Shown here piece after piece: positions 1 to 54,712 of a DNA stretch of 54,712 bases; the first letter of the stretch is position 1; each line of letters opens with the position of its first letter. The stretch comes from Eubacteriales bacterium (GTDB lineage Bacteria; Bacillota; Clostridia; Lachnospirales; Lachnospiraceae). The stretch covers positions 1 to 54,712 of the forward strand of contig JAUNFZ010000012.1 of NCBI GenBank assembly GCA_030524785.1, given 5' to 3'. Under the pieces are notes generated by a model. The model did not search any database. It was not told the origin of the DNA and saw only the letters and a program-made list of their open reading frames with translations. A program made the translations under genes and the position numbers.

Positions 1-24
1 GCGGTTCTTCCAATCCCGGGGGCT

Positions 25-264
25 CTACTGCGCTTCTTCCAATCCTGGGACCCTGCTGCGGTATCCATGATCCAGCGGTCCACGGCCTGCGCCCAGGTCG
101 AGCCCGGCCTTTAATGCCCCCGTAAGATACTCTCTGGCCCATGCAACACTCTCATGCAGGGATTTCCCCCGGGCAAGCGCGCAGGCCTCCATTGTTTTTA
201 AATCCGCCTGTATTCCGGCCCCGCCGCTGCAGTCAGAGCCGGCAATGGTAAGTACTTTTTTCAT
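25..264 (-). pseudogene. thiD: Internally deleted thiD (HMP-phosphate kinase)
   Basis: The 79-residue product begins exactly like ThiD (IAGSDCSGGAGIQADLKTME, residues 7-26) and then jumps to the ThiD C-terminus (CALARGKSLHESVAWAREY onward, then LTGALKAGLDLG and GPLDHG). A normal ThiD is about 265 residues, so roughly 185 central residues are missing. The join lies at codons 27/28, near position 183, and stays in frame. The Rossmann/ribokinase core and the catalytic region are gone, so kinase activity is not expected. The ATG (264-262) overlaps the TGA of the HAD gene in an ATGA junction, the arrangement expected of an intact operon. Either a true deletion or an assembly collapse could explain it. 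Confidence 0.85.
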
Positions 265-944
265 ATGCTTTTTCCTCCCTTTCCCAAAAGAAAATCCCGC
301 AAACCGTCCATTTCTCCTTCAAATGATCTTATGGCATAATCGCCAAGCGCTGTAATTTCTCTCCACTGTGCCGCGGAAGATGCATCATACACACAGACTA
401 CCAAAAAGCCTGCTTCTTTTGCCGTTTTTACAGCGTGAAGGGCGTCTTCAAGCACAACGGTTTCTTCCTTTTTTACGCCAATCTTTTCTATCGCCTTCTC
501 AAAAATAAGAGGACTTTCCTTTCCTGCCCCAACCTCGGTGCAGGTCAGAATTTCCTCAAAATATTCCAGCAGCCCGTTTCTTTCCAGCGCCCTCTCGATG
601 GGGCGGCGGTCCGTCGCTGTAGCGACGCACATTCTTATCCCCATGCGTTTCATCTTTTCAAGACACATCCGCACCCCCGACTTGGCCGCCACGCGGTAAA
701 AGTATTCTTCTTCAACCATGCGGTTAATTTCCGCTACAATACCCGGCACGCTGCCGCCAATCCCATAGTGGTCCATATAATAGGCAGCAGCCTGTTCCAC
801 ACTCATAGAAGCGAACTTTTTATCCAAACCTTCCTCCGGTTCTATCCCCCGGCTTCTCAAATAATCCGAAGCAATGGTTTCCCAAATATACATGGAATCC
901 AACAGGGTTCCGTCGGCGTCAAATACAGCTCCTCTTATCTTCAT
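261..944 (-). CDS. HAD-superfamily phosphatase of the thi operon
   Basis: A 227-residue haloacid dehalogenase hydrolase of the beta-phosphoglucomutase-like group. Motif I is FDADGTLLDS (residues 8-17) with nucleophile D9 and acid D11; motif II is the ATATD stretch; motif III/IV is around VVLEDALHAV. The start at 944 is chosen because a GGAG lies a few bases upstream and its ATG overlaps the TGA of the thiE remnant (ATGA); an upstream in-frame reading would extend into thiE. Its position between thi genes behind a TPP riboswitch suggests it dephosphorylates a thiamine-pathway phosphate such as thiamine monophosphate; that is inference. It is the only gene in this operon that looks intact. Confidence 0.85.
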   Translation of the reverse strand: MKIRGAVFDADGTLLDSMYIWETIASDYLRSRGIEPEEGLDKKFASMSVEQAAAYYMDHYGIGGSVPGIVAEINRMVEEEYFYRVAAKSGVRMCLEKMKRMGIRMCVATATDRRPIERALERNGLLEYFEEILTCTEVGAGKESPLIFEKAIEKIGVKKEETVVLEDALHAVKTAKEAGFLVVCVYDASSAAQWREITALGDYAIRSFEGEMDGLRDFLLGKGGKSI

Positions 945-1347
945 TTTTTTATCATCTCCATTGACAGTTCCCTCAGTATTACGCACTCCTGCCGGATATC
1001 CCGGGCCGCAAAAATGGCCGACACCAGCGCCACGCCGTCGATCCCCGTTTGGGAGAGCTTAGGAAGATTTTCTCTGCCAATTCCTCCTATGGCACATACG
1101 GGAATATGAACGACGCTGCAGATTTCTCTGAGCGTATCGCGGGACACGTAGTCTGCATCTGCCTTAGTAGAGGTGGAAAATACCGCCCCAACTCCCAGAT
1201 AATCAGCTCCGCTCTTTTCCGCCTGCACTGCCTGCTGCACTGTCTGAGCCGATACGCCGATGATTTTATCTTCTCCCAGGTACTCTCTCACCTGCAGCAC
1301 ATCCATATCGCTCTGTCCTTCACATTTTCCAGCATTTCTTTTAACAT
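941..1347 (-). pseudogene. thiE: thiM start fused out of frame to 3' half of thiE
   Basis: A good ribosome site (AAAGGAG) precedes an ATG at 1347-1345 that reads MLKEMLENVKDRA, the usual opening of hydroxyethylthiazole kinase ThiM. Within about 14 codons the DNA switches to thiE: in another frame it reads GQSDMDVLQVREYLG and runs to the normal ThiE C-terminus (GADYLGVGAVF, CAIGGI, GVALVSAIF). The thiM frame stops at 1288 after 19 codons. The thiE part could start at the ATG at 1306 and give 121 residues, but a complete ThiE is about 210, and the missing N-terminal half of the TIM barrel carries substrate-binding residues. Almost all of thiM and the first part of thiE are therefore lost. Treated as a pseudogene. 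Confidence 0.8.
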
Positions 1348-1400
1348 ATGAATCTCCTTTCAGCTAACTTCTTCTCTGCGAGGTGCGCATCCTATGATAT

Positions 1401-1437
1401 AAAAAGCGGGAGATACCTGTTCTGATATCTCCCGCTT
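1401..1437 (-). terminator. Intrinsic terminator of the TPP riboswitch
   Basis: A 12-bp perfect stem (AAGCGGGAGATA against TATCTCCCGCTT) with a short loop, followed on the minus strand by a T-run. It lies between the TPP aptamer and the thiM start codon, so it is the expected expression platform: TPP bound, transcription stops. Confidence 0.85.
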
Positions 1438-1446
1438 ATACTTCGT

Positions 1447-1528
1447 CTTCCTACGTTGGCATTATCCAAATCAGGTTAAAGGGTCGAAGTTTGATTACTT
1501 CCTCTCAGCCTGCTCCACAAGCTCCCCT
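1447..1528 (-). promoter_or_regulatory. TPP (thi-box) riboswitch aptamer
   Basis: Read on the minus strand it shows the conserved thi-box pieces in order: GGGGAGC, GGCTGAGAGG, ACCCTTTAACCTGAT, TGGATAATGCCAACGTAGG. These match the two ligand-binding arms of the TPP aptamer. It stands directly upstream of the terminator and thi genes, so thiamine pyrophosphate should repress this operon. Confidence 0.95.
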
Positions 1529-1598
1529 GCATATTCAGTTTTCATTTTCCAGGCTCATTTACCGCCCGAAGGTCTTCTCCGCCTTACAGCAAAACCAT

Positions 1599-2669
1599 TT
1601 ATTTTACTTCCACTGTCCAGCCGTGGATATCCTCGATCTTTCCAAGCTGAATCCCCGTCACAGTGTCATACAGTTTCTGGCTGACCGGACCAATACCGCC
1701 GTCTTTAATCTGGAATACGTCATTTTCATAGCGAAGATGACCCACCGGAGAAATAACCGCTGCCGTACCGCTTCCCCATACTTCCTCCAGGGCGCCGCTC
1801 TTTGCAGCCTCCACCAGCTCGTCCACGGAAATGCGGCGTTCTTCCACAGGAAGTCCCCATTCTTTGCAGAGCGCAATGCATGTATTTCTTGTAACACCCG
1901 GAAGAATACTTCCGTTTAACATCGGCGTTACCACCGTGCCGTTTATCTTGAAGAAAATATTCATAGCGCCGACTTCTTCAATATATTTTCTCTCCACACC
2001 GTCCAGCCAGAGAACCTGGGAATATCCTTCCTCGTGAGCTTTAATCTGCGCAGCCAGAGACGCCACATAGTTGCCGCCGGTTTTGGCTTCGCCGATACCG
2101 CCGCGAACAGCTCTTACATATTCGTCCTCAATCCAGATTTTCACCGGGTCAAGTCCCTCCGGATAATAAGCACCTACCGGAGAAAGAATAATGATAAACT
2201 TATACGTGTCAGAGGGACGCACCCCAAGGAACGGATCCGTTGCGATCACAAACGGACGGATGTACAGGGATGTGCCGGGTTTTGTGGGGATCCATGCCTG
2301 ATCCAATTTTACCAGCGTCTTTAATGCATTCAGGAAATCATCCTCAGGAATCTGCGGAATCTCCAGACGCTTATTGGAATTGTTGGCACGCTCAATATTT
2401 TTATCCGGACGGAACAGAAGGATCCTTCCGTCCTCAGTTTTATAAGCCTTTAATCCCTCAAACATCTCCTGGCCATAATGAAATACCATGGCGGAAGGAT
2501 CAAGCGCAATCGGCTGATAGGGCATAATCTCGGGATCATGCCAGCCCTTTCCCTTTGTATACTCCATCACATACATATGATCCGTAAAGATCGTTCCGAA
2601 TACCAGCGGATTATCCTTTTCAGGAAGCGGCTTCGGATTTGTAGTTTTGGTGATTTTAATGTCTAACAT
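1599..2669 (-). CDS. ilvE: Branched-chain amino acid aminotransferase
   Basis: A full-length 356-residue fold-type IV PLP enzyme that interconverts leucine, isoleucine and valine with their 2-oxo acids, using glutamate/2-oxoglutarate. The PLP lysine is K196 in GIGEAKTGGNYVAS. The phosphate-cup region around GSGTAAVISPVG and the N-terminal MVFHYGQEMFEGLKAY stretch match the family. A GAGGAGG site precedes the ATG. It follows gdhA by 34 bp on the same strand, which would link glutamate supply and transamination in one transcript. No clear terminator separates its stop codon from the thi riboswitch. Confidence 0.95.
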   Translation of the reverse strand: MLDIKITKTTNPKPLPEKDNPLVFGTIFTDHMYVMEYTKGKGWHDPEIMPYQPIALDPSAMVFHYGQEMFEGLKAYKTEDGRILLFRPDKNIERANNSNKRLEIPQIPEDDFLNALKTLVKLDQAWIPTKPGTSLYIRPFVIATDPFLGVRPSDTYKFIIILSPVGAYYPEGLDPVKIWIEDEYVRAVRGGIGEAKTGGNYVASLAAQIKAHEEGYSQVLWLDGVERKYIEEVGAMNIFFKINGTVVTPMLNGSILPGVTRNTCIALCKEWGLPVEERRISVDELVEAAKSGALEEVWGSGTAAVISPVGHLRYENDVFQIKDGGIGPVSQKLYDTVTGIQLGKIEDIHGWTVEVK

Positions 2670-2703
2670 CTTTTCATCCTCCTCGCCTGTAAAACAGATT
2701 TTT

Positions 2704-4162
<1,459 letters not shown>

Positions 4163-4217
4163 GATTTTTTCTTATTTCACAATACAGATAATATAGATAA
4201 CTCTGATTCGTTTTTTT

Positions 4218-4249
4218 AATCAAAGCCCTGCCAAATCAGCAGGGCTTTG
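4218..4249 (-). terminator. Terminator after the SH3 gene
   Basis: An 11-bp perfect stem (CAAAGCCCTGC/GCAGGGCTTTG) with a 7-base loop, about 20 bases beyond the stop of the SH3-domain gene. The T-tail on the minus strand is poor, so efficiency is uncertain. Confidence 0.6.
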
Positions 4250-4270
4250 TCAATATTTCTTTCTTCTCTA

Positions 4271-5344
4271 TCAGGCCGCAGCTCCATCCTCTGCATACCC
4301 GTCTTCTGCCGCTCCGTCCTCTAAAGCTTCATCTTCCGCTGCTCCGTCTTCCACGGCCCCATCGTCCGACGTTCCGTCCTCTGCCGCCGCAGGCGCAAAA
4401 TAGTCAGCTTCCGATTCCGACTGAGCCTGCTCCGGTGTGGAGAGGAACTCGCTCTTTACGTATGCCGTCTGTCCGTTGTAATCGATCTGCGTCCATCCGT
4501 CATCCGTCTCACTAATCTTCGTCACCGTCTCGCCAATATACAGGCCGCCCAGTATTTCCGCCTCTGTGCTGGCTTCCGCCCGGACATATACCTCATCGTT
4601 TGCAACCATCTCAGAAGAATCCCCTGCAGAACCCTCCACACTGTTTTCACCCTGGGAATTTCCATAGGTATTCATAAATTCCTTCAATGCCGGATCCGAG
4701 TCCTCAGCCGCCTTGCACTCCTCCTGTACGGAGGCAATCAGATTCTGCACTTCTGTGCTGGCTGTGGTTTCCTCCACGAACTGTTTTGCCTGCGCGTCGC
4801 TCTCCGCGTCTGCTATGTAAAGGGTGCCGTCCTCATTTGTCTTCAGATAAAACTGTGTCAGACTGGGCACATACGTATCGATATCCTTCACTTTTCCATC
4901 GTAGCATACATACACAACATAGCTGCCTGACGCCGGACCTTCCTTGGAGTATGTCTTAATATTGCTGTAACTCTCCACATAACTGTTTGCCGTGTCCTGA
5001 CCGCCGGTCTCCGGATCGAGTTTCTGAAGTGTCGCCGTATCGCCGTTGGTTCTTGCAGAATAATAAGAAGTCATGGTAGTCAAAACTTTTCCGTCGTTCT
5101 GTATCAGGCTTCCCGTGTCCACCGGAGCATTTGTCTCGACAATCACATCACTCGTTTTCTCCGTCGCAGTCTCTGCCTCTGTCACTTTTTCTGTTTCCTG
5201 CGTCTTTGGCAATGGGCTTCCGCCGCTGGCAATATTGCTAATGGCTCTGATGCCGATGATCGCAACTGCCAATACCAAAATCAGCGCAAGTCCCAATAGT
5301 ATGTAGCGCAGATTATCAGAAATCCATTCTCTGATAGTATCCAT
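4271..5344 (-). CDS. Membrane-anchored SH3-domain protein
   Basis: 357 residues. A single membrane helix at about residues 13-33 (YILLGLALILVLAVAIIGI) follows a short cytoplasmic N-terminus. Then comes a Ser/Thr/Glu-rich linker, a central region without a recognised domain (about 85-235), and a bacterial SH3 domain (about 245-305, with VYVRAEASTEAEILGGLYIGE and the W of GWTQIDYNG). The C-terminal 50 residues are an acidic AEDGA/VEDGA repeat. Bacterial SH3 domains often bind cell-wall peptides, so a wall-associated role is likely; the exact function is unknown. It appears monocistronic. Confidence 0.75.
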   Translation of the reverse strand: MDTIREWISDNLRYILLGLALILVLAVAIIGIRAISNIASGGSPLPKTQETEKVTEAETATEKTSDVIVETNAPVDTGSLIQNDGKVLTTMTSYYSARTNGDTATLQKLDPETGGQDTANSYVESYSNIKTYSKEGPASGSYVVYVCYDGKVKDIDTYVPSLTQFYLKTNEDGTLYIADAESDAQAKQFVEETTASTEVQNLIASVQEECKAAEDSDPALKEFMNTYGNSQGENSVEGSAGDSSEMVANDEVYVRAEASTEAEILGGLYIGETVTKISETDDGWTQIDYNGQTAYVKSEFLSTPEQAQSESEADYFAPAAAEDGTSDDGAVEDGAAEDEALEDGAAEDGYAEDGAAA

Positions 5345-5379
5345 TCCGCTTTTCCTCCGTTTTCTTTTTCACCTTCCAA

Positions 5380-5452
5380 CACACCTGGAGGGATTCGAAC
5401 CCCCGACACGTGGTACCGGAAACCACTGCTCTATCCCCTGAGCTACAGGTGC
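5380..5452 (-). tRNA. tRNA-Arg (anticodon CCG)
   Basis: A complete 73-base cloverleaf: acceptor GCACCTG/CAGGTGT, D arm GCTC/GAGC, anticodon stem GTGGT/ACCAC with loop TTCCGGT (anticodon CCG, reading CGG), and T arm with the GGTTCGAATCC consensus. CCA is not encoded. Confidence 0.95.
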
Positions 5453-5480
5453 TCAGCACTGCCTGGCAGTACCACTAAGC

Positions 5481-5509
5481 ATAATACTACAAAATATACA
5501 AAAAGTCAA
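5481..5509 (-). promoter_or_regulatory. Promoter of tRNA-Arg
   Basis: TTGACT, 17-base spacer, TATTAT on the minus strand, about 30 bases upstream of the mature tRNA 5' end. Confidence 0.8.
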
Positions 5510-5635
5510 GGAATCCGCCCTGACCTTTTGTAGTTTTTCAGCCTTTTTCTGTTTTCATATCCTGTTTTCGCGGACAGCCAGCCAGACGGGTGTGCGCGCA
5601 CGTCCCCCTGGCGGCTGCTCTGATTTCTTTGTTTT

Positions 5636-6523
5636 TCACATGCTCAGCCGGTGAAGATCCCGCCGGTAAAAGTAAATTTCATCTGAAAGGTATTCCTCCT
5701 CGTCCACCTCATTGCGGTTGATCTCCCTCACCATTGCCTGAAGTTCTTCCTTTTTCATTGGAATAGATTCCGGCACAATGATGCACTCGTGAATACTGCT
5801 GGGAAGTACCCAGAAATTGCCGCCAAGCCTGTCACCGATCTTTTTCAGTACAGAGTCAAACAGAATACACGCTGCACCGAACGCACCGTCTTTATTGGAA
5901 AGAACATACATCGGCTGGCGCTGTGCTTTCTTTTCCGGCGCCAGATCCTCCATATGATACCGGGAAAGAACGCTGTCCATGCTCAAAAATTCCTCAGGCT
6001 GCAGGCGCAGGGTATTTTCCCTGGCTGCCGCAAAAAGTTCTTCCTCCGTTACACGCCAGCTTTTCCGATGGCTTTCATACACCAGAATGGTGCCGTTTCC
6101 CAGCATATTGTCCTCAAACCTATAATACACCACCATCTCCAAATTGAGAAACGGCCGATGCGGTATCCTTTTTAAAAGTTCCTCATTCCTTGCCCGGTTA
6201 ATCAGCCGGCAGGCCAGGTTGCTGCGCACTTTTTCAAAATCGGCGTAGAAGGCAGTGTCAAAGGGCAGCTTCACCTGACTTTTGTGGTATATGTTTTCTA
6301 TACAGTCAAGAATCTCCGGCATAGTCATTCCATTGCAGTACTCTCTGTAAAAATCATTCACATAAATCGTCGGTGCTATCCCGCTGTCCCTTTCACTGAC
6401 GGACAGCCCATCCAGAATTACAGAATTGTTTTTCATGATCTGATGTATCTGAACCTGCACCTCCTCTCCCAGTCTTTCCTGCATTCCATTTTTTACAAAA
6501 CAGACAAAATCCTCGTAATTCAA
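5636..6523 (-). CDS. DUF5688 family protein
   Basis: 295 residues, soluble, with no signal peptide or membrane helix. The opening MNYEDFVCFVKNGMQERLG and the later stretch around DGAFGAACILFDSVL resemble the DUF5688 family, which occurs in many copies in Lachnospiraceae and has no established function. It is monocistronic, with a strong promoter about 90 bases upstream. The family call is from memory of the pattern; the biochemical role is unknown. Confidence 0.75.
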   Translation of the reverse strand: MNYEDFVCFVKNGMQERLGEEVQVQIHQIMKNNSVILDGLSVSERDSGIAPTIYVNDFYREYCNGMTMPEILDCIENIYHKSQVKLPFDTAFYADFEKVRSNLACRLINRARNEELLKRIPHRPFLNLEMVVYYRFEDNMLGNGTILVYESHRKSWRVTEEELFAAARENTLRLQPEEFLSMDSVLSRYHMEDLAPEKKAQRQPMYVLSNKDGAFGAACILFDSVLKKIGDRLGGNFWVLPSSIHECIIVPESIPMKKEELQAMVREINRNEVDEEEYLSDEIYFYRRDLHRLSM

Positions 6524-6613
6524 ATAATCATCCTTTCTGTATTAAATTTTATAAAACCTTTGGGGATTTGTGTGCGAACGCACCAGAATCTATTTTGAAG
6601 TTTTATGTCACTG

Positions 6614-6642
6614 ATTATATCATACTATCCACACAAACGCAA
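6614..6642 (-). promoter_or_regulatory. Promoter of the DUF5688 gene
   Basis: TTGCGT, 17-base spacer, TATAAT on the minus strand. Confidence 0.75.
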
Positions 6643-6746
6643 GTGTTTTTATTTCTTTTTCTCTCATTCATTGGACACATTATATCAAATCAGGTCAGTC
6701 GCGCCAATTTCTGACCCGATTGGAATCAGAAATTGAATCTGCTGAC

Positions 6747-7613
6747 TTATAATTGTTCGAGTACCTTTCCAATATCTGCATTGATACAGATGGAGCGTTT
6801 GCTGATTTCCTTTGGCGCGCAGGCTTCCCCCAAATTTACGCAGACATAGACTGCCTGTGGATTCTCCGCCGTCATACGCCAGAAAGAAAATTTCACTATG
6901 CCCGGGGTGTTTGCGCCAACCCCAAGTTCCAAAAACAAAATATGCAAGTTTTTATGCCGCCTGATAAAATCCTCATAGCGGCTCGCTGCCGCATACCAGC
7001 CCTCGTCCTGCACAAAAGAATCATCACACCGCAGATTCATTGTCATAGGCGCGCCGCAGACGGGACATTTGGGGATTAATTCTGATGGGATTTTCAAATT
7101 CTTCTGTGCTGCAACCATCCGGCGTACACTTTCTTCATTATCATAAGTTTTATCGTGGCAGGCTTTGGAACATTGCCAGAGTCCGTAATCGCCCTGCGTG
7201 TAGAACAGGCGCTTTTTATCAAAGCCTGCAAGCTGAAATTGATGGTCAACATTTGTAGTTAAGACAAAATAGTCCTTATCCTTCACAATATTCAGTAAAT
7301 CCGTATAGGGCTTTCCTGCCTCTACATCATAACGGTTGACATAAATGTGTTTCGACCACCACGCCCAATATTCTTCGGGTGTTTCATAGGGATAAAAGCC
7401 ACCCGAATACATATCGGAAAATCCGTATTTTTCACAAAAATCCGCAAAATATCTCTCAAAGCGTTCCCCACTGTAAGAAAAACCCGCCGCCGCAGACATT
7501 CCTGCTCCTGCGCCAATTATAATGGCGTCTGCATTTTCTATTTCGTGTTTTAACCTGCCCATCTGCTCTGAGTAACTCTCGGTAGATGTTGCAGTCAAGT
7601 TCCTTAAAAACAT
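6747..7613 (-). CDS. Class-M-like sirtuin (NAD-dependent ADP-ribosyltransferase type)
   Basis: 288 residues with a sirtuin fold: NAD-binding GAGAGMSAAAG (residues 34-44), TTNVDHQF (119-126), and a zinc tetrad C148, C152, C183, C186. The usual catalytic His is replaced by Gln (YTQGDYG, Q140), while N121 is kept. This combination and the RFERYF..YGFSDMYSGGFYP stretch resemble the SirTM class, which ADP-ribosylates lipoylated carrier proteins in some pathogens. SirTM genes usually sit beside a macrodomain gene, GcvH-L and a lipoate ligase; none is visible here. The start at 7613 is chosen because GAGGTGG lies about 8 bases upstream; a further upstream ATG lacks one. It is downstream of and co-oriented with the MBL-fold gene. 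Confidence 0.8.
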   Translation of the reverse strand: MFLRNLTATSTESYSEQMGRLKHEIENADAIIIGAGAGMSAAAGFSYSGERFERYFADFCEKYGFSDMYSGGFYPYETPEEYWAWWSKHIYVNRYDVEAGKPYTDLLNIVKDKDYFVLTTNVDHQFQLAGFDKKRLFYTQGDYGLWQCSKACHDKTYDNEESVRRMVAAQKNLKIPSELIPKCPVCGAPMTMNLRCDDSFVQDEGWYAAASRYEDFIRRHKNLHILFLELGVGANTPGIVKFSFWRMTAENPQAVYVCVNLGEACAPKEISKRSICINADIGKVLEQL

Positions 7614-7682
7614 TGAAAACCACCTCGATTTCACTTTATTTAAATGAAGCGGGACCGCCGTATCGACAGCCCCGCCACCGCA

Positions 7683-8474
7683 CTAAGCAAAGAAAAATCC
7701 TGCCGTCATATCCAGATAGTTCTGACCGCTGTATGCGGGATACTCCTTCTGCACCTCTGCCTTAAAGGTGTCTGCATCAGCACAATTTGCCGCAATCTTT
7801 TTCAGATTTTCAAGATAGTCGATTTTTGTCTGTGCATCTTTCAAGTCCTCCGGTGTGTAGTGCGAGGTCAGAATCAGGTCATAGCCCTTTTCGATATAAC
7901 TTTGGAGTTCTGCGATAATTCCGTCAGCGTGACCTGCGCCCGCAACAATGGAGTGGCAATCGTGTCCGAGCATATGCGTGTAAACGGCGTTGATTTCAGG
8001 AATTACAATATCAAAAGCCTCTGCGGTCTGCTTAATTTCAAAATCAATACCACCGATTGTCACCTTGCCTTCTTTAATGATATTGGTAATCTTGTGAATA
8101 GAGTTGTCGAAAATCTCTCCAAATGCGCCTGTGAATTTATCAACCAAAGCCTTACCACCGCCGTTTTCGGAATAGTCTACGGCATTTTGAGTGGCATATT
8201 TGGGAACATCAGGAAGGAAGGCAGCACCTGCGCCGTGGTAAGCAACGAACATTCCCGCAACCTCAACATTTTCAAGATATTCGGTGAGCTCCTTAATGTT
8301 GTCAAAAAAACAGGGGGATTCAATGACTACAGCCTTGCCGTTTTTTTCAACGATAAATACTTCATCGTCAATGAAATCATTCGTCTTATAGGCGTGCAGT
8401 TTGATACCTCCGAAATCGTAAACATTCATTTCCCCTTTGTCGAGTTTTACAGTTGTAAATGTGTTCTTATTCAT
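7683..8474 (-). CDS. MBL-fold-like protein with a degenerate metal site
   Basis: 263 residues. Length and order of elements (an early strand pair, VVIESPCFFDNIKELTEYL, a later GHDCHS, then LILTSHYTPEDL) resemble metallo-beta-lactamase-fold hydrolases. The HxHxDH signature, however, is replaced by VAYHGAGAAF near residues 78-87 with a single His. Without that motif a standard dinuclear zinc site is unlikely. It is the first gene of a likely two-gene unit with the sirtuin, divergent from hxlR, which probably regulates it. Function unknown. Confidence 0.6.
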   Translation of the reverse strand: MNKNTFTTVKLDKGEMNVYDFGGIKLHAYKTNDFIDDEVFIVEKNGKAVVIESPCFFDNIKELTEYLENVEVAGMFVAYHGAGAAFLPDVPKYATQNAVDYSENGGGKALVDKFTGAFGEIFDNSIHKITNIIKEGKVTIGGIDFEIKQTAEAFDIVIPEINAVYTHMLGHDCHSIVAGAGHADGIIAELQSYIEKGYDLILTSHYTPEDLKDAQTKIDYLENLKKIAANCADADTFKAEVQKEYPAYSGQNYLDMTAGFFFA

Positions 8475-8551
8475 AATGATAGCCTCCGTATTTTATTATT
8501 GTTGTTTTGCTTTAAGCTTCGCAGCGGCCGTTCTTTGTAGCTCTTGACTAT

Positions 8552-8579
8552 ATTATACGAATGGCAGTTTCAAGTGTAA
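8552..8579 (-). promoter_or_regulatory. Promoter of the MBL-like/sirtuin unit
   Basis: TTACAC, 16-base spacer, TATAAT on the minus strand. It lies in the region shared with hxlR. Nearby half-repeats (TAGTTACC, CAGTTACC at about 8601-8632) could be HxlR sites. Confidence 0.65.
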
Positions 8580-8647
8580 AGTAAGCACTTTATTGTGGTG
8601 TAGTTACCGAAATGATACTATTGGACAGTTACCAAGCCGATTTCGAT

Positions 8648-8676
8648 TTGAAAGATTGATTATTTTAAGATAGTAT
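8648..8676 (+). promoter_or_regulatory. Promoter of hxlR
   Basis: TTGAAA, 17-base spacer, TAGTAT on the plus strand, about 50 bases before the hxlR start. Confidence 0.65.
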
Positions 8677-8726
8677 GGTACAATTTTATACAAAGTTTCT
8701 GATAGAAACAATTGATAGGAGATGAT

Positions 8727-9065
8727 ATGATGAGCGAACAAAAACCAGTAAAGGAATTGCCTGCCTGTCCTGTGGAAACGACCTTAACTTTAATTGGCGA
8801 TAAGTGGAAAGTGTTGATTTTGCGGGACTTACTCCCTGGCACAAAACGCTTTGGAGAATTAAAAAAATCCATAGGCAGCGTATCCCAAAAGGTGCTGACC
8901 GCCCAACTTCGTGATATGGAAACAAATGGTCTTGTCCGCCGTAAAGTATATGCGGAAGTTCCGCCGAGGGTAGAATATTCTCTGACTGATTTAGGTAAGA
9001 GCCTGAAACCTATCCTTGACGCTATGCGAAATTGGGGAGAGGAATATAAAGCATCTATGAATTGA
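8727..9065 (+). CDS. HxlR-family winged-helix regulator
   Basis: 112 residues. The signature CPVETTLTLIGDKWKVLILRDL with its conserved N-terminal Cys is followed by a winged helix (RFGELKKSIGSVSQKVLTAQL, then VPPRVEYSLTDLGKSL). HxlR proteins sense aldehydes, quinones or oxidants, often through that Cys. The start uses the ATG 5 bases after AGGAG; the next ATG three bases on is an alternative. It is divergent from the MBL-like/sirtuin unit, the likely target. Confidence 0.9.
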   Translation: MMSEQKPVKELPACPVETTLTLIGDKWKVLILRDLLPGTKRFGELKKSIGSVSQKVLTAQLRDMETNGLVRRKVYAEVPPRVEYSLTDLGKSLKPILDAMRNWGEEYKASMN

Positions 9066-9104
9066 ATTTTTTGTTTTGCGAATGTGCAGTTTTCTATTTT
9101 GAAG

Positions 9105-9150
9105 AAAGCCAGCGTAAGAAGCATTTCTGCTCCAACGCTGGCTTTTGCTT
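9105..9150. terminator. Bidirectional terminator between hxlR and prfA
   Basis: An 11-bp perfect stem (AAAGCCAGCGT/ACGCTGGCTTT) with a 19-base loop, T-rich on the plus-strand side and moderately so on the minus-strand side. It ends the convergent hxlR and prfA transcripts. Confidence 0.8.
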
Positions 9151-9171
9151 TTGCCTTTACCCTATCGTTTT

Positions 9172-10245
9172 TTATTCCTCGCCCATCTTCGCCAGCTTAG
9201 CCGCCTGATCTGCTGCGATCAGGCTGTCCAGCAGCTCGTCGATATCGCCGTCCATAACAGAATCCAGCTTGTACAGCGTGAGTTTTATTCTGTGATCCGT
9301 CACACGTCCCTGAGGGAAATTATAGGTACGGATCTTTTCTGAGCGGTCGCCCGTGCCGATCTGGCTGCGCCGAAGCTCCGCTTCGGCATCATGGGCCTTC
9401 TGCTGTTCAATATCATACAGCTTTGCCCTCAGAAGTGCAAACGCCTTTGCCTTGTTCTGAAGCTGGGATTTTTCTGTCTGACTGTACACCACAATACCCG
9501 TGGGATAATGGGTCAGACGCACGGCAGAATCCGTGGTGTTGACGCACTGTCCGCCGTTTCCGGAAGCCCGCATAACATCAATGCGGATGTCCTTTTCATC
9601 AATCACCACATCTACTTCCTCCACCTCGGGCATCACAGCCACGGTGATCGTAGAAGTGTGTATTCTTCCGCCGGATTCCGTCTCCGGTACCCGCTGCACC
9701 CGATGCACGCCGCTCTCATATTTCAGTCTGGAATACGCGCCCTGGCCGCTGATCATGAAATTGACTTCCTTCATTCCGCCTATGCCAATCTCATCCGCGT
9801 TCATAAGCTCCACCTTCCATCGGCGCTTCTCGGCATATTTAACGTACAGCCGGTACATTTCCGCAGCAAACAATGCCGCTTCATCTCCTCCGGCTCCCGC
9901 ACGTATCTCCACGATCACGTTTTTATCATCGTTGGGATCCTTCGGCAAAAGAAGAATTTTCAATTCATGCTCAAGCTCGCTGATACGTTTCTTTGCCGTA
10001 CTCATCTCCTCCTTGAGAAGCTCCCGCATTTCCTCGTCTGATTCCTCCTCCAGCATGGCAAGGCTGTCTTCCACCGTCTGATGACATTCTTTATATTCAC
10101 GATATGCATCCACAATCGGCTGCAGATTGCTCTGCTCCTTCATCAGCTTCTGAAAGTGTGCCGGATCAGCCGCCACGCCGGGCTCATTCAGCTCATTCAG
10201 CAGCTCGTCGAAGCGAACCAGCAAATCCTCCAGCTTGTCAAACAT
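9172..10245 (-). CDS. prfA: Peptide chain release factor 1
   Basis: 357 residues, full length. Reads UAA/UAG and releases the nascent protein on the ribosome. The GGQ catalytic motif is at 231-233 ([16 protein letters not shown]) and the RF1 codon-recognition PxT motif is PET at 187-189. It lies 15 bp downstream of prmC, which methylates that GGQ glutamine, in the conserved rpmE-DUF1385-prmC-prfA order. Confidence 0.97.
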
Positions 10246-10260
10246 AATTCGTTCTCCTCC

Positions 10261-11088
10261 TTAATTCCACCGGCCAACCGCCACGCGGTCAAGACCCGCC
10301 AAATCCTTTTTTATTTCTATCTCATCAAATCCCGCTTCCTTAAGAAGCTCCGCCACCGCCTGTCCCTGATCGCAGCCGATCTCAAACAACAGCCAGCCGC
10401 CGCTTTTTAGAAACGCGCCGCCGTGCCGGATGATTTCTCTGTAAAAATGCAACCCGTCCTCATGCCCGTCCAAAGCCGTCAGGGGCTCGTAATCCCGCAC
10501 TTCCGGCATCAACCCGGCAATTTCTTCCCGGCGGATGTAGGGAGGATTTGATACAATGCAATCATATTTTCCGGAAATATGTTCAAACAGATCGCTTTTC
10601 ACAAAGCAGACGTCCGCTCCGAGAAGCTCTGCATTTCTCCTGGCCGTTTCCAGTGCTTCCTCCGAGATATCGGAAGCCGTTGCCTGAATTTTTCTGCGCT
10701 TTGCCAGACTGATGGCCACGCAGCCAGATCCCGTGCAGAGATCAAGCACGTTGTCTCCCGGGTTGATACACCGTTCTGTTTCCAGTACCAGCAACTCCGT
10801 ATCCTGCCTCGGGATCAGCACATGGGAGTTTACCTCAAAAGAAAGTCCCATAAACTCCTGGGTCCCGGTAAGATACTGCAGGGGAACATGGGCCGCACGC
10901 TTTTTCAGAAGTTCCCGGTACGTTTTATCTGCGTCCTCTGAAAATTCCTCCTCCTGCACGAGAAAATAATGCGTCCTGTCCATTCCGGTTGCGTAGGTCA
11001 TCAAAAGCCACGCGTCCGTTTTAAATTCTTCGATGCCGCTCTCTCTCAAAAAACTTTCCGCTTTCCGCAGTGTTTTCCGCCAGGTCAT
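10261..11088 (-). CDS. prmC: Release-factor glutamine N5-methyltransferase
   Basis: 275 residues. An N-terminal helical domain (WRKTLRKAESFLRESGIEEF) is followed by a SAM-binding Rossmann domain with VLDLCTGSGCVAISLA and the amide-binding NPPY motif. Methylates the glutamine of the release-factor GGQ. Its ATG overlaps the stop of the DUF1385 gene (ATGA), and prfA follows immediately, so enzyme and substrate are cotranscribed. Confidence 0.95.
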   Translation of the reverse strand: MTWRKTLRKAESFLRESGIEEFKTDAWLLMTYATGMDRTHYFLVQEEEFSEDADKTYRELLKKRAAHVPLQYLTGTQEFMGLSFEVNSHVLIPRQDTELLVLETERCINPGDNVLDLCTGSGCVAISLAKRRKIQATASDISEEALETARRNAELLGADVCFVKSDLFEHISGKYDCIVSNPPYIRREEIAGLMPEVRDYEPLTALDGHEDGLHFYREIIRHGGAFLKSGGWLLFEIGCDQGQAVAELLKEAGFDEIEIKKDLAGLDRVAVGRWN

Positions 11089-12134
11089 GACGCCGCATTT
11101 TTGGAGGTCTCCGCATTTTCGCCTCCGTTTTTCTCGGTTCCCGGCACAATTTTTTCGCCGCAGACATACGCTTTTTCTACGATCTCATAATGCGTTCCAA
11201 AGTTTTCATTCAAAAACTTCTTCCAGTCGAACACTGCCTCCACAGAAGCAATCGCCACCTCCACCATGTCCGGAGTCGGTTCCCTCGTCGTCTGGTGCTG
11301 CAGCATCATTCCGGGTCTGCTTAAAAGTTCTACCAGTTTATTTTCTGAGCTGCCCGCCAGGCGGATAAATTCATAGGAGATGCCCGCAATAACCGGCAGC
11401 AGAAGAATACGAATCGCAAATCCAAGCAGCTTTGAGTCTACCCGGATAAACATATGTGCAATAATGCTGACTACCATTACGATCAGAAGAAAGCTTGTGC
11501 CGCAGCGCTTATGTTCTCTGGAGCTTTTCATCACATTGTCCACATTAAGCTCCATACCGTGCTCAATGCAGTTAATGCACTTATGCTCTGCGCCGTGGTA
11601 CATAAATACGCGCTGTATATCTTTCATATTAGAAATCAGCTTAATATACAGCAGAAAAATAATAATTTTTAAAATACCCTCACAGGTAACGATAATGTTC
11701 TGAGAATCCGTCACCCGCTGAAGAAGCAGCGACAGAAAATAAGGCAGGATCATAAACACAGCCACTGCCAGTACCATAGAAAAGGCCACGGTAATGCCCA
11801 TGACAATGTCCATGCCCTTTTTTGTGCTCAGAAAGCTGTCAATTTTTTTGTCAAGCTTCGAGGGCTCCTTTTCCGGTTCCTCCTCATCGTCATCAAAAAA
11901 GCCCGCCGAATATGTTAACGTCGTCATGCCCAGCACCAGAGAATCCACAAAGTTGAACACGCCCCGGATAAAAGGCTTCGACAACAATTTTTTTCCCTTT
12001 ACAAAGCTCGCCGATTCCGATGTTTTTACAATGATTTCTTTGTCCGGCTTTCGGACCGCCACGGCATAACGATCGCCGTTTTTCATCATCACGCCTTCCA
12101 TGACCGCCTGTCCGCCGATTCCTGAACCTTTCAT
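11085..12134 (-). CDS. DUF1385 membrane protein (YqhQ-like)
   Basis: 349 residues. The opening GIGGQAVMEGVMMKNGDRYA is the DUF1385 signature. Several membrane helices (about residues 95-200 and 215-270) surround a conserved YHGAEHKCINCIEHG stretch. The start at 12134 is set by GGAGGAG a few bases upstream; the longer reading has none. The family is widespread in Firmicutes beside rpmE and prfA, and its role is not firmly known. Confidence 0.9.
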   Translation of the reverse strand: MKGSGIGGQAVMEGVMMKNGDRYAVAVRKPDKEIIVKTSESASFVKGKKLLSKPFIRGVFNFVDSLVLGMTTLTYSAGFFDDDEEEPEKEPSKLDKKIDSFLSTKKGMDIVMGITVAFSMVLAVAVFMILPYFLSLLLQRVTDSQNIIVTCEGILKIIIFLLYIKLISNMKDIQRVFMYHGAEHKCINCIEHGMELNVDNVMKSSREHKRCGTSFLLIVMVVSIIAHMFIRVDSKLLGFAIRILLLPVIAGISYEFIRLAGSSENKLVELLSRPGMMLQHQTTREPTPDMVEVAIASVEAVFDWKKFLNENFGTHYEIVEKAYVCGEKIVPGTEKNGGENAETSKNAAS

Positions 12135-12162
12135 ATGTCTCCTCCAAAGTTCCCGATAAGGT

Positions 12163-12194
12163 AAAAAAGGTTGAGATTTTCCAACCCCAACCTT
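12163..12194 (-). terminator. Terminator after rpmE
   Basis: Short stem AAGGTTG/CAACCTT with a GC-containing loop followed by TTTTTT on the minus strand, just beyond the rpmE stop. Partial readthrough would feed the DUF1385-prmC-prfA genes. Confidence 0.7.
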
Positions 12195-12209
12195 ACTGCT
12201 GCACACTTA

Positions 12210-12413
12210 TTAAGCGTCAATACCATACTTCTTATTGAACTTATCAATACGTCCACGCGCTACTGCCGATTTCTGCTGTCCTGTGTAGAACGAATGGCAT
12301 TTGGAACAGATTTCTACGTGAATATCCTTTTTCGTTGAACCTGTAGTAAATGTATTTCCGCAGTTACAGGTAACTGTCGCCTGATGGTATTCCGGATGGA
12401 TTCCTGCTTTCAT
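12210..12413 (-). CDS. rpmE: 50S ribosomal protein L31
   Basis: 67 residues, [10 protein letters not shown] onward, with the zinc-type cysteines in CNCG and CSKC and the C-terminal [11 protein letters not shown]. The start at 12413 follows GAGAGGTG; upstream in-frame sequence is not L31-like. Zinc-containing (C+) form. Strong promoter upstream, terminator directly downstream. Confidence 0.97.
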
Positions 12414-12465
12414 GTTTTTCACCTCTCTATTTTCAGTATTCTCAATCTCCGTGAGCAATGCTAGA

Positions 12466-12494
12466 ATTATAGCATATGAATCAAATATTTGCAA
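12466..12494 (-). promoter_or_regulatory. Promoter of rpmE
   Basis: TTGCAA, 17-base spacer, TATAAT on the minus strand, about 55 bases before the start codon. Confidence 0.85.
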
Positions 12495-12540
12495 GTAGTT
12501 CGCACAATTTTTTTGGAACGCTTTTGGGGACACTGCCGTC

Positions 12541-13998
12541 CTAAACCCATTTTTGCTTCTTCACCGTCTGCACAAGTTCCCGATTGTCTCTGGTGCGCAC
12601 AAAAGTATTCAGTATATTTTCCACCGCTTCCTCGGATTTCATCCCGTTCAGCGCGCGGCGCATAATGTAAACCGCCTCCTGTTCCTCCCTATCCAGAAGC
12701 AGATCCTCGCGGCGCGTACTGGATTTTGGAATATCAATGGCCGGAAACACCCTTTTTTCCGAAAGCTTTCTGTCCAGGACAAGTTCCATATTGCCGGTAC
12801 CCTTAAATTCCTCGTAAACCACATCGTCCATCTTGCTGCCCGTATCCACAAGAGCCGTCGCCAGAATCGTGAGGCTGCCGCCCTCGCGCATATTTCTTGC
12901 CGCGCCGAAAAAGCGTTTCGGCATATACAGCGCCGCCGGATCAAGACCGCCGGACAGCGTGCGTCCGCTGGGAGGTACGACAAGATTGTAAGCCCGGGCC
13001 AGACGGGTAATGCTGTCCAGAAGAATCACCACGTCCTGTTTCTGCTCCACCAGGCGCTTTGCCCGCTCGATCACCATTTCCGACACGCGTTTGTGATGCT
13101 CCGGAAGCTCGTCAAAGGTGGAATAAATCACCTCCACGTTGTCTCCCACAATCGCTTCCTTGATATCTGTAACTTCCTCGGGACGCTCGTCGATCAGCAG
13201 AATGATCAGATGAATTTCCGGATTGTTTCTCAGAAGCGATTTCGCAACGTCCTTTAAAAGTGTCGTTTTTCCGGCCTTTGGCGGAGAAACGATCATCCCG
13301 CGCTGTCCTTTCCCAATGGGCGAAATCAGATCCACAATACGCATGGAAACTTCTTTGCTGCCTCTCTCAAGACGCAGTCTCTCGTTTGGAAAAATAGGCG
13401 TCATATCCTCAAAATTGCGGCGCTTTGCCGCCTCTCCCGGGGTTTTGCCGTTAATATAGGTTAAATACAGCAATGCGCTGAATTTTTCCTGCATTGTTTT
13501 AATACGTGTATTTCCTGTGAGTATATCACCCGTCTTCAAACCAAATCTGCGGATCTGTGAAGGCGATACGTAAACATCGTTTTCTCCCGGAAGATAATTC
13601 GCACTGCGAATAAAGCCATAGCCGTCCGGCAGCACTTCAAGGATCCCATGCGCCTCCATGCCGCTGTCCAACTGGGCGATGTCCATAGGCGGCTTGTCCG
13701 ATTTTTCCTGATTCTCAGCCGGCTGCCCTTCCGCAGGCGAAGAAGCCCTTGCAAACGTCTCTGTTCTCGAAAACGTCTCCGTCTGAGTTCTGTGCAGCGG
13801 CGCGTCTTCCGTTCTTCCGTTCTCCGCCGCTTTTACATGCTCTGAAGTTCTGTTATTTTCCCCTGTTTTGGCATCCTCCGCCAGCATCAGCTCTACCACC
13901 TCTGTCTTGCGCATGCCTGCCGATACTCTCAGTCCTCTTGCTCTCGCAACTTCTTTCAGCTGTGCCGCCGAAAGCGACTCATACTGTTCCCGTGTCAT
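12541..13998 (-). CDS. rho: Transcription termination factor Rho
   Basis: 485 residues. The N-terminal Rho domain ([23 protein letters not shown]) is followed by a polar, probably disordered insert (about 40-105), the cold-shock RNA-binding domain ([21 protein letters not shown]), and the RecA-type ATPase with Walker [10 protein letters not shown], Walker [17 protein letters not shown] and the Q/R loop region. The start at 13998 follows AAAAGGAG. The insert is an added feature seen in many Clostridia Rho proteins. Own promoter upstream. Confidence 0.96.
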
Positions 13999-14120
13999 AA
14001 ACTCTCCTTTTCTGCTTCCCGCTTTTGTATCCAAATAAAAGCTATTATCTCTTTTTCGATTTAACTGCTGTATTTATGGATAAGCTGTCTGAATTGACCT
14101 GATATTATGTAGACGCCTAT

Positions 14121-14149
14121 ACTATAGCACAGCCCTGTTTAAAATGCAA
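14121..14149 (-). promoter_or_regulatory. Promoter of rho
   Basis: TTGCAT, 17-base spacer, TATAGT on the minus strand, between the TIGR04086 stop and rho. Confidence 0.75.
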
Positions 14150-14151
14150 GT

Positions 14152-14514
14152 TCAACTTAACATTCCACCCAACATTCCTCCGCCCAGGCACAGCAGCATC
14201 GTGGTCACAATCTCGCTTACTTTTGAATGGATTCCTCCGCCCAGAGTCCAGGACGCCAGCAAAAGCAGCAAAAAGTAAAGTGTCCCGGTCAAAAGTCCCC
14301 AGAGAAATTTCCTGTTCTGGATTCCTTTTCCCGCCAAAAGCCCTCCAAAAAAGCTGCTCAGCACATAAATTACAAGAATACCGACGGATACCAGGCTCTG
14401 CTCCGGTTCCAGTTTGTATAAAAGAAACGCTGTAAACAACAGCAACATTCCCGTGATTCCATACGAAATAATGAGCGATTTAATTACTACGCGGATATTT
14501 GATCCAGCCAGCAT
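14152..14514 (-). CDS. TIGR04086 family membrane protein
   Basis: 120 residues, almost entirely four membrane helices (IISYGITGMLLLFTAFLLY; LVSVGILVIYVLSSFFGGLLAG; FLWGLLTGTLYFLLLLLASWTLG; VTTMLLCLGGGMLGGM) with glycine-rich turns. This matches the TIGR04086 small membrane family of Firmicutes, function unknown. The start at 14514 has GGGAGG 7 bases upstream; a longer reading lacks a ribosome site. Confidence 0.8.
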   Translation of the reverse strand: MLAGSNIRVVIKSLIISYGITGMLLLFTAFLLYKLEPEQSLVSVGILVIYVLSSFFGGLLAGKGIQNRKFLWGLLTGTLYFLLLLLASWTLGGGIHSKVSEIVTTMLLCLGGGMLGGMLS

Positions 14515-14600
14515 AAAACATCCTCCCTTCCTGCCTGTTTCAATATATGTTGCGATATCCAAAAGTATTCCCAGGCTTTGCAAATAGTTTTCCTCTCTAT

Positions 14601-14838
14601 GCGGCTGTCGCCTCTTTCATGCGCACGCCACGCCTACGCTCGTGAAACCTTTGGTTTCCCTTGCCGCATAACTTGCCAACGCCACGCCTACGCTCGCGAA
14701 ACCTTTGGTTTCCCTCGCCGCATAACTTGTCAACGCCACGCTTACGCTCGCGAAACCCTTGGTTTCCCTCGCTTTGCGGCTGTCGCTTCTTTCATGCGCA
14801 CGCCACGCCTACGCTCGTGAAACCTTTGGTTTCCCTCG
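14601..14838. repeat. Four-copy GC-rich intergenic repeat array
   Basis: Four copies of a core of about 37 bases (CCACGCCTACGCTCG, then GAAACCTTTGGTTTC, then CCT) at about 14628-14662, 14681-14715, 14734-14769 and 14803-14837. Each core contains a small palindrome GAAACC-TTT-GGTTTC. Two spacer types alternate: A (GCGGCTGTCGC..TTTCATGCGC) before copies 1 and 4, and B (GCCGCATAACTTG..CAACG) before copies 2 and 3. The array lies between the divergent TIGR04086 and CNNM genes. No coding signal, and the spacers are not unique, so it is not a CRISPR. Confidence 0.85.
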
Positions 14839-14858
14839 CTTTGCGGCTGTCGCCGCAT

Positions 14859-14924
14859 AGCTTGCCAACGTCAGGGCCGCTTCGGCGTGCCAGCACATCG
14901 AAGCGGCCCTGGCGTTGGCAAGCT
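14859..14924. repeat. Large inverted repeat (26-bp stem) ending the repeat array
   Basis: Left arm 14859-14884 (begins AGCTTGCCAACG, ends GGGCCGCTTCG) pairs with right arm 14899-14924; 25 of 26 positions are Watson-Crick and the last is G-U. The 14-base loop contains a further small palindrome (GTGC-CA-GCAC). The outer part repeats the spacer-B word CTTGCCAACG. No T-run follows, so it is not a normal terminator. Confidence 0.85.
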
Positions 14925-14969
14925 GCGTGGCTCGTAGCTATAAAAAATGTATAAACTACGACAGTTTTG

Positions 14970-14998
14970 TTGAAATTTCTATGGAAATAAGATATGAT
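14970..14998 (+). promoter_or_regulatory. Promoter of the CNNM/CBS gene
   Basis: TTGAAA, 17-base spacer, TATGAT. It places the transcript start near 15005 and rules out upstream ATGs as the start of the following gene. Confidence 0.75.
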
Positions 14999-15049
14999 TA
15001 TCAAATAGGTGCAGCCAAAATCTTCTGCACCGGAAGGAGAGATGATATT

Positions 15050-16318
15050 TTGGATTCAGGCGAGGCCATACAGCTATGTACGATTATTCTGCTGATTGCA
15101 CTCTCTGCATTTTTTTCATCGGCGGAGACTGCTCTGACCACGGTAAACAAAATTAAGATTAAATCGCTGGCAGACGAAGGCGATAAGCGTGCTGCCACGC
15201 TTCTGCGGGTTACGGAGAATCCCGGAAAGATGCTGAGCGCCATTCTGATCGGCAACAATATTGTAAATATTGGAGCCGCCTCCATGATGACGTCGCTGAT
15301 GATGAGTACTTTCGGAAGCTGGGCGGTAAGCGTCGGCAGCGGCATTTTAACCCTGGCGGTCCTGATTTTCGGTGAGATATCCCCAAAGACTCTTGCCTCC
15401 CACAATGCGGAAAAAATGGCCCTGGCAGACGCTGGAATTATTTTGTTTCTTACAAGAATCCTGACCCCGGTTATTTTTCTTACGAACTGGCTGGCGAATC
15501 TGTTTCTGAAACTTTTGGGCGTTGATCCAAAAGCCCGTAACGACGTGATGACGGAAAATGAGCTGCGCACCTATGTGGACGTAAGCCATGAGGACGGCGT
15601 TATCGAGCAGGAAGAAAAACAGATGATCTATAATGTATTTGACTTCGGCGACACGCAGGCAAAGGATATTATGGTTCCACGCGTGGATATGGTTTCCATT
15701 GACGTCAATTCTTCCTACGAAGATGTTCTTAGTGTCTTTCGGGAAGAACAGTTTACCCGTCTTCCGGTCTACGAAGAAAGCGCTGACAATGTGATCGGCG
15801 TACTGAACCTGAAAGACTTTTTCTTCAACGGACAACAGCATTTTGATCTGCGTTCGCTGATGCGGGAGCCCTATTTTACATATGAATATAAAAATACTTC
15901 CGAACTCATGGAAGAAATGCGAAAGGACTCCATCAATTTTACCATTGTTCTGGACGAATACGGCGCGACGGCCGGCCTGATTACTCTGGAAGATCTTTTA
16001 GAGGAGATTGTTGGCGAAATCCGGGACGAATACGACAAAGATGAAGAAAATCTGATTCAGAAAATTTCAGACAGAGAGTATATTATTGAAGCTTCCATGA
16101 AACTGGATGATGTGAATGACGCCCTTAATCTGTCGCTGCACTCTGAAGATTTTGATTCTCTGGGCGGCCTTATGATCGACCAGCTGGAACATCTTCCAGC
16201 CGCAGGCGAATCGGTCACCTGCTCCGACGGTATTCGCCTGGTAGCGGAGGTCGTAGTGAAAAACCGTGTTGATAAAATACATATGTATCTGCCCGAAAAA
16301 AAAGCTGCTGAGGTTTAA
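15050..16318 (+). CDS. CNNM/CorC-type transporter with CBS domains
   Basis: About 422 residues. An N-terminal CNNM (DUF21) membrane domain with four helices (LCTIILLIALSAFFSSAETAL onward; the SAETAL and GNNIVNIGAASM words are typical) is followed by a CBS pair (MVPRVDMVSIDV; FTIVLDEYGATAGLITLEDL) and a CorC_HlyC C-terminal domain (SLGGLMIDQLEHLP). Likely transports or controls Mg2+ or another divalent cation; often annotated as hemolysin C. The start is taken as TTG at 15050, nine bases after GGAAGGAGA, because the promoter lies downstream of other candidate starts. Confidence 0.88.
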   Translation: MDSGEAIQLCTIILLIALSAFFSSAETALTTVNKIKIKSLADEGDKRAATLLRVTENPGKMLSAILIGNNIVNIGAASMMTSLMMSTFGSWAVSVGSGILTLAVLIFGEISPKTLASHNAEKMALADAGIILFLTRILTPVIFLTNWLANLFLKLLGVDPKARNDVMTENELRTYVDVSHEDGVIEQEEKQMIYNVFDFGDTQAKDIMVPRVDMVSIDVNSSYEDVLSVFREEQFTRLPVYEESADNVIGVLNLKDFFFNGQQHFDLRSLMREPYFTYEYKNTSELMEEMRKDSINFTIVLDEYGATAGLITLEDLLEEIVGEIRDEYDKDEENLIQKISDREYIIEASMKLDDVNDALNLSLHSEDFDSLGGLMIDQLEHLPAAGESVTCSDGIRLVAEVVVKNRVDKIHMYLPEKKAAEV

Positions 16319-16335
16319 CCTCACGCAGTTTTTTT
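16296..16335. terminator. Bidirectional terminator between the CNNM gene and the Rnf operon
   Basis: Stem CTGC-TGAGGT/ACCTCA-GCAG with a TTA loop, flanked by a run of eight A on one side and seven T on the other, so it works on both strands. It overlaps the CNNM stop codon and lies about 30 bases past the NusG-II stop. Confidence 0.9.
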
Positions 16336-16364
16336 CTTCTCTGCAGCAGCTCTGCTGTCTTTCT

Positions 16365-16739
16365 CTACCAGGCAGCATCGTCTGCGCCGCTGTCATCATC
16401 TGTATCAATTGTAATAATCAATTCATGGGGCAGGCAGGCGATCACCTCGCCCCTCCGGCTGATTCTCCCCTGATGCACACAGATTTGATCCGGACAGTCG
16501 GCCTCTGTAACGCATACTGTCCCCTCTGCGACTTCTATCCGGTTGCGGCCCGACGTTTCTCCTCCCACGGTAAGCACCGTATTCTCCGTAAGATCCAGCC
16601 GGGCGATTACCTCGCCGCAGGACTGGACAACCGCATAGTTTCCGCCCTTTTTCATAAAAATCCGCTGCGCCAGAAGCCCTGCCAGCGCAGCAGCCAAAAT
16701 CACCGCTGTAAAAATGATGGTATTTCTCTTTTTCTTCAT
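16365..16739 (-). CDS. NusG domain II-containing membrane-anchored protein
   Basis: 124 residues: a signal-anchor helix (TIIFTAVILAAALAGLLA, about 7-24), then a compact beta domain with the C-x5-C..CLPHELII pattern (EADCPDQICVHQGRI..GEVIACLPHELII) typical of stand-alone NusG-II domain proteins. These occur beside apbE, FMN-binding proteins and Gx transporters in Firmicutes and are thought to act outside the membrane in the flavin system; the role is unproven. The start at 16739 lies 19 bases after the apbE stop; the ribosome site is weak. Last gene of the Rnf transcript. Confidence 0.8.
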   Translation of the reverse strand: MKKKRNTIIFTAVILAAALAGLLAQRIFMKKGGNYAVVQSCGEVIARLDLTENTVLTVGGETSGRNRIEVAEGTVCVTEADCPDQICVHQGRISRRGEVIACLPHELIITIDTDDDSGADDAAW

Positions 16740-16758
16740 ACTGCCGTTTCCATTTCTG

Positions 16759-17745
16759 TTACCGCATAGTTTCATCGGTATATGCCAGCGTTCCATCCTT
16801 CAGAACAAACACCGCCTCGGCTCCTTCGATTTTTCCGATCAGTTCTTTTGCCTCCTCAAAGCCGAGAGCCAGACAGGAGGTACTCAGCGCGTCCCCTGTC
16901 AGCGACGTGTCACTGATTACAGATACGCCCTCTATGTCGCTCTGCACCGGATACCCCGTATCAGGATCCAGGATATGATGATATAATACCCCATTCTGCT
17001 CAAAATATCTCTCATAGATTCCCGAGGAGACCACCGTCTGGTCATCCACTTCTACCACGGCGGAACTGTCGCCGTAATCTCCAAAGGGCTTTTGGATACC
17101 AATATTCCAATTGCTTCCGTCCGGCTTCGTCCCGATGGCAAGTACATTTCCGCCCAGATTAATAAGGCCGGAGGTTACCCCCTGAGACGTCAGATATGCT
17201 TTCAGCCGGTCCGCCGCGTATCCTTTCACCAGCGCGCCCAAATCGATCATCGTATCGGGACTGTCAAAGCGCAGGACATTTCCGTCCACATGAACCTTCG
17301 CAGCGTCCACCTTCTGAAGCGCTTCTTCAATCGCCCCGGCCTCCGGCACCCGGGCGTCCTCGCTCTTAAAATCCCATAAATCTGACAAAGGCGCAATCGT
17401 TATATCAAACTTTCCGCCGGATTTTTCGTAGTAATCCAATCCCACCTTCACCAATTCTGCAATTCCGGCTGAAACTTCCACCGTATCCTGCTGCCGGTGA
17501 TTCACCGCGTACAGCTCGCTTTCACTATCGGTGCGGCTGAAGGTCTTTTCCATAGCGTCGCACATCTCCATGCAACGCTGCATAAGCTCCTCTCCGTTTT
17601 CATCCGCATAGAATCTGATCTGGATTACCGTATCAAAATAAAGGGCCTGCTTTTCAAACTGTTCCGGCTCCTTCTGCCTGCCGCACCCCACAAGGAGGCA
17701 CAGCAGAGCAGTCAGAGCCGTATACAATAATGCTTTCTTATTCAT
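16759..17745 (-). CDS. apbE: FAD:protein FMN transferase (ApbE), lipoprotein
   Basis: 328 residues. Lipoprotein signal with lipobox LLVGC (lipidated C21), then the ApbE fold: YFDTVIQIRFY, DLGALVKGYAADRL, GGNVLAIG and the Mg/FAD site region SLTGDALSTSCLALGFEEA. It moves FMN from FAD onto a Thr in S-G-A-T motifs of exported domains. Five such motifs are encoded just upstream (RnfD, RnfG and three in the flavoprotein), which are the obvious substrates. Starts one base after the flavoprotein stop, so the two are translationally coupled. Confidence 0.95.
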   Translation of the reverse strand: MNKKALLYTALTALLCLLVGCGRQKEPEQFEKQALYFDTVIQIRFYADENGEELMQRCMEMCDAMEKTFSRTDSESELYAVNHRQQDTVEVSAGIAELVKVGLDYYEKSGGKFDITIAPLSDLWDFKSEDARVPEAGAIEEALQKVDAAKVHVDGNVLRFDSPDTMIDLGALVKGYAADRLKAYLTSQGVTSGLINLGGNVLAIGTKPDGSNWNIGIQKPFGDYGDSSAVVEVDDQTVVSSGIYERYFEQNGVLYHHILDPDTGYPVQSDIEGVSVISDTSLTGDALSTSCLALGFEEAKELIGKIEGAEAVFVLKDGTLAYTDETMR

Positions 17746-17746
17746 T

Positions 17747-20707
17747 TCAGCCTGCTGCCTGCATCAGACATTCAATAACAGCTTTCCTTACGGCTTCGCT
17801 GGTCAGCGTCGCCCCGGACACTCCATCCACATCCACGCTCTGAGTTTCCAGAATCGCCTTCGCCATTTCCGGCGCTGCTTTCTGTCCCAGATCCAGTGTT
17901 TCCGTCCTGCAGTCCGTAACCGATACATCCTCAAAGTTTCCGTCCTCACCAATTGTCACGGAAACCTTCACATCACCGGCAAAGCCCTTTGCCGCAGCTT
18001 CATAGGTACCGGCCGCATACGCGCTTTCAGCGGCCGCCTCATTTTCCTGTGCGGTTTCGTTTTCCGCAGCTTCATTTTCTGCAGTTTTATCTTCTGCAGT
18101 TTCGGCTTCCGGCGCTTCATTTTCTGCGGTTTCGTTTTCTGTCGTTTCATCTTCCGGCGCTGCGCCGTCTTCCTCAGCCTTATCGTCCGAGGAAGCTGCA
18201 GCCGTTACATTTGCAGCTTTCGCTGCATTTTCACCGGCAATTTTTCCAAAGGTCATAATGTCCGGATAAGCATTTCCGCCCAGGCGGTTATTGCCATGGA
18301 TTGCGCCTGTAACTTCGCCTGCGGCATACAGGCCCGGAATCGGATTTCCATCTGCATCCAGTACCTGAGTTTCAGTGTTTATCTGTACGCCGCCCATCGT
18401 GTGATGCACTGTAGGCGTTCTGAGGCTTGCGTAGAAGGGTGCAGTCTCAATTACAGAATCGGGGCTGGTGGCTTTTCCAAATTCATCCTTGCCCTCCAGC
18501 ATACCTTTGTTGTACTTTTCCACCGTCGCTGTAAGCACTTCGGGATCCACGTCAATCTTTTCTGCCAGTTCCTCCAGCGTATCCGCGACTACGCTGTGGC
18601 CGTCTGCAATCAGGGATTCAATCTGCTCTTTGCGGCTTTCATCTCCCTCAATCTCGCTGGAATCCACAATCAGCCACATCTGATCATCCGTCTGCTCCAG
18701 CTCGGCCATAGACATTTCATAGCGGGTTCCGTCCTCTTTTACAAACCGTTCCCCTTCTTTATTTACAAACATATATTCCGTCGCGCTCAGCCAGTTACCC
18801 ACAAACATCGCCACACAGCCGCAGTCATCAATCGGATCGCCAAGAGGATGCACCTGAATCTGATCCAGGTCTACCGTTGTTCCGCCGGCTTCCTCCGCCA
18901 GTTTGATTCCGTCGCCCATACTGCTCTTTGCGCAGCTTGTCATTGTGGTTGTAATCGTTCCGCCGCTGTACTCGTACACAAGCTCCGAATTTGCGGCAAA
19001 CCCGCCTGTGCTCAGCACAACTGACGGCGCATTTACCGTAATTTTGGAACCGTCGCTACATTCCGCAATTGCTCCGGCCGCCGCTCCGTTTTCGTCTATA
19101 ATCAGCTTTGTCACTTTGGCGTCTGTAATGATCTGCGCACCGTTTTTCTCTGCGTACTCCCGCAGACGGTCAATATAAATCTTGCCGCCGCCATCGCCTT
19201 CTTTGCCGGTTGCAGCCACCAGGTCAACCTGATGTCCCCTTGCCCATTTGCCTCCGATAGCCATGAAAATATAATCGTCCTTAAAGGGAACGCCAATCGT
19301 ATTTTCCAGCCAGTCCAAAGTATCTACCGCTCCCTCTGCAAAGGTGCGGATGAGAGGAATATTTCCAATGCAGCCGCCTCCCTCGTAGGTCTGCAGCGCA
19401 TGCCAGTTCGCACTGTCAAACAGCGTTGTATCGCCCGATTCCAGGTAAGCTTCATAATCCGCCTTTGTATCCGCAATCAGATCCGCAAGATCCTGATTAT
19501 CCCCGGGATCCTGTGCAAGAGCCGCTTCTACCTCTGCCTTGTTGTCCTCCGTCATCGTCAGCAGTTTCTGGCGTTCGGGATCCGCCACGTTATATGTGCC
19601 CTCACCCAGCGTCGTATTGCCGCCGATAAAGCTCATTTTTTCCAGGACAACCACGTTTGCTCCCTGTTCGCTGGCGCTCGCTGCCGCAGCCATGCCTGCG
19701 CCGCCGGCTCCGACAATTACCACATCCGCGTCGATCTCCTGATCCTCTGCGGGCTCCTTCGCCGTATCCGCCTCTTTTCCTTTCAGCGAAGCCGCATCGA
19801 TTCCTGCAGCTTTCAAAGCGTCCGTCACGGCTTCTTTCAGGCCCTCGCTTGTCAGCGTCGCGCCGCTGACGGTGTCCACATCCACCGTCTGGCGTTCTAT
19901 CATCTGGGGAATCATTCCATCAAAAGCCAGATTTCCAATGCCGTCCGTCTCTGAATGTTCTGTTACTTCCACGTTCTCAATCCCTGTATCGGAAAGAGTC
20001 ACCTTAACCTTGATTTCTCCGTTTCTTCCGGCTCCTGTTCCCTCAAACTCGCCTGCCGTAAACACTGCCTCGCCGCCGGATGCCTCTGCCGCCTCCGAAG
20101 CTTCTTCTTCCGAAACTGCTTCCTCGGATGCAGCGGCTGTTTCTTCATCTGAAGTTTCCTTTTCTTCTGCCGCCGCGTTCGTCTCAGATTCTTCCGCCGC
20201 TGTGTCTGCCGTATCTGCCGCCGCGTCTGTCTCCGGTTCCTCTGCCGCGTTCGTCTCAGACTCTGCTTTTTCTTCCCCGGCTTCTTCTGCCTTGAACGCT
20301 GACACATCGAATCCGGCCTCCACAATGGCCGCCTCCACCGCGCTCTTTACGGCATCGCTTGTCATGGTTGCGCCGGATACGCCGTCCACATCCAGACTCT
20401 GCTGTTCTGCAATCGCCGCCGCCACTTCAGGCGCCGCCGCCTGGCCAATCTCAGGCGTCTCTGCACTGCAGTCAACAATTGTTACGCTCTCTATGGACGT
20501 GCCGTCCTCATTAAGTGCCGTAGCCACAACAACGTCTCCTCCAAAGCCCTGAGCGCTCGTCTCAACCGCCGCCTGACTGCCGCCGGCTGCGCTGTCTGAC
20601 GCTTTCTGAAGAAACATATTATAAATACCGTCTGAGCCAAGAATCAGCGCCAAAGTCAGCACCACCATAGCTACAAGGGATATTAAACCTTTCTTCCTGC
20701 TATTCAT
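17747..20707 (-). CDS. Membrane-anchored flavoprotein reductase with three FMN-binding domains
   Basis: 986 residues. Domain order: signal-anchor helix (7-24), FMN-binding domain 1 (about 50-135, SGAT 111-114), an Ala/Glu-rich linker (140-215), FMN-binding domain 2 (about 220-305, SGAT 281-284), a FAD-binding fumarate/urocanate-reductase-type domain (about 325-830, GAGGAG at 333-338), a second acidic linker, and FMN-binding domain 3 (about 895-983, SGAT 964-967). Residues matching the fumarate-reductase active site appear as H620 (QVHP), R662 (near ERFVKEDGTR), H769 (VHHTMGG) and R808 (HGNNRLGG), so catalysis is plausible. The electron acceptor cannot be named from sequence. A GAAGGAG site precedes the ATG. 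It sits between the Rnf genes and apbE. Confidence 0.88.
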   Translation of the reverse strand: MNSRKKGLISLVAMVVLTLALILGSDGIYNMFLQKASDSAAGGSQAAVETSAQGFGGDVVVATALNEDGTSIESVTIVDCSAETPEIGQAAAPEVAAAIAEQQSLDVDGVSGATMTSDAVKSAVEAAIVEAGFDVSAFKAEEAGEEKAESETNAAEEPETDAAADTADTAAEESETNAAAEEKETSDEETAAASEEAVSEEEASEAAEASGGEAVFTAGEFEGTGAGRNGEIKVKVTLSDTGIENVEVTEHSETDGIGNLAFDGMIPQMIERQTVDVDTVSGATLTSEGLKEAVTDALKAAGIDAASLKGKEADTAKEPAEDQEIDADVVIVGAGGAGMAAAASASEQGANVVVLEKMSFIGGNTTLGEGTYNVADPERQKLLTMTEDNKAEVEAALAQDPGDNQDLADLIADTKADYEAYLESGDTTLFDSANWHALQTYEGGGCIGNIPLIRTFAEGAVDTLDWLENTIGVPFKDDYIFMAIGGKWARGHQVDLVAATGKEGDGGGKIYIDRLREYAEKNGAQIITDAKVTKLIIDENGAAAGAIAECSDGSKITVNAPSVVLSTGGFAANSELVYEYSGGTITTTMTSCAKSSMGDGIKLAEEAGGTTVDLDQIQVHPLGDPIDDCGCVAMFVGNWLSATEYMFVNKEGERFVKEDGTRYEMSMAELEQTDDQMWLIVDSSEIEGDESRKEQIESLIADGHSVVADTLEELAEKIDVDPEVLTATVEKYNKGMLEGKDEFGKATSPDSVIETAPFYASLRTPTVHHTMGGVQINTETQVLDADGNPIPGLYAAGEVTGAIHGNNRLGGNAYPDIMTFGKIAGENAAKAANVTAAASSDDKAEEDGAAPEDETTENETAENEAPEAETAEDKTAENEAAENETAQENEAAAESAYAAGTYEAAAKGFAGDVKVSVTIGEDGNFEDVSVTDCRTETLDLGQKAAPEMAKAILETQSVDVDGVSGATLTSEAVRKAVIECLMQAAG

Positions 20708-20725
20708 TTTCTTCTCCTTCTTCTT

Positions 20726-20809
20726 TTATTTTTCGCTTTCCTCAATCATAGGACTTACCAGAATACTCAACTGATACAGTGCTGTCATGGAAAGCTGCCA
20801 TAATTTCAT
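20726..20809 (-). CDS. 27-residue micro-ORF between rnfB and the flavoprotein
   Basis: An ATG preceded by AGGAGAACAGC, whose GGAG overlaps the rnfB stop, opens a 27-residue frame beginning MKLWQLSMTALYQLSILV and ending PMIEESEK. The gap to rnfB is 9 bp and to the flavoprotein start 18 bp, so the frame fills the space between them. The product would be a short amphipathic or hydrophobic helix with an acidic tail. No known family recognised. It could be a small subunit, a leader peptide for coupling, or chance. Confidence 0.55.
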   Translation of the reverse strand: MKLWQLSMTALYQLSILVSPMIEESEK

Positions 20810-20818
20810 GCTGTTCTC

Positions 20819-21616
20819 CTACCTTTTGCGGATGATCTTGGCGGGACATTTTTCCGCACATTTGCCGCAGGCCTGACATTTTTCCTGATCAATCACCGCC
20901 ACATTTCCATTCATGGAAATTGCTCCGAACTCGCACTGCTTTACACAGGCCGTACATCCAATACATCCGGCGGAACAGGCTTCCCTTACTGCTTTGCCTT
21001 TATCCTGGGAATTACACTGCACCACATACTTTGCATCCGCCGGTATCAGCACAATCAGTCCGTTGGGGCAGGTGGCCGCACACTTACCGCAGCCCACACA
21101 TTTTTCCCTGTCTACCACGGCTACGCCGTTCACCACGTGGATCGCATCAAACTGGCACGCCGTCACGCAGGAACCAAAGCCTTTGCATCCCTTCACACAG
21201 TGTTTTGCGCCTCTGCCCGGCACTACTGCTGCCGCCCGGCAGTCCTTGATTCCAACATAATTGCACTTGTCAAGCGCTGTATCACAGTCTCCGGAGCAGC
21301 GGACAAACGCCACTTTTTTCACCGCGGCCTCTGCCTCCACGCCAAGAATCGCGCTGATTTTTGCTCCTACAGGAGCGCCTCCCACCGGGCAGGCGTTTGC
21401 AGGCGCTTCGCCCTTTGCAATTGCCGCCGCCAGGCCATCACAGCCCGGATATCCGCAGCCGCCGCAGTTATTTCCCGGCAGCTCTGCACGGATTGCAGCT
21501 TCTTTTTCGTCTGTTTCCACCTTAAATTTTTCCCCGGCTGTCACCAGAAGGAAGCCAACAACCGCACCTACCACGCCCACAATCAGGGCCGTCAACAGAA
21601 TTGCTGTTATACTCAT
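20819..21616 (-). CDS. rnfB: Rnf complex subunit B (ferredoxin-type)
   Basis: 265 residues. N-terminal membrane helix (LLTALIVGVVGAVVGFLLV), then a [4Fe-4S] domain with C51, C54, C59 and C76 (NNCGGCGYPGCDGLAAA), a Cys-rich middle (CSGDCDTALDKC, GIKDC), and C-terminal ferredoxin clusters (CVGCGKCAATCP, CIGCTACVKQC, CQACGKCAEKCP). It takes electrons from reduced ferredoxin in the Na+- or H+-pumping Rnf complex. Twelve bases separate it from rnfA. Confidence 0.96.
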   Translation of the reverse strand: MSITAILLTALIVGVVGAVVGFLLVTAGEKFKVETDEKEAAIRAELPGNNCGGCGYPGCDGLAAAIAKGEAPANACPVGGAPVGAKISAILGVEAEAAVKKVAFVRCSGDCDTALDKCNYVGIKDCRAAAVVPGRGAKHCVKGCKGFGSCVTACQFDAIHVVNGVAVVDREKCVGCGKCAATCPNGLIVLIPADAKYVVQCNSQDKGKAVREACSAGCIGCTACVKQCEFGAISMNGNVAVIDQEKCQACGKCAEKCPAKIIRKR

Positions 21617-21628
21617 GTTTCTTCCTCC

Positions 21629-22204
21629 TTATATCAACCCGGCAAACCCGTTGAAGGCAATGGCCATCAGCGCTGCCGTAAACAGCACAATCGGCATCCC
21701 CTTCAGCGGCCCGATAATATTGTTGTTTTCCATACGCTCACGGATACCTGCAAGAATCACGATGGAAATTGTAAATCCCACAGAAGTTCCGATACCGTTC
21801 ACTACACTGTGTACAAAATCATATTCTTTCTGTACATTTGTCAGCGCTACGCCCAGCACGGCACAGTTCGTTGTAATCAGCGGAAGATACACGCCCAGCG
21901 CCTGATACAGGGCAGGGCTTGATTTCTTCAAAAACATTTCCACAAACTGAACCAGTCCTGCAATTACCAGAATAAATACGATGGTCTGCAAAAACTGCAG
22001 GTCCAGCGGCGTCAGTACCAGATCGTAAATCAGGCTTGCCACTGCAGAGGCAATCGTGATAACGAAAATAACTGCCACGCCCATGCTGGCGGCGGTCTTT
22101 ACCTGCTTGGAAACACCAAGGAACGGGCACAGACCGTAGAACTGGCTGAGTACAACATTATTTACCAAAGCCGCACCGACTAATAATAATACCATTTCTG
22201 ACAT
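21629..22204 (-). CDS. rnfA: Rnf complex subunit A
   Basis: 191 residues, six membrane helices. NNVVLSQFYGLCPFLGVSK near the N-terminus and LITTNCAVLGVAL in the middle carry the two cysteines that ligate the intramembrane iron-sulfur centre with RnfE. Length and order match the family. Confidence 0.96.
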   Translation of the reverse strand: MSEMVLLLVGAALVNNVVLSQFYGLCPFLGVSKQVKTAASMGVAVIFVITIASAVASLIYDLVLTPLDLQFLQTIVFILVIAGLVQFVEMFLKKSSPALYQALGVYLPLITTNCAVLGVALTNVQKEYDFVHSVVNGIGTSVGFTISIVILAGIRERMENNNIIGPLKGMPIVLFTAALMAIAFNGFAGLI

Positions 22205-22216
22205 GTCTATCCCTCC

Positions 22217-22915
22217 CTATGCCTGTGTCTTCTGCTCGTCTTTGCGGTCAGAACATCCGGCCTTGCCGCAGGTACAGCAATCGCCCTCGCAGCCTTCCAC
22301 TTTCTTGTTGCCGTTGTTCTCGATCTTCAATCCGTTCAGCACCGCAATCAAAGCTCCGAGTACGATAAACGCGCCCGGCGCGGACACAAAGATTGCCACC
22401 GGCTGAAAGCCCGCCGGCATAATGTTCATACCAAAGAACGTGCCTGCCCCGATCAGCTCACGGAAAATACCGATCAGCGTCAGCGCAATCGTAAAGCCAA
22501 GTCCCATTCCAAGTCCGTCGCAGGCAGCCAAAAGCGGCGTCGCCTTGGAGGCATATGCCTCAGCGCGGCCCAGAATGATACAGTTTACCACGATCAGCGG
22601 TATGTACAGTCCCAGCGAGGAATAAAGCGCCGGAATGTACGCTTTGAGAAGCAGCTCCACCACGGTAACCAGTGAAGCGATTACCACGATATATCCCGGA
22701 ATCCTTACCTGATCGGGAATGATGTTCCGCATCAGCGAGATAATCAGATTCGACAGAATCAATACCGCCATGGTGGAAAGCCCCATTCCGATGCCATTGA
22801 TCGCAGAAGTCGTCACCGCCAGCGTCGGACACATGCCGAGCACCAGAATAAACGTCGGATTCTCTTTGATAATGCCGTTTAAAATTCTCTCTTTATATGC
22901 ATTGTTATTATTCAT
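22217..22915 (-). CDS. rnfE: Rnf complex subunit E with a Cys-rich tail
   Basis: 232 residues. Six membrane helices with the conserved NPTFILVLGMCPTLAVTTSA and LIVVNCIILGRAEA, the partner cysteines to RnfA. Odd point: the C-terminal tail after the last helix carries five cysteines in about 12 residues (EGCEGDCCTCGKAGCSD), which is more than a minimal RnfE needs and could bind metal. Spacing to neighbours is 12 bp on both sides. Confidence 0.95.
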   Translation of the reverse strand: MNNNNAYKERILNGIIKENPTFILVLGMCPTLAVTTSAINGIGMGLSTMAVLILSNLIISLMRNIIPDQVRIPGYIVVIASLVTVVELLLKAYIPALYSSLGLYIPLIVVNCIILGRAEAYASKATPLLAACDGLGMGLGFTIALTLIGIFRELIGAGTFFGMNIMPAGFQPVAIFVSAPGAFIVLGALIAVLNGLKIENNGNKKVEGCEGDCCTCGKAGCSDRKDEQKTQA

Positions 22916-22927
22916 CGCTCACACCCC

Positions 22928-24490
22928 CTACTCTGCTGCGCTGTTCACAAGATACAGCGCTGCATTGACGGCATTGGTAACTGCGGTGGAGGTAACGGTC
23001 GCTCCGCTCATCGCCTGAATCTGCGTATCGTCCTTCGCCGCATCCTTAGTCAGCTCAAATTCTTCCACGGCATCGCCGATATACTGGTCTTTGAATGTAT
23101 CCTCTGTCGCACGCATGCCAAGGCCGGCCGTCTCGCTGATCGCCAAAAATTCCATACCGGTAATGGCAAGCTCAGAATCAAAGCCGATGCTGAGGGTGAT
23201 ATCCCCGCCGAATCCTTCTTTGCTGGTAACATTTACCACATAGCCATTCTGAACTCCTTCGGCATCCAGAGCCGCGTAAGCGCTCTCATATACCACGTTT
23301 CCGAATTTTCCGTCGGCCACCGTGCCGTCCTCCGCTGTCAGAGATGCAATCGTCTCCTCCAGTTTTTCATCCGTATCAAAGCTCTCGGCGTCCGGACATA
23401 CCGCCGCATAGGCCTCCGCCTGAGCCGCCAGCTCTGCTTTCTCAATAGGACCCTTTGTCAGCTGATAAACTCCGCCAAGGGCAAGGCCTGCCGCCAGGGT
23501 AATCGTACACAGCTTCACCGCAGGCATATAGCTTTTTATAGAAACAGCTTTCTTTCCCTCCAGCGCTCCCGGCGCATAGCCAAAGGCCGTGGGCATCGTT
23601 ACCTTCTCGATCAGCGGAACAAGAAGGTTGCTTATGATGATTGCATAAGATACTCCCTCCGCCGATGAGCCGAACGTGCGCAGGATTCCCGTCAGGACGC
23701 CCAGCAGAATACCGTAGAGGATCTTGCCTTTTTTCGTAATCGGGCTTGTCACATAATCGGTGGCCATAAAGAACGCGCCCAGCATAATGCCGCCGCTGCA
23801 AAGCTGCGCCGCCACAAATGCAAGGTCGCCGCTCTGAGCGCCGAAGATCAGTTCAAACACTGCAAAGCTTGCCAGATACAGCACCGGAATTTCCCAGGTA
23901 ATAATCTTTTTCACCAGCATATAAATGCCGCCGATCAATACCGCAAGTTCGGAAACCTCCCCGATGGTGCCTCCCGTAAATCCAAGAAAAGCCGAGGACA
24001 GATTCACAGCCTGACCGCTGGCCAGCTGCGCCAGCGGCGTTGCTCCCGAAACGCCGTCCACAACATAATCACTCATAATCCCGGTGAATGAGATCAGCAA
24101 AAAGCAACGCGCACCCAGGGCCGGATTCATAAAGTTCTGGCCCAGACCGCCGAAAAACTGTTTTACAAATACAACAGCAAATATGCTTCCCAGGGCAGGA
24201 ATCCAAAGGGGCACGGTAGGCGGAAGATTCAGTCCCAGAAGAAGACCCGTAACCAGTGCGCTTCCGTCCGAAACCGTCACTTTCTGGTTGGTCAGCGTCT
24301 GAAACATATACTCCGACAGCAGTGCAAATCCAACGGATACCAGTAATACCAGCAGGGAATATATACCAAAACGATATACGCCGAAAGCCGTGGCAGGAAG
24401 CAGGGCCAAAGCAACATCATACATGATGCTTCTGCTGGAATCGGCGCCTCTGACATGAGGCGATGATGAAACATTTAAAAAGCCGTTCAC
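22928..24490 (-). CDS. Fused Rnf subunits D and G
   Basis: One 520-residue frame covers both subunits. Residues 1 to about 310 are RnfD: ten-helix membrane core, opening SSSPHVRGADSSRSIMYDV, with flavinylation motif SGAT at 148-151 (T151). Residues about 322-520 are RnfG: one membrane helix (CTITLAAGLALGGVYQL) and an extracytoplasmic FMN-binding domain with SGAT at 495-498 (T498). Separate rnfD and rnfG genes are the rule, with about 310 and 190 residues, and no separate rnfG is present here. The frame is continuous with no internal ribosome site evident, so it reads as a true fusion. Links RnfC/B electron flow to the membrane exterior. Confidence 0.92.
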   Translation of the reverse strand: MNGFLNVSSSPHVRGADSSRSIMYDVALALLPATAFGVYRFGIYSLLVLLVSVGFALLSEYMFQTLTNQKVTVSDGSALVTGLLLGLNLPPTVPLWIPALGSIFAVVFVKQFFGGLGQNFMNPALGARCFLLISFTGIMSDYVVDGVSGATPLAQLASGQAVNLSSAFLGFTGGTIGEVSELAVLIGGIYMLVKKIITWEIPVLYLASFAVFELIFGAQSGDLAFVAAQLCSGGIMLGAFFMATDYVTSPITKKGKILYGILLGVLTGILRTFGSSAEGVSYAIIISNLLVPLIEKVTMPTAFGYAPGALEGKKAVSIKSYMPAVKLCTITLAAGLALGGVYQLTKGPIEKAELAAQAEAYAAVCPDAESFDTDEKLEETIASLTAEDGTVADGKFGNVVYESAYAALDAEGVQNGYVVNVTSKEGFGGDITLSIGFDSELAITGMEFLAISETAGLGMRATEDTFKDQYIGDAVEEFELTKDAAKDDTQIQAMSGATVTSTAVTNAVNAALYLVNSAAE

Positions 24491-24501
24491 AATAATCCCT
24501 C

Positions 24502-25827
24502 CTATCCTTTCTTTCTTCTCTCAGCCATAACAGCCTGACGCATCTGGCGGAACGCCTGGGTCAGGGGCCGTCTTGCCGGACATGCAAAGGTACAGCTTCC
24601 GCACTCGCAGCACTCCATGCCATTTAACCGCACGAACTCCGCCGTATCATACTTCATCGCAGCGTCCATCATCTTCTGGGGTACAATGTTGGAGGGACAT
24701 ACCTGCACACAGCGGCCGCAGCGAATACATACGGTTTCCTCATACCGCTCCACATCATCCTGCATCATACAGGTCAGCGCTGAGGAGGTCTTTACAATCG
24801 GCACATCCAGCGAAGGAATCGACATTCCCATCATGGGGCCGCCGGCGATTACCTTTTTTACGCCTTCTTTCAGGCCGCCGGCCGCCTCCGCCAGCTCTGC
24901 AAAGCTTGTTCCGATTTTCACACTGAAATTGCCCGGCTGTGCAATGCCGTCGCCGGTCACTGTGACAATGCGCCTCATAAGAGGCGTGCTCTCGCAGACC
25001 GCCATGTGAATCGCAATCACCGTATCCACGTTGTCCACAATACATCCGGCGTCTGCCGGAAGCTTCGTGGAGTTGATCTTTCTGCCGGTCACTGCATAGA
25101 TCAGATTGCGCTCTGCGCCCTGGGGATATTTTGTTTTCAGGGGAACAACCTCAATTCTGCTCTCGTTCTTTACCAGTTCCTGCAGATTTTTAATGCCAAC
25201 CGGCTTGTTCGCCTCAACGGCGATCACACCCTTCGCATTATCAAAAAGCTGAAGCATCACCTTCAGTCCGCCCACAATATGCTCTGGATCCTCCAGCATT
25301 TCACGGTAATCGCTGGTGAGATACGGTTCGCACTCGGCGCCGTTTACAATCACATAGTCAATCGCATCAGGATCTTTCGGCATCAGCTTTACATGGGTCG
25401 GAAAACCTGCACCTCCAAGGCCCACGATACCCGCCTCCTTCACGGCATCCAAGATTTCCTGCTTTGTCAGCTTTGTGTAGTCCCGGTATTTTCCTATACC
25501 CTCTACCGGGGTATATTCACCGTCATTTTCAATCACAATCGCATCAATCTTGGCGCCGGACACCGTAAGACGCGGTTCGATGGCCTTCACCGTGCCTGAT
25601 ACCGAGCTGACGATATCGGCTGAAACGAATCCGCCCGCCTGGGCGATTTTCTGTCCCATCAGCACCCGGTCTTTCTTCTGAACCACCGGTTTCGCAGGCG
25701 CGCCGATATGCTGTGAAAGCGGAAATACCAGTTCACCCTTGGGCAGGTACGTCTGAATCGGTTTGTCTTTCGAAAAGCGCTTTCCGTCGTCAGGATGAAC
25801 GCCGCCCTTAAACGTTGCTAGTTTCAT
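24502..25827 (-). CDS. rnfC: Rnf complex subunit C (NADH-binding)
   Basis: 441 residues. NADH/FMN-binding Nqo1-like core (GLGGAGFPTHVKL; IDYVIVNGAECEPYLTSD), a SLBB region and two C-terminal [4Fe-4S] clusters (CIRCGRCVQVCPSN and CCECGSCTFACPARR). Exchanges electrons with NAD+. The start at 25827 (MKLATFKGGVHP) follows AAGGAGAAGGAG; the in-frame extension upstream lacks a family match. First gene of the Rnf transcript, behind its own promoter. Confidence 0.96.
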   Translation of the reverse strand: MKLATFKGGVHPDDGKRFSKDKPIQTYLPKGELVFPLSQHIGAPAKPVVQKKDRVLMGQKIAQAGGFVSADIVSSVSGTVKAIEPRLTVSGAKIDAIVIENDGEYTPVEGIGKYRDYTKLTKQEILDAVKEAGIVGLGGAGFPTHVKLMPKDPDAIDYVIVNGAECEPYLTSDYREMLEDPEHIVGGLKVMLQLFDNAKGVIAVEANKPVGIKNLQELVKNESRIEVVPLKTKYPQGAERNLIYAVTGRKINSTKLPADAGCIVDNVDTVIAIHMAVCESTPLMRRIVTVTGDGIAQPGNFSVKIGTSFAELAEAAGGLKEGVKKVIAGGPMMGMSIPSLDVPIVKTSSALTCMMQDDVERYEETVCIRCGRCVQVCPSNIVPQKMMDAAMKYDTAEFVRLNGMECCECGSCTFACPARRPLTQAFRQMRQAVMAERRKKG

Positions 25828-25876
25828 ACTCTCCTTCTCCTTCATAATAGAACTCAAAATATAACATTCTGTATTC

Positions 25877-25905
25877 ATATTAAACTTTCTGCATAAATTT
25901 TTCAA
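25877..25905 (-). promoter_or_regulatory. Promoter of the Rnf operon
   Basis: TTGAAA, 17-base spacer, TAATAT on the minus strand, about 50 bases before rnfC and downstream of the Gx-transporter terminator. Confidence 0.75.
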
Positions 25906-25928
25906 TATAAAAGTTACTTGTTCCTTAC

Positions 25929-25968
25929 AAAAAACACAAAAATCCCCCGGGCAAACAGAGGATTTTTT
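25929..25968 (-). terminator. Terminator after the Gx-transporter gene
   Basis: Stem AAAAATCC/GGATTTTT (minus-strand reading) with a GC-rich loop and a following T-rich stretch, ten bases past the stop codon. Confidence 0.75.
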
Positions 25969-25977
25969 GTTATTTTT

Positions 25978-26499
25978 TTACCAAATCTGCCGCGGGAGCC
26001 TTTTTATAACGCAGGCCCCAAGGAAACCGATCAGCGCTCCCATCACAGTCCCCGATAAAAGAAGCACCGGAAGGTAAGCAAACACCGCGGCGCTTTCCAA
26101 AACAACCGCCGCCACAATCAGCTGTCCTATGTTGTGGGAGATGCCTCCCGCTATGCTCACTCCCGTCTTTCCCATCCAGTTCTTTTGCATACACAGCCAC
26201 ATGACAAGAAAGCTTAAGATCCCTCCGGCAAAACTGTACAAAAGCGCAAACATATTGCCGAAGGTCATGCCCACCAGAAGAATACGCACCATGGAAATAA
26301 CAAAGGCATCCGCCGGCGTCATCAGATACAGGGCGGCAAAAACCACAAGATTTGCCAGCCCTGGCTTAACACCAGGGATACCAATGGTTATGGGTATCAA
26401 CATTTCAATATAACTGAATATCATCGCCAGCGCAACCAGTACGCCGTACATAGCTGCCCGGGCAGCCAGCGTTTTTTTTGTCCACTGCTTTTTCTGCAT
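25978..26499 (-). CDS. Gx transporter family (HepS-like) membrane protein
   Basis: About 173 residues with five to six membrane helices; the GIPGVKPGLANLVVFAALYL stretch is the family signature. Older annotation calls it heptaprenyl diphosphate synthase component I; it is now seen as a small transporter component. It co-occurs with NusG-II, apbE and FMN-binding genes, as here. Start is uncertain: the chosen ATG has AGGGAGG about 15 bases upstream, while earlier starts (TTG at 26541, ATG at 26538) have no ribosome site. Confidence 0.75.
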   Translation of the reverse strand: MQKKQWTKKTLAARAAMYGVLVALAMIFSYIEMLIPITIGIPGVKPGLANLVVFAALYLMTPADAFVISMVRILLVGMTFGNMFALLYSFAGGILSFLVMWLCMQKNWMGKTGVSIAGGISHNIGQLIVAAVVLESAAVFAYLPVLLLSGTVMGALIGFLGACVIKRLPRQIW

Positions 26500-26634
26500 A
26501 AGATTTTCCGGCTTCCTCCCTGTCCGAAGCGTCAGCATCAACGCTATTATGTTAGCACAAATCCTGCGCCCGGTAAAGTGGAATCTCCCGGTAATCCTGC
26601 CTTAAACTTCAGCCGCCGCTCTGCCGCCGGTTCT

Positions 26635-26883
26635 TTAATATTCTCTCTCCCTTTCTTTTCGTTTACGCGGATAGCGTTTCAGTGAATCCGTCCTCTCCAG
26701 AAGGTAATCCACACTTACATTATGGTAATCAGCAATTTTAATCAATATATCCAGAGGCATCATACTGTCCGCGTTCTCATATCGGCTGTAGGTTCTCTGG
26801 GTCAGTCCAAGTTCTGCTGCAAGCGCCGCCTGGCTCATATCTTTATCTTCACGCAAATCACGAATCCTTCTGTATTTCTGCAT
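26635..26883 (-). CDS. Small XRE-family repressor
   Basis: 82 residues. A clear helix-turn-helix (LREDKDMSQAALAAELGLTQRTYSRYENAD), a short dimer helix region (IKIADYHNVSVDYLLERTD), and a basic tail (KRYPRKRKERERE). A dyad TTACA-N5-TGTAA lies about 80 bases upstream in the promoter region and may be its own operator. Target genes unknown. Confidence 0.85.
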   Translation of the reverse strand: MQKYRRIRDLREDKDMSQAALAAELGLTQRTYSRYENADSMMPLDILIKIADYHNVSVDYLLERTDSLKRYPRKRKEREREY

Positions 26884-26964
26884 TTCGCCGCCTCCATAGT
26901 CTTACGTAGTCACATCCGGTTGCTTTTTCTCCTGAGGATAACGACCGTTTACTTTTTCAAAGTG

Positions 26965-26979
26965 TTACAGTATATGTAA
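26965..26979. promoter_or_regulatory. Candidate operator upstream of the XRE gene
   Basis: Inverted repeat TTACA-GTATA-TGTAA next to TATACT-like -10 elements on the minus strand, fitting autoregulation by the XRE protein. No binding evidence. Confidence 0.45.
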
Positions 26980-27055
26980 GTATAATGCAGATTTTTTAAG
27001 TTATTCGCCTTTTAGACACATATTATCTAATGTTTCCTGCTTACAGCGCATTATA

Positions 27056-27097
27056 TAAAAAAATACCGGAACAGCCCCGTTTTTGGGACTATTCCGG
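27056..27097 (-). terminator. Terminator overlapping the end of the second XRE gene
   Basis: A strong stem CCGGAA..CCC/GGG..TTCCGG with an AAAAA loop followed by TATTTTTTT on the minus strand; the stop codon lies inside the left arm. Confidence 0.85.
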
Positions 27098-27340
27098 CCA
27101 AAATTCAATCTCCCGAAATTCCTCCGTATCAAAAAATTCTATGAGTGTTATTTCCAAGCCACTGCAGATTTTTATAATCGTAAATATCCCGGGATTTTTT
27201 GTGCTCCCGTCAATAATGTGCATCAGCGTTGTAATCGGAACAGCCGACTTATAAGACAAATCATAGTATGACATATCCTTCTGCCAGCACAGATACCTGA
27301 TTCTCTCCGCCAATGGGTTCTGTAGTCTTTTCTCGTTCAT
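27089..27340 (-). CDS. XRE-family helix-turn-helix protein
   Basis: 83 residues. HTH of the Cro/CI type: LAERIRYLCWQKDMSYYDLSYKSAVPITTLMHIIDGSTKNP, with FTIIKICSGLEITLIEFF after it. Start at 27340 (MNEKRLQNPL) has AAGGA nine bases upstream; an ATG 18 bases earlier is an alternative. Not in an operon. Regulatory target unknown. Confidence 0.8.
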   Translation of the reverse strand: MNEKRLQNPLAERIRYLCWQKDMSYYDLSYKSAVPITTLMHIIDGSTKNPGIFTIIKICSGLEITLIEFFDTEEFREIEFWPE

Positions 27341-27433
27341 CCTTCGGGTTCCTTCCAAAAATATACTATAAGCTATCTACTTATTTATACGAAAGAAACC
27401 CTGTTTTGTGACGCGCAGCCACAATTTTTTGTT

Positions 27434-28459
27434 TTATGATACCCCAGTCTCCGCTATGATCGCATTGCTGATCTCCTGCACCGTAGCGGAAGGCGTATAG
27501 CCGGTACTTCCATACAGGAACTCATGAAGGCTTGACACGTTTGCTTCCAGATTCACCGGGATAACGCAGTCTCCCGCTGAAATATCCATGGTCGTCTTGT
27601 CGAAGGGGAAGCCCTGTGTCTCCCCGATCTCGTAGCCCCCTATTCCGGTTGCCAGCTTCAGAAGATCCGTAAATGACAGGCTGGTGGATATCTCAGGAAG
27701 TATGGTATCCAGCATTTCATTCAGCGTAAAGATATTGCTTTCTCCCGCCTTCTCAAGCATCTGCTCCAGAACCGTCCTCTGGCGCTCCGTACGTTCATAG
27801 TCCAGGCCGATATAGCGGATACGGCTGTAGGCCAGCGCCTGCATACCGTTCAGGTGCTGCAGCCCCGGTCCGGAGACATCCTCACATTCTCTCCCTAGCA
27901 CCTGGCGCTCCTCCACCAGATAACCGTTCAGCCACTGGACCTCGCCCTCGGTCAGATTAATATCCACTCCGCCCAGCATATCAATTACATCTACCAGCGC
28001 CTCAAAATTCACCGTCACGTAGTCCGATATATTCAGATCCAAATTCCGGTTCAGCATATTGATTGCTGCCTCCGCGCCTCCCACAGCATATGCAGAATTG
28101 CACTTATTATAGCCGTTGACAACCGTATCCAGATACGTATCGCGGTAAACCGACACCAGCTTTACCTCATGCGTCCGGTTGTTGATACTGCACACCATAA
28201 TCGTATCGCTGTTTGTTCCCGACTCCAGCGCGCCTTCCCTGGAATCCACGCCGAAAAAAGCAATATCGGTATACCCGTCCATTTCAGCGATCTCATCCGC
28301 CGGAATGTTTTCATTTTTTATTAAGTTGCTGTCTGATATAACGCTTTTTCCAATCTTTGCAAGCTTCGCCCCTGCAAAGAGAACGGCCGCCAAAAGGAGA
28401 AGCACCAGCACTTCCAGTATAAACCAAAACCATCGAAATCTTTTTCTTGTTCTTGCCAT
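27434..28459 (-). CDS. LytR-CpsA-Psr (LCP) cell-wall ligase
   Basis: 341 residues. A basic N-terminus, one membrane helix (FWFILEVLVLLLLAAVLFAG), then the extracellular LCP domain with DIAFFGVDSREG, DTIMVCSINN, LVSVYRDTYLD, YVTVNFEALVDVIDMLGGVDI and YSRIRYIGLDYERTERQR. LCP proteins attach teichoic acids or capsule to peptidoglycan. Monocistronic with its own promoter, back to back with the ABC-F gene. Confidence 0.93.
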   Translation of the reverse strand: MARTRKRFRWFWFILEVLVLLLLAAVLFAGAKLAKIGKSVISDSNLIKNENIPADEIAEMDGYTDIAFFGVDSREGALESGTNSDTIMVCSINNRTHEVKLVSVYRDTYLDTVVNGYNKCNSAYAVGGAEAAINMLNRNLDLNISDYVTVNFEALVDVIDMLGGVDINLTEGEVQWLNGYLVEERQVLGRECEDVSGPGLQHLNGMQALAYSRIRYIGLDYERTERQRTVLEQMLEKAGESNIFTLNEMLDTILPEISTSLSFTDLLKLATGIGGYEIGETQGFPFDKTTMDISAGDCVIPVNLEANVSSLHEFLYGSTGYTPSATVQEISNAIIAETGVS

Positions 28460-28528
28460 AGGATGACCCCCTTATTTCTTTATTTCCGAAAGCATACGGA
28501 AGACTCCCCCGCCGCATGTCTTTTACGA

Positions 28529-28557
28529 ATCATAGCACATTCTCCCCCAAACTACAA
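28529..28557 (-). promoter_or_regulatory. Promoter of the LCP gene
   Basis: TTGTAG, 17-base spacer, TATGAT on the minus strand. Its -35 is only 6 bases from the divergent ABC-F promoter. Confidence 0.65.
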
Positions 28558-28563
28558 TAAACA

Positions 28564-28591
28564 CTTGCATTTTTTTAAGTTTAAGATATAC
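28564..28591 (+). promoter_or_regulatory. Promoter of the ABC-F gene
   Basis: TTGCAT, 16-base spacer, TATACT on the plus strand. Confidence 0.7.
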
Positions 28592-28643
28592 TAGTAATCA
28601 AGTGCCCCATGAAAGTAAACCGAAATCGAAATGAGGAAATAAT

Positions 28644-30281
28644 ATGATTAGTGCAAATAATGTGACACTCAGAGTCGGAAAAAAAGCATTGTTCGAGGAT
28701 GTAAATATCAAATTCACCGAGGGAAACTGCTATGGGCTCATCGGCGCCAACGGCGCAGGAAAGTCTACTTTTCTGAAAATACTGTCCGGCAAGCTGGACA
28801 CTACCAACGGCGATATTTCCATTACGCCCGGACAGCGCCTCTCCGTTCTGGAGCAGGATCATTTTAAATATGATGAATATGCCGTATTAGATACGGTCAT
28901 TATGGGAAATCAGCGTCTCTATGACATTATGAAAGAAAAGGAAGCCATCTACGCAAAAGAGGATTTCACAGAAGCTGATGGCATCCGCGCCAGTGAACTG
29001 GAGGGCGAATTTGCGGAAATGAACGGCTGGGAAGCCGAATCCGACGCCGCACAGCTTTTAAACGGCCTCGGCATTGATACAGAACTTCATTATAAATTAA
29101 TGAAAGACTTAAACGGAAGCGAAAAGGTAAAGGTACTTCTTGCAAAGGCCCTGTTCGGCAATCCCGATATTCTGCTTTTGGACGAACCTACCAACCACCT
29201 GGATCTGGCGGCCATTGAATGGCTGGAAGAATTTCTGATCGAATTTCCCAACACGGTAATCGTGGTTTCCCACGACCGCTATTTTCTGAACAAGGTCTGT
29301 ACGCAGATTGCGGATATTGACTACGGAAAAATCCAGCTCTACGCCGGAAATTACGATTTCTGGTATGAATCCAGCCAGCTGATGATCCGGCAGATGAAGG
29401 AAGCCAACAAGAAAAAAGAGGAAAAGATCAAAGAGCTGCAGGAATTTATCTCCCGGTTCAGCGCCAACGCTTCCAAATCCAAGCAGGCAACCTCCAGAAA
29501 GCGCGCTCTGGAAAAGATTGAGCTGGATACAATCAAACCTTCCAGCCGCAAATATCCTTACATTGATTTCCGTCCGAACCGGGAAATCGGCAACGAAGTG
29601 CTTTTTGTGGAAAACCTTTCCAAGACCATCGACGGCGTAAAGGTGCTGGACGATCTAACCTTTACCTTAAACCATAACGACAAGGTGGCCTTTGTGGGAG
29701 GCAACGAACTGGCAAAGACGGTGTTCTTCCAGATTCTCATGGGCGAGATGGAGCCGGACTCCGGAAGATTCAAATGGGGCGTTACGACTTCCCGGGCCTA
29801 TTTTCCCAAGGACAGCACAAAGGAATTTGACAACGATCTGATTATCGCAGACTGGCTGACTCAGTATTCCGAGATCAAAGACGTCACTTACGTGCGCGGC
29901 TTCCTGGGACGTATGCTCTTTGCCGGAGACGACGGCGTAAAAAAAGTAAAGGTGCTTTCCGGAGGCGAAAAAGTAAGATGCCTTCTGTCCAAAATGATGA
30001 TTTCCGGCGCCAACGTGCTGATTTTTGACGAGCCCACCAATCATCTGGATATGGAATCTATTTCCTCTCTGAACACCGGCATGATGAAATTCCCGGGCGT
30101 GATTTTGTTTTCATCCCACGACCATCAGCTCGTTGAGACGACAGCCAACCGTATCATGGAAATTCTTCCGAACGGCAAACTGATTGACAAAATCACCACC
30201 TACGACGAATACCTTGCCAGCGATGAAATGGCAAGGAAACGCCAGATTTATACTATGGATGACAAGCTGGAGGACAATTAA
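28644..30281 (+). CDS. ABC-F family ribosome-associated ATPase (YbiT-like)
   Basis: 545 residues, two ABC domains and no membrane segments. Domain 1 has Walker A GANGAGKST, signature LNGSEKVKVLLAKALF and Walker B ILLLDEPTNHLD. The Arm/linker (about 240-300) is rich in Lys/Glu. Domain 2 has signature VLSGGEKVRCLL and DEPTNHLDMES, but its P-loop reads GGNELAKTV, lacking the Gly-Lys of a normal Walker A. ABC-F proteins act on the ribosome E-site during stalled translation. Convergent with the small OadG-like gene, overlapping its stop by 4 bp. Confidence 0.9.
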   Translation: MISANNVTLRVGKKALFEDVNIKFTEGNCYGLIGANGAGKSTFLKILSGKLDTTNGDISITPGQRLSVLEQDHFKYDEYAVLDTVIMGNQRLYDIMKEKEAIYAKEDFTEADGIRASELEGEFAEMNGWEAESDAAQLLNGLGIDTELHYKLMKDLNGSEKVKVLLAKALFGNPDILLLDEPTNHLDLAAIEWLEEFLIEFPNTVIVVSHDRYFLNKVCTQIADIDYGKIQLYAGNYDFWYESSQLMIRQMKEANKKKEEKIKELQEFISRFSANASKSKQATSRKRALEKIELDTIKPSSRKYPYIDFRPNREIGNEVLFVENLSKTIDGVKVLDDLTFTLNHNDKVAFVGGNELAKTVFFQILMGEMEPDSGRFKWGVTTSRAYFPKDSTKEFDNDLIIADWLTQYSEIKDVTYVRGFLGRMLFAGDDGVKKVKVLSGGEKVRCLLSKMMISGANVLIFDEPTNHLDMESISSLNTGMMKFPGVILFSSHDHQLVETTANRIMEILPNGKLIDKITTYDEYLASDEMARKRQIYTMDDKLEDN

Positions 30282-30418
30282 CTGTCCTCCTGCTCTGAGG
30301 GATGGCGGCTTCCCAGCTTTTTCAGCAGATACACTATCGCCATGATAATAAGCGCCGCGGCAAAAATACCCGCCATTCCTTTCCACATAATTTCAAGTGC
30401 AATCAAACTGTTATTCAT
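30278..30418 (-). CDS. Small OadG-like transporter subunit
   Basis: 46 residues: MNNSLIALEIMWKGMAGIF then a single membrane helix (AAALIIMAIVYLLKKL) and a polar tail. Pattern and position after oadB match the small OadG-related subunits of decarboxylase-type sodium pumps. AAGGAAAG precedes the ATG by about 7 bases. It is cotranscribed with oadB, 107 bp downstream of it. Too short for many gene finders. Confidence 0.75.
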   Translation of the reverse strand: MNNSLIALEIMWKGMAGIFAAALIIMAIVYLLKKLGSRHPSEQEDS

Positions 30419-30525
30419 AATATTCTTTCCTTTCCAAAACAGCCCTCAGCGCTGTTTTTCTTTTATGCTCTATCCTTTTATACTCCTATCCCTTTATCCG
30501 AAAAGCCTTTTATCCCAAAGACGCC

Positions 30526-31665
30526 TTATCCCAGAAAACCTGTCACAAGGTGAATCACCATGCCGCCGGCCACCACGGACGCGATCTGTCCCGAAACGTT
30601 TGCCCCTGCCGCGTGCATCAAAAGAATGTTTCCCGGGTCCTCCTCAAGCGCCATTTTCTGTACCACCCGCGAAGACATGGGAAACGCCGAGATCCCGGCC
30701 GCGCCCACCATGGGATTTACCTTTTCTTTGGAAAACAGGTTGATGAATTTCGCAAGCAGCACGCCTCCGATGGTGTCTGCCACAAACGCGAACATCCCAA
30801 TCACCATAATCAGCAGCGTTTCCACGGTCACAAAGCGCTCCGCCTGCATACTGAAGGAAATCGTAATCCCCAGCAGTAATGTAATCAGGTTCGTAAGTGT
30901 ATTCTGAGCCGTATCCGACATCGTGCCCAGCACTCCGCACTCCCGTATCAGATTGCCGAACATCAGAAAACCAACCAGCGCCACCGAGGACGGGGCTATA
31001 AGGCCCACCACAAATGTAACGGCAATCGGAAAAATAATCCTCGTACGCTTGCTTACCTCCGACGCATCATATTTCATACGAATAGCGCGCTCCTTTTTCG
31101 TTGTCACCAGACGGATGGCAAAGGGCTGCAGTACCGGCACAAGGGCCATGTAGGAATATGCCGCCACCGCAATCGGGCCGATATAATTCGATTTCAGCAT
31201 CTGTGATACCAGTATCGACGTGGGACCGTCTGCAGCGCCGATAATCCCTATGGAAGCCGCATCCCTCAAATCAAATCCCAAAAGAACGGCCAGCAGGATC
31301 GCCGCAAAGATTCCAAACTGTGCCCCGGCTCCAAAGAGAAACATCTTCGGATTCATCAGAAGCGGTCCGAAATCAATCATCGCGCCAATTCCGATAAACA
31401 AAAGCACCGGCAGCGCTTCAGAGGCCTCGATGCCCACCTCAAACAGCCATTGAATGATTCCGTTCGTCTCTCCCACCCCTGTCAATACCTGGTTCAGCAC
31501 CCCGGTAGACGGCAAGTTTACCAGGATCGCTCCAAAACCCATGGGAAGCAAAAGCGCCGGCTCATACTTCTTTTCAATTGCCAGCCAGATCAGCAGCATC
31601 CCCACCAGATACATAACTCCCTGCTGCCATGTCACCATCCTCAATCCTTCTGTCAGAAATTCCAT
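30526..31665 (-). CDS. oadB: Sodium-translocating decarboxylase beta subunit (OadB/GcdB type)
   Basis: 379 residues, about nine or ten membrane helices. Family words include FIGIGAMIDFGPLL, GIIGAADGPTSILVS (the Na+ site region with the key Asp) and AAGANVSGQIASVVAGGMV near the C-terminus. In the complete pump this subunit couples decarboxylation of a biotin-bound carboxyl group to Na+ export. No alpha (carboxyltransferase) or biotin carrier gene is adjacent, only the small OadG-like gene. A riboswitch with a terminator stands upstream. Confidence 0.92.
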   Translation of the reverse strand: MEFLTEGLRMVTWQQGVMYLVGMLLIWLAIEKKYEPALLLPMGFGAILVNLPSTGVLNQVLTGVGETNGIIQWLFEVGIEASEALPVLLFIGIGAMIDFGPLLMNPKMFLFGAGAQFGIFAAILLAVLLGFDLRDAASIGIIGAADGPTSILVSQMLKSNYIGPIAVAAYSYMALVPVLQPFAIRLVTTKKERAIRMKYDASEVSKRTRIIFPIAVTFVVGLIAPSSVALVGFLMFGNLIRECGVLGTMSDTAQNTLTNLITLLLGITISFSMQAERFVTVETLLIMVIGMFAFVADTIGGVLLAKFINLFSKEKVNPMVGAAGISAFPMSSRVVQKMALEEDPGNILLMHAAGANVSGQIASVVAGGMVIHLVTGFLG

Positions 31666-31743
31666 GTCATTTCCTCCTTTTCCTCTGTTTCCTTCGTTTG
31701 CATCTCATAGCGCTGCGGGGAATCATCCGGCTCCATCCTTTGT

Positions 31744-31770
31744 ATCATAGAAACGCAGTTTCCTATGATA
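31744..31770 (-). repeat. Inverted repeat downstream of the riboswitch terminator
   Basis: TATCATAG-AAAC..GTTT-CCTATGATA: arms of 12-13 bases with one bulge. The outer half, read on the minus strand after the T-run as ATATCATAGGA, recurs after the TPP-riboswitch terminator at 1390-1400. Confidence 0.6.
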
Positions 31771-31810
31771 TAAAAAAAGACTCCTACCACAATATCTGTG
31801 GTAAAAGTCT
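31771..31810 (-). terminator. Riboswitch expression-platform terminator before oadB
   Basis: AGACTTTTACCACA pairs with TGTGGTAGGAGTCT (minus strand), followed by a run of seven T. Its left arm reuses the 3' strand of aptamer stem P1 (CTTTTAC), so ligand-stabilised P1 should prevent termination: an ON switch. Confidence 0.8.
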
Positions 31811-31895
31811 CGCTGTTTCAACCTTTGACGAATAACTTCCGTTATTGTACTGACGACCAAAGGTACATTATCCCATGCCGGCTACTCCCTTTTAC
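31801..31895 (-). promoter_or_regulatory. yybP-ykoY-like (Mn2+) riboswitch aptamer
   Basis: On the minus strand: P1 GTAAAAG/CTTTTAC; loop word GGGAGTAGC; GGTCGTCAGTAC; then AGCGAGACTTTTACC at the 3' side. These are the conserved parts of the yybP-ykoY manganese riboswitch. A Na+-sensing class is an alternative given the sodium-pump gene below, but the motif reading favours yybP-ykoY. Confidence 0.7.
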
Positions 31896-31906
31896 ATGAT
31901 ATAACC

Positions 31907-32497
31907 CTAACACATAAAGGCCAATCCGTCAAGCGCCTTCCTGCTGCGCTCCAAAATCTGTATGATCCCGGCGATCACCTGACCGCACAGCCCGACAATA
32001 TGGCGCACATCATCCTCCACACTGTGGCGTCCCCTCATATACTCCTGATGTGAGCTCCGAATATAGCCAAGAAGTTCTTCCGTATTCTCAAAGACAATGT
32101 GTTCTGATTTCTGGCGCGCAGCCCGCCCGCTGGAAATATATTCCCGCAGATAGTCCCGCAGACGCTTCTCATAGGCGCAGTGCTCCCTTAAGGTTCCCTG
32201 AAATGCCCCGTTATGGGGAAAGGTAAAATAATCTGCGATATAGTGAATCACCTCGCCCAGACGCCGCCAGTAAGTCATCGTATTCTGCACAAACAGGCTA
32301 TCCTCCGTAAGGCTGCGTATATAAGATCCGATTTTTTCAAAGGTACCGTAAAATTCATGGCGTTCTGTCAAAAAGGAGGGTCTGCAGTCCGGCAGAATGT
32401 TTCCCAGATAAAATGCTTTTCTGTGATGCCAAAGTTCCGCCGTCCCCGACTGCTCCACCATATATTTTGCAAGTGAAATATGCGATTTTTTTCTCAT
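31907..32497 (-). CDS. Zinc-dependent phospholipase C-like protein
   Basis: 196 residues. YLGNILPDCRPSF near the N-terminus and the helix LGEVIHYIADYFTFPHNG carry the His/Asp ligands seen in the zinc-dependent phospholipase C/S1-P1 nuclease fold family. There is no signal peptide, so it is probably cytoplasmic, unlike secreted phospholipases. Its 3' end contains the likely oadB promoter region. Substrate unknown. Confidence 0.8.
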   Translation of the reverse strand: MRKKSHISLAKYMVEQSGTAELWHHRKAFYLGNILPDCRPSFLTERHEFYGTFEKIGSYIRSLTEDSLFVQNTMTYWRRLGEVIHYIADYFTFPHNGAFQGTLREHCAYEKRLRDYLREYISSGRAARQKSEHIVFENTEELLGYIRSSHQEYMRGRHSVEDDVRHIVGLCGQVIAGIIQILERSRKALDGLAFMC

Positions 32498-32518
32498 ACC
32501 GTTCTCCTCTCCGCTCTC

Positions 32519-32547
32519 AGCATATCCGATGTCTTGCTAAAAGGCAA
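32519..32547 (-). promoter_or_regulatory. Promoter of the phospholipase-like gene
   Basis: TTGCCT, 17-base spacer, TATGCT on the minus strand. An adjacent stem AAGAGC/GCTCTT at about 32577-32599 may end the carB transcript, although its T-run is on the plus strand. Confidence 0.5.
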
Positions 32548-32614
32548 CCGGAAATATCTGCAAGTTCCCGGACGAAAGAGCCCGGCAGCTCTTTTTTGCA
32601 TACCGCCCGCACGT

Positions 32615-35600
32615 CTATATCTCCGCTATATTTACGAGCGTCAGATTTTTGATATCTGTATTTTCCAGGCTGGAAACCAGCGCTCCCGCCGTGTCCATAG
32701 CTGTCAGCACATTTACGCCTGTCTCAATGGCATTTCTTCGAATAATAAATCCATCTCTGGAATGTTCAATTCCCTGGGAAGGCGTATCGATTACCAGATC
32801 AATTTTATGACCCAGAATCAAGTCCAGAATATTGGGAGATTCCTGCTCCACTTTTCTGGTCATACGCACCTGCACATCCGCTTCCATCAGAGCCTTTGCG
32901 GTTCCCTTTGTGGCATAAATATTATAGCCCAGAGCCTCAAAGCGTTTCGCGAGCCTTGCCGCCTCCTCTTTGTCCTCATCCCGTACCGTCATAATCATAT
33001 TTTTGTGTTTCGGAAGATTAATTCCGGCTCCCAGGAAAGCCTTGTAGAGCGCCTCGTTAAAGGTTTTTGCAATTCCAAGGCACTCTCCGGTGGATTTCAT
33101 CTCCGGCCCCAGACTGATGTCTGCGCCGCGAATCTTCTCAAAAGAGAATACCGGCATTTTGACTGCGAAATAATCTGCCTCCGGCTGAAGTCCCGGCGTG
33201 TATCCCAGCTCCCTGATTTTGGCCCCAAGAATCACCTTTGTAGCCAGGGGCACAATGGGGATTCCCGTCACCTTGCTGATATAGGGCACCGTCCGGCTGG
33301 AGCGCGGATTCACCTCGATCACATATACATCCTCGCCGCAGACAATAAACTGAATATTAATCAGCCCGATTACATGCAGCGACTGCGCCAGTTTTCTTGT
33401 ATAGTCCTCTATGGTAGCTTTTACCTTTGCATCAATACTCTGCGCCGGATATACAGAAATGCTGTCTCCTGAGTGAATACCGGCCCGTTCAATATGCTCC
33501 ATAATTCCCGGGATCAGAATATCCTCTCCGTCGCAGACCGCGTCCACTTCAATCTCTTTTCCCACCAGATATTTATCCACCAGGATCGGATGCTCCTGGG
33601 CGATACGGTTGATAATCCCAATAAACTCATCCACATCCTCGTCGCTGATTGCAATCTGCATCCCCTGGCCGCCCAGCACATACGAAGGACGAACCAGCAC
33701 CGGATAGCCCAGCTCATTCGCCGCCTTCTTCGCCTCCTCGGCAGTATAGACGGTATGGCCCGCCGGGCGCGGGATCCCGCATTTTTCCAGGATACCGTCA
33801 AAGAGTTCCCTGTCCTCCGCCGCGTCCACGTTCTCTGCCGAAGTGCCCAGAATCGGCACGCCCATCTTCATCAGGCTTTCCGTCAGCTTAATCGCCGTCT
33901 GGCCGCCGAACTGTACCACAGCGCCGTCCGGTTTCTCCAGCCTTACAACATTTTCCACATCCTCCGGCGTCAGGGGCTCAAAATACAGCTTGTCCGCGAT
34001 ATCAAAATCCGTGCTGACCGTCTCCGGGTTGTTGTTGATAATGATCGTCTCATATCCCTCTTTGGAAAACGCCCAGGTACAGTGTACGGAGCAGAAATCA
34101 AATTCTATTCCCTGCCCGATGCGGATTGGCCCGGATCCCAGCACAAGGACCTTCTTTCTGCCGTCGGTTCTCTCCGCCTCGTTCTCGCTTCCGAACACCG
34201 AATAGTAGTAAGGCGTCGCGGCCGCAAACTCCGCAGCACAGGTATCCACCATCTTATAAGCCACTGTGATTCCATTTGCACAGCGCATCTCCTTAACCGC
34301 ATCTTCCGTCTTTCCCGTAAGGCGTGCAATCACGCTGTCAGGAAATTCAATGCGCTTTGCCTCTTTTAAGAGTTCCGGGGTCAGCTCCTGCGTTTTCAGA
34401 CTGTTTTCCATCTCCACAAGAATCGCCAGTTTATCAATAAACCAGCTATCAATCTTTGTAATGTCATGAATCACGTCGTAGGAAATTCCCCGGCGCAGTG
34501 CCTCGGCAATCACCCAGATACGGCGGTCGTCCACCAGCGCCAGCTGTTTCATCAGCGCGTCTTCGGTAAGGCCGGTAAAATCATAGGACATCAGGCTGTC
34601 CACATGCTGTTCCAGCGAGCGGATTGCCTTCATCATGGCTCCCTCAAAATTATCACAGATGCTCATAACCTCTCCGGTAGCCTTCATCTGCGTCGTCAGC
34701 GTCCGTTTTGCGCTGATGAATTTATCAAAGGGCAGCCTCGGAATCTTCACCACGCAGTAATCCAGCATGGGTTCAAAGCTTGCATACGTTTTTCCAGTGA
34801 TCGCGTTTTTGATTTCATCCAGCGTATATCCAAGGGCAATTTTGGCTGCTACTTTCGCGATGGGATAACCGGTCGCCTTGGAGGCCAGCGCCGAGGAACG
34901 GCTCACTCTGGGATTTACCTCAATCACACAGTACTCAAAACTGTCGGGATGCAGCGCATACTGCACATTACAGCCGCCGGTAATATTCAGCTCGCTGATA
35001 ATATTCAAAGCGGAGGTACGGAGCATCTGATATTCTTTATCCCCCAGTGTCTGGGACGGCGCCACCACAATGCTATCGCCGGTGTGCACACCCACCGGGT
35101 CAATGTTTTCCATGTTGCAGACCGTAATGCAGTTTCCGGCGCTGTCGCGCATCACTTCGTACTCGATTTCTTTCCATCCGGCGATGCAGCGTTCGACCAG
35201 CACCTGTCCCACTCTGGAAAGTCTCAGACCGTTTGCCAGTATCTCCGTCAGCTCCTCATAATTGTGGGCAATACCGCCGCCGCTTCCGCCCAGAGTATAG
35301 GCCGGACGCAGCACCACCGGATATCCGATGGTATTTGTAAATTCCACGCCCTCCCCAATCGTTTCTACCACCTTCGAGGCTGCGATAGGCTCTCCGATTT
35401 TCTCCATCGTATTCTTAAATTCCAGACGGTCCTCCGCCTTTTTGATGGTTTCCGCCGTGGTTCCAATCAGACGCACGCCCTGTTCCTTCAAAAAGCCTCT
35501 CTCCTCCAGTTCCATAGCCAGGTTCAATCCGGCCTGGCCGCCCAGAGTGGGAAGAACACTGTCGGGGCGTTCTTTCAAAATCAGCTGCTCTACTACTTCC

Positions 35601-35812
35601 ACCGTGAGAGGTTCAATGTAAACCCGATCTGCAATATCCTTGTCCGTCATAATCGTCGCCGGATTAGAATTTAAAAGGACAACCTCTATCCCTTCCTCTT
35701 TCAGGGAACGGCATGCCTGGGTTCCTGCATAGTCAAACTCCGCAGCCTGTCCGATCACAATCGGCCCTGAGCCTATCACAAGTACCTTTTTGATCTCAGG
35801 ATTCTTCGGCAT
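32615..35812 (-). CDS. carB: Carbamoyl-phosphate synthase large subunit
   Basis: 1065 residues, full length. Two ATP-grasp halves in tandem (VLVIGSGPIVIGQAAEFDYAG and VLVLGSGPIRIGQGIEFDF mark each start; each contains an LGGQAG/FGGQTA-type loop), an oligomerisation domain, and a C-terminal MGS regulatory domain (about 930-1065). Makes carbamoyl phosphate from bicarbonate, ATP and ammonia channelled from CarA, for pyrimidines and arginine. Its ATG overlaps the carA stop (TAATG). Confidence 0.97.
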   Translation of the reverse strand: MPKNPEIKKVLVIGSGPIVIGQAAEFDYAGTQACRSLKEEGIEVVLLNSNPATIMTDKDIADRVYIEPLTVEVVEQLILKERPDSVLPTLGGQAGLNLAMELEERGFLKEQGVRLIGTTAETIKKAEDRLEFKNTMEKIGEPIAASKVVETIGEGVEFTNTIGYPVVLRPAYTLGGSGGGIAHNYEELTEILANGLRLSRVGQVLVERCIAGWKEIEYEVMRDSAGNCITVCNMENIDPVGVHTGDSIVVAPSQTLGDKEYQMLRTSALNIISELNITGGCNVQYALHPDSFEYCVIEVNPRVSRSSALASKATGYPIAKVAAKIALGYTLDEIKNAITGKTYASFEPMLDYCVVKIPRLPFDKFISAKRTLTTQMKATGEVMSICDNFEGAMMKAIRSLEQHVDSLMSYDFTGLTEDALMKQLALVDDRRIWVIAEALRRGISYDVIHDITKIDSWFIDKLAILVEMENSLKTQELTPELLKEAKRIEFPDSVIARLTGKTEDAVKEMRCANGITVAYKMVDTCAAEFAAATPYYYSVFGSENEAERTDGRKKVLVLGSGPIRIGQGIEFDFCSVHCTWAFSKEGYETIIINNNPETVSTDFDIADKLYFEPLTPEDVENVVRLEKPDGAVVQFGGQTAIKLTESLMKMGVPILGTSAENVDAAEDRELFDGILEKCGIPRPAGHTVYTAEEAKKAANELGYPVLVRPSYVLGGQGMQIAISDEDVDEFIGIINRIAQEHPILVDKYLVGKEIEVDAVCDGEDILIPGIMEHIERAGIHSGDSISVYPAQSIDAKVKATIEDYTRKLAQSLHVIGLINIQFIVCGEDVYVIEVNPRSSRTVPYISKVTGIPIVPLATKVILGAKIRELGYTPGLQPEADYFAVKMPVFSFEKIRGADISLGPEMKSTGECLGIAKTFNEALYKAFLGAGINLPKHKNMIMTVRDEDKEEAARLAKRFEALGYNIYATKGTAKALMEADVQVRMTRKVEQESPNILDLILGHKIDLVIDTPSQGIEHSRDGFIIRRNAIETGVNVLTAMDTAGALVSSLENTDIKNLTLVNIAEI

Positions 35813-36885
35813 TATCTGTTCACCTCCATCATTTTCATAAACCGGTCAAATAAGTATCCGGAATCCAGCGGGCCTGGACATGCCTCCGGATGAAACTGCA
35901 CCGTAAAAATATTCTTTCCTGTATAGGCAAGTCCTTCGTTTGTCCCATCGTTTACGTTGATGAACGCCGGAACCGCCACAGAAGGATCCAGTTTTTTCGT
36001 ATCCACCACGTAGCCGTGATTCTGGGAAGATATGTATACCCTCCCTGTCTTCAGATCTTTGACCGGATGGTTTCCTCCCCTATGTCCGTATTTCATTTTA
36101 TAGGTATCGGCGCCGTTGGCCAGAGCCATCAACTGATGGCCAAGACAGATAGCAAAAATCGGGATATCCGTCTGATATAGTTCCTTGATTTCCCGGATAA
36201 CTGAGATACATTCCTTCGGATCGCCCGGACCGTTGGAAAGCATTATGCCGTCGGGTTCGTCCGCAATAATCTCCTTTGCCGGCGTCAGCGCAGGATAAAC
36301 CGTCACCTGGCAGCCTCTCTTGTTCAGGCTTCTGGCAATATTGCGCTTTGCCCCCAAATCCAGCAGAGCCACTCTGGGGCCGTCCCCCGGCAGAACGTAC
36401 TTTTGTGCGCAGGTTACTTTTTCCACAACCTTCCCTGTGGCATACGACGCTATTTCAGGCAGGATTTTCTCCAGGCAGTAATTTTCATCAGTGGTAATCA
36501 TCCCGTTCATCGTGCCCTTTTCGCGCAGAATCTTTGTCAGCGCCCTCGTGTCAATCCCGGCAATCCCGGGGATATCATATTTTAACAGAAAATCTTGGAT
36601 CGTTCCTTCCGAACGGAAGTTACTGGGAATACGTGAAAGTTCTCTTACAATATAAGCATCCGGCCATGGCCGTTCAGATTCCATGTCCTCTGTACAGATT
36701 CCATAATTTCCGATTAAGGGATACGTCATCACAACAGCCTGTCCAGCGTAGGATGGGTCGGTAAGAACCTCCAGATACCCCGTCATCGAAGTGTTGAATA
36801 CAATTTCGCTGACAACTTCCCGCTTTGAACCAATACTCTTTCCCTCAAACACAGTTCCGTCCTCCAGGATAAGAAATGCTTTCAT
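35812..36885 (-). CDS. carA: Carbamoyl-phosphate synthase small subunit
   Basis: 357 residues. N-terminal CarA domain (MKAFLILEDGTVFEGKSIG, NTSMTGYLEVLTDPSY) and class-I glutamine amidotransferase domain with SNGPGDPKE, nucleophile Cys in FAICLGHQLMALA, and the His/Glu pair in VQFHPEACPGP. The start at 36885 has GGAAGG about 9 bases upstream; a longer reading runs into the leader and terminator. Controlled by a leader attenuator. Confidence 0.97.
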   Translation of the reverse strand: MKAFLILEDGTVFEGKSIGSKREVVSEIVFNTSMTGYLEVLTDPSYAGQAVVMTYPLIGNYGICTEDMESERPWPDAYIVRELSRIPSNFRSEGTIQDFLLKYDIPGIAGIDTRALTKILREKGTMNGMITTDENYCLEKILPEIASYATGKVVEKVTCAQKYVLPGDGPRVALLDLGAKRNIARSLNKRGCQVTVYPALTPAKEIIADEPDGIMLSNGPGDPKECISVIREIKELYQTDIPIFAICLGHQLMALANGADTYKMKYGHRGGNHPVKDLKTGRVYISSQNHGYVVDTKKLDPSVAVPAFINVNDGTNEGLAYTGKNIFTVQFHPEACPGPLDSGYLFDRFMKMMEVNR

Positions 36886-36936
36886 AAGCTGACCTTCCTT
36901 TCTTTTTGCATTTACCGAAAAAACCTTCCCACGGCA

Positions 36937-36972
36937 TAAAAAAAGGGAACAAAAACTCCTGAGTTTTTCCCC
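36937..36972 (-). terminator. Attenuator terminator in the carA leader
   Basis: GGGGAAAAACTC/GAGTTTTTGTTCCC stem followed by TTTTTTT on the minus strand, between the carA promoter and start codon. Suggests transcription attenuation by pyrimidines or arginine; no PyrR-binding consensus loop was found. Confidence 0.8.
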
Positions 36973-36999
36973 TTCGATACATAACCCCAAATTGCTAAA

Positions 37000-37028
37000 A
37001 TGATACCACAATTTTATTCTGTTTGCAA
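37000..37028 (-). promoter_or_regulatory. Promoter of carAB
   Basis: TTGCAA, 17-base spacer, TATCAT on the minus strand; predicted leader of about 105 bases. Confidence 0.8.
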
Positions 37029-37035
37029 GCCCCAA

Positions 37036-37201
37036 CAGGAGGAAGTTGACGGAACTTGACGGAAGTTTTGTAGAAAGTTGGCAGAGGTTTCCCCTCCTGC
37101 ACAGCTGGAGAAAGTTCTTTTCTCCTAATCCTGCCGGGCCTCCCGGAACTTTCGCCGGGAAGTCCGGCAGAAACCCGCCCTGATTCCTGCATCGTCTTTC
37201 T
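37036..37201. other. Structured intergenic stretch between carA and the SpoIID-like gene
   Basis: No gene seen. On the minus strand it holds a GC-rich imperfect hairpin (CTGCCGG..CCCGG/CCGGG..CCGGCAG, about 37131-37172), a second stem GGAGAAA/TTTCTCC (about 37108-37126), and a TTGACGGAA direct repeat on the plus strand (37047-37065). None has a proper T-run, so terminator function for the upstream gene is uncertain. Confidence 0.55.
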
Positions 37202-38464
37202 CTATGGATTCAGCTCTGCAATTCTTGTAACTCCCACATAAATATCCTGTATCTTATACCAGGTTCTGCGTCCTACAATCCCATCCTGGGTAAGTCCAAA
37301 CACCTGCTGAAATACCTTTACTGCATTTTCTGTTGCCGGGCCAAAAATACCGTCCGTTGCAATCTTCGGTATCAGCGGATAATTGTTAGAGATTGCGTTT
37401 AACTGCTCCTGAATCTGGCGCACAGGCTCGCCACTGGAACCAATGGTCAGATTATAACCCGGCCAGGATGCCGGAACCCCCGACACCGCCTCTGCTGAAT
37501 TTACATAAATCGAGTCTCCATAATAATACCGCAATATTTCTATCGCTGAATATCCCTGATCCGCCAGATTCTTTGAACCCCACTGACTCATCCAATTCGG
37601 ACACACCACGCGGTTTCCGTCGCAATACTGTGTGAGAATCGGCTGCTTGACGTTAGGCCTGGAAAGATAGTTGTCAAAGAGATTATCCACCACCTCGGAA
37701 ATGCTTTCATAAATATTGCGTCCATAAATCCATTTATGGTCGAAGGCCGTAGATGATGTAATCGTAAAATCAAATCCTTTGTTCCTGTACCATTCTGTGT
37801 AAACCCGGTTCAGAGTAAAGGACATGATTGCCAGAATGTTGGCTTCAAGAGCTGCCCTGGGCCACGTGGAGTAAATTTCACAGGAAGCAACGTTTTTAAT
37901 GTAATCCTTATAGCGGATGTAATAATCTGTGGCCGTCGTATCTCTGGGTGAGCCGTCGTGCACCACTATAAACTCCGGCACCACCACCCGGGACAGCACA
38001 ATTTCTCCTGTCTGGCTGACCGGTTTGACCTCCGCCTCTGCAATCTTCGGCGAATAGCTTCCATAAAGCGTATGTGCCGGAATGACTACCACATCCGGTG
38101 TTTCCTGAGCCCTCAGCGGGCGCAGGCGGATATCCTGCAGCGCCAGTTCTCCCGACAGGATCTCCGCCCCTGATACGGTGATCGTCTCGAACCCTTCTGC
38201 CGACACGCGGAAGGTGTATTCTGCATAAGGCTGCACTTCCCCCGGCGACAGGCTGTATTCCAGCGGCGGCGCCTCCAGTGTAATTGTCTCTGTCTGACCG
38301 CTGGAATCCGTGCTCAGTTCCGCCACTGTACTGTCCGGATCTCCCGAATAGGAAATCTCCACTTTAGCCCCCTCCACAGGCACGTCCCGCAGTGCCGACT
38401 CCACGCTGATTTTCAGCGTACCGGTGTCCGTTTCCTGCTGCATGGGTCTTAAAAATCTGGACAT
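37202..38464 (-). CDS. SpoIID-like protein with a peptidoglycan-binding domain
   Basis: 420 residues. No obvious signal peptide. A carboxypeptidase-regulatory-like beta domain (about 16-95) precedes a SpoIID/amidase-enhancer-like region (about 205-320; WPRAALEANILAIMSFTLNRVY and NWMSQWGSKNLADQGYSAIEILRYYYG) and a C-terminal PG_binding_1 domain (about 340-410; GEPVRQIQEQL, GIFGPATENAVKVFQQ). Suggests a role in spore or cell-wall remodelling. The lack of an export signal is odd for a wall protein. Monocistronic. Confidence 0.75.
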   Translation of the reverse strand: MSRFLRPMQQETDTGTLKISVESALRDVPVEGAKVEISYSGDPDSTVAELSTDSSGQTETITLEAPPLEYSLSPGEVQPYAEYTFRVSAEGFETITVSGAEILSGELALQDIRLRPLRAQETPDVVVIPAHTLYGSYSPKIAEAEVKPVSQTGEIVLSRVVVPEFIVVHDGSPRDTTATDYYIRYKDYIKNVASCEIYSTWPRAALEANILAIMSFTLNRVYTEWYRNKGFDFTITSSTAFDHKWIYGRNIYESISEVVDNLFDNYLSRPNVKQPILTQYCDGNRVVCPNWMSQWGSKNLADQGYSAIEILRYYYGDSIYVNSAEAVSGVPASWPGYNLTIGSSGEPVRQIQEQLNAISNNYPLIPKIATDGIFGPATENAVKVFQQVFGLTQDGIVGRRTWYKIQDIYVGVTRIAELNP

Positions 38465-38501
38465 GTTTTCCTCGCATAAATTTACTTATCACTATCCTAT
38501 G

Positions 38502-38550
38502 CAAAAAAAAGAAAAAAGTTTGCAGTCTTTTCCATCATCTGCAAACTTTT
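38502..38550 (-). terminator. Terminator after rseP
   Basis: AAAGTTTGCAG/CTGCAAACTTT perfect 11-bp stem, 13-base loop, then a T-rich tail on the minus strand. Ends the pyrH-to-rseP cluster. Confidence 0.85.
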
Positions 38551-38583
38551 CTTTTTTCCTGATTCAGGCCAAAGAACTGCCCA

Positions 38584-39612
38584 CTAAAACAGGCGCATCA
38601 CATCATTGTACATTACCACAATCATCAGCATCATCAGCGCCACAAGTCCGACAAAGTGAACCATGGCCTCCCTTTCCGGATTGATTCGTTTTCCGCGGAT
38701 CGCCTCAAGAATCAGAAATACCAGCCTGCCGCCGTCCAGCGCAGGAAGTGGAAGAAGATTAACCACCCCGAGGTTTGCAGAAAGCAGGATTGCAATCGTC
38801 ATCATGTTCACTAAAATGGCCGTCAGACCCATCTTTGCGCTTTCTGTATACGTATCGCCAATCATATCCACCACGCCCACCGGGCCCGAAAGCTCTCCGA
38901 TTCCCGCACGGCCGCCAAGCAACATCCGCAGGCTCTCGACTGTAATGTCAATCCAGTATTTCACCTCATAAACGCTATAGCGGACCGTATTAAAAATTCC
39001 GCCTGACGTATAGGCATTGTTTACTGAAATTCCCAGCACGTAACGCCCGTTCTCGTTCTGCCGTGGAGTAATGAGCGCCGTCTTTGTCTCTCCCTCATGC
39101 TCCCACACGAGAGTGACGTCCTCGCCCTGGTGGAAAGTGACGTAATTCGACACCTCCCGTGCCAGATGGATTGTTTTTCCGTTCATCCTTTTAATTGTAT
39201 CTCCGGGCATCAGGCCGGCTTCCTGGGCAGGATATCCCTCCTGCACCTCTGCCACCTTTGGGACATCATATCCGTACATTCCCACCACGATCAGCGAAAG
39301 AAAAAATGCCAGAATAAAATTAAAAATGGGGCCTGCCGCAATGACAGAGATTCTTGCCCAGACAGACTTGCTGCCAAAAGTCCCCTCGCCCTGCGCTTCC
39401 TCATCCTCCCCCAGCATCATACAGGAGCCGCCGAAGGGCAGAAGCTTCCAGGAATAGCGGGTGCCGTGCCACTCCTTGCTCAGGAGGCGCGGTCCCATGC
39501 CAAGAGAAAACTCCACCACAGTTACCTTATTCTTCTTGGCAAGCAGAAAGTGCCCAAATTCATGAAACAAAATAATCAGGCTGAAAATAATCAACGCCCA
39601 GACAATGTTCAT
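38584..39612 (-). CDS. rseP: Site-2 intramembrane metalloprotease RseP
   Basis: 342 residues. Zinc motif HEFGH in the first helix (IILFHEFGHFLLAKK), a single PDZ domain (about 115-180; EAGLMPGDTIKRMNGK), and the third-helix motif NLLPLPALDGGRLVF. Cleaves membrane anchors such as anti-sigma factors or signal peptides. The start at 39612 follows the ispC stop directly. Last gene of the cluster. Confidence 0.95.
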   Translation of the reverse strand: MNIVWALIIFSLIILFHEFGHFLLAKKNKVTVVEFSLGMGPRLLSKEWHGTRYSWKLLPFGGSCMMLGEDEEAQGEGTFGSKSVWARISVIAAGPIFNFILAFFLSLIVVGMYGYDVPKVAEVQEGYPAQEAGLMPGDTIKRMNGKTIHLAREVSNYVTFHQGEDVTLVWEHEGETKTALITPRQNENGRYVLGISVNNAYTSGGIFNTVRYSVYEVKYWIDITVESLRMLLGGRAGIGELSGPVGVVDMIGDTYTESAKMGLTAILVNMMTIAILLSANLGVVNLLPLPALDGGRLVFLILEAIRGKRINPEREAMVHFVGLVALMMLMIVVMYNDVMRLF

Positions 39613-39613
39613 C

Positions 39614-40756
39614 CTACCACCTGCTTTCAATCAGTTCATACGTTTCCTGCTCTGTCTCCAGAATTTCCTCCACAGAAGGATTCTGTCTCGTCTGGTGTGC
39701 ATCCATACATTCCGTAATGATTTTGTAGATATCCGTAAACCCAATCTCGCGGCGCAGGAACTTGCTTACCGCCCGCTCATTCGCCGCATTAAATACCGTC
39801 GGCATAGAACCGCCCTCTCTTGCGGCACGGTATGCCAGCGGCAGTCCCAAAAACACATCTGTATCCGGCTCCTCGAAGGTGATCTTTGCAAGGCGTGCAA
39901 AATCCAGCCGCGCCCCGCCAAGAAAACGCCTGTCGGGATAAAACAGCGCATACTGAATCGGAAGTTTCATATCCGGTGTGCCAAGCTGGGCAATCACCGC
40001 CCCGTCCGTAAATTCCACCATAGAATGAATCACACTCTGGGGCTGTACTACCACCTGAATCTGGTCAAGATCCACCCCAAACAGCCAGCGGGCCTCCATG
40101 ACCTCCAGGCCTTTGTTGACAAGGGTGGCTGAATCAATCGTAATTTTCTGTCCCATGCTCCAGTTCGGATGCTTCAGAGCGTCTTCCACGCGCACGCCGG
40201 CCAGTTCTTCCCTGGTGCGTCCACGGAAAGGTCCTCCGGAAGCCGTAATCAGAAGCTTTGCTATCCGCGCCGGGTTTTCTCCGTTCAGGGACTGAAAGAT
40301 CGCGCTGTGCTCGCTGTCCACCGGCAAAATCTGCACGCCGCATTTCTTTGCCAGCGGCATGATAATATGCCCCGCCGTCACCAGGGTTTCCTTATTTGCC
40401 AGAGCGATATGTTTTCCGGCCTGAATCGCTGCAATTGTAGGGCGTATACCAATCATGCCCACAATCGCTGTCACCAGAATTTCCACCTCCGGCAGAGTGG
40501 ATATTTCCAGCAGCCCTTCCATTCCCGAAACAATCTTTACGTCCATATCCCGCACTGAAATTTTCAGTTTCTCAGCCGCCGCTTCATCCCATACGGCAGC
40601 CATCCTGGGATGAAATTCCCGGATCTGTTCTTCCAGAATCTTTATGTTTCGCCCCGCGGCAAGCGCAGCAATTCTGATATCCTTCTGCTCTCTCGCCACC
40701 TCCAGCGTCTGCGTTCCTATAGAGCCTGTAGAACCAAGCACTGCAATCGTCTTCAT
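39614..40756 (-). CDS. ispC: 1-deoxy-D-xylulose 5-phosphate reductoisomerase
   Basis: 380 residues. NADPH-binding LGSTGSIGTQTLEV at the N-terminus, metal and substrate region LPVDSEHSAIFQSL (D, E, H ligands) and NWSMGQKITIDSATLVNKGLE. Second step of the MEP isoprenoid pathway, feeding UppS in the same cluster. Confidence 0.97.
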   Translation of the reverse strand: MKTIAVLGSTGSIGTQTLEVAREQKDIRIAALAAGRNIKILEEQIREFHPRMAAVWDEAAAEKLKISVRDMDVKIVSGMEGLLEISTLPEVEILVTAIVGMIGIRPTIAAIQAGKHIALANKETLVTAGHIIMPLAKKCGVQILPVDSEHSAIFQSLNGENPARIAKLLITASGGPFRGRTREELAGVRVEDALKHPNWSMGQKITIDSATLVNKGLEVMEARWLFGVDLDQIQVVVQPQSVIHSMVEFTDGAVIAQLGTPDMKLPIQYALFYPDRRFLGGARLDFARLAKITFEEPDTDVFLGLPLAYRAAREGGSMPTVFNAANERAVSKFLRREIGFTDIYKIITECMDAHQTRQNPSVEEILETEQETYELIESRW

Positions 40757-40776
40757 TATTTATTCTCCCGTCTGTC

Positions 40777-41589
40777 CTATAAACCTACAAATACTGACGC
40801 CAGAAAGTAAATTACAGGCGCCGTAAAGATCACGCTGTCAAACCGGTCCAAAATTCCTCCGTGGCCGGGAATCAGCGTTCCGTAATCCTTGATCTCGTGA
40901 TTTCTTTTAATTGCCGACGCAGCCAGGTCACCCACCATGGAAATCAATGCGCCCACGCCGCAGATCAGCGCATAAACAAACACCTGATTTTCCGCCTGCA
41001 GATACTTTCCCACCGCTGCCGCATAGACGGCGCCGAGAACTGCCGCTCCTACCACGCCTCCGACGGCGCCTTCCACCGATTTTTTCGGGCTTAGCACCGG
41101 AGACATTTTATGTTTTCCAATCAACATTCCTACACAGTAGGCGCATGTGTCGCACCCCCAGGAACACAGGAAAATCAGCCATACAAGAAACGCCCCGTCC
41201 GGCAGATTTCTCGTCTGATAAATATAGGAAAGCATCACGCTCACATAGACGATCCCGAAAAAGGCTGCCATCACCTGCTCCGAGCGGTATCTGGGAAAGG
41301 TAAACACGTAAACCGACAGGAGGACGATCACGGCAAATACAAGATAAATCATACTATAGGACTCCAGCCCTAAAAGGAGCAGCCCATAGTAAGCCCCGGA
41401 TAAAAGGAATCCGGTCACGGCCAGTCCCCTGTCTTTTTCTGTCCAGACTCCTGCCGCCCGGTACAGTTCCCCCAAACCTATCAGCGAAACTGCCAGCAAT
41501 GTCCCGAAAAGTACATATCCTCCTGAAATAATCGTCAAAAGCGCCACCGCCATCAGCAGAATACTGCTTCGCAGCCTAACCATAAACAT
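40777..41589 (-). CDS. cdsA: Phosphatidate cytidylyltransferase
   Basis: 270 residues, about eight membrane helices, ending with the CDP-diglyceride synthetase signature (SAIKRNHEIKDYGTLIPGHGGILDRFDS). Makes CDP-diacylglycerol for phospholipids. The start at 41589 has GGAGG 8 bases upstream and lies 1 base past the uppS stop. Confidence 0.93.
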   Translation of the reverse strand: MFMVRLRSSILLMAVALLTIISGGYVLFGTLLAVSLIGLGELYRAAGVWTEKDRGLAVTGFLLSGAYYGLLLLGLESYSMIYLVFAVIVLLSVYVFTFPRYRSEQVMAAFFGIVYVSVMLSYIYQTRNLPDGAFLVWLIFLCSWGCDTCAYCVGMLIGKHKMSPVLSPKKSVEGAVGGVVGAAVLGAVYAAAVGKYLQAENQVFVYALICGVGALISMVGDLAASAIKRNHEIKDYGTLIPGHGGILDRFDSVIFTAPVIYFLASVFVGL

Positions 41590-41590
41590 A

Positions 41591-42304
41591 TCAGTTTCCT
41601 CCGTAACGCCGTTCCCGTCCATTGTATTTTTCAATTGCCTGCCAAAGGTCTTCTTTTGTAAAAGCCGGCCATGGCGTGTCTGTAAAGTAAAACTCACTGT
41701 ATGCCAGCTGCCACATCAGATAATTCGACAGCCGCAATTCACCGCTGGTACGAATCAGAAGATCCGGATCCGGCACTTCCCTCGTATCCAGATACCCTGC
41801 AAACATTTCTTCCGTGATTTCTTCCGGCTTTACTTCACCGGCTGCACAATCCTTCGCCAGACGGCGCACAGCCCGGACGATTTCGTCCCGGCTGCCGTAA
41901 TTGATGGCGATCTGAAAATTCAGCCCGGTATTCTCTTTTGAGCTTTCCACAAGGCGGCGCAGGCTGTCCTGAAGGTCTTCTTCCAGAGCCGTAGGATCGC
42001 CCAGCACCCGTACTTTCATATTATTCTTCTGCGCCGTTTTAATGCAGGTTTTCGTATAACTGCGGAAAAGTTTCATCAGGCCGTCCACTTCGTCCTTGGA
42101 ACGCTTCCAGTTTTCCGTAGAAAACAGATAGACCGTCAGATATTTAATGCCAATGTTCCAGGCATCCTCGCAGATAACCTCCAAATTTTTCGCTCCCCTG
42201 GAGTGTCCGTAATTTCGCGGCATGCCCTTGCTCTTGGCCCACCGCCCGTTTCCATCCAGAATAATAGCGACATGGCGCGGTATTTTCAGCTCTGACCGTT
42301 CCAT
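41591..42304 (-). CDS. uppS: Undecaprenyl diphosphate synthase
   Basis: 237 residues. Signature HVAIILDGNGRWAKSKGMPR with the catalytic Asp, SRGAKNLE, and the C-terminal DLLIRTSGELRLSNYLMWQLAYSE stretch. Cis-prenyltransferase making the lipid carrier for cell-wall synthesis. Its ATG overlaps the frr stop (TAATG). Confidence 0.97.
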   Translation of the reverse strand: MERSELKIPRHVAIILDGNGRWAKSKGMPRNYGHSRGAKNLEVICEDAWNIGIKYLTVYLFSTENWKRSKDEVDGLMKLFRSYTKTCIKTAQKNNMKVRVLGDPTALEEDLQDSLRRLVESSKENTGLNFQIAINYGSRDEIVRAVRRLAKDCAAGEVKPEEITEEMFAGYLDTREVPDPDLLIRTSGELRLSNYLMWQLAYSEFYFTDTPWPAFTKEDLWQAIEKYNGRERRYGGN

Positions 42305-42855
42305 TATACCGTCATAATCTCCTTCGACTTTTCTTCCACTGCTTTATCTACGTCTTTAATATATTTGTCCGTTAATTTCTGCATAGAACTTTCCAGTTCC
42401 TTGATAGCGTCCTCAGAGACATCCGTCCCTTTCAGCTTTTTGAAGGCATCGTTGGCATCCCTGCGGATATTGCGCACAGCTACCTTGGCGCCTTCTCCTT
42501 TTTTCTTTACCTCTTTCACAAGGTCTTTTCTGCGCTCCTCTGTCAGCTCCGGGAAAATAAGACGGATTACCTTGCCGTCGTTGGTAGGATTAATTCCAAG
42601 ATCTGACATCTGAATCGCCTTTTCAATCTTTTTCAGCAGGCTGGTATCCCAGGGCTGAATCTGGATCATCCTCGGCTCCGGTACATTTACGTTGCCCACC
42701 TGCTGAATCGGCGTAGGCGTCCCGTAATAGTCTACCATAATACGGTCGAGCACATGGGGATTCGCACGGCCGGCACGAATAGAACCGAACTCTCCCAGCA
42801 GATTATTGTATGTCTTTGTCATTTTCTCATCATATAATTTTAATCTTTCATCCAT
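42304..42855 (-). CDS. frr: Ribosome recycling factor
   Basis: 183 residues, full length. [22 protein letters not shown] and [16 protein letters not shown] are family words. Splits post-termination ribosomes with EF-G. The start at 42855 ([12 protein letters not shown]) follows AGGAGG; a start 21 bases upstream would sit on that site. Confidence 0.97.
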
Positions 42856-42927
42856 CTTTTTCTTCCTCCTGCTCAAAATTAGAATTTAAATCTCTCTGTC
42901 CCTTAGCAGCACCGGCCGCCGGGGTTT

Positions 42928-43623
42928 TTATACCGTTACCTTTGTGCCGCTGAACTTTCCGTTTACGGTATTTACAATACTGTTCTCGCCGTTCAGGCCG
43001 AACACCAGCATCGGCATTTTATTTTCCATACACAGAATTGACGCCGCCAGATCCACAACGCCCAGACGCCTGTCAATCACTTCCTGGATAGAAATTTCAT
43101 CGTATTTCCTGGCCCCGGGATTCGATTTCGGATCGCTGTCGTAAACGCCGTCGATAGACTTTGCCAAAAGAATTACATCCGCCTCGATCTCCACCGCCTG
43201 CAGCACTGTCGTCGTATCTGTGGAAAAATAGGGATGTCCCGTACCACCCGCAAAAAATGCAACCGCTCCGCGCTCAAAACATTCGTTTGCCTTATCTTTG
43301 GAAAACAGCTCTGTAAATGCGCCGCAGGCAAAGGGAGTAAAAATCTGTGTTTTCATTCCCGCCGAGCGGAAGATTTCCGACACATAAATACAGTTCATCA
43401 CCGTTGCCAGCATACCGATCTGGTCAGCCTTTGTCCGGTCAATATTCTCGCTGGAACGTCCTCTCCAGAAGTTTCCTCCGCCAATCACGACGCCCACCTG
43501 GATTTTGCTGTCCACAAGATGTTTTACCTGTTCCGCCACTTTGGCGACCGTCGGCTCGTCAAACCCCGTGTGCTTTTCGCCCGCCAAAGCCTCGCCGCTC
43601 AATTTCAATAACACTCGTTTCAT
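42928..43623 (-). CDS. pyrH: UMP kinase
   Basis: 231 residues, amino-acid-kinase fold: RVLLKLSGEALAG, GVVIGGGNFWRGR, and the YDSDPKSNPGARKYDEIS loop. Phosphorylates UMP in pyrimidine synthesis. The start at 43623 has GGAG 8 bases upstream. First gene of the pyrH-frr-uppS-cdsA-ispC-rseP cluster. tsf/rpsB are not upstream here. Confidence 0.96.
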   Translation of the reverse strand: MKRVLLKLSGEALAGEKHTGFDEPTVAKVAEQVKHLVDSKIQVGVVIGGGNFWRGRSSENIDRTKADQIGMLATVMNCIYVSEIFRSAGMKTQIFTPFACGAFTELFSKDKANECFERGAVAFFAGGTGHPYFSTDTTTVLQAVEIEADVILLAKSIDGVYDSDPKSNPGARKYDEISIQEVIDRRLGVVDLAASILCMENKMPMLVFGLNGENSIVNTVNGKFSGTKVTV

Positions 43624-43701
43624 ACCGTACACTCCGTTTCAGAATCTTTCGTTTGGGAACAGTATAACATACTTCATAAAGATTTAATACACTTTTTTTT
43701 C

Positions 43702-43713
43702 GTATCATGATAC
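43702..43713. promoter_or_regulatory. 12-bp palindrome in the pyrH/hypothetical divergent region
   Basis: GTATCATGATAC is a perfect palindrome between the two divergent genes. It could be an operator; no matching regulator is known here. Confidence 0.3.
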
Positions 43714-43781
43714 ACTAAATCTGCAGGATTCTGTCCGCCGGTTCACCTTTCAGGCTGCGGGCAGACGGAAAGGAATAAGGC

Positions 43782-44546
43782 ATGAATATTGAACATAAAA
43801 AAACCGCCCTGGAGGACGATGCCGCCCTTTACCAGAAGCGTGACGATTCTCTTGGCAAAAAAGATACCTCCTCCCTGAGCAGACGTCAGAAAGCAGGCTA
43901 TTTTAAAGATTATTATTTAAAGACGATTCTGGCAGCAGCCGCCATAGTAATCGCCATCGGCAGCATCATCTATACCTCCCTTTTCAATCGCTCGGAAAAT
44001 TTTTTCTCCGCCGCCTTCATAAATGAAGCCTATCTGATCGATACGGAGTCGCTTGCCGATACGCTTCGCAGTTACTACGGAGTGACCAGCGACAATCAGT
44101 TGATTACTATCGAAAACTATGACACGTCCAATTATGCGTCTCAGATAAAATACTCTACCATGCTGTCCACTCAGGCCATCGACGTTGTCATCTGTCCCAG
44201 AGACTTTTTTAAGGAACAGGCACGGCTCGGCACTTTCACGGACCTGTCCGGACTTCTTCCCGACGATCTGTACGCGAAGCTTAAAGGTCAGTTTGTTGCG
44301 GCAAGCGAAGTGGAGACAGACAACGAGGGCAATGTCACAAAAACATATCCTGCGGCTTTCTACGGCATCAATATCAGCGGCAATGCGCTTTATCGGGAAT
44401 TTGGCGGCACCGGGAATGACGTCATTCTGGCCGTCGCCCGCAACACTCAGCAGACAGACAGCGTTCTTCGCTTCCTTACCTGGCTGACGAACGACTCTGC
44501 TTCGGCTTCTGCGGAATCTGTGCCAGAAGAATCGCCGCAAACATAA
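43782..44546 (+). CDS. Hypothetical membrane-anchored protein
   Basis: 254 residues. A charged cytoplasmic N-terminus (about 1-45), one membrane helix (TILAAAAIVIAIGSIIYTSLF, about 48-68), then an extracytoplasmic domain (about 75-235) with DVVICPRDFFKEQARLGTFTDLSGLLPDDL, reminiscent of a periplasmic-binding-protein half. No firm family. AAAGGA precedes the ATG. Its last 71 bp overlap the convergent DMT transporter gene. Confidence 0.6.
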   Translation: MNIEHKKTALEDDAALYQKRDDSLGKKDTSSLSRRQKAGYFKDYYLKTILAAAAIVIAIGSIIYTSLFNRSENFFSAAFINEAYLIDTESLADTLRSYYGVTSDNQLITIENYDTSNYASQIKYSTMLSTQAIDVVICPRDFFKEQARLGTFTDLSGLLPDDLYAKLKGQFVAASEVETDNEGNVTKTYPAAFYGINISGNALYREFGGTGNDVILAVARNTQQTDSVLRFLTWLTNDSASASAESVPEESPQT

Positions 44547-45390
44547 GTATACATCCAAGGATCTCCCTGCCGGAAAGCCGCTGATTTAAAAGTATCATTC
44601 CTGCCAGCACGGAAATCACGGATTCCAGGCTGAGTATCAGCGATGCAACCGTGGGATTCATTCCCTTCTGCCCTATGATCTGCAGGGTATAGGCTACGCC
44701 GCAGGACATCACACCCGCATAGAGAATGGGCTGCCAGGCCATCAAAATGTGGGAAAGCTGCGGCTGCTCAAACAAAAGCATCGGAATCCCGCAGAAAATC
44801 CCGCTGACAAAAAACTGTATGCAGGACATCTTTACTCCGTCTGCCAGGGGCGAAAAGTGATCGATCACCATAATATGTACAGAAAACATAAGTGCGCCCA
44901 AAAATACCAGCGCATCTCCCTTTCCGACCGTCAATTCTTCCGTGATACACAGAAAGTACAGACCTCCCAGCGCCAAAATTACACCGATCCACACAAACAC
45001 GCCGCATTTCCTGTGAAAGAAAAGCCCTATGACCGGAACAATAATGATATAGAAAGCTGTAATAAATCCTGCTTTTCCCACAGTCGTATACATGATTCCA
45101 ATCTGCTGCAGGCTGCTGGCCGCACAGAGCGCTGCGCCGCAGCAAAAGCCTCCGAGAACCAAATTCTTTTTCCCGGAGCCTTCCGTCTTCTTTTTCTTTT
45201 CGGGCGGATTCACCTTGTTCAGCAGGGCGATGCAGGGCAAAAGCACAATTCCTCCGATTAAAAACCGTACACAGTTAAACGTGAACGGGCCCACATAATC
45301 CATTCCAACGCTCTGAGCAACAAATGCAACTCCCCAGATTGTGGCTGTCAGCAACAATATAAATGAATTTTGAATTTGATGTCTGTCCAT
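44476..45390 (-). CDS. DMT-family (EamA) transporter
   Basis: 304 residues with ten membrane helices in two EamA halves (FILLLTATIWGVAFVAQSVGMDYVG at the start; LILSLESVISVLAGMILLNQRLSGREILGC in the second half). Likely exports an amino acid or other small metabolite; substrate unknown. The C-terminal tail (PQKPKQSRSSAR) overlaps the end of the hypothetical gene on the other strand. Confidence 0.88.
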   Translation of the reverse strand: MDRHQIQNSFILLLTATIWGVAFVAQSVGMDYVGPFTFNCVRFLIGGIVLLPCIALLNKVNPPEKKKKTEGSGKKNLVLGGFCCGAALCAASSLQQIGIMYTTVGKAGFITAFYIIIVPVIGLFFHRKCGVFVWIGVILALGGLYFLCITEELTVGKGDALVFLGALMFSVHIMVIDHFSPLADGVKMSCIQFFVSGIFCGIPMLLFEQPQLSHILMAWQPILYAGVMSCGVAYTLQIIGQKGMNPTVASLILSLESVISVLAGMILLNQRLSGREILGCILMFAAILLAQIPQKPKQSRSSAR

Positions 45391-45409
45391 AATGCCTCTC
45401 TAAACCCCA

Positions 45410-45442
45410 CAATCGCGCAGCCATATAGAGGCTGCGCGATTG
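45410..45442 (-). terminator. Hairpin between the NlpC-like and DMT genes
   Basis: A perfect 13-bp stem (CAATCGCGCAGCC/GGCTGCGCGATTG) with a 7-base loop, 30 bases past the NlpC-like stop. The tail is only GTGGGGTTT, so termination may be partial. Confidence 0.6.
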
Positions 45443-45472
45443 CATGTCTTTCTTCTGTTTTTTGCGTAAACT

Positions 45473-46978
45473 TTATTTTACAATTCGAATAATCTGACCG
45501 ACGATATCTCCATAACCTTTTCTGGAAATCGGCCCGGTGGTTGTAAAGTAGTAGGTACTTCCCTTATAATAGCCGTTTGATCCCGCATGACCGCCATCAT
45601 ACCACATACCGTTTCCGGCATACACCGCGATATGCCCAATCTTGCTGGAACCGCAGAACAGTCCTACAATATCGCCCGGAATAATTTTTCCCTCCGCAAT
45701 CAGCTGATCCGCCGACTTATTCAGCAGTCCGCTGGAAGGCTCTATCGTAAAGGTTCCCTGAAGCGCTTTCCAGATATTGTCTGTCCTTGTCCCGCTGTCT
45801 TTAAACTGGAATCCCGCTTTCGAGCCGGTTATAGAGTTTTTATCTTTACGAAGCGTAGTATTCGGGCCATAGTTCCAAAGCATGTATTTCTTGTAGGTGG
45901 AATCCGAGGGAAGGAAGCCTGCCACCCGAAGTCCCAGAGCGATAAACTCGTTGCAGCACGTGGTTTTTCCACTGGCCGCCTGCGAAAGATTCGCATAATT
46001 TCCGCCGGCGTACTTCCATGGTTTTCCCGCTTTATAATCTGCCTGCACCTGCTTTGAAATCTTCTCCATTGCGCTTAAAAGTCTCTTGGCCCCGGCGCTC
46101 GGTGTTGACGACGTGGTGGTTGTAACGGTTGAAGATGTTTTCTTCGCCGTAACCGTAACTGCACAGGAAGCTTTTTTCCCGCTGCCATCCATTGCCTTCA
46201 CCGTAATTGTCGTCTTTCCGGCTTTCAGCGCCGTCACGCGTCCCAGATAGTTTACGGTGGCCACGCTGCGGTTGGAAGAACTCCAGACTACTTTTTTATT
46301 GGTAGCCGTGGAAGGAGAGAGATAACTGATCAGCGCTCCCGTCTTTCCTTCCTGCACCGACATTTTCTTTTTATTTAATGTAAGGGACGTAACCTTAATG
46401 CTTTTTGCGGTGACTGTCACCTTACACGTAGCCTTTTTCCCGCTGCCGTCGGCCGCCTTCGCCGTAATCGTAGCCGTGCCTTTACCCACCGCCTTAATCA
46501 GGCCTTTGGCCGTTACCGTCGCCACTTTTTTATTGCTGCTGCTCCATTTTACCTTGCGGTTGTTTGCCGTCGTGGGCTTTGTAACCGCCGAAATCGCCAC
46601 GCTGTTTCCCTGATTCATGGTCAGCGTTTTTTTACTCAGCGTAACGCTGGTGACGGGCTGCTTCACTGTGACGCTGCAGGTGTATTTCTTCGATCCTACC
46701 TTTGCGGTAATCACAGCCTTGCCCTTTTTCTTCGCCGTTACTTTGCCGTTCTTATTTACGGTAGCAATCGACTTTTTATTGCTGCTCCAGGTAACTTTCT
46801 CAGTCGTCCCCTGCATTCTCAGAGTATAGGTTTTTCCTTTGAATATACTGATTGACTTTTTGTTCAGCTTCACCGTTCCTGCCGCCCGGACATTTCCGGC
46901 GCCAAAGGCCAGCAAAAGCGCCACCAAAAGGACTGCAAAGCGCGGCATCCAGCAAAGTTTTTTTCTTGTTTCTGCCAT
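45473..46978 (-). CDS. Secreted Big2-repeat protein with an NlpC/P60-like domain
   Basis: 501 residues. Signal peptide (FAVLLVALLLAFGAGNVRAAG, cleaved near 33), three bacterial Ig-like (Big2) repeats (about 35-105, 108-190, 193-280; each with VTWSSNKK/VKWSSSNK and VTAKKKG/ITAKAADGSGKK words), a Ser/Thr linker, and a C-terminal NlpC/P60-like domain (about 300-500) with a candidate catalytic Cys in KTTCCNEFIALGLRVAG and His in KIGHIAVYAGNGMWYDGG. Probably a wall-bound peptidoglycan hydrolase. Consensus promoter upstream. Confidence 0.82.
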   Translation of the reverse strand: MAETRKKLCWMPRFAVLLVALLLAFGAGNVRAAGTVKLNKKSISIFKGKTYTLRMQGTTEKVTWSSNKKSIATVNKNGKVTAKKKGKAVITAKVGSKKYTCSVTVKQPVTSVTLSKKTLTMNQGNSVAISAVTKPTTANNRKVKWSSSNKKVATVTAKGLIKAVGKGTATITAKAADGSGKKATCKVTVTAKSIKVTSLTLNKKKMSVQEGKTGALISYLSPSTATNKKVVWSSSNRSVATVNYLGRVTALKAGKTTITVKAMDGSGKKASCAVTVTAKKTSSTVTTTTSSTPSAGAKRLLSAMEKISKQVQADYKAGKPWKYAGGNYANLSQAASGKTTCCNEFIALGLRVAGFLPSDSTYKKYMLWNYGPNTTLRKDKNSITGSKAGFQFKDSGTRTDNIWKALQGTFTIEPSSGLLNKSADQLIAEGKIIPGDIVGLFCGSSKIGHIAVYAGNGMWYDGGHAGSNGYYKGSTYYFTTTGPISRKGYGDIVGQIIRIVK

Positions 46979-47034
46979 ATTCGTTCTCCCCTTAGGTTCA
47001 TTTGTTACAGTTTTGTTACATTTCTATTAATTCT

Positions 47035-47063
47035 ATTATATGCGCTCCGCCGCCCTCTGTCAA
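47035..47063 (-). promoter_or_regulatory. Consensus sigma-A promoter of the NlpC-like gene
   Basis: TTGACA, 17-base spacer, TATAAT on the minus strand: a full match to consensus, so strong expression is likely. Confidence 0.9.
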
Positions 47064-47098
47064 CCAAATTTTCCCTCTTTTCGCCTTTTTGGGCTCTT

Positions 47099-48589
47099 TT
47101 AAAGACAGGATTTCATCACTTCATAAGTTCCTTTTTCACGGATCTGCTGCAGATACTGGACAACTGCCTGCTCAAATCCCGGGACAGCCGTCAGATCCTC
47201 GCCCCAGAACGCTGTGTTTGTGCATACCGCATGGACAAGATCTTCCACAGAATCCTCCTTATGAGCGTCGTAAAATTCCAGAATGTCCCTGTCGTCATGA
47301 ATCGTATATTCATTTGTTCCTCTGCTTCCCACCAGGCCGTCGTCGGTGAGTTTCTGTCCATTATAAAATGCAATATAGAACGCAAAGGAAGCCGTAATGC
47401 ACTCCGGCAGCTTTCCAAATTTTTCCACATATCCCTTGAAGCTCGGCATAACGCGAGCTTTCCACTTGGAAGTAGAATTTAAGGAAATGGAAAGCAGCGC
47501 ATGGTCTACAAAGGGGTTATTAAAACGGCTCGTCACAGAGGATGCGAACTCTTTCAGTTCTTCCTCCGGCAGCGTCAGCGTCGGGATAATCTCATCATAG
47601 ATCGTTTTATTCATAAATCCTTCGATTACTTCGTCGTTCATGCAGTCGCGCACAATGTCCTGTCCCGCCAGATATGCGCCCAGAACCATAGACGTATGAG
47701 CTCCGTTTAAGATACGCACTTTTCTCTGTTTGTACGGTTTGTGGTCGTCGCAGATAATGACCGGAAGGCCGGCTTCCTCAAATGGAAGTTCCTTCTTCAT
47801 CCACTGGGGTCCCTCAATTACCCAGAGGCCAAACACCTCTCCTACGTCCAGCAGGTTATCCTGATAGCCAAGTTCCTCGCAGATCTGCGCTGCATCTGCT
47901 CTGGGATAGCCCGGCACGATGCGGTCTACCAATGTGGAACAGAATACATTTTCTTCTTTCAGCCAGGTCTTGAATTCCTCCTCAAGCTGCCACTGATTTG
48001 CATACTGCATTACGCACTTTTCAAGCTCTTTTCCGTTATTGTCGATCAGCTCACAGGAAAGAATAATAATGCCTTTTCCCGGCGTCTGGCCAAACTTCTT
48101 AAAGCGGCGGTACAGCCACTGCGTCAGTTTGCCCGGATAGCTCGCCGCCGGAGCATCCTCAAACTGGCAGGCGGGATCATACTGGATTCCGGCCTCTGTG
48201 GTATTGCAGACAACAAAACGAATATCTTCGCTTTCCGCATAGGCAAGCACTGCTTCGTAATCGCTGTAGGGATTCAGGCATTTGCTCACGCAGGAAATTA
48301 CCCGGCGGTCGTCTACCTTTGTTCCGTTTTCATTTCCGCGCAGAATCAGCGTGTACAATCCCTCCTGCTCGTTGATAAAATTGCGGACCATATCTCCGCC
48401 TCCGATGGGCTGCACCAAAACAACCTTGGAATTAAAGCCTGCTTTCTCATTCATTTTGTCAATCCAGCACTCCACAAAAGCGCGCAGGAAGTTTCCTTCT
48501 CCGAACTGCAGCACACGCTCCGGCGCCTCCTTCAAAAGATAGCCTTCATAACCCATTTCTTCCAGTGTCGCATAACTAAGTTTTTTCAT
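47099..48589 (-). CDS. uxaB: Tagaturonate reductase
   Basis: 496 residues, polyol-dehydrogenase family. N-terminal nucleotide-binding domain (RVLQFGEGNFLRAFVECWIDKMN), then a C-terminal helical domain with RKVRILNGAHTSMVLGAYLAG. Reduces D-tagaturonate to D-altronate with NADH in galacturonate breakdown. Directly downstream of uxaA on the same strand (24 bp). Confidence 0.93.
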   Translation of the reverse strand: MKKLSYATLEEMGYEGYLLKEAPERVLQFGEGNFLRAFVECWIDKMNEKAGFNSKVVLVQPIGGGDMVRNFINEQEGLYTLILRGNENGTKVDDRRVISCVSKCLNPYSDYEAVLAYAESEDIRFVVCNTTEAGIQYDPACQFEDAPAASYPGKLTQWLYRRFKKFGQTPGKGIIILSCELIDNNGKELEKCVMQYANQWQLEEEFKTWLKEENVFCSTLVDRIVPGYPRADAAQICEELGYQDNLLDVGEVFGLWVIEGPQWMKKELPFEEAGLPVIICDDHKPYKQRKVRILNGAHTSMVLGAYLAGQDIVRDCMNDEVIEGFMNKTIYDEIIPTLTLPEEELKEFASSVTSRFNNPFVDHALLSISLNSTSKWKARVMPSFKGYVEKFGKLPECITASFAFYIAFYNGQKLTDDGLVGSRGTNEYTIHDDRDILEFYDAHKEDSVEDLVHAVCTNTAFWGEDLTAVPGFEQAVVQYLQQIREKGTYEVMKSCL

Positions 48590-48613
48590 GATGATACCTC
48601 TTTCCTTCCTTTA

Positions 48614-50095
48614 TTAAAGTGTTACACCCTGTTTAAATATTGCCATATCGTGGAAGCCTTTTTCCTCCGCCTTTACCTTTTTGCCGGAGGCCACGCTGAG
48701 CACATAATCAAAAAGCTGCATGCCAATCTCATCCAGGCCGGTGTCTTCCACCATCACGCCGCAGTTGAAATCAATCCAGTTATCCTTCTTCTTCGCCAGT
48801 CCGCTGTTGGTGGAGATTTTCACCGTGGGAACCGGAGAGGCGAAAGGTGTGCCGCGTCCCGTTGTAAACAGCACAATGTGGGCTCCGCTGGCCGCCAGCG
48901 CCGTGGAAGCTACCAGATCGTTGCCCGGAGCGCTTAAAAGATTCAGTCCCTTTGTGCTCACCGGCTCGCCGTATTTCAGGACGCCGCGCACCGCCGCGCT
49001 GCCGGATTTCTGGGTGCATCCCAGGGATTTGTCCTCCAGCGTTGTAATCCCGCCCTTTTTATTTCCCGGGGATGGATTTTCATAAATCGTCTGGTTATGG
49101 GAAGTAAAATAGTTTTTAAAATCGTTGATCAGATTTACCGTCTTCTCAAACAGCTCCTCCGTCTCGCAGCGGTTCATCAAAAGCGTTTCGGCTCCAAACA
49201 TTTCCGGAACCTCCGTAAGGATTGTGGTCCCGCCCTTGGAAATCAGAAGATCGGAAAAACGTCCCACCGCCGGATTTGCCGTAATGCCTGACAGGCCGTC
49301 GGAGCCGCCGCATTTCATACCGATCACCAGCTCGCTGGCAGGAATCGGTTCCCGCTGAAAGCTTCCCACATATTCCGCCAGATTTTTAATGATATCCAGC
49401 GCTTCCCCAATCTCGTCCTCACATTCCTGCGCTACCAGAAATTTTACTCTCTTTTCATCGTACTCGCCGATAAATTTCTTCAGTTCGTCAATATTGCTGT
49501 TTTCGCATCCAAGGCCCAGCACCAGCACGCCGCCAGCATTGGGATGGTTCACAAGATCTGCCAGTATGCGTCTTGTGTTGTCCTGGTCGTCTCCCATCTG
49601 GGAACATCCATAGGGATGTGTAAAAGATATGATTTCCTCTACTGTGCCTCCCACGTACTGCTGCGCCTGCCGCTCAATTGCCTGTGCCACATTGTTTACA
49701 CAGCCCACCGTGGGGATAATCCAGATTTCGTTGCGCACGCCCACTTTGCCGTCAGGCCGTCTGTAGCCCTGAAAAAATGCCTGCGGCGTCTGTTCTATGG
49801 CAGTATCCTGCTTGTTGTAGGTGTAGCTTAACAGCTCTCCAAGGCCTGTCTTTACATTATGTACGTGCACCCAGCCCCCCTGCTGAATGTCCTCCTTTGC
49901 CACGCCGATACTGCAGCCGTATTTGATCACCGGCTGTCCTGCGCTGATCGCAGTCAGCGCAAATTTGTGACCCTGGGGAATATCCTCCGCAAGCATCACA
50001 CGCTGTCCGTCCACATCCAATACGCTGCCGGCGCTCAGGGGCTTTAATGCCACCGCCACACAGTCGTCCGGATGAATCTTTATAAAATCCTTCAT
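48614..50095 (-). CDS. uxaA: Altronate dehydratase
   Basis: 493 residues. N-terminal SAF domain (about 10-90) and the large dehydratase domain (GYRRPDGKVGVRNEIWIIPTVGCVNNVA; GCSQMGDDQDNTRRILADLVNHPNAGG; MKCGGSDGLSGITANPAVG). Converts D-altronate to 2-keto-3-deoxygluconate. First gene of uxaA-uxaB. Other pathway genes (uxaC, kdgK, kdgA) are not in the window. Confidence 0.95.
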   Translation of the reverse strand: MKDFIKIHPDDCVAVALKPLSAGSVLDVDGQRVMLAEDIPQGHKFALTAISAGQPVIKYGCSIGVAKEDIQQGGWVHVHNVKTGLGELLSYTYNKQDTAIEQTPQAFFQGYRRPDGKVGVRNEIWIIPTVGCVNNVAQAIERQAQQYVGGTVEEIISFTHPYGCSQMGDDQDNTRRILADLVNHPNAGGVLVLGLGCENSNIDELKKFIGEYDEKRVKFLVAQECEDEIGEALDIIKNLAEYVGSFQREPIPASELVIGMKCGGSDGLSGITANPAVGRFSDLLISKGGTTILTEVPEMFGAETLLMNRCETEELFEKTVNLINDFKNYFTSHNQTIYENPSPGNKKGGITTLEDKSLGCTQKSGSAAVRGVLKYGEPVSTKGLNLLSAPGNDLVASTALAASGAHIVLFTTGRGTPFASPVPTVKISTNSGLAKKKDNWIDFNCGVMVEDTGLDEIGMQLFDYVLSVASGKKVKAEEKGFHDMAIFKQGVTL

Positions 50096-50118
50096 AGCCT
50101 TCTCCTTTTAATTTTTTC

Positions 50119-50132
50119 TGTTGTATACAACA
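50119..50132. promoter_or_regulatory. GntR-type operator upstream of uxaA
   Basis: A perfect 14-base palindrome TGTTGTATACAACA overlapping the -10 of the uxaA promoter. It fits the TNGT-N3-ACNA form used by FCD-type GntR regulators of uronate genes, so the adjacent regulator is the likely repressor. Confidence 0.75.
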
Positions 50133-50157
50133 TACCGCATTTTGCTTTCTCTGTCAA
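50129..50157 (-). promoter_or_regulatory. Promoter of uxaA-uxaB
   Basis: TTGACA, 17-base spacer, TATGTT on the minus strand; the -10 runs into the operator. Confidence 0.8.
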
Positions 50158-50197
50158 TAGCTCCAGAAGGTATGCAGCCGGATAATGACAAATTTTA

Positions 50198-50226
50198 TTG
50201 TATTTTTTTCTTTCTGTTGATATACT
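50198..50226 (+). promoter_or_regulatory. Promoter of the GntR gene
   Basis: TTGTAT, 17-base spacer, TATACT on the plus strand, about 85 bases before the start codon. Confidence 0.65.
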
Positions 50227-50311
50227 GTGCTATGAACGTCCGGTTTCAGCAAACGCCCGGAAGCGTCACTGAAAGCGGGACGGTACCAGGATTTACAGCA
50301 AGGAGGAGCCC

Positions 50312-50959
50312 ATGACAAAAGAACCCCTGAAAAACCAGGCTTACCGGATAATTCGCGACAATATCTGCAGTTGTGTCTATGCGCCGGGAAGTATTATCAA
50401 TGAAGAACTGATACGGGAAGATATTCATATGAGCCGCACTCCCATCCGGGATGCCTTAAGCCGCCTGGAACAGGAGGGGCTGATTCGGATTATGCCCAAA
50501 AAAGGAATTGTTATCTCGGAAATCACCGTCAGGGAGCTGAATATGCTCTATGAGACGCGAAGCCTTTTAGAGCCTTATGTGGTAAAGCACTACGGCAGCC
50601 AGGTACCGCCGGACATATGGCTTCATTATTATCGTCTGTATCACGATTATCTGGATGGAAAGACAAAGGATTACTCCTATGACCTCATGGACGAAAGCTT
50701 TCACCAGGTATTTATCGACGCCTCCCAAAATTCCTATTTTCGCAATCTGTACTCCACCATCGGCAGCCAGATCCGCCGTACCCGGGTGGTTTCCGGGCGC
50801 GCTTCAAAGCCGCGTCTCGAGGCGACCGTTCAGGAGCATATCACCATTGTGGACGCCGCTCTGAAAAACGACTGGAAGGCGGCCTCCGCCGCCATGCAGC
50901 ACCATTTGAATATGTCGAAAAACGCAATCTTTGATTACATTTTAAAGCAGGAAGGATAG
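50312..50959 (+). CDS. FCD-type GntR regulator
   Basis: 215 residues. N-terminal winged helix (AYRIIRDNICSCVYAPGSIINEELI..MSRTPIRDALSRLEQEGLI) and a C-terminal FCD ligand domain (LNMLYETRSLLEPYVVKH, then FHQVFIDASQN). Starts after AGGAGGAG. Divergent from uxaAB, with an operator between, so it is probably the hexuronate-catabolism repressor, relieved by a uronate intermediate; the ligand is inferred. Confidence 0.88.
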   Translation: MTKEPLKNQAYRIIRDNICSCVYAPGSIINEELIREDIHMSRTPIRDALSRLEQEGLIRIMPKKGIVISEITVRELNMLYETRSLLEPYVVKHYGSQVPPDIWLHYYRLYHDYLDGKTKDYSYDLMDESFHQVFIDASQNSYFRNLYSTIGSQIRRTRVVSGRASKPRLEATVQEHITIVDAALKNDWKAASAAMQHHLNMSKNAIFDYILKQEG

Positions 50960-50963
50960 TTCC

Positions 50964-50991
50964 TTGCTTTTTTCCCGAAATCTGCTATACT
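50964..50991 (+). promoter_or_regulatory. Promoter of asnA
   Basis: TTGCTT, 16-base spacer, TATACT, beginning 5 bases past the GntR stop. Confidence 0.7.
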
Positions 50992-51021
50992 TGTTAGAAG
51001 CAAAAAGAGAGGTGCATATTT

Positions 51022-52032
51022 ATGGAACATTTAATGATTCCCGAAAACTACCGTTCAAGCCTGAACCTGCACGATACGCAGGTCGCCATCAAAACCGTGA
51101 AGGACTTTTTTCAGCAGTCTCTTGCCAGCCGGCTGAATCTGCTGCGCGTATCGGCCCCGCTGTTTGTAGAGCCGGAATCCGGCTTAAACGACAATTTAAA
51201 CGGCGTGGAACGCCCGGTGGCTTTCGGCATCAAAGAACAGAACGATAAAGAAGCGGAAATCGTACACTCTCTGGCAAAATGGAAGCGCTACGCTCTGAAA
51301 AAATACGGCTTTTCCCACGGGGAAGGGCTTTATACCGATATGAGCGCCATCCGCCGGGACGAGGATACTGACAATATTCATTCCATTTACGTAGATCAGT
51401 GGGATTGGGAAAAAATTATTTCCAAAGAAGAACGCAACGCGGAAACTTTAAAAGAAGTCGTACGCTCCGTTTACAAAGCGCTGAAGAAAACAGAAAAATA
51501 TATGGCAATCCAATACGACTATATCGAGGAAATTCTGCCAAAGGAAATTTACTTCATCACTTCCCAGGAACTGGAAGATATGTATCCCGGCACCTCGCCA
51601 AAGGAGCGCGAATACCAAATTGCAAAGGATAAGGGCGCCGTCTTTATTATGCAGATCGGCGGCATTTTAGCCTCCGGCGAAAAGCACGACGGCCGGGCCC
51701 CGGATTACGACGACTGGTCCTTAAACGGAGATATCATTGTTTATTATCCGGTGCTTGATATTGCTCTGGAACTCTCCTCCATGGGGATTCGTGTGGATGA
51801 AGACGCGCTGAAAAGACAGCTTGATCTTGCCGGCTGCCCGGAGCGGGCCGCGCTTCCCTTCCAGAAATCCATTCTGGAGAAAAAGCTGCCCTACACCATC
51901 GGGGGCGGCATCGGACAGTCCCGCATCTGTATGTTTTATCTGCGCAAAGCGCACATCGGTGAAGTTCAGGTTTCCCTGTGGCCTGAAGACGTGCGCAAAG
52001 AAACGGCGAAACATGGCATACAATTACTCTAA
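51022..52032 (+). CDS. asnA: Aspartate-ammonia ligase
   Basis: 336 residues, class-II synthetase-like fold. SAPLFVEPESGLNDNLNGVERPV, DMSAIRRDED, IYVDQWDWEKII and GGGIGQSRICMFYLRKAHIGEVQ are family words. Makes asparagine from aspartate, ammonia and ATP. The next gene starts 15 bp downstream, suggesting cotranscription. Confidence 0.97.
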   Translation: MEHLMIPENYRSSLNLHDTQVAIKTVKDFFQQSLASRLNLLRVSAPLFVEPESGLNDNLNGVERPVAFGIKEQNDKEAEIVHSLAKWKRYALKKYGFSHGEGLYTDMSAIRRDEDTDNIHSIYVDQWDWEKIISKEERNAETLKEVVRSVYKALKKTEKYMAIQYDYIEEILPKEIYFITSQELEDMYPGTSPKEREYQIAKDKGAVFIMQIGGILASGEKHDGRAPDYDDWSLNGDIIVYYPVLDIALELSSMGIRVDEDALKRQLDLAGCPERAALPFQKSILEKKLPYTIGGGIGQSRICMFYLRKAHIGEVQVSLWPEDVRKETAKHGIQLL

Positions 52033-52046
52033 AAGGGGTTGATTCT

Positions 52047-53090
52047 ATGAATAAGAAACTGTTCTGGGAGGCTTTTCGCCTCCCGGTGCTCGTACTAATT
52101 TTAATTGTTCTTGCAGTTACGGCAGATGAAGTGTTGGCGCTTCCTCTGCCTTTTCCCGCTGCCCTGATTCCTCTGGCAGTAGGCGGAGGATGTGTTCTTT
52201 TTGATGCGCTGTCGTCTCTATGGCATACAAAGCAGATCACCACCGGTATTCTGGTAGTGCTTGCCCTTATCGGGACGGTGTTCACCGGTGAATTTATGGA
52301 GGGTGCGGAAGTCTCCTTTATGATGCTCCTCGGGGAAGCCCTGGAAGACTATACAATGAAAAAAACTCAGCTTACAGTGAACGAACTGATCGCTGCGATT
52401 CCCGCAGACGCCTACGACGGGGACAGCGTTCTACTCAGCGAAAAGGGAAATGTACAGCGTCTTGCCGATCGCTTTTCCCGCTATTTCCTCCCTGTAATTC
52501 TGGGTATCTGCGTTCTTGTATTTTTCATTACCTGGGACATTCATCGGGTAATGGCGATTCTGGTAATCGCCTGCCCCTGCTCTCTGGTGCTCTCAAGCCC
52601 TGCCGCCGTACTGCCCTGTGTCGGCAACGCTGCCAGACACGGCATTATCCTGCCTGACGGAGGAACGGTGGAGCGATGCGGCGCCGCAAAATCTGTGTAC
52701 CTTGATCTGGCAGTCAGCCAGTCTCCCGGCATAGAAAAGGCCGTGTCAGAGATGGAACACCTTGGGCTTACCGTAGTTCCCCGGGGGCTTACCTCCAACG
52801 AAAATCTGGTAATGACAGACAATGGCCTTACCATCGGTTTTCACCGGACTGCAGATATTATTCTGACCGGCGGCGACGTCTGTGCCCTGTCCTACACCTT
52901 TGCCCTGACGCGCAAAGCCAGAACCATCATTCTGGAAAACATTTTTCTCTTTGCCTGTCTGGTAAACCTGGCAGGAATCCTTCTGTCAAGCCTGGGACTT
53001 CTCTCCATTGTGCCCGGCGCTATTCTTCACAACGCTTCCTCTGTGTGCGTGATCTTAAACTCCCTGCGGCTTCTCAGATGGAAGGCGTAA
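52047..53090 (+). CDS. P1B-type ATPase-like membrane protein lacking the catalytic domains
   Basis: 347 residues against 600-700 for a normal metal-pumping P1B ATPase. All eight membrane helices are recognisable (pairs near 10-55, 63-98, 147-190 and 293-340), with the metal-path CPC at 176-178 (VIACPCSLVLSSPAAV) and the C-terminal HNASSVCVILNSLRLL. The actuator domain between helices 4 and 5 is reduced to about 40 residues with no TGE motif. The P/N domains between helices 6 and 7 shrink to about 90 residues: VYLD is followed by LAVSQS instead of KTGTLT, and no GDGxNDxP is present. ATP-driven transport is not expected. Open frame with a ribosome site (AAAGGGG). Confidence 0.85.
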   Translation: MNKKLFWEAFRLPVLVLILIVLAVTADEVLALPLPFPAALIPLAVGGGCVLFDALSSLWHTKQITTGILVVLALIGTVFTGEFMEGAEVSFMMLLGEALEDYTMKKTQLTVNELIAAIPADAYDGDSVLLSEKGNVQRLADRFSRYFLPVILGICVLVFFITWDIHRVMAILVIACPCSLVLSSPAAVLPCVGNAARHGIILPDGGTVERCGAAKSVYLDLAVSQSPGIEKAVSEMEHLGLTVVPRGLTSNENLVMTDNGLTIGFHRTADIILTGGDVCALSYTFALTRKARTIILENIFLFACLVNLAGILLSSLGLLSIVPGAILHNASSVCVILNSLRLLRWKA

Positions 53091-53095
53091 CAGGC

Positions 53096-53125
53096 TAAAA
53101 AACGGCGCAGCTTTTGCTGCGCCGT
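53096..53125. terminator. Terminator between the ATPase-like gene and purA
   Basis: A 10-bp perfect stem (ACGGCGCAGC/GCTGCGCCGT) with a TTTT (plus-strand) loop; a T-run follows on the minus strand, so it mainly ends purA. Confidence 0.85.
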
Positions 53126-53147
53126 CCTGTAATCATCATTTCCGCTG

Positions 53148-54422
53148 TTATCTGTAAATAATATCGTTTCTTCCCGGTCCATTGGAAACCATTGTAATCG
53201 GAAAGCCGATTTCCTTCTCCACAAACTCAATATACTTGCGGCAGTTTTCCGGCAGATCTTCATAGTTTCGGATTCCCCGGATATCGCATTTCCACCCCGG
53301 CAGGGAGGTGAGTACGGGTTTTGCCTTTTCCAGCTTCCAGGTTGTGGGAAATTCCTTCGTCACTTCTCCGTCGATCTCATATCCCACACACACCGGGATC
53401 TCGTCAAGATATCCCAGAACGTCCAGCACCGTAAAGGCGACATCTGTCGTGCCCTGCATACGGCAGCCATACTTTGAAGCCACGCAGTCAAACCATCCCA
53501 TACGCCGCGGTCTTCCTGTGGTAGCGCCGTATTCGCCGCCGTCGCCGCCTCTGCGGCGAAGCTCGTCCGCTTCCTCGCCAAAGATCTCGCTGACAAAAGC
53601 GCCCGCACCCACAGCGCTGGAATATGCCTTCACTACGGTAACAATCTTTTTGATCTCATAGGGCGGAATCCCCGCGCCGATAGCTCCATAAGCCGCCAAT
53701 GTGGAGGATGAAGTTACCATGGGGTAAATTCCATGATCCGGATCCTTTAAAGAGCCAAGCTGGCCCTCCAGCAGAATATTTTTTCCTTCCTTTATAGCAT
53801 CCCACAAAAATGCAGCGGTATCGCACACATAAGGCGCAACCATCTCACGGTAGGAATGTAACTCCTCCAGAAGATCCTCCGGACGAATCGCCGGCTTGTG
53901 ATAAAGATGTTCCAGAATCACATTCTTCTGCTCGCAGACACGAACTGTCTTTTCTTTTAAAAGCTCCTCGTCAAAAAGTTCGCTGACCTGGAAGCCGATC
54001 TTCGCATATTTATCTGAATAAAAGGGAGCGATCCCCGACTTTGTGGAGCCGAAGGAATGACCCGCCAGACGTTCTTCCTCATACTGGTCAAATGCGATAT
54101 GGTAGGACATTACCATCTGGGCGCGGTCAGAAACCAAAATTTTCGGCATCGGTACACCCCGGTCCACAATGCTCTTTATCTCATTGAACAGCACGGGAAT
54201 ATTCAGCGCCACGCCGTTTCCGATAATGCTGGTGGTGTGACCGTAAAATACGCCGGAGGGCAGCGTGTGCAGCGCAAACTTGCCATAATCGTTCACTATG
54301 GTGTGTCCTGCGTTCGCTCCTCCCTGAAAACGCACAATAATGTCCGCTTTCTCGGCAAGCATATCTGTAATCTTCCCTTTTCCCTCGTCTCCCCAATTGG
54401 CCCCTACAACTGCCTGTACCAT
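53148..54422 (-). CDS. purA: Adenylosuccinate synthase
   Basis: 424 residues, full length. GTP-binding GDEGKGKI near the N-terminus, RFQGGANAGHTI, EGQLGSLKDPDHG and TTGRPRRMGWFDCVASKY. First committed step from IMP to AMP. Starts at 54422 after AAGGAGG; upstream in-frame sequence is non-coding leader. A TATAAT -10 (54511-54516, minus strand) lies about 90 bases upstream, its -35 poorly defined. Confidence 0.96.
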   Translation of the reverse strand: MVQAVVGANWGDEGKGKITDMLAEKADIIVRFQGGANAGHTIVNDYGKFALHTLPSGVFYGHTTSIIGNGVALNIPVLFNEIKSIVDRGVPMPKILVSDRAQMVMSYHIAFDQYEEERLAGHSFGSTKSGIAPFYSDKYAKIGFQVSELFDEELLKEKTVRVCEQKNVILEHLYHKPAIRPEDLLEELHSYREMVAPYVCDTAAFLWDAIKEGKNILLEGQLGSLKDPDHGIYPMVTSSSTLAAYGAIGAGIPPYEIKKIVTVVKAYSSAVGAGAFVSEIFGEEADELRRRGGDGGEYGATTGRPRRMGWFDCVASKYGCRMQGTTDVAFTVLDVLGYLDEIPVCVGYEIDGEVTKEFPTTWKLEKAKPVLTSLPGWKCDIRGIRNYEDLPENCRKYIEFVEKEIGFPITMVSNGPGRNDIIYR

Positions 54423-54712
54423 AACATCCTCCTTATCGGCGTACCGCTTCTGCCCGCAGGCTGCGGCATACGCACTTTTTCCGAACGGCACTGCCGTCAC
54501 ATACTCCTACATTATACACTGATTCATCTTATAAGTATAATCAATATTGTTTATATTATATATAAGTATTTCTTATGTTTCTCTTTACTTTTTCTCCGAT
54601 TCAGGCTATGCTGTTACTATACCCGGTGCCGGTCAGCAGATGCACGAACTTTCTTCGGAGTTTGCATTGTCTGCCAGTTTTGACATCGTTTTCCAGTTTT
54701 GGCATTGTTTCC
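54423..54712. other. purA leader and right-edge repeat stretch
   Basis: Contains an A/T-rich stretch (54520-54585) and two small stems in the purA leader (CGGCA/TGCCG, CCGCA/TGCGG). At the far right are two near-copies of CCAGTTTTG(A/G)CAT(C/T)GTTT (54674-54692 and 54693-54712), with a partial third before them. No complete gene is seen. The repeats could be the edge of a mobile element (IS21-like ends carry such multiple repeats), but the window stops there. Confidence 0.4.

Follow-up and report, generated by a model that had tools for sequence, protein, structure and literature searches.

An Rnf operon that encodes an anchored, apparently chimeric flavin reductase: a candidate electron exit from the Rnf pump

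Genes and signals of the operon

The DNA analysed here (the window, 54,712 nucleotides in all) is contig C78 of the 2.75-Mb draft assembly of an anaerobic bacterium of gut type (114 contigs, 92% complete, 3.7% contamination). Its minus strand carries a complete Rnf set, with subunits A, B, C, D, E and G all above their NCBIfam cut-offs, followed by an anchored reductase, a flavin transferase gene and a NusG-like gene. Read along the minus strand, the features are:

25978..26541, minus strand: PF07456 gene, heptaprenyl diphosphate synthase component I family (PF07456, 133 bits)
25938..25967, minus strand: hairpin with a T-run, between the PF07456 gene and rnfC (pattern scan)
25877..25905, minus strand: promoter-like site TTGAAA-17-TAATAT (consensus scan, 9 of 12 matches; a pattern match only)
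24502..25827, minus strand: rnfC (TIGR01945, 514 bits, cut-off 246)
22928..24490, minus strand: rnfD-rnfG fusion (TIGR01946, 301 bits, cut-off 207; TIGR01947, 108 bits, cut-off 102)
22217..22915, minus strand: rnfE (TIGR01948, 254 bits, cut-off 213)
21629..22204, minus strand: rnfA (TIGR01943, 259 bits, cut-off 229)
20819..21616, minus strand: rnfB, with Fer4 and FeS domains (TIGR01944, 93 bits, cut-off 69)
20726..20809, minus strand: 27-codon micro-ORF, read from the sequence
17747..20707, minus strand: 986-aa anchored reductase (PF04205, 154 bits, three FMN_bind stretches; TIGR01813, 340 bits, cut-off 285)
16759..17745, minus strand: apbE, FAD:protein FMN transferase (PF02424, 287 bits)
16365..16796, minus strand: NusG domain II gene, NusG_II (PF07009, 102 bits; a start at 16739 is equally likely)
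16309..16323, minus strand: terminator-like hairpin with a T-run, after nusG-II (pattern scan)

The profile matches confirm the gene set that an earlier note had named from the letters of the DNA (rnfC, a fused rnfD-rnfG, rnfE, rnfA, rnfB, the reductase, apbE and NusG-II), the RnfG part clearing its cut-off only narrowly (108.3 versus 102 bits). The name 'Gx transporter' for the PF07456 gene comes from that first, sequence-only reading.

Spacing is tight, with 11-12 nt between the rnf genes, 111 nt between rnfB and the reductase and 1 nt between the reductase and apbE. This agrees with the single transcription unit from rnfC to nusG-II that the note had proposed. The PF07456 gene, which the note placed just upstream, is probably transcribed separately because the hairpin with a T-run and the promoter-like site precede rnfC. 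The operon likely extends from about 25877 to 16309. Its ends are drawn from pattern matches, and the same scans found 15 hairpins where 10.6 were expected and 17 promoter-like sites where 8.8 were expected. The start of rnfC is likelier at 25827 than at 25905, as read from the sequence behind the stretch AGGAGAAGGAG. The micro-ORF, also in the note, is present at 20809-20726, but it has no counterpart after rnfB in any of the seven congeners; it was therefore rejected as a conserved small protein and given no role.

Five S-G-A-T flavinylation motifs, two in RnfDG and three in the reductase, had been matched to one ApbE. The motifs are real, and a profile search of the whole assembly returns a single ApbE, whose N terminus is of the lipoprotein type (judged by eye). 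In RnfDG the motifs are at residues 148-151 of the RnfD part (DGVSGAT, T151) and 495-498 of the RnfG part (QAMSGAT, T498, without the usual Asp); those of the reductase end at T114, T284 and T967. There are five FMN_bind matches in the assembly, four in the rnf operon and one on contig C99.

Structure, active site and origin of the 986-aa protein

The protein begins with an anchor helix (residues 2-38), hydrophobic and without a lipoprotein box (by eye). Two FMN_bind domains follow, F1 (41-133) and F2 (214-303), then an FAD/reductase domain (about 321-832) and a third FMN_bind domain, F3 (895-986); the borders of the FMN domains are taken from a home-made FMN profile. Acidic linkers, a long one between F1 and F2 and a second between the FAD domain and F3, correspond to tandem repeats in the DNA (20165-20266 and 18050-18161). 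Three FMN_bind domains behind an anchor helix give the protein a multi-flavinylated type of make-up, with FMN attachment predicted from the motifs, and the FAD domain passes the profile of the flavocytochrome c/FAD_binding_2 family (TIGR01813, 340 versus 285 bits). An AlphaFold model built with 18 sequences (mean pLDDT 78.8, pTM 0.60) predicts the FAD domain with confidence, along with the helix at 2-38 and three FMN_bind folds; pLDDT is below 50 in the linkers at 141-198 and 851-873. The solved structure that best matches the model is 6t86, a urocanate reductase with FAD (TM-score 0.91 by target length, 2.6 A).

In comparison with flavocytochrome c3 (Fcc3) and urocanate reductase (UrdA), the window enzyme retains His620, Arg662, His768-His769 and Arg808, and with them the catalytic Arg and the carboxylate clamp. 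The Arg equivalent to R402 of Fcc3, which we take to be the proton donor, is kept. In Fcc3, T377 and E378 presumably form the Thr-Glu pair that holds the second carboxylate, and in UrdA we take a Tyr to replace H365 and an Asp to replace the Thr, with a role towards the substrate; the numbers H365, R402 and E378 appear in PDB titles. The window enzyme and four relatives have Gly637-Asn638 (window numbering) where the fumarate-type pair would be, so the window enzyme lacks the mark of an Fcc3-type fumarate reductase. The urocanate-type Tyr and Asp positions are occupied by His620 and Gly637, which sets it apart from UrdA as well. The window enzyme also has a D-C-G-C insertion at 628-631, and the four relatives agree with it in all these features, retained residues included. 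The Thr-Glu pair is kept in the reductases of three other genomes discussed below (G311, G037 and G121) and in one further family reductase, and the G311 and G037 enzymes look like fumarate reductases.

Because the Thr-Glu pair and the Tyr and Asp are missing from the active site, fumarate and urocanate are unlikely acceptors; the most likely substrate of the window enzyme is an unsaturated acid that bears a single carboxylate. Fumarate and urocanate had headed a list of acceptors proposed for the enzyme, on which other unsaturated monocarboxylates keep their place. The enzyme might also work in the opposite sense, as a dehydrogenase that oxidises an external substrate and passes the electrons to Rnf, and its superfamily does include dehydrogenases (3-ketosteroid dehydrogenases, for example). 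We regard this as very improbable, since the nearest solved structures are urocanate and fumarate reductases and both the Arg equivalent to R402 and the His/Arg clamp are retained.

The domains of the protein have two kinds of closest relative. In a tree of 44 FMN domains (domains with more than 5 X were set for exclusion), F1 pairs with domain 1 of a multi-flavin protein from the congener G400 (support 100/96, 68% identity), and F3 falls among the domains of multi-flavin strings, with a best identity of 57% and no supported clade. F2 belongs to an 18-row clade of reductase FMN domains and the C99 lipoprotein (98/99). The window FAD domain and four stand-alone reductases form a 100/100 clade in an FAD tree that left out three reductases without a start pattern. 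These four relatives are secreted single-FMN reductases of 650-671 aa, 70-72% identical over the FAD domain; one is from a Clostridiales MAG and the other three are from three rabbit-named MAGs of Lachnospiraceae, and all were found in a scan of 84,980 named species genomes from which records near the window were possibly left out. No rnf genes stand beside them in the flanks available, which are short for three.

In the alignment, a whole mature single-FMN reductase, from just past the signal sequence to the last residues, lies between F1 and F3. The evidence thus supports, without proving, the view that a stand-alone reductase was joined in frame to an Rnf-associated multi-flavin protein: the complete mature enzyme would have been placed inside an anchored multi-flavin protein of the same operon. 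The 'three-FMN reductase' appears to be a recent chimera, confined among the genomes searched to the window's own, a single assembly that is itself incomplete (92% complete, 3.7% contamination). Base composition was considered as a sign of recent foreign origin and gives no clear signal, the G+C of the F1, F2, FAD and F3 parts being 56.0, 52.6, 53.1 and 55.8% against 47.7-55.3% for the rnf genes.

All eight genomes of the genus (the window's and those of seven congeners) have rnfB, and the slot after it varies. In G121 and G400 it holds anchored proteins of 415 and 430 aa, each with three FMN_bind domains and no FAD domain, the motif of the third domain being lost in G400. In G399 it holds an anchored string of at least six FMN_bind domains, also without an FAD domain and interrupted by an N run. 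G398 has a 36-codon stretch that resembles the start of a string and its linker (NSKRKG..SLV) and lacks a start codon, a scar-like remnant. In G397, G401 and G402, apbE directly follows rnfB with no flavin string between. G311 and those congeners that have a full locus share the rnfD-rnfG fusion. A joined Rnf and ApbE tree has the form ((G399, G121), (G400, (window, (G398, G397), (G401, G402)))), with bootstrap values of 84-100%. Read most simply, the flavin string would be ancestral, the enzyme gained in the window lineage and the string lost in its sister clade.

Reductases with both FMN and FAD domains occur in exactly four genomes of the genus, those with a string or the chimera (the window's, G400, G121 and G399); G397 and G398 have YARHG-FMN proteins only, apart from an FAD protein without an FMN domain in G397. 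This co-occurrence amounts to one change on the tree and so has no statistical weight, and it was rejected as statistical support. Profiles also identify TatA-family and TatC genes between rnfB and the string of G399, where a short TatA-like ORF was in addition recognised by eye; this TatC is the only match among the eight genomes. Tat motifs are present in eight of the ten reductase-type ORFs fetched from G399, in one of the eight by Pfam only.

Seven of the eight genomes, the window's (92% complete) included, have no match to UbiA; G400 has the sole match, and the same search found UbiA in all 14 control genomes. A quinone-linked donor is therefore unlikely, as the window's genome has no match to a UbiA-type prenyltransferase. 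Listeria-type extracellular electron transfer uses a quinone-dependent donor, and with UbiA absent from the window's assembly (92% complete) the locus does not fit that type.

Rnf genes beside flavin proteins in other genera

A search for the same gene order in relatives had been suggested. The chimera itself was found nowhere else, but Rnf genes linked to flavin proteins were, in three genomes of other genera. In G311 (same family), one direction of transcription takes in an anchored 1376-aa protein, a NusG-II-like gene, rnfC, rnfDG, rnfE, rnfA, rnfB, a PF07456 gene and apbE. The large protein has the domain order FMN, FMN-FAD, FMN-FAD, and an alignment of its two FMN-FAD units over 1770 bases gives 99.5% identity; the second copy may therefore be recent or an assembly error. 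In G037, genes similar to rnfC and rnfD are followed by an anchored 615-aa FMN-FAD protein, on a contig that holds no other Rnf genes. G371 has rnfD, G, E, A and B, a three-FMN string, and then an rnfC-like gene, a second rnfD-like gene and a two-domain FMN protein with degenerate flavinylation motifs. That Rnf genes are joined with an anchored flavin protein or reductase in these genera too, in differing arrangements, is supported by the gene order though not proven by it.

RnfB is found in 338 of the 397 family genomes. Outside the genus, the downstream side of 80 rnfB loci was read (the 60 nearest usable and 20 more distant); seven with less than 2 kb downstream were dropped, and none of the 73 kept has a same-strand FMN_bind or reductase gene downstream of rnfB within that reach of at least 2 kb. 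One has a gene for a 147-aa FMN protein on the opposite strand. As the survey covered the downstream side, an upstream reductase of the G311 kind would be missed. The view taken after it, that the Rnf link was confined to the genus, was dropped because a string search and the flanks of reductase genes revealed G371, G311 and G037.

The string search gave matches in 13 of 397 family genomes and 2 of 391 class genomes, the window's own counted. Among the string loci read outside the genus, G371 alone adjoins rnf; the others adjoin apbE and PF07456 genes. Reductase matches occur in 38 of the 397 family genomes. Only two of 49 family reductase loci (29 with flanks of about 1.5 kb, 20 with wider ones) lie beside Rnf-type genes, those of G311 and G037, as do none of 28 loci from the wider class. 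Two further loci, L272 and L280, have single ferredoxin-like matches of unlike length and were excluded from this count. Sixteen of the genomes with a reductase belong to the 73-locus survey, in which no string follows rnfB on the same strand; such reductases thus do not as a rule depend on an Rnf-linked string.

These counts also suit a different reading of the window, in which the operon is shared for ApbE alone: Rnf would work between ferredoxin and NAD+ as usual, and the reductase would draw on another membrane donor or on reduced soluble flavins. The 16 family genomes that have a reductase match and no flavin protein downstream of rnfB speak for it, as do the majority of reductase loci, which lie away from rnf, and the apbE, nusG-II and PF07456 genes often found near rnfB in the family anyway. 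We nevertheless consider it quite unlikely. A donor would still be required, yet the genome has no UbiA match; the multi-flavin string beside rnfB predates the insertion of the reductase; and anchored reductases adjoin Rnf genes in two other genera.

A possible electron path and its alternatives

The problem that the locus addresses is how quinone-less fermenting gut Clostridia supply electrons to exported flavin reductases; here, one operon unites the donor (Rnf), a wire, the flavin-loading enzyme and the reductase. The reading we favour, with moderate confidence, is a self-contained electron exit on the Rnf pump, leading from the RnfG flavin through an anchored FMN chain and the reductase to an acid outside. 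RnfB, on the cytoplasmic side, would accept electrons from reduced ferredoxin, and the RnfA-RnfE cluster would pass them through the membrane to RnfG and its covalent FMN. Part of them would then move to the covalent FMNs of the 986-aa protein instead of going through RnfD and RnfC to NAD+. F1 and F3 would be carried on long flexible acidic linkers, with F2 beside the enzyme; as guesswork on the flavin contacts, F1 near the membrane could meet RnfG, F2 could feed the FAD and F3 could act as a further carrier. On the outer side of the membrane, the FAD would reduce a small alpha,beta-unsaturated organic acid. The operon's ApbE would load all five flavins.

According to passages of PMC12174285, RnfG holds its covalent FMN on the outside of the membrane and acts as a mobile carrier that links RnfA-RnfE with RnfD, and the Rnf of Methanosarcina has an additional multiheme cytochrome that serves as an outlet. 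For Rnf complexes whose RnfG is multi-flavinylated, the eLife 2021 survey, in the portion drawn on here, proposes that electrons can take a second route, to acceptors outside (PMC8238504). Given a mobile RnfG and these precedents for an outlet and an outward path, as far as these passages go, the 986-aa protein may be read as the flavin counterpart of the cytochrome outlet.

Electrons might also enter from the other end: those of NADH would pass RnfC and RnfD and reach the reductase by way of RnfG or F1, with ferredoxin and the pumping half bypassed or the pump reversed. The contig of G037, where rnfC-like and rnfD-like genes adjoin an anchored FMN-FAD reductase and the other Rnf genes are absent, speaks for this route, and a passage of PMC12052999 describes Rnf as reversible. 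Such a route seems unlikely for the window, however, as an NADH-only path needs no complete Rnf set and the sets of both the window and G311 are complete.

If electrons do leave from ferredoxin through RnfG, the operon could amount to a respiratory chain without quinone or cytochrome, in which ferredoxin feeds an ion-pumping Rnf and a chain of covalent flavins leads from there to a grafted reductase. The pump would then conserve energy along this path while electrons go to an organic acceptor outside rather than to NAD+. Rnf operons of this family would, on the same reading, be docking sites to which anchored reductases have been added repeatedly (in the window, G311 and G037), the grafted enzyme setting the acceptor. 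We put this wider proposal forward tentatively, as plausible rather than probable. It would mean that Rnf, beyond its role as a ferredoxin:NAD+ pump, can power a respiration whose acceptors are organic acids from the diet or the host. The Rnf-dependent respiration suggested in the earlier note gains from the chimera, from the Rnf links in other genera and from the missing UbiA match. Fumarate and urocanate become unlikely acceptors, and the flow of electrons itself is deduced from these genes.

The window can be compared with several known systems. Like the Rnf of Clostridia (RnfABCDGE), it has all six subunits and flavinylation motifs in RnfD and RnfG; unlike it, the window has rnfD and rnfG fused, and its operon goes on with a terminal reductase and apbE. 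With the multi-flavinylated RnfG systems, as passages of PMC8238504 present them, it shares the idea of a second outward path through several covalent flavins, but its RnfG has one FMN domain, and a separate anchored protein, which contains the terminal reductase, would carry the additional flavins. The Rnf and MmcA of Methanosarcina acetivorans, in the passages used of PMC12174285, likewise combine an Rnf operon with an added outward conduit, whereas the conduit of the window would consist of covalent flavins, not hemes, and includes an enzyme domain that would serve a defined organic acceptor. In UrdA and the flavinylated reductases of Listeria and gut bacteria, an FMN_bind domain similarly stands beside a flavocytochrome-c type FAD domain. 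The electron chains of the UrdA-type single-FMN enzymes are encoded elsewhere, however, and their active-site residues differ from those of the window enzyme, which is flanked by two more FMN domains and lies inside an Rnf operon. Finally, the idea that Rnf/Nqr parts export electrons in one direction and deliver them to an FMN domain also applies to the Nqr/Rnf-like two-gene systems, in the passages taken from PMC8238504 and PMC11334425. In those systems RnfD/NqrB is fused to NqrF and the FMN protein is separate, whereas the window has a full Rnf, and its rnfDG carries an RnfG part where those systems have an NqrF-type domain.

The literature searched describes no reductase inside an rnf operon, although the supplementary tables of the eLife survey (PMC8238504), which lay outside the search, could contain such clusters. 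Nor does it report the fusion of such an enzyme with an Rnf-linked flavin string, the papers of 2019 and 2024 on reductases from gut bacteria and Listeria lying outside the search. What appears to be new is the chimera, the natural series in the congeners and the finding that anchored flavin proteins linked to Rnf recur in other genera. The series also supplies natural controls: relatives with the wire but no enzyme, with a remnant of the wire, or with neither.

Active-site loop and the stand-alone relatives

Adjoining the reductase active site of the 986-aa anchored protein is a D-C-G-C loop (window 18327-18830, residues 628-631 and around). In the alignment, this loop is invariant in the window reductase and its four relatives, which are stand-alone, secreted single-FMN proteins, and it was not found in the other aligned reductases. 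The loop is a possible disulfide or metal site; model confidence is low for residues 630-638. Genes for a LytTR response regulator and a GHKL kinase lie immediately upstream of stand-alone relatives at two loci (L153, 1-2098; L154, 7410-9571), and their products perhaps sense the reductase acceptor.

Tat genes and flavin proteins in other genomes

In the congener G399, genes for a TatA-family protein and TatC are located between rnfB and the multi-flavin string, an anchored protein without the FAD domain (L050, 8322-9833). When the genus genomes were searched, a TatC match was returned for G399 only (one of eight). This genome also has the most reductases in the genus set, with Tat motifs in 8 of 10.

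Other genera also place flavin proteins beside rnf genes. In G037, the gene directly after an rnfC-like and an rnfD-like gene encodes an anchored FMN-FAD protein whose active site is of the fumarate type (L268, 1268-5372); together these genes may form a short fumarate reductase module that passes electrons from NADH to the outside. The row in G371 (L218, 3559-12829) consists of rnfD, G, E, A and B, a three-FMN string, an rnfC-like gene, a second rnfD-like gene and, at its end, a gene for an FMN protein that has two domains and degenerate motifs. In G311, a single ORF preceding a complete rnf operon contains a tandem duplicate of the FMN-FAD unit (L267, 282-4412); the two units are 99.5% identical over 1770 bases, and the doubling is either a recent duplication or an assembly error.

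At three further loci from other genera (L205, L207 and L212), apbE is clustered with genes for two FMN proteins, one of three or four domains and one of 150 aa. No rnf genes were found in their available flanks, and PF07456 adjoins two of the three clusters.

Other features of the window's genome

A second contig (C99) encodes a small lipoprotein-like FMN_bind protein (L052, 1033-1419), whose flavinylation motif is the genome's sixth; by eye, the ORF downstream resembles a multidrug-type transporter. In the window itself, a tandem repeat with a 54-bp unit (14625-14772; 2.7 copies, 94% matches) is intergenic, flanked by two genes.
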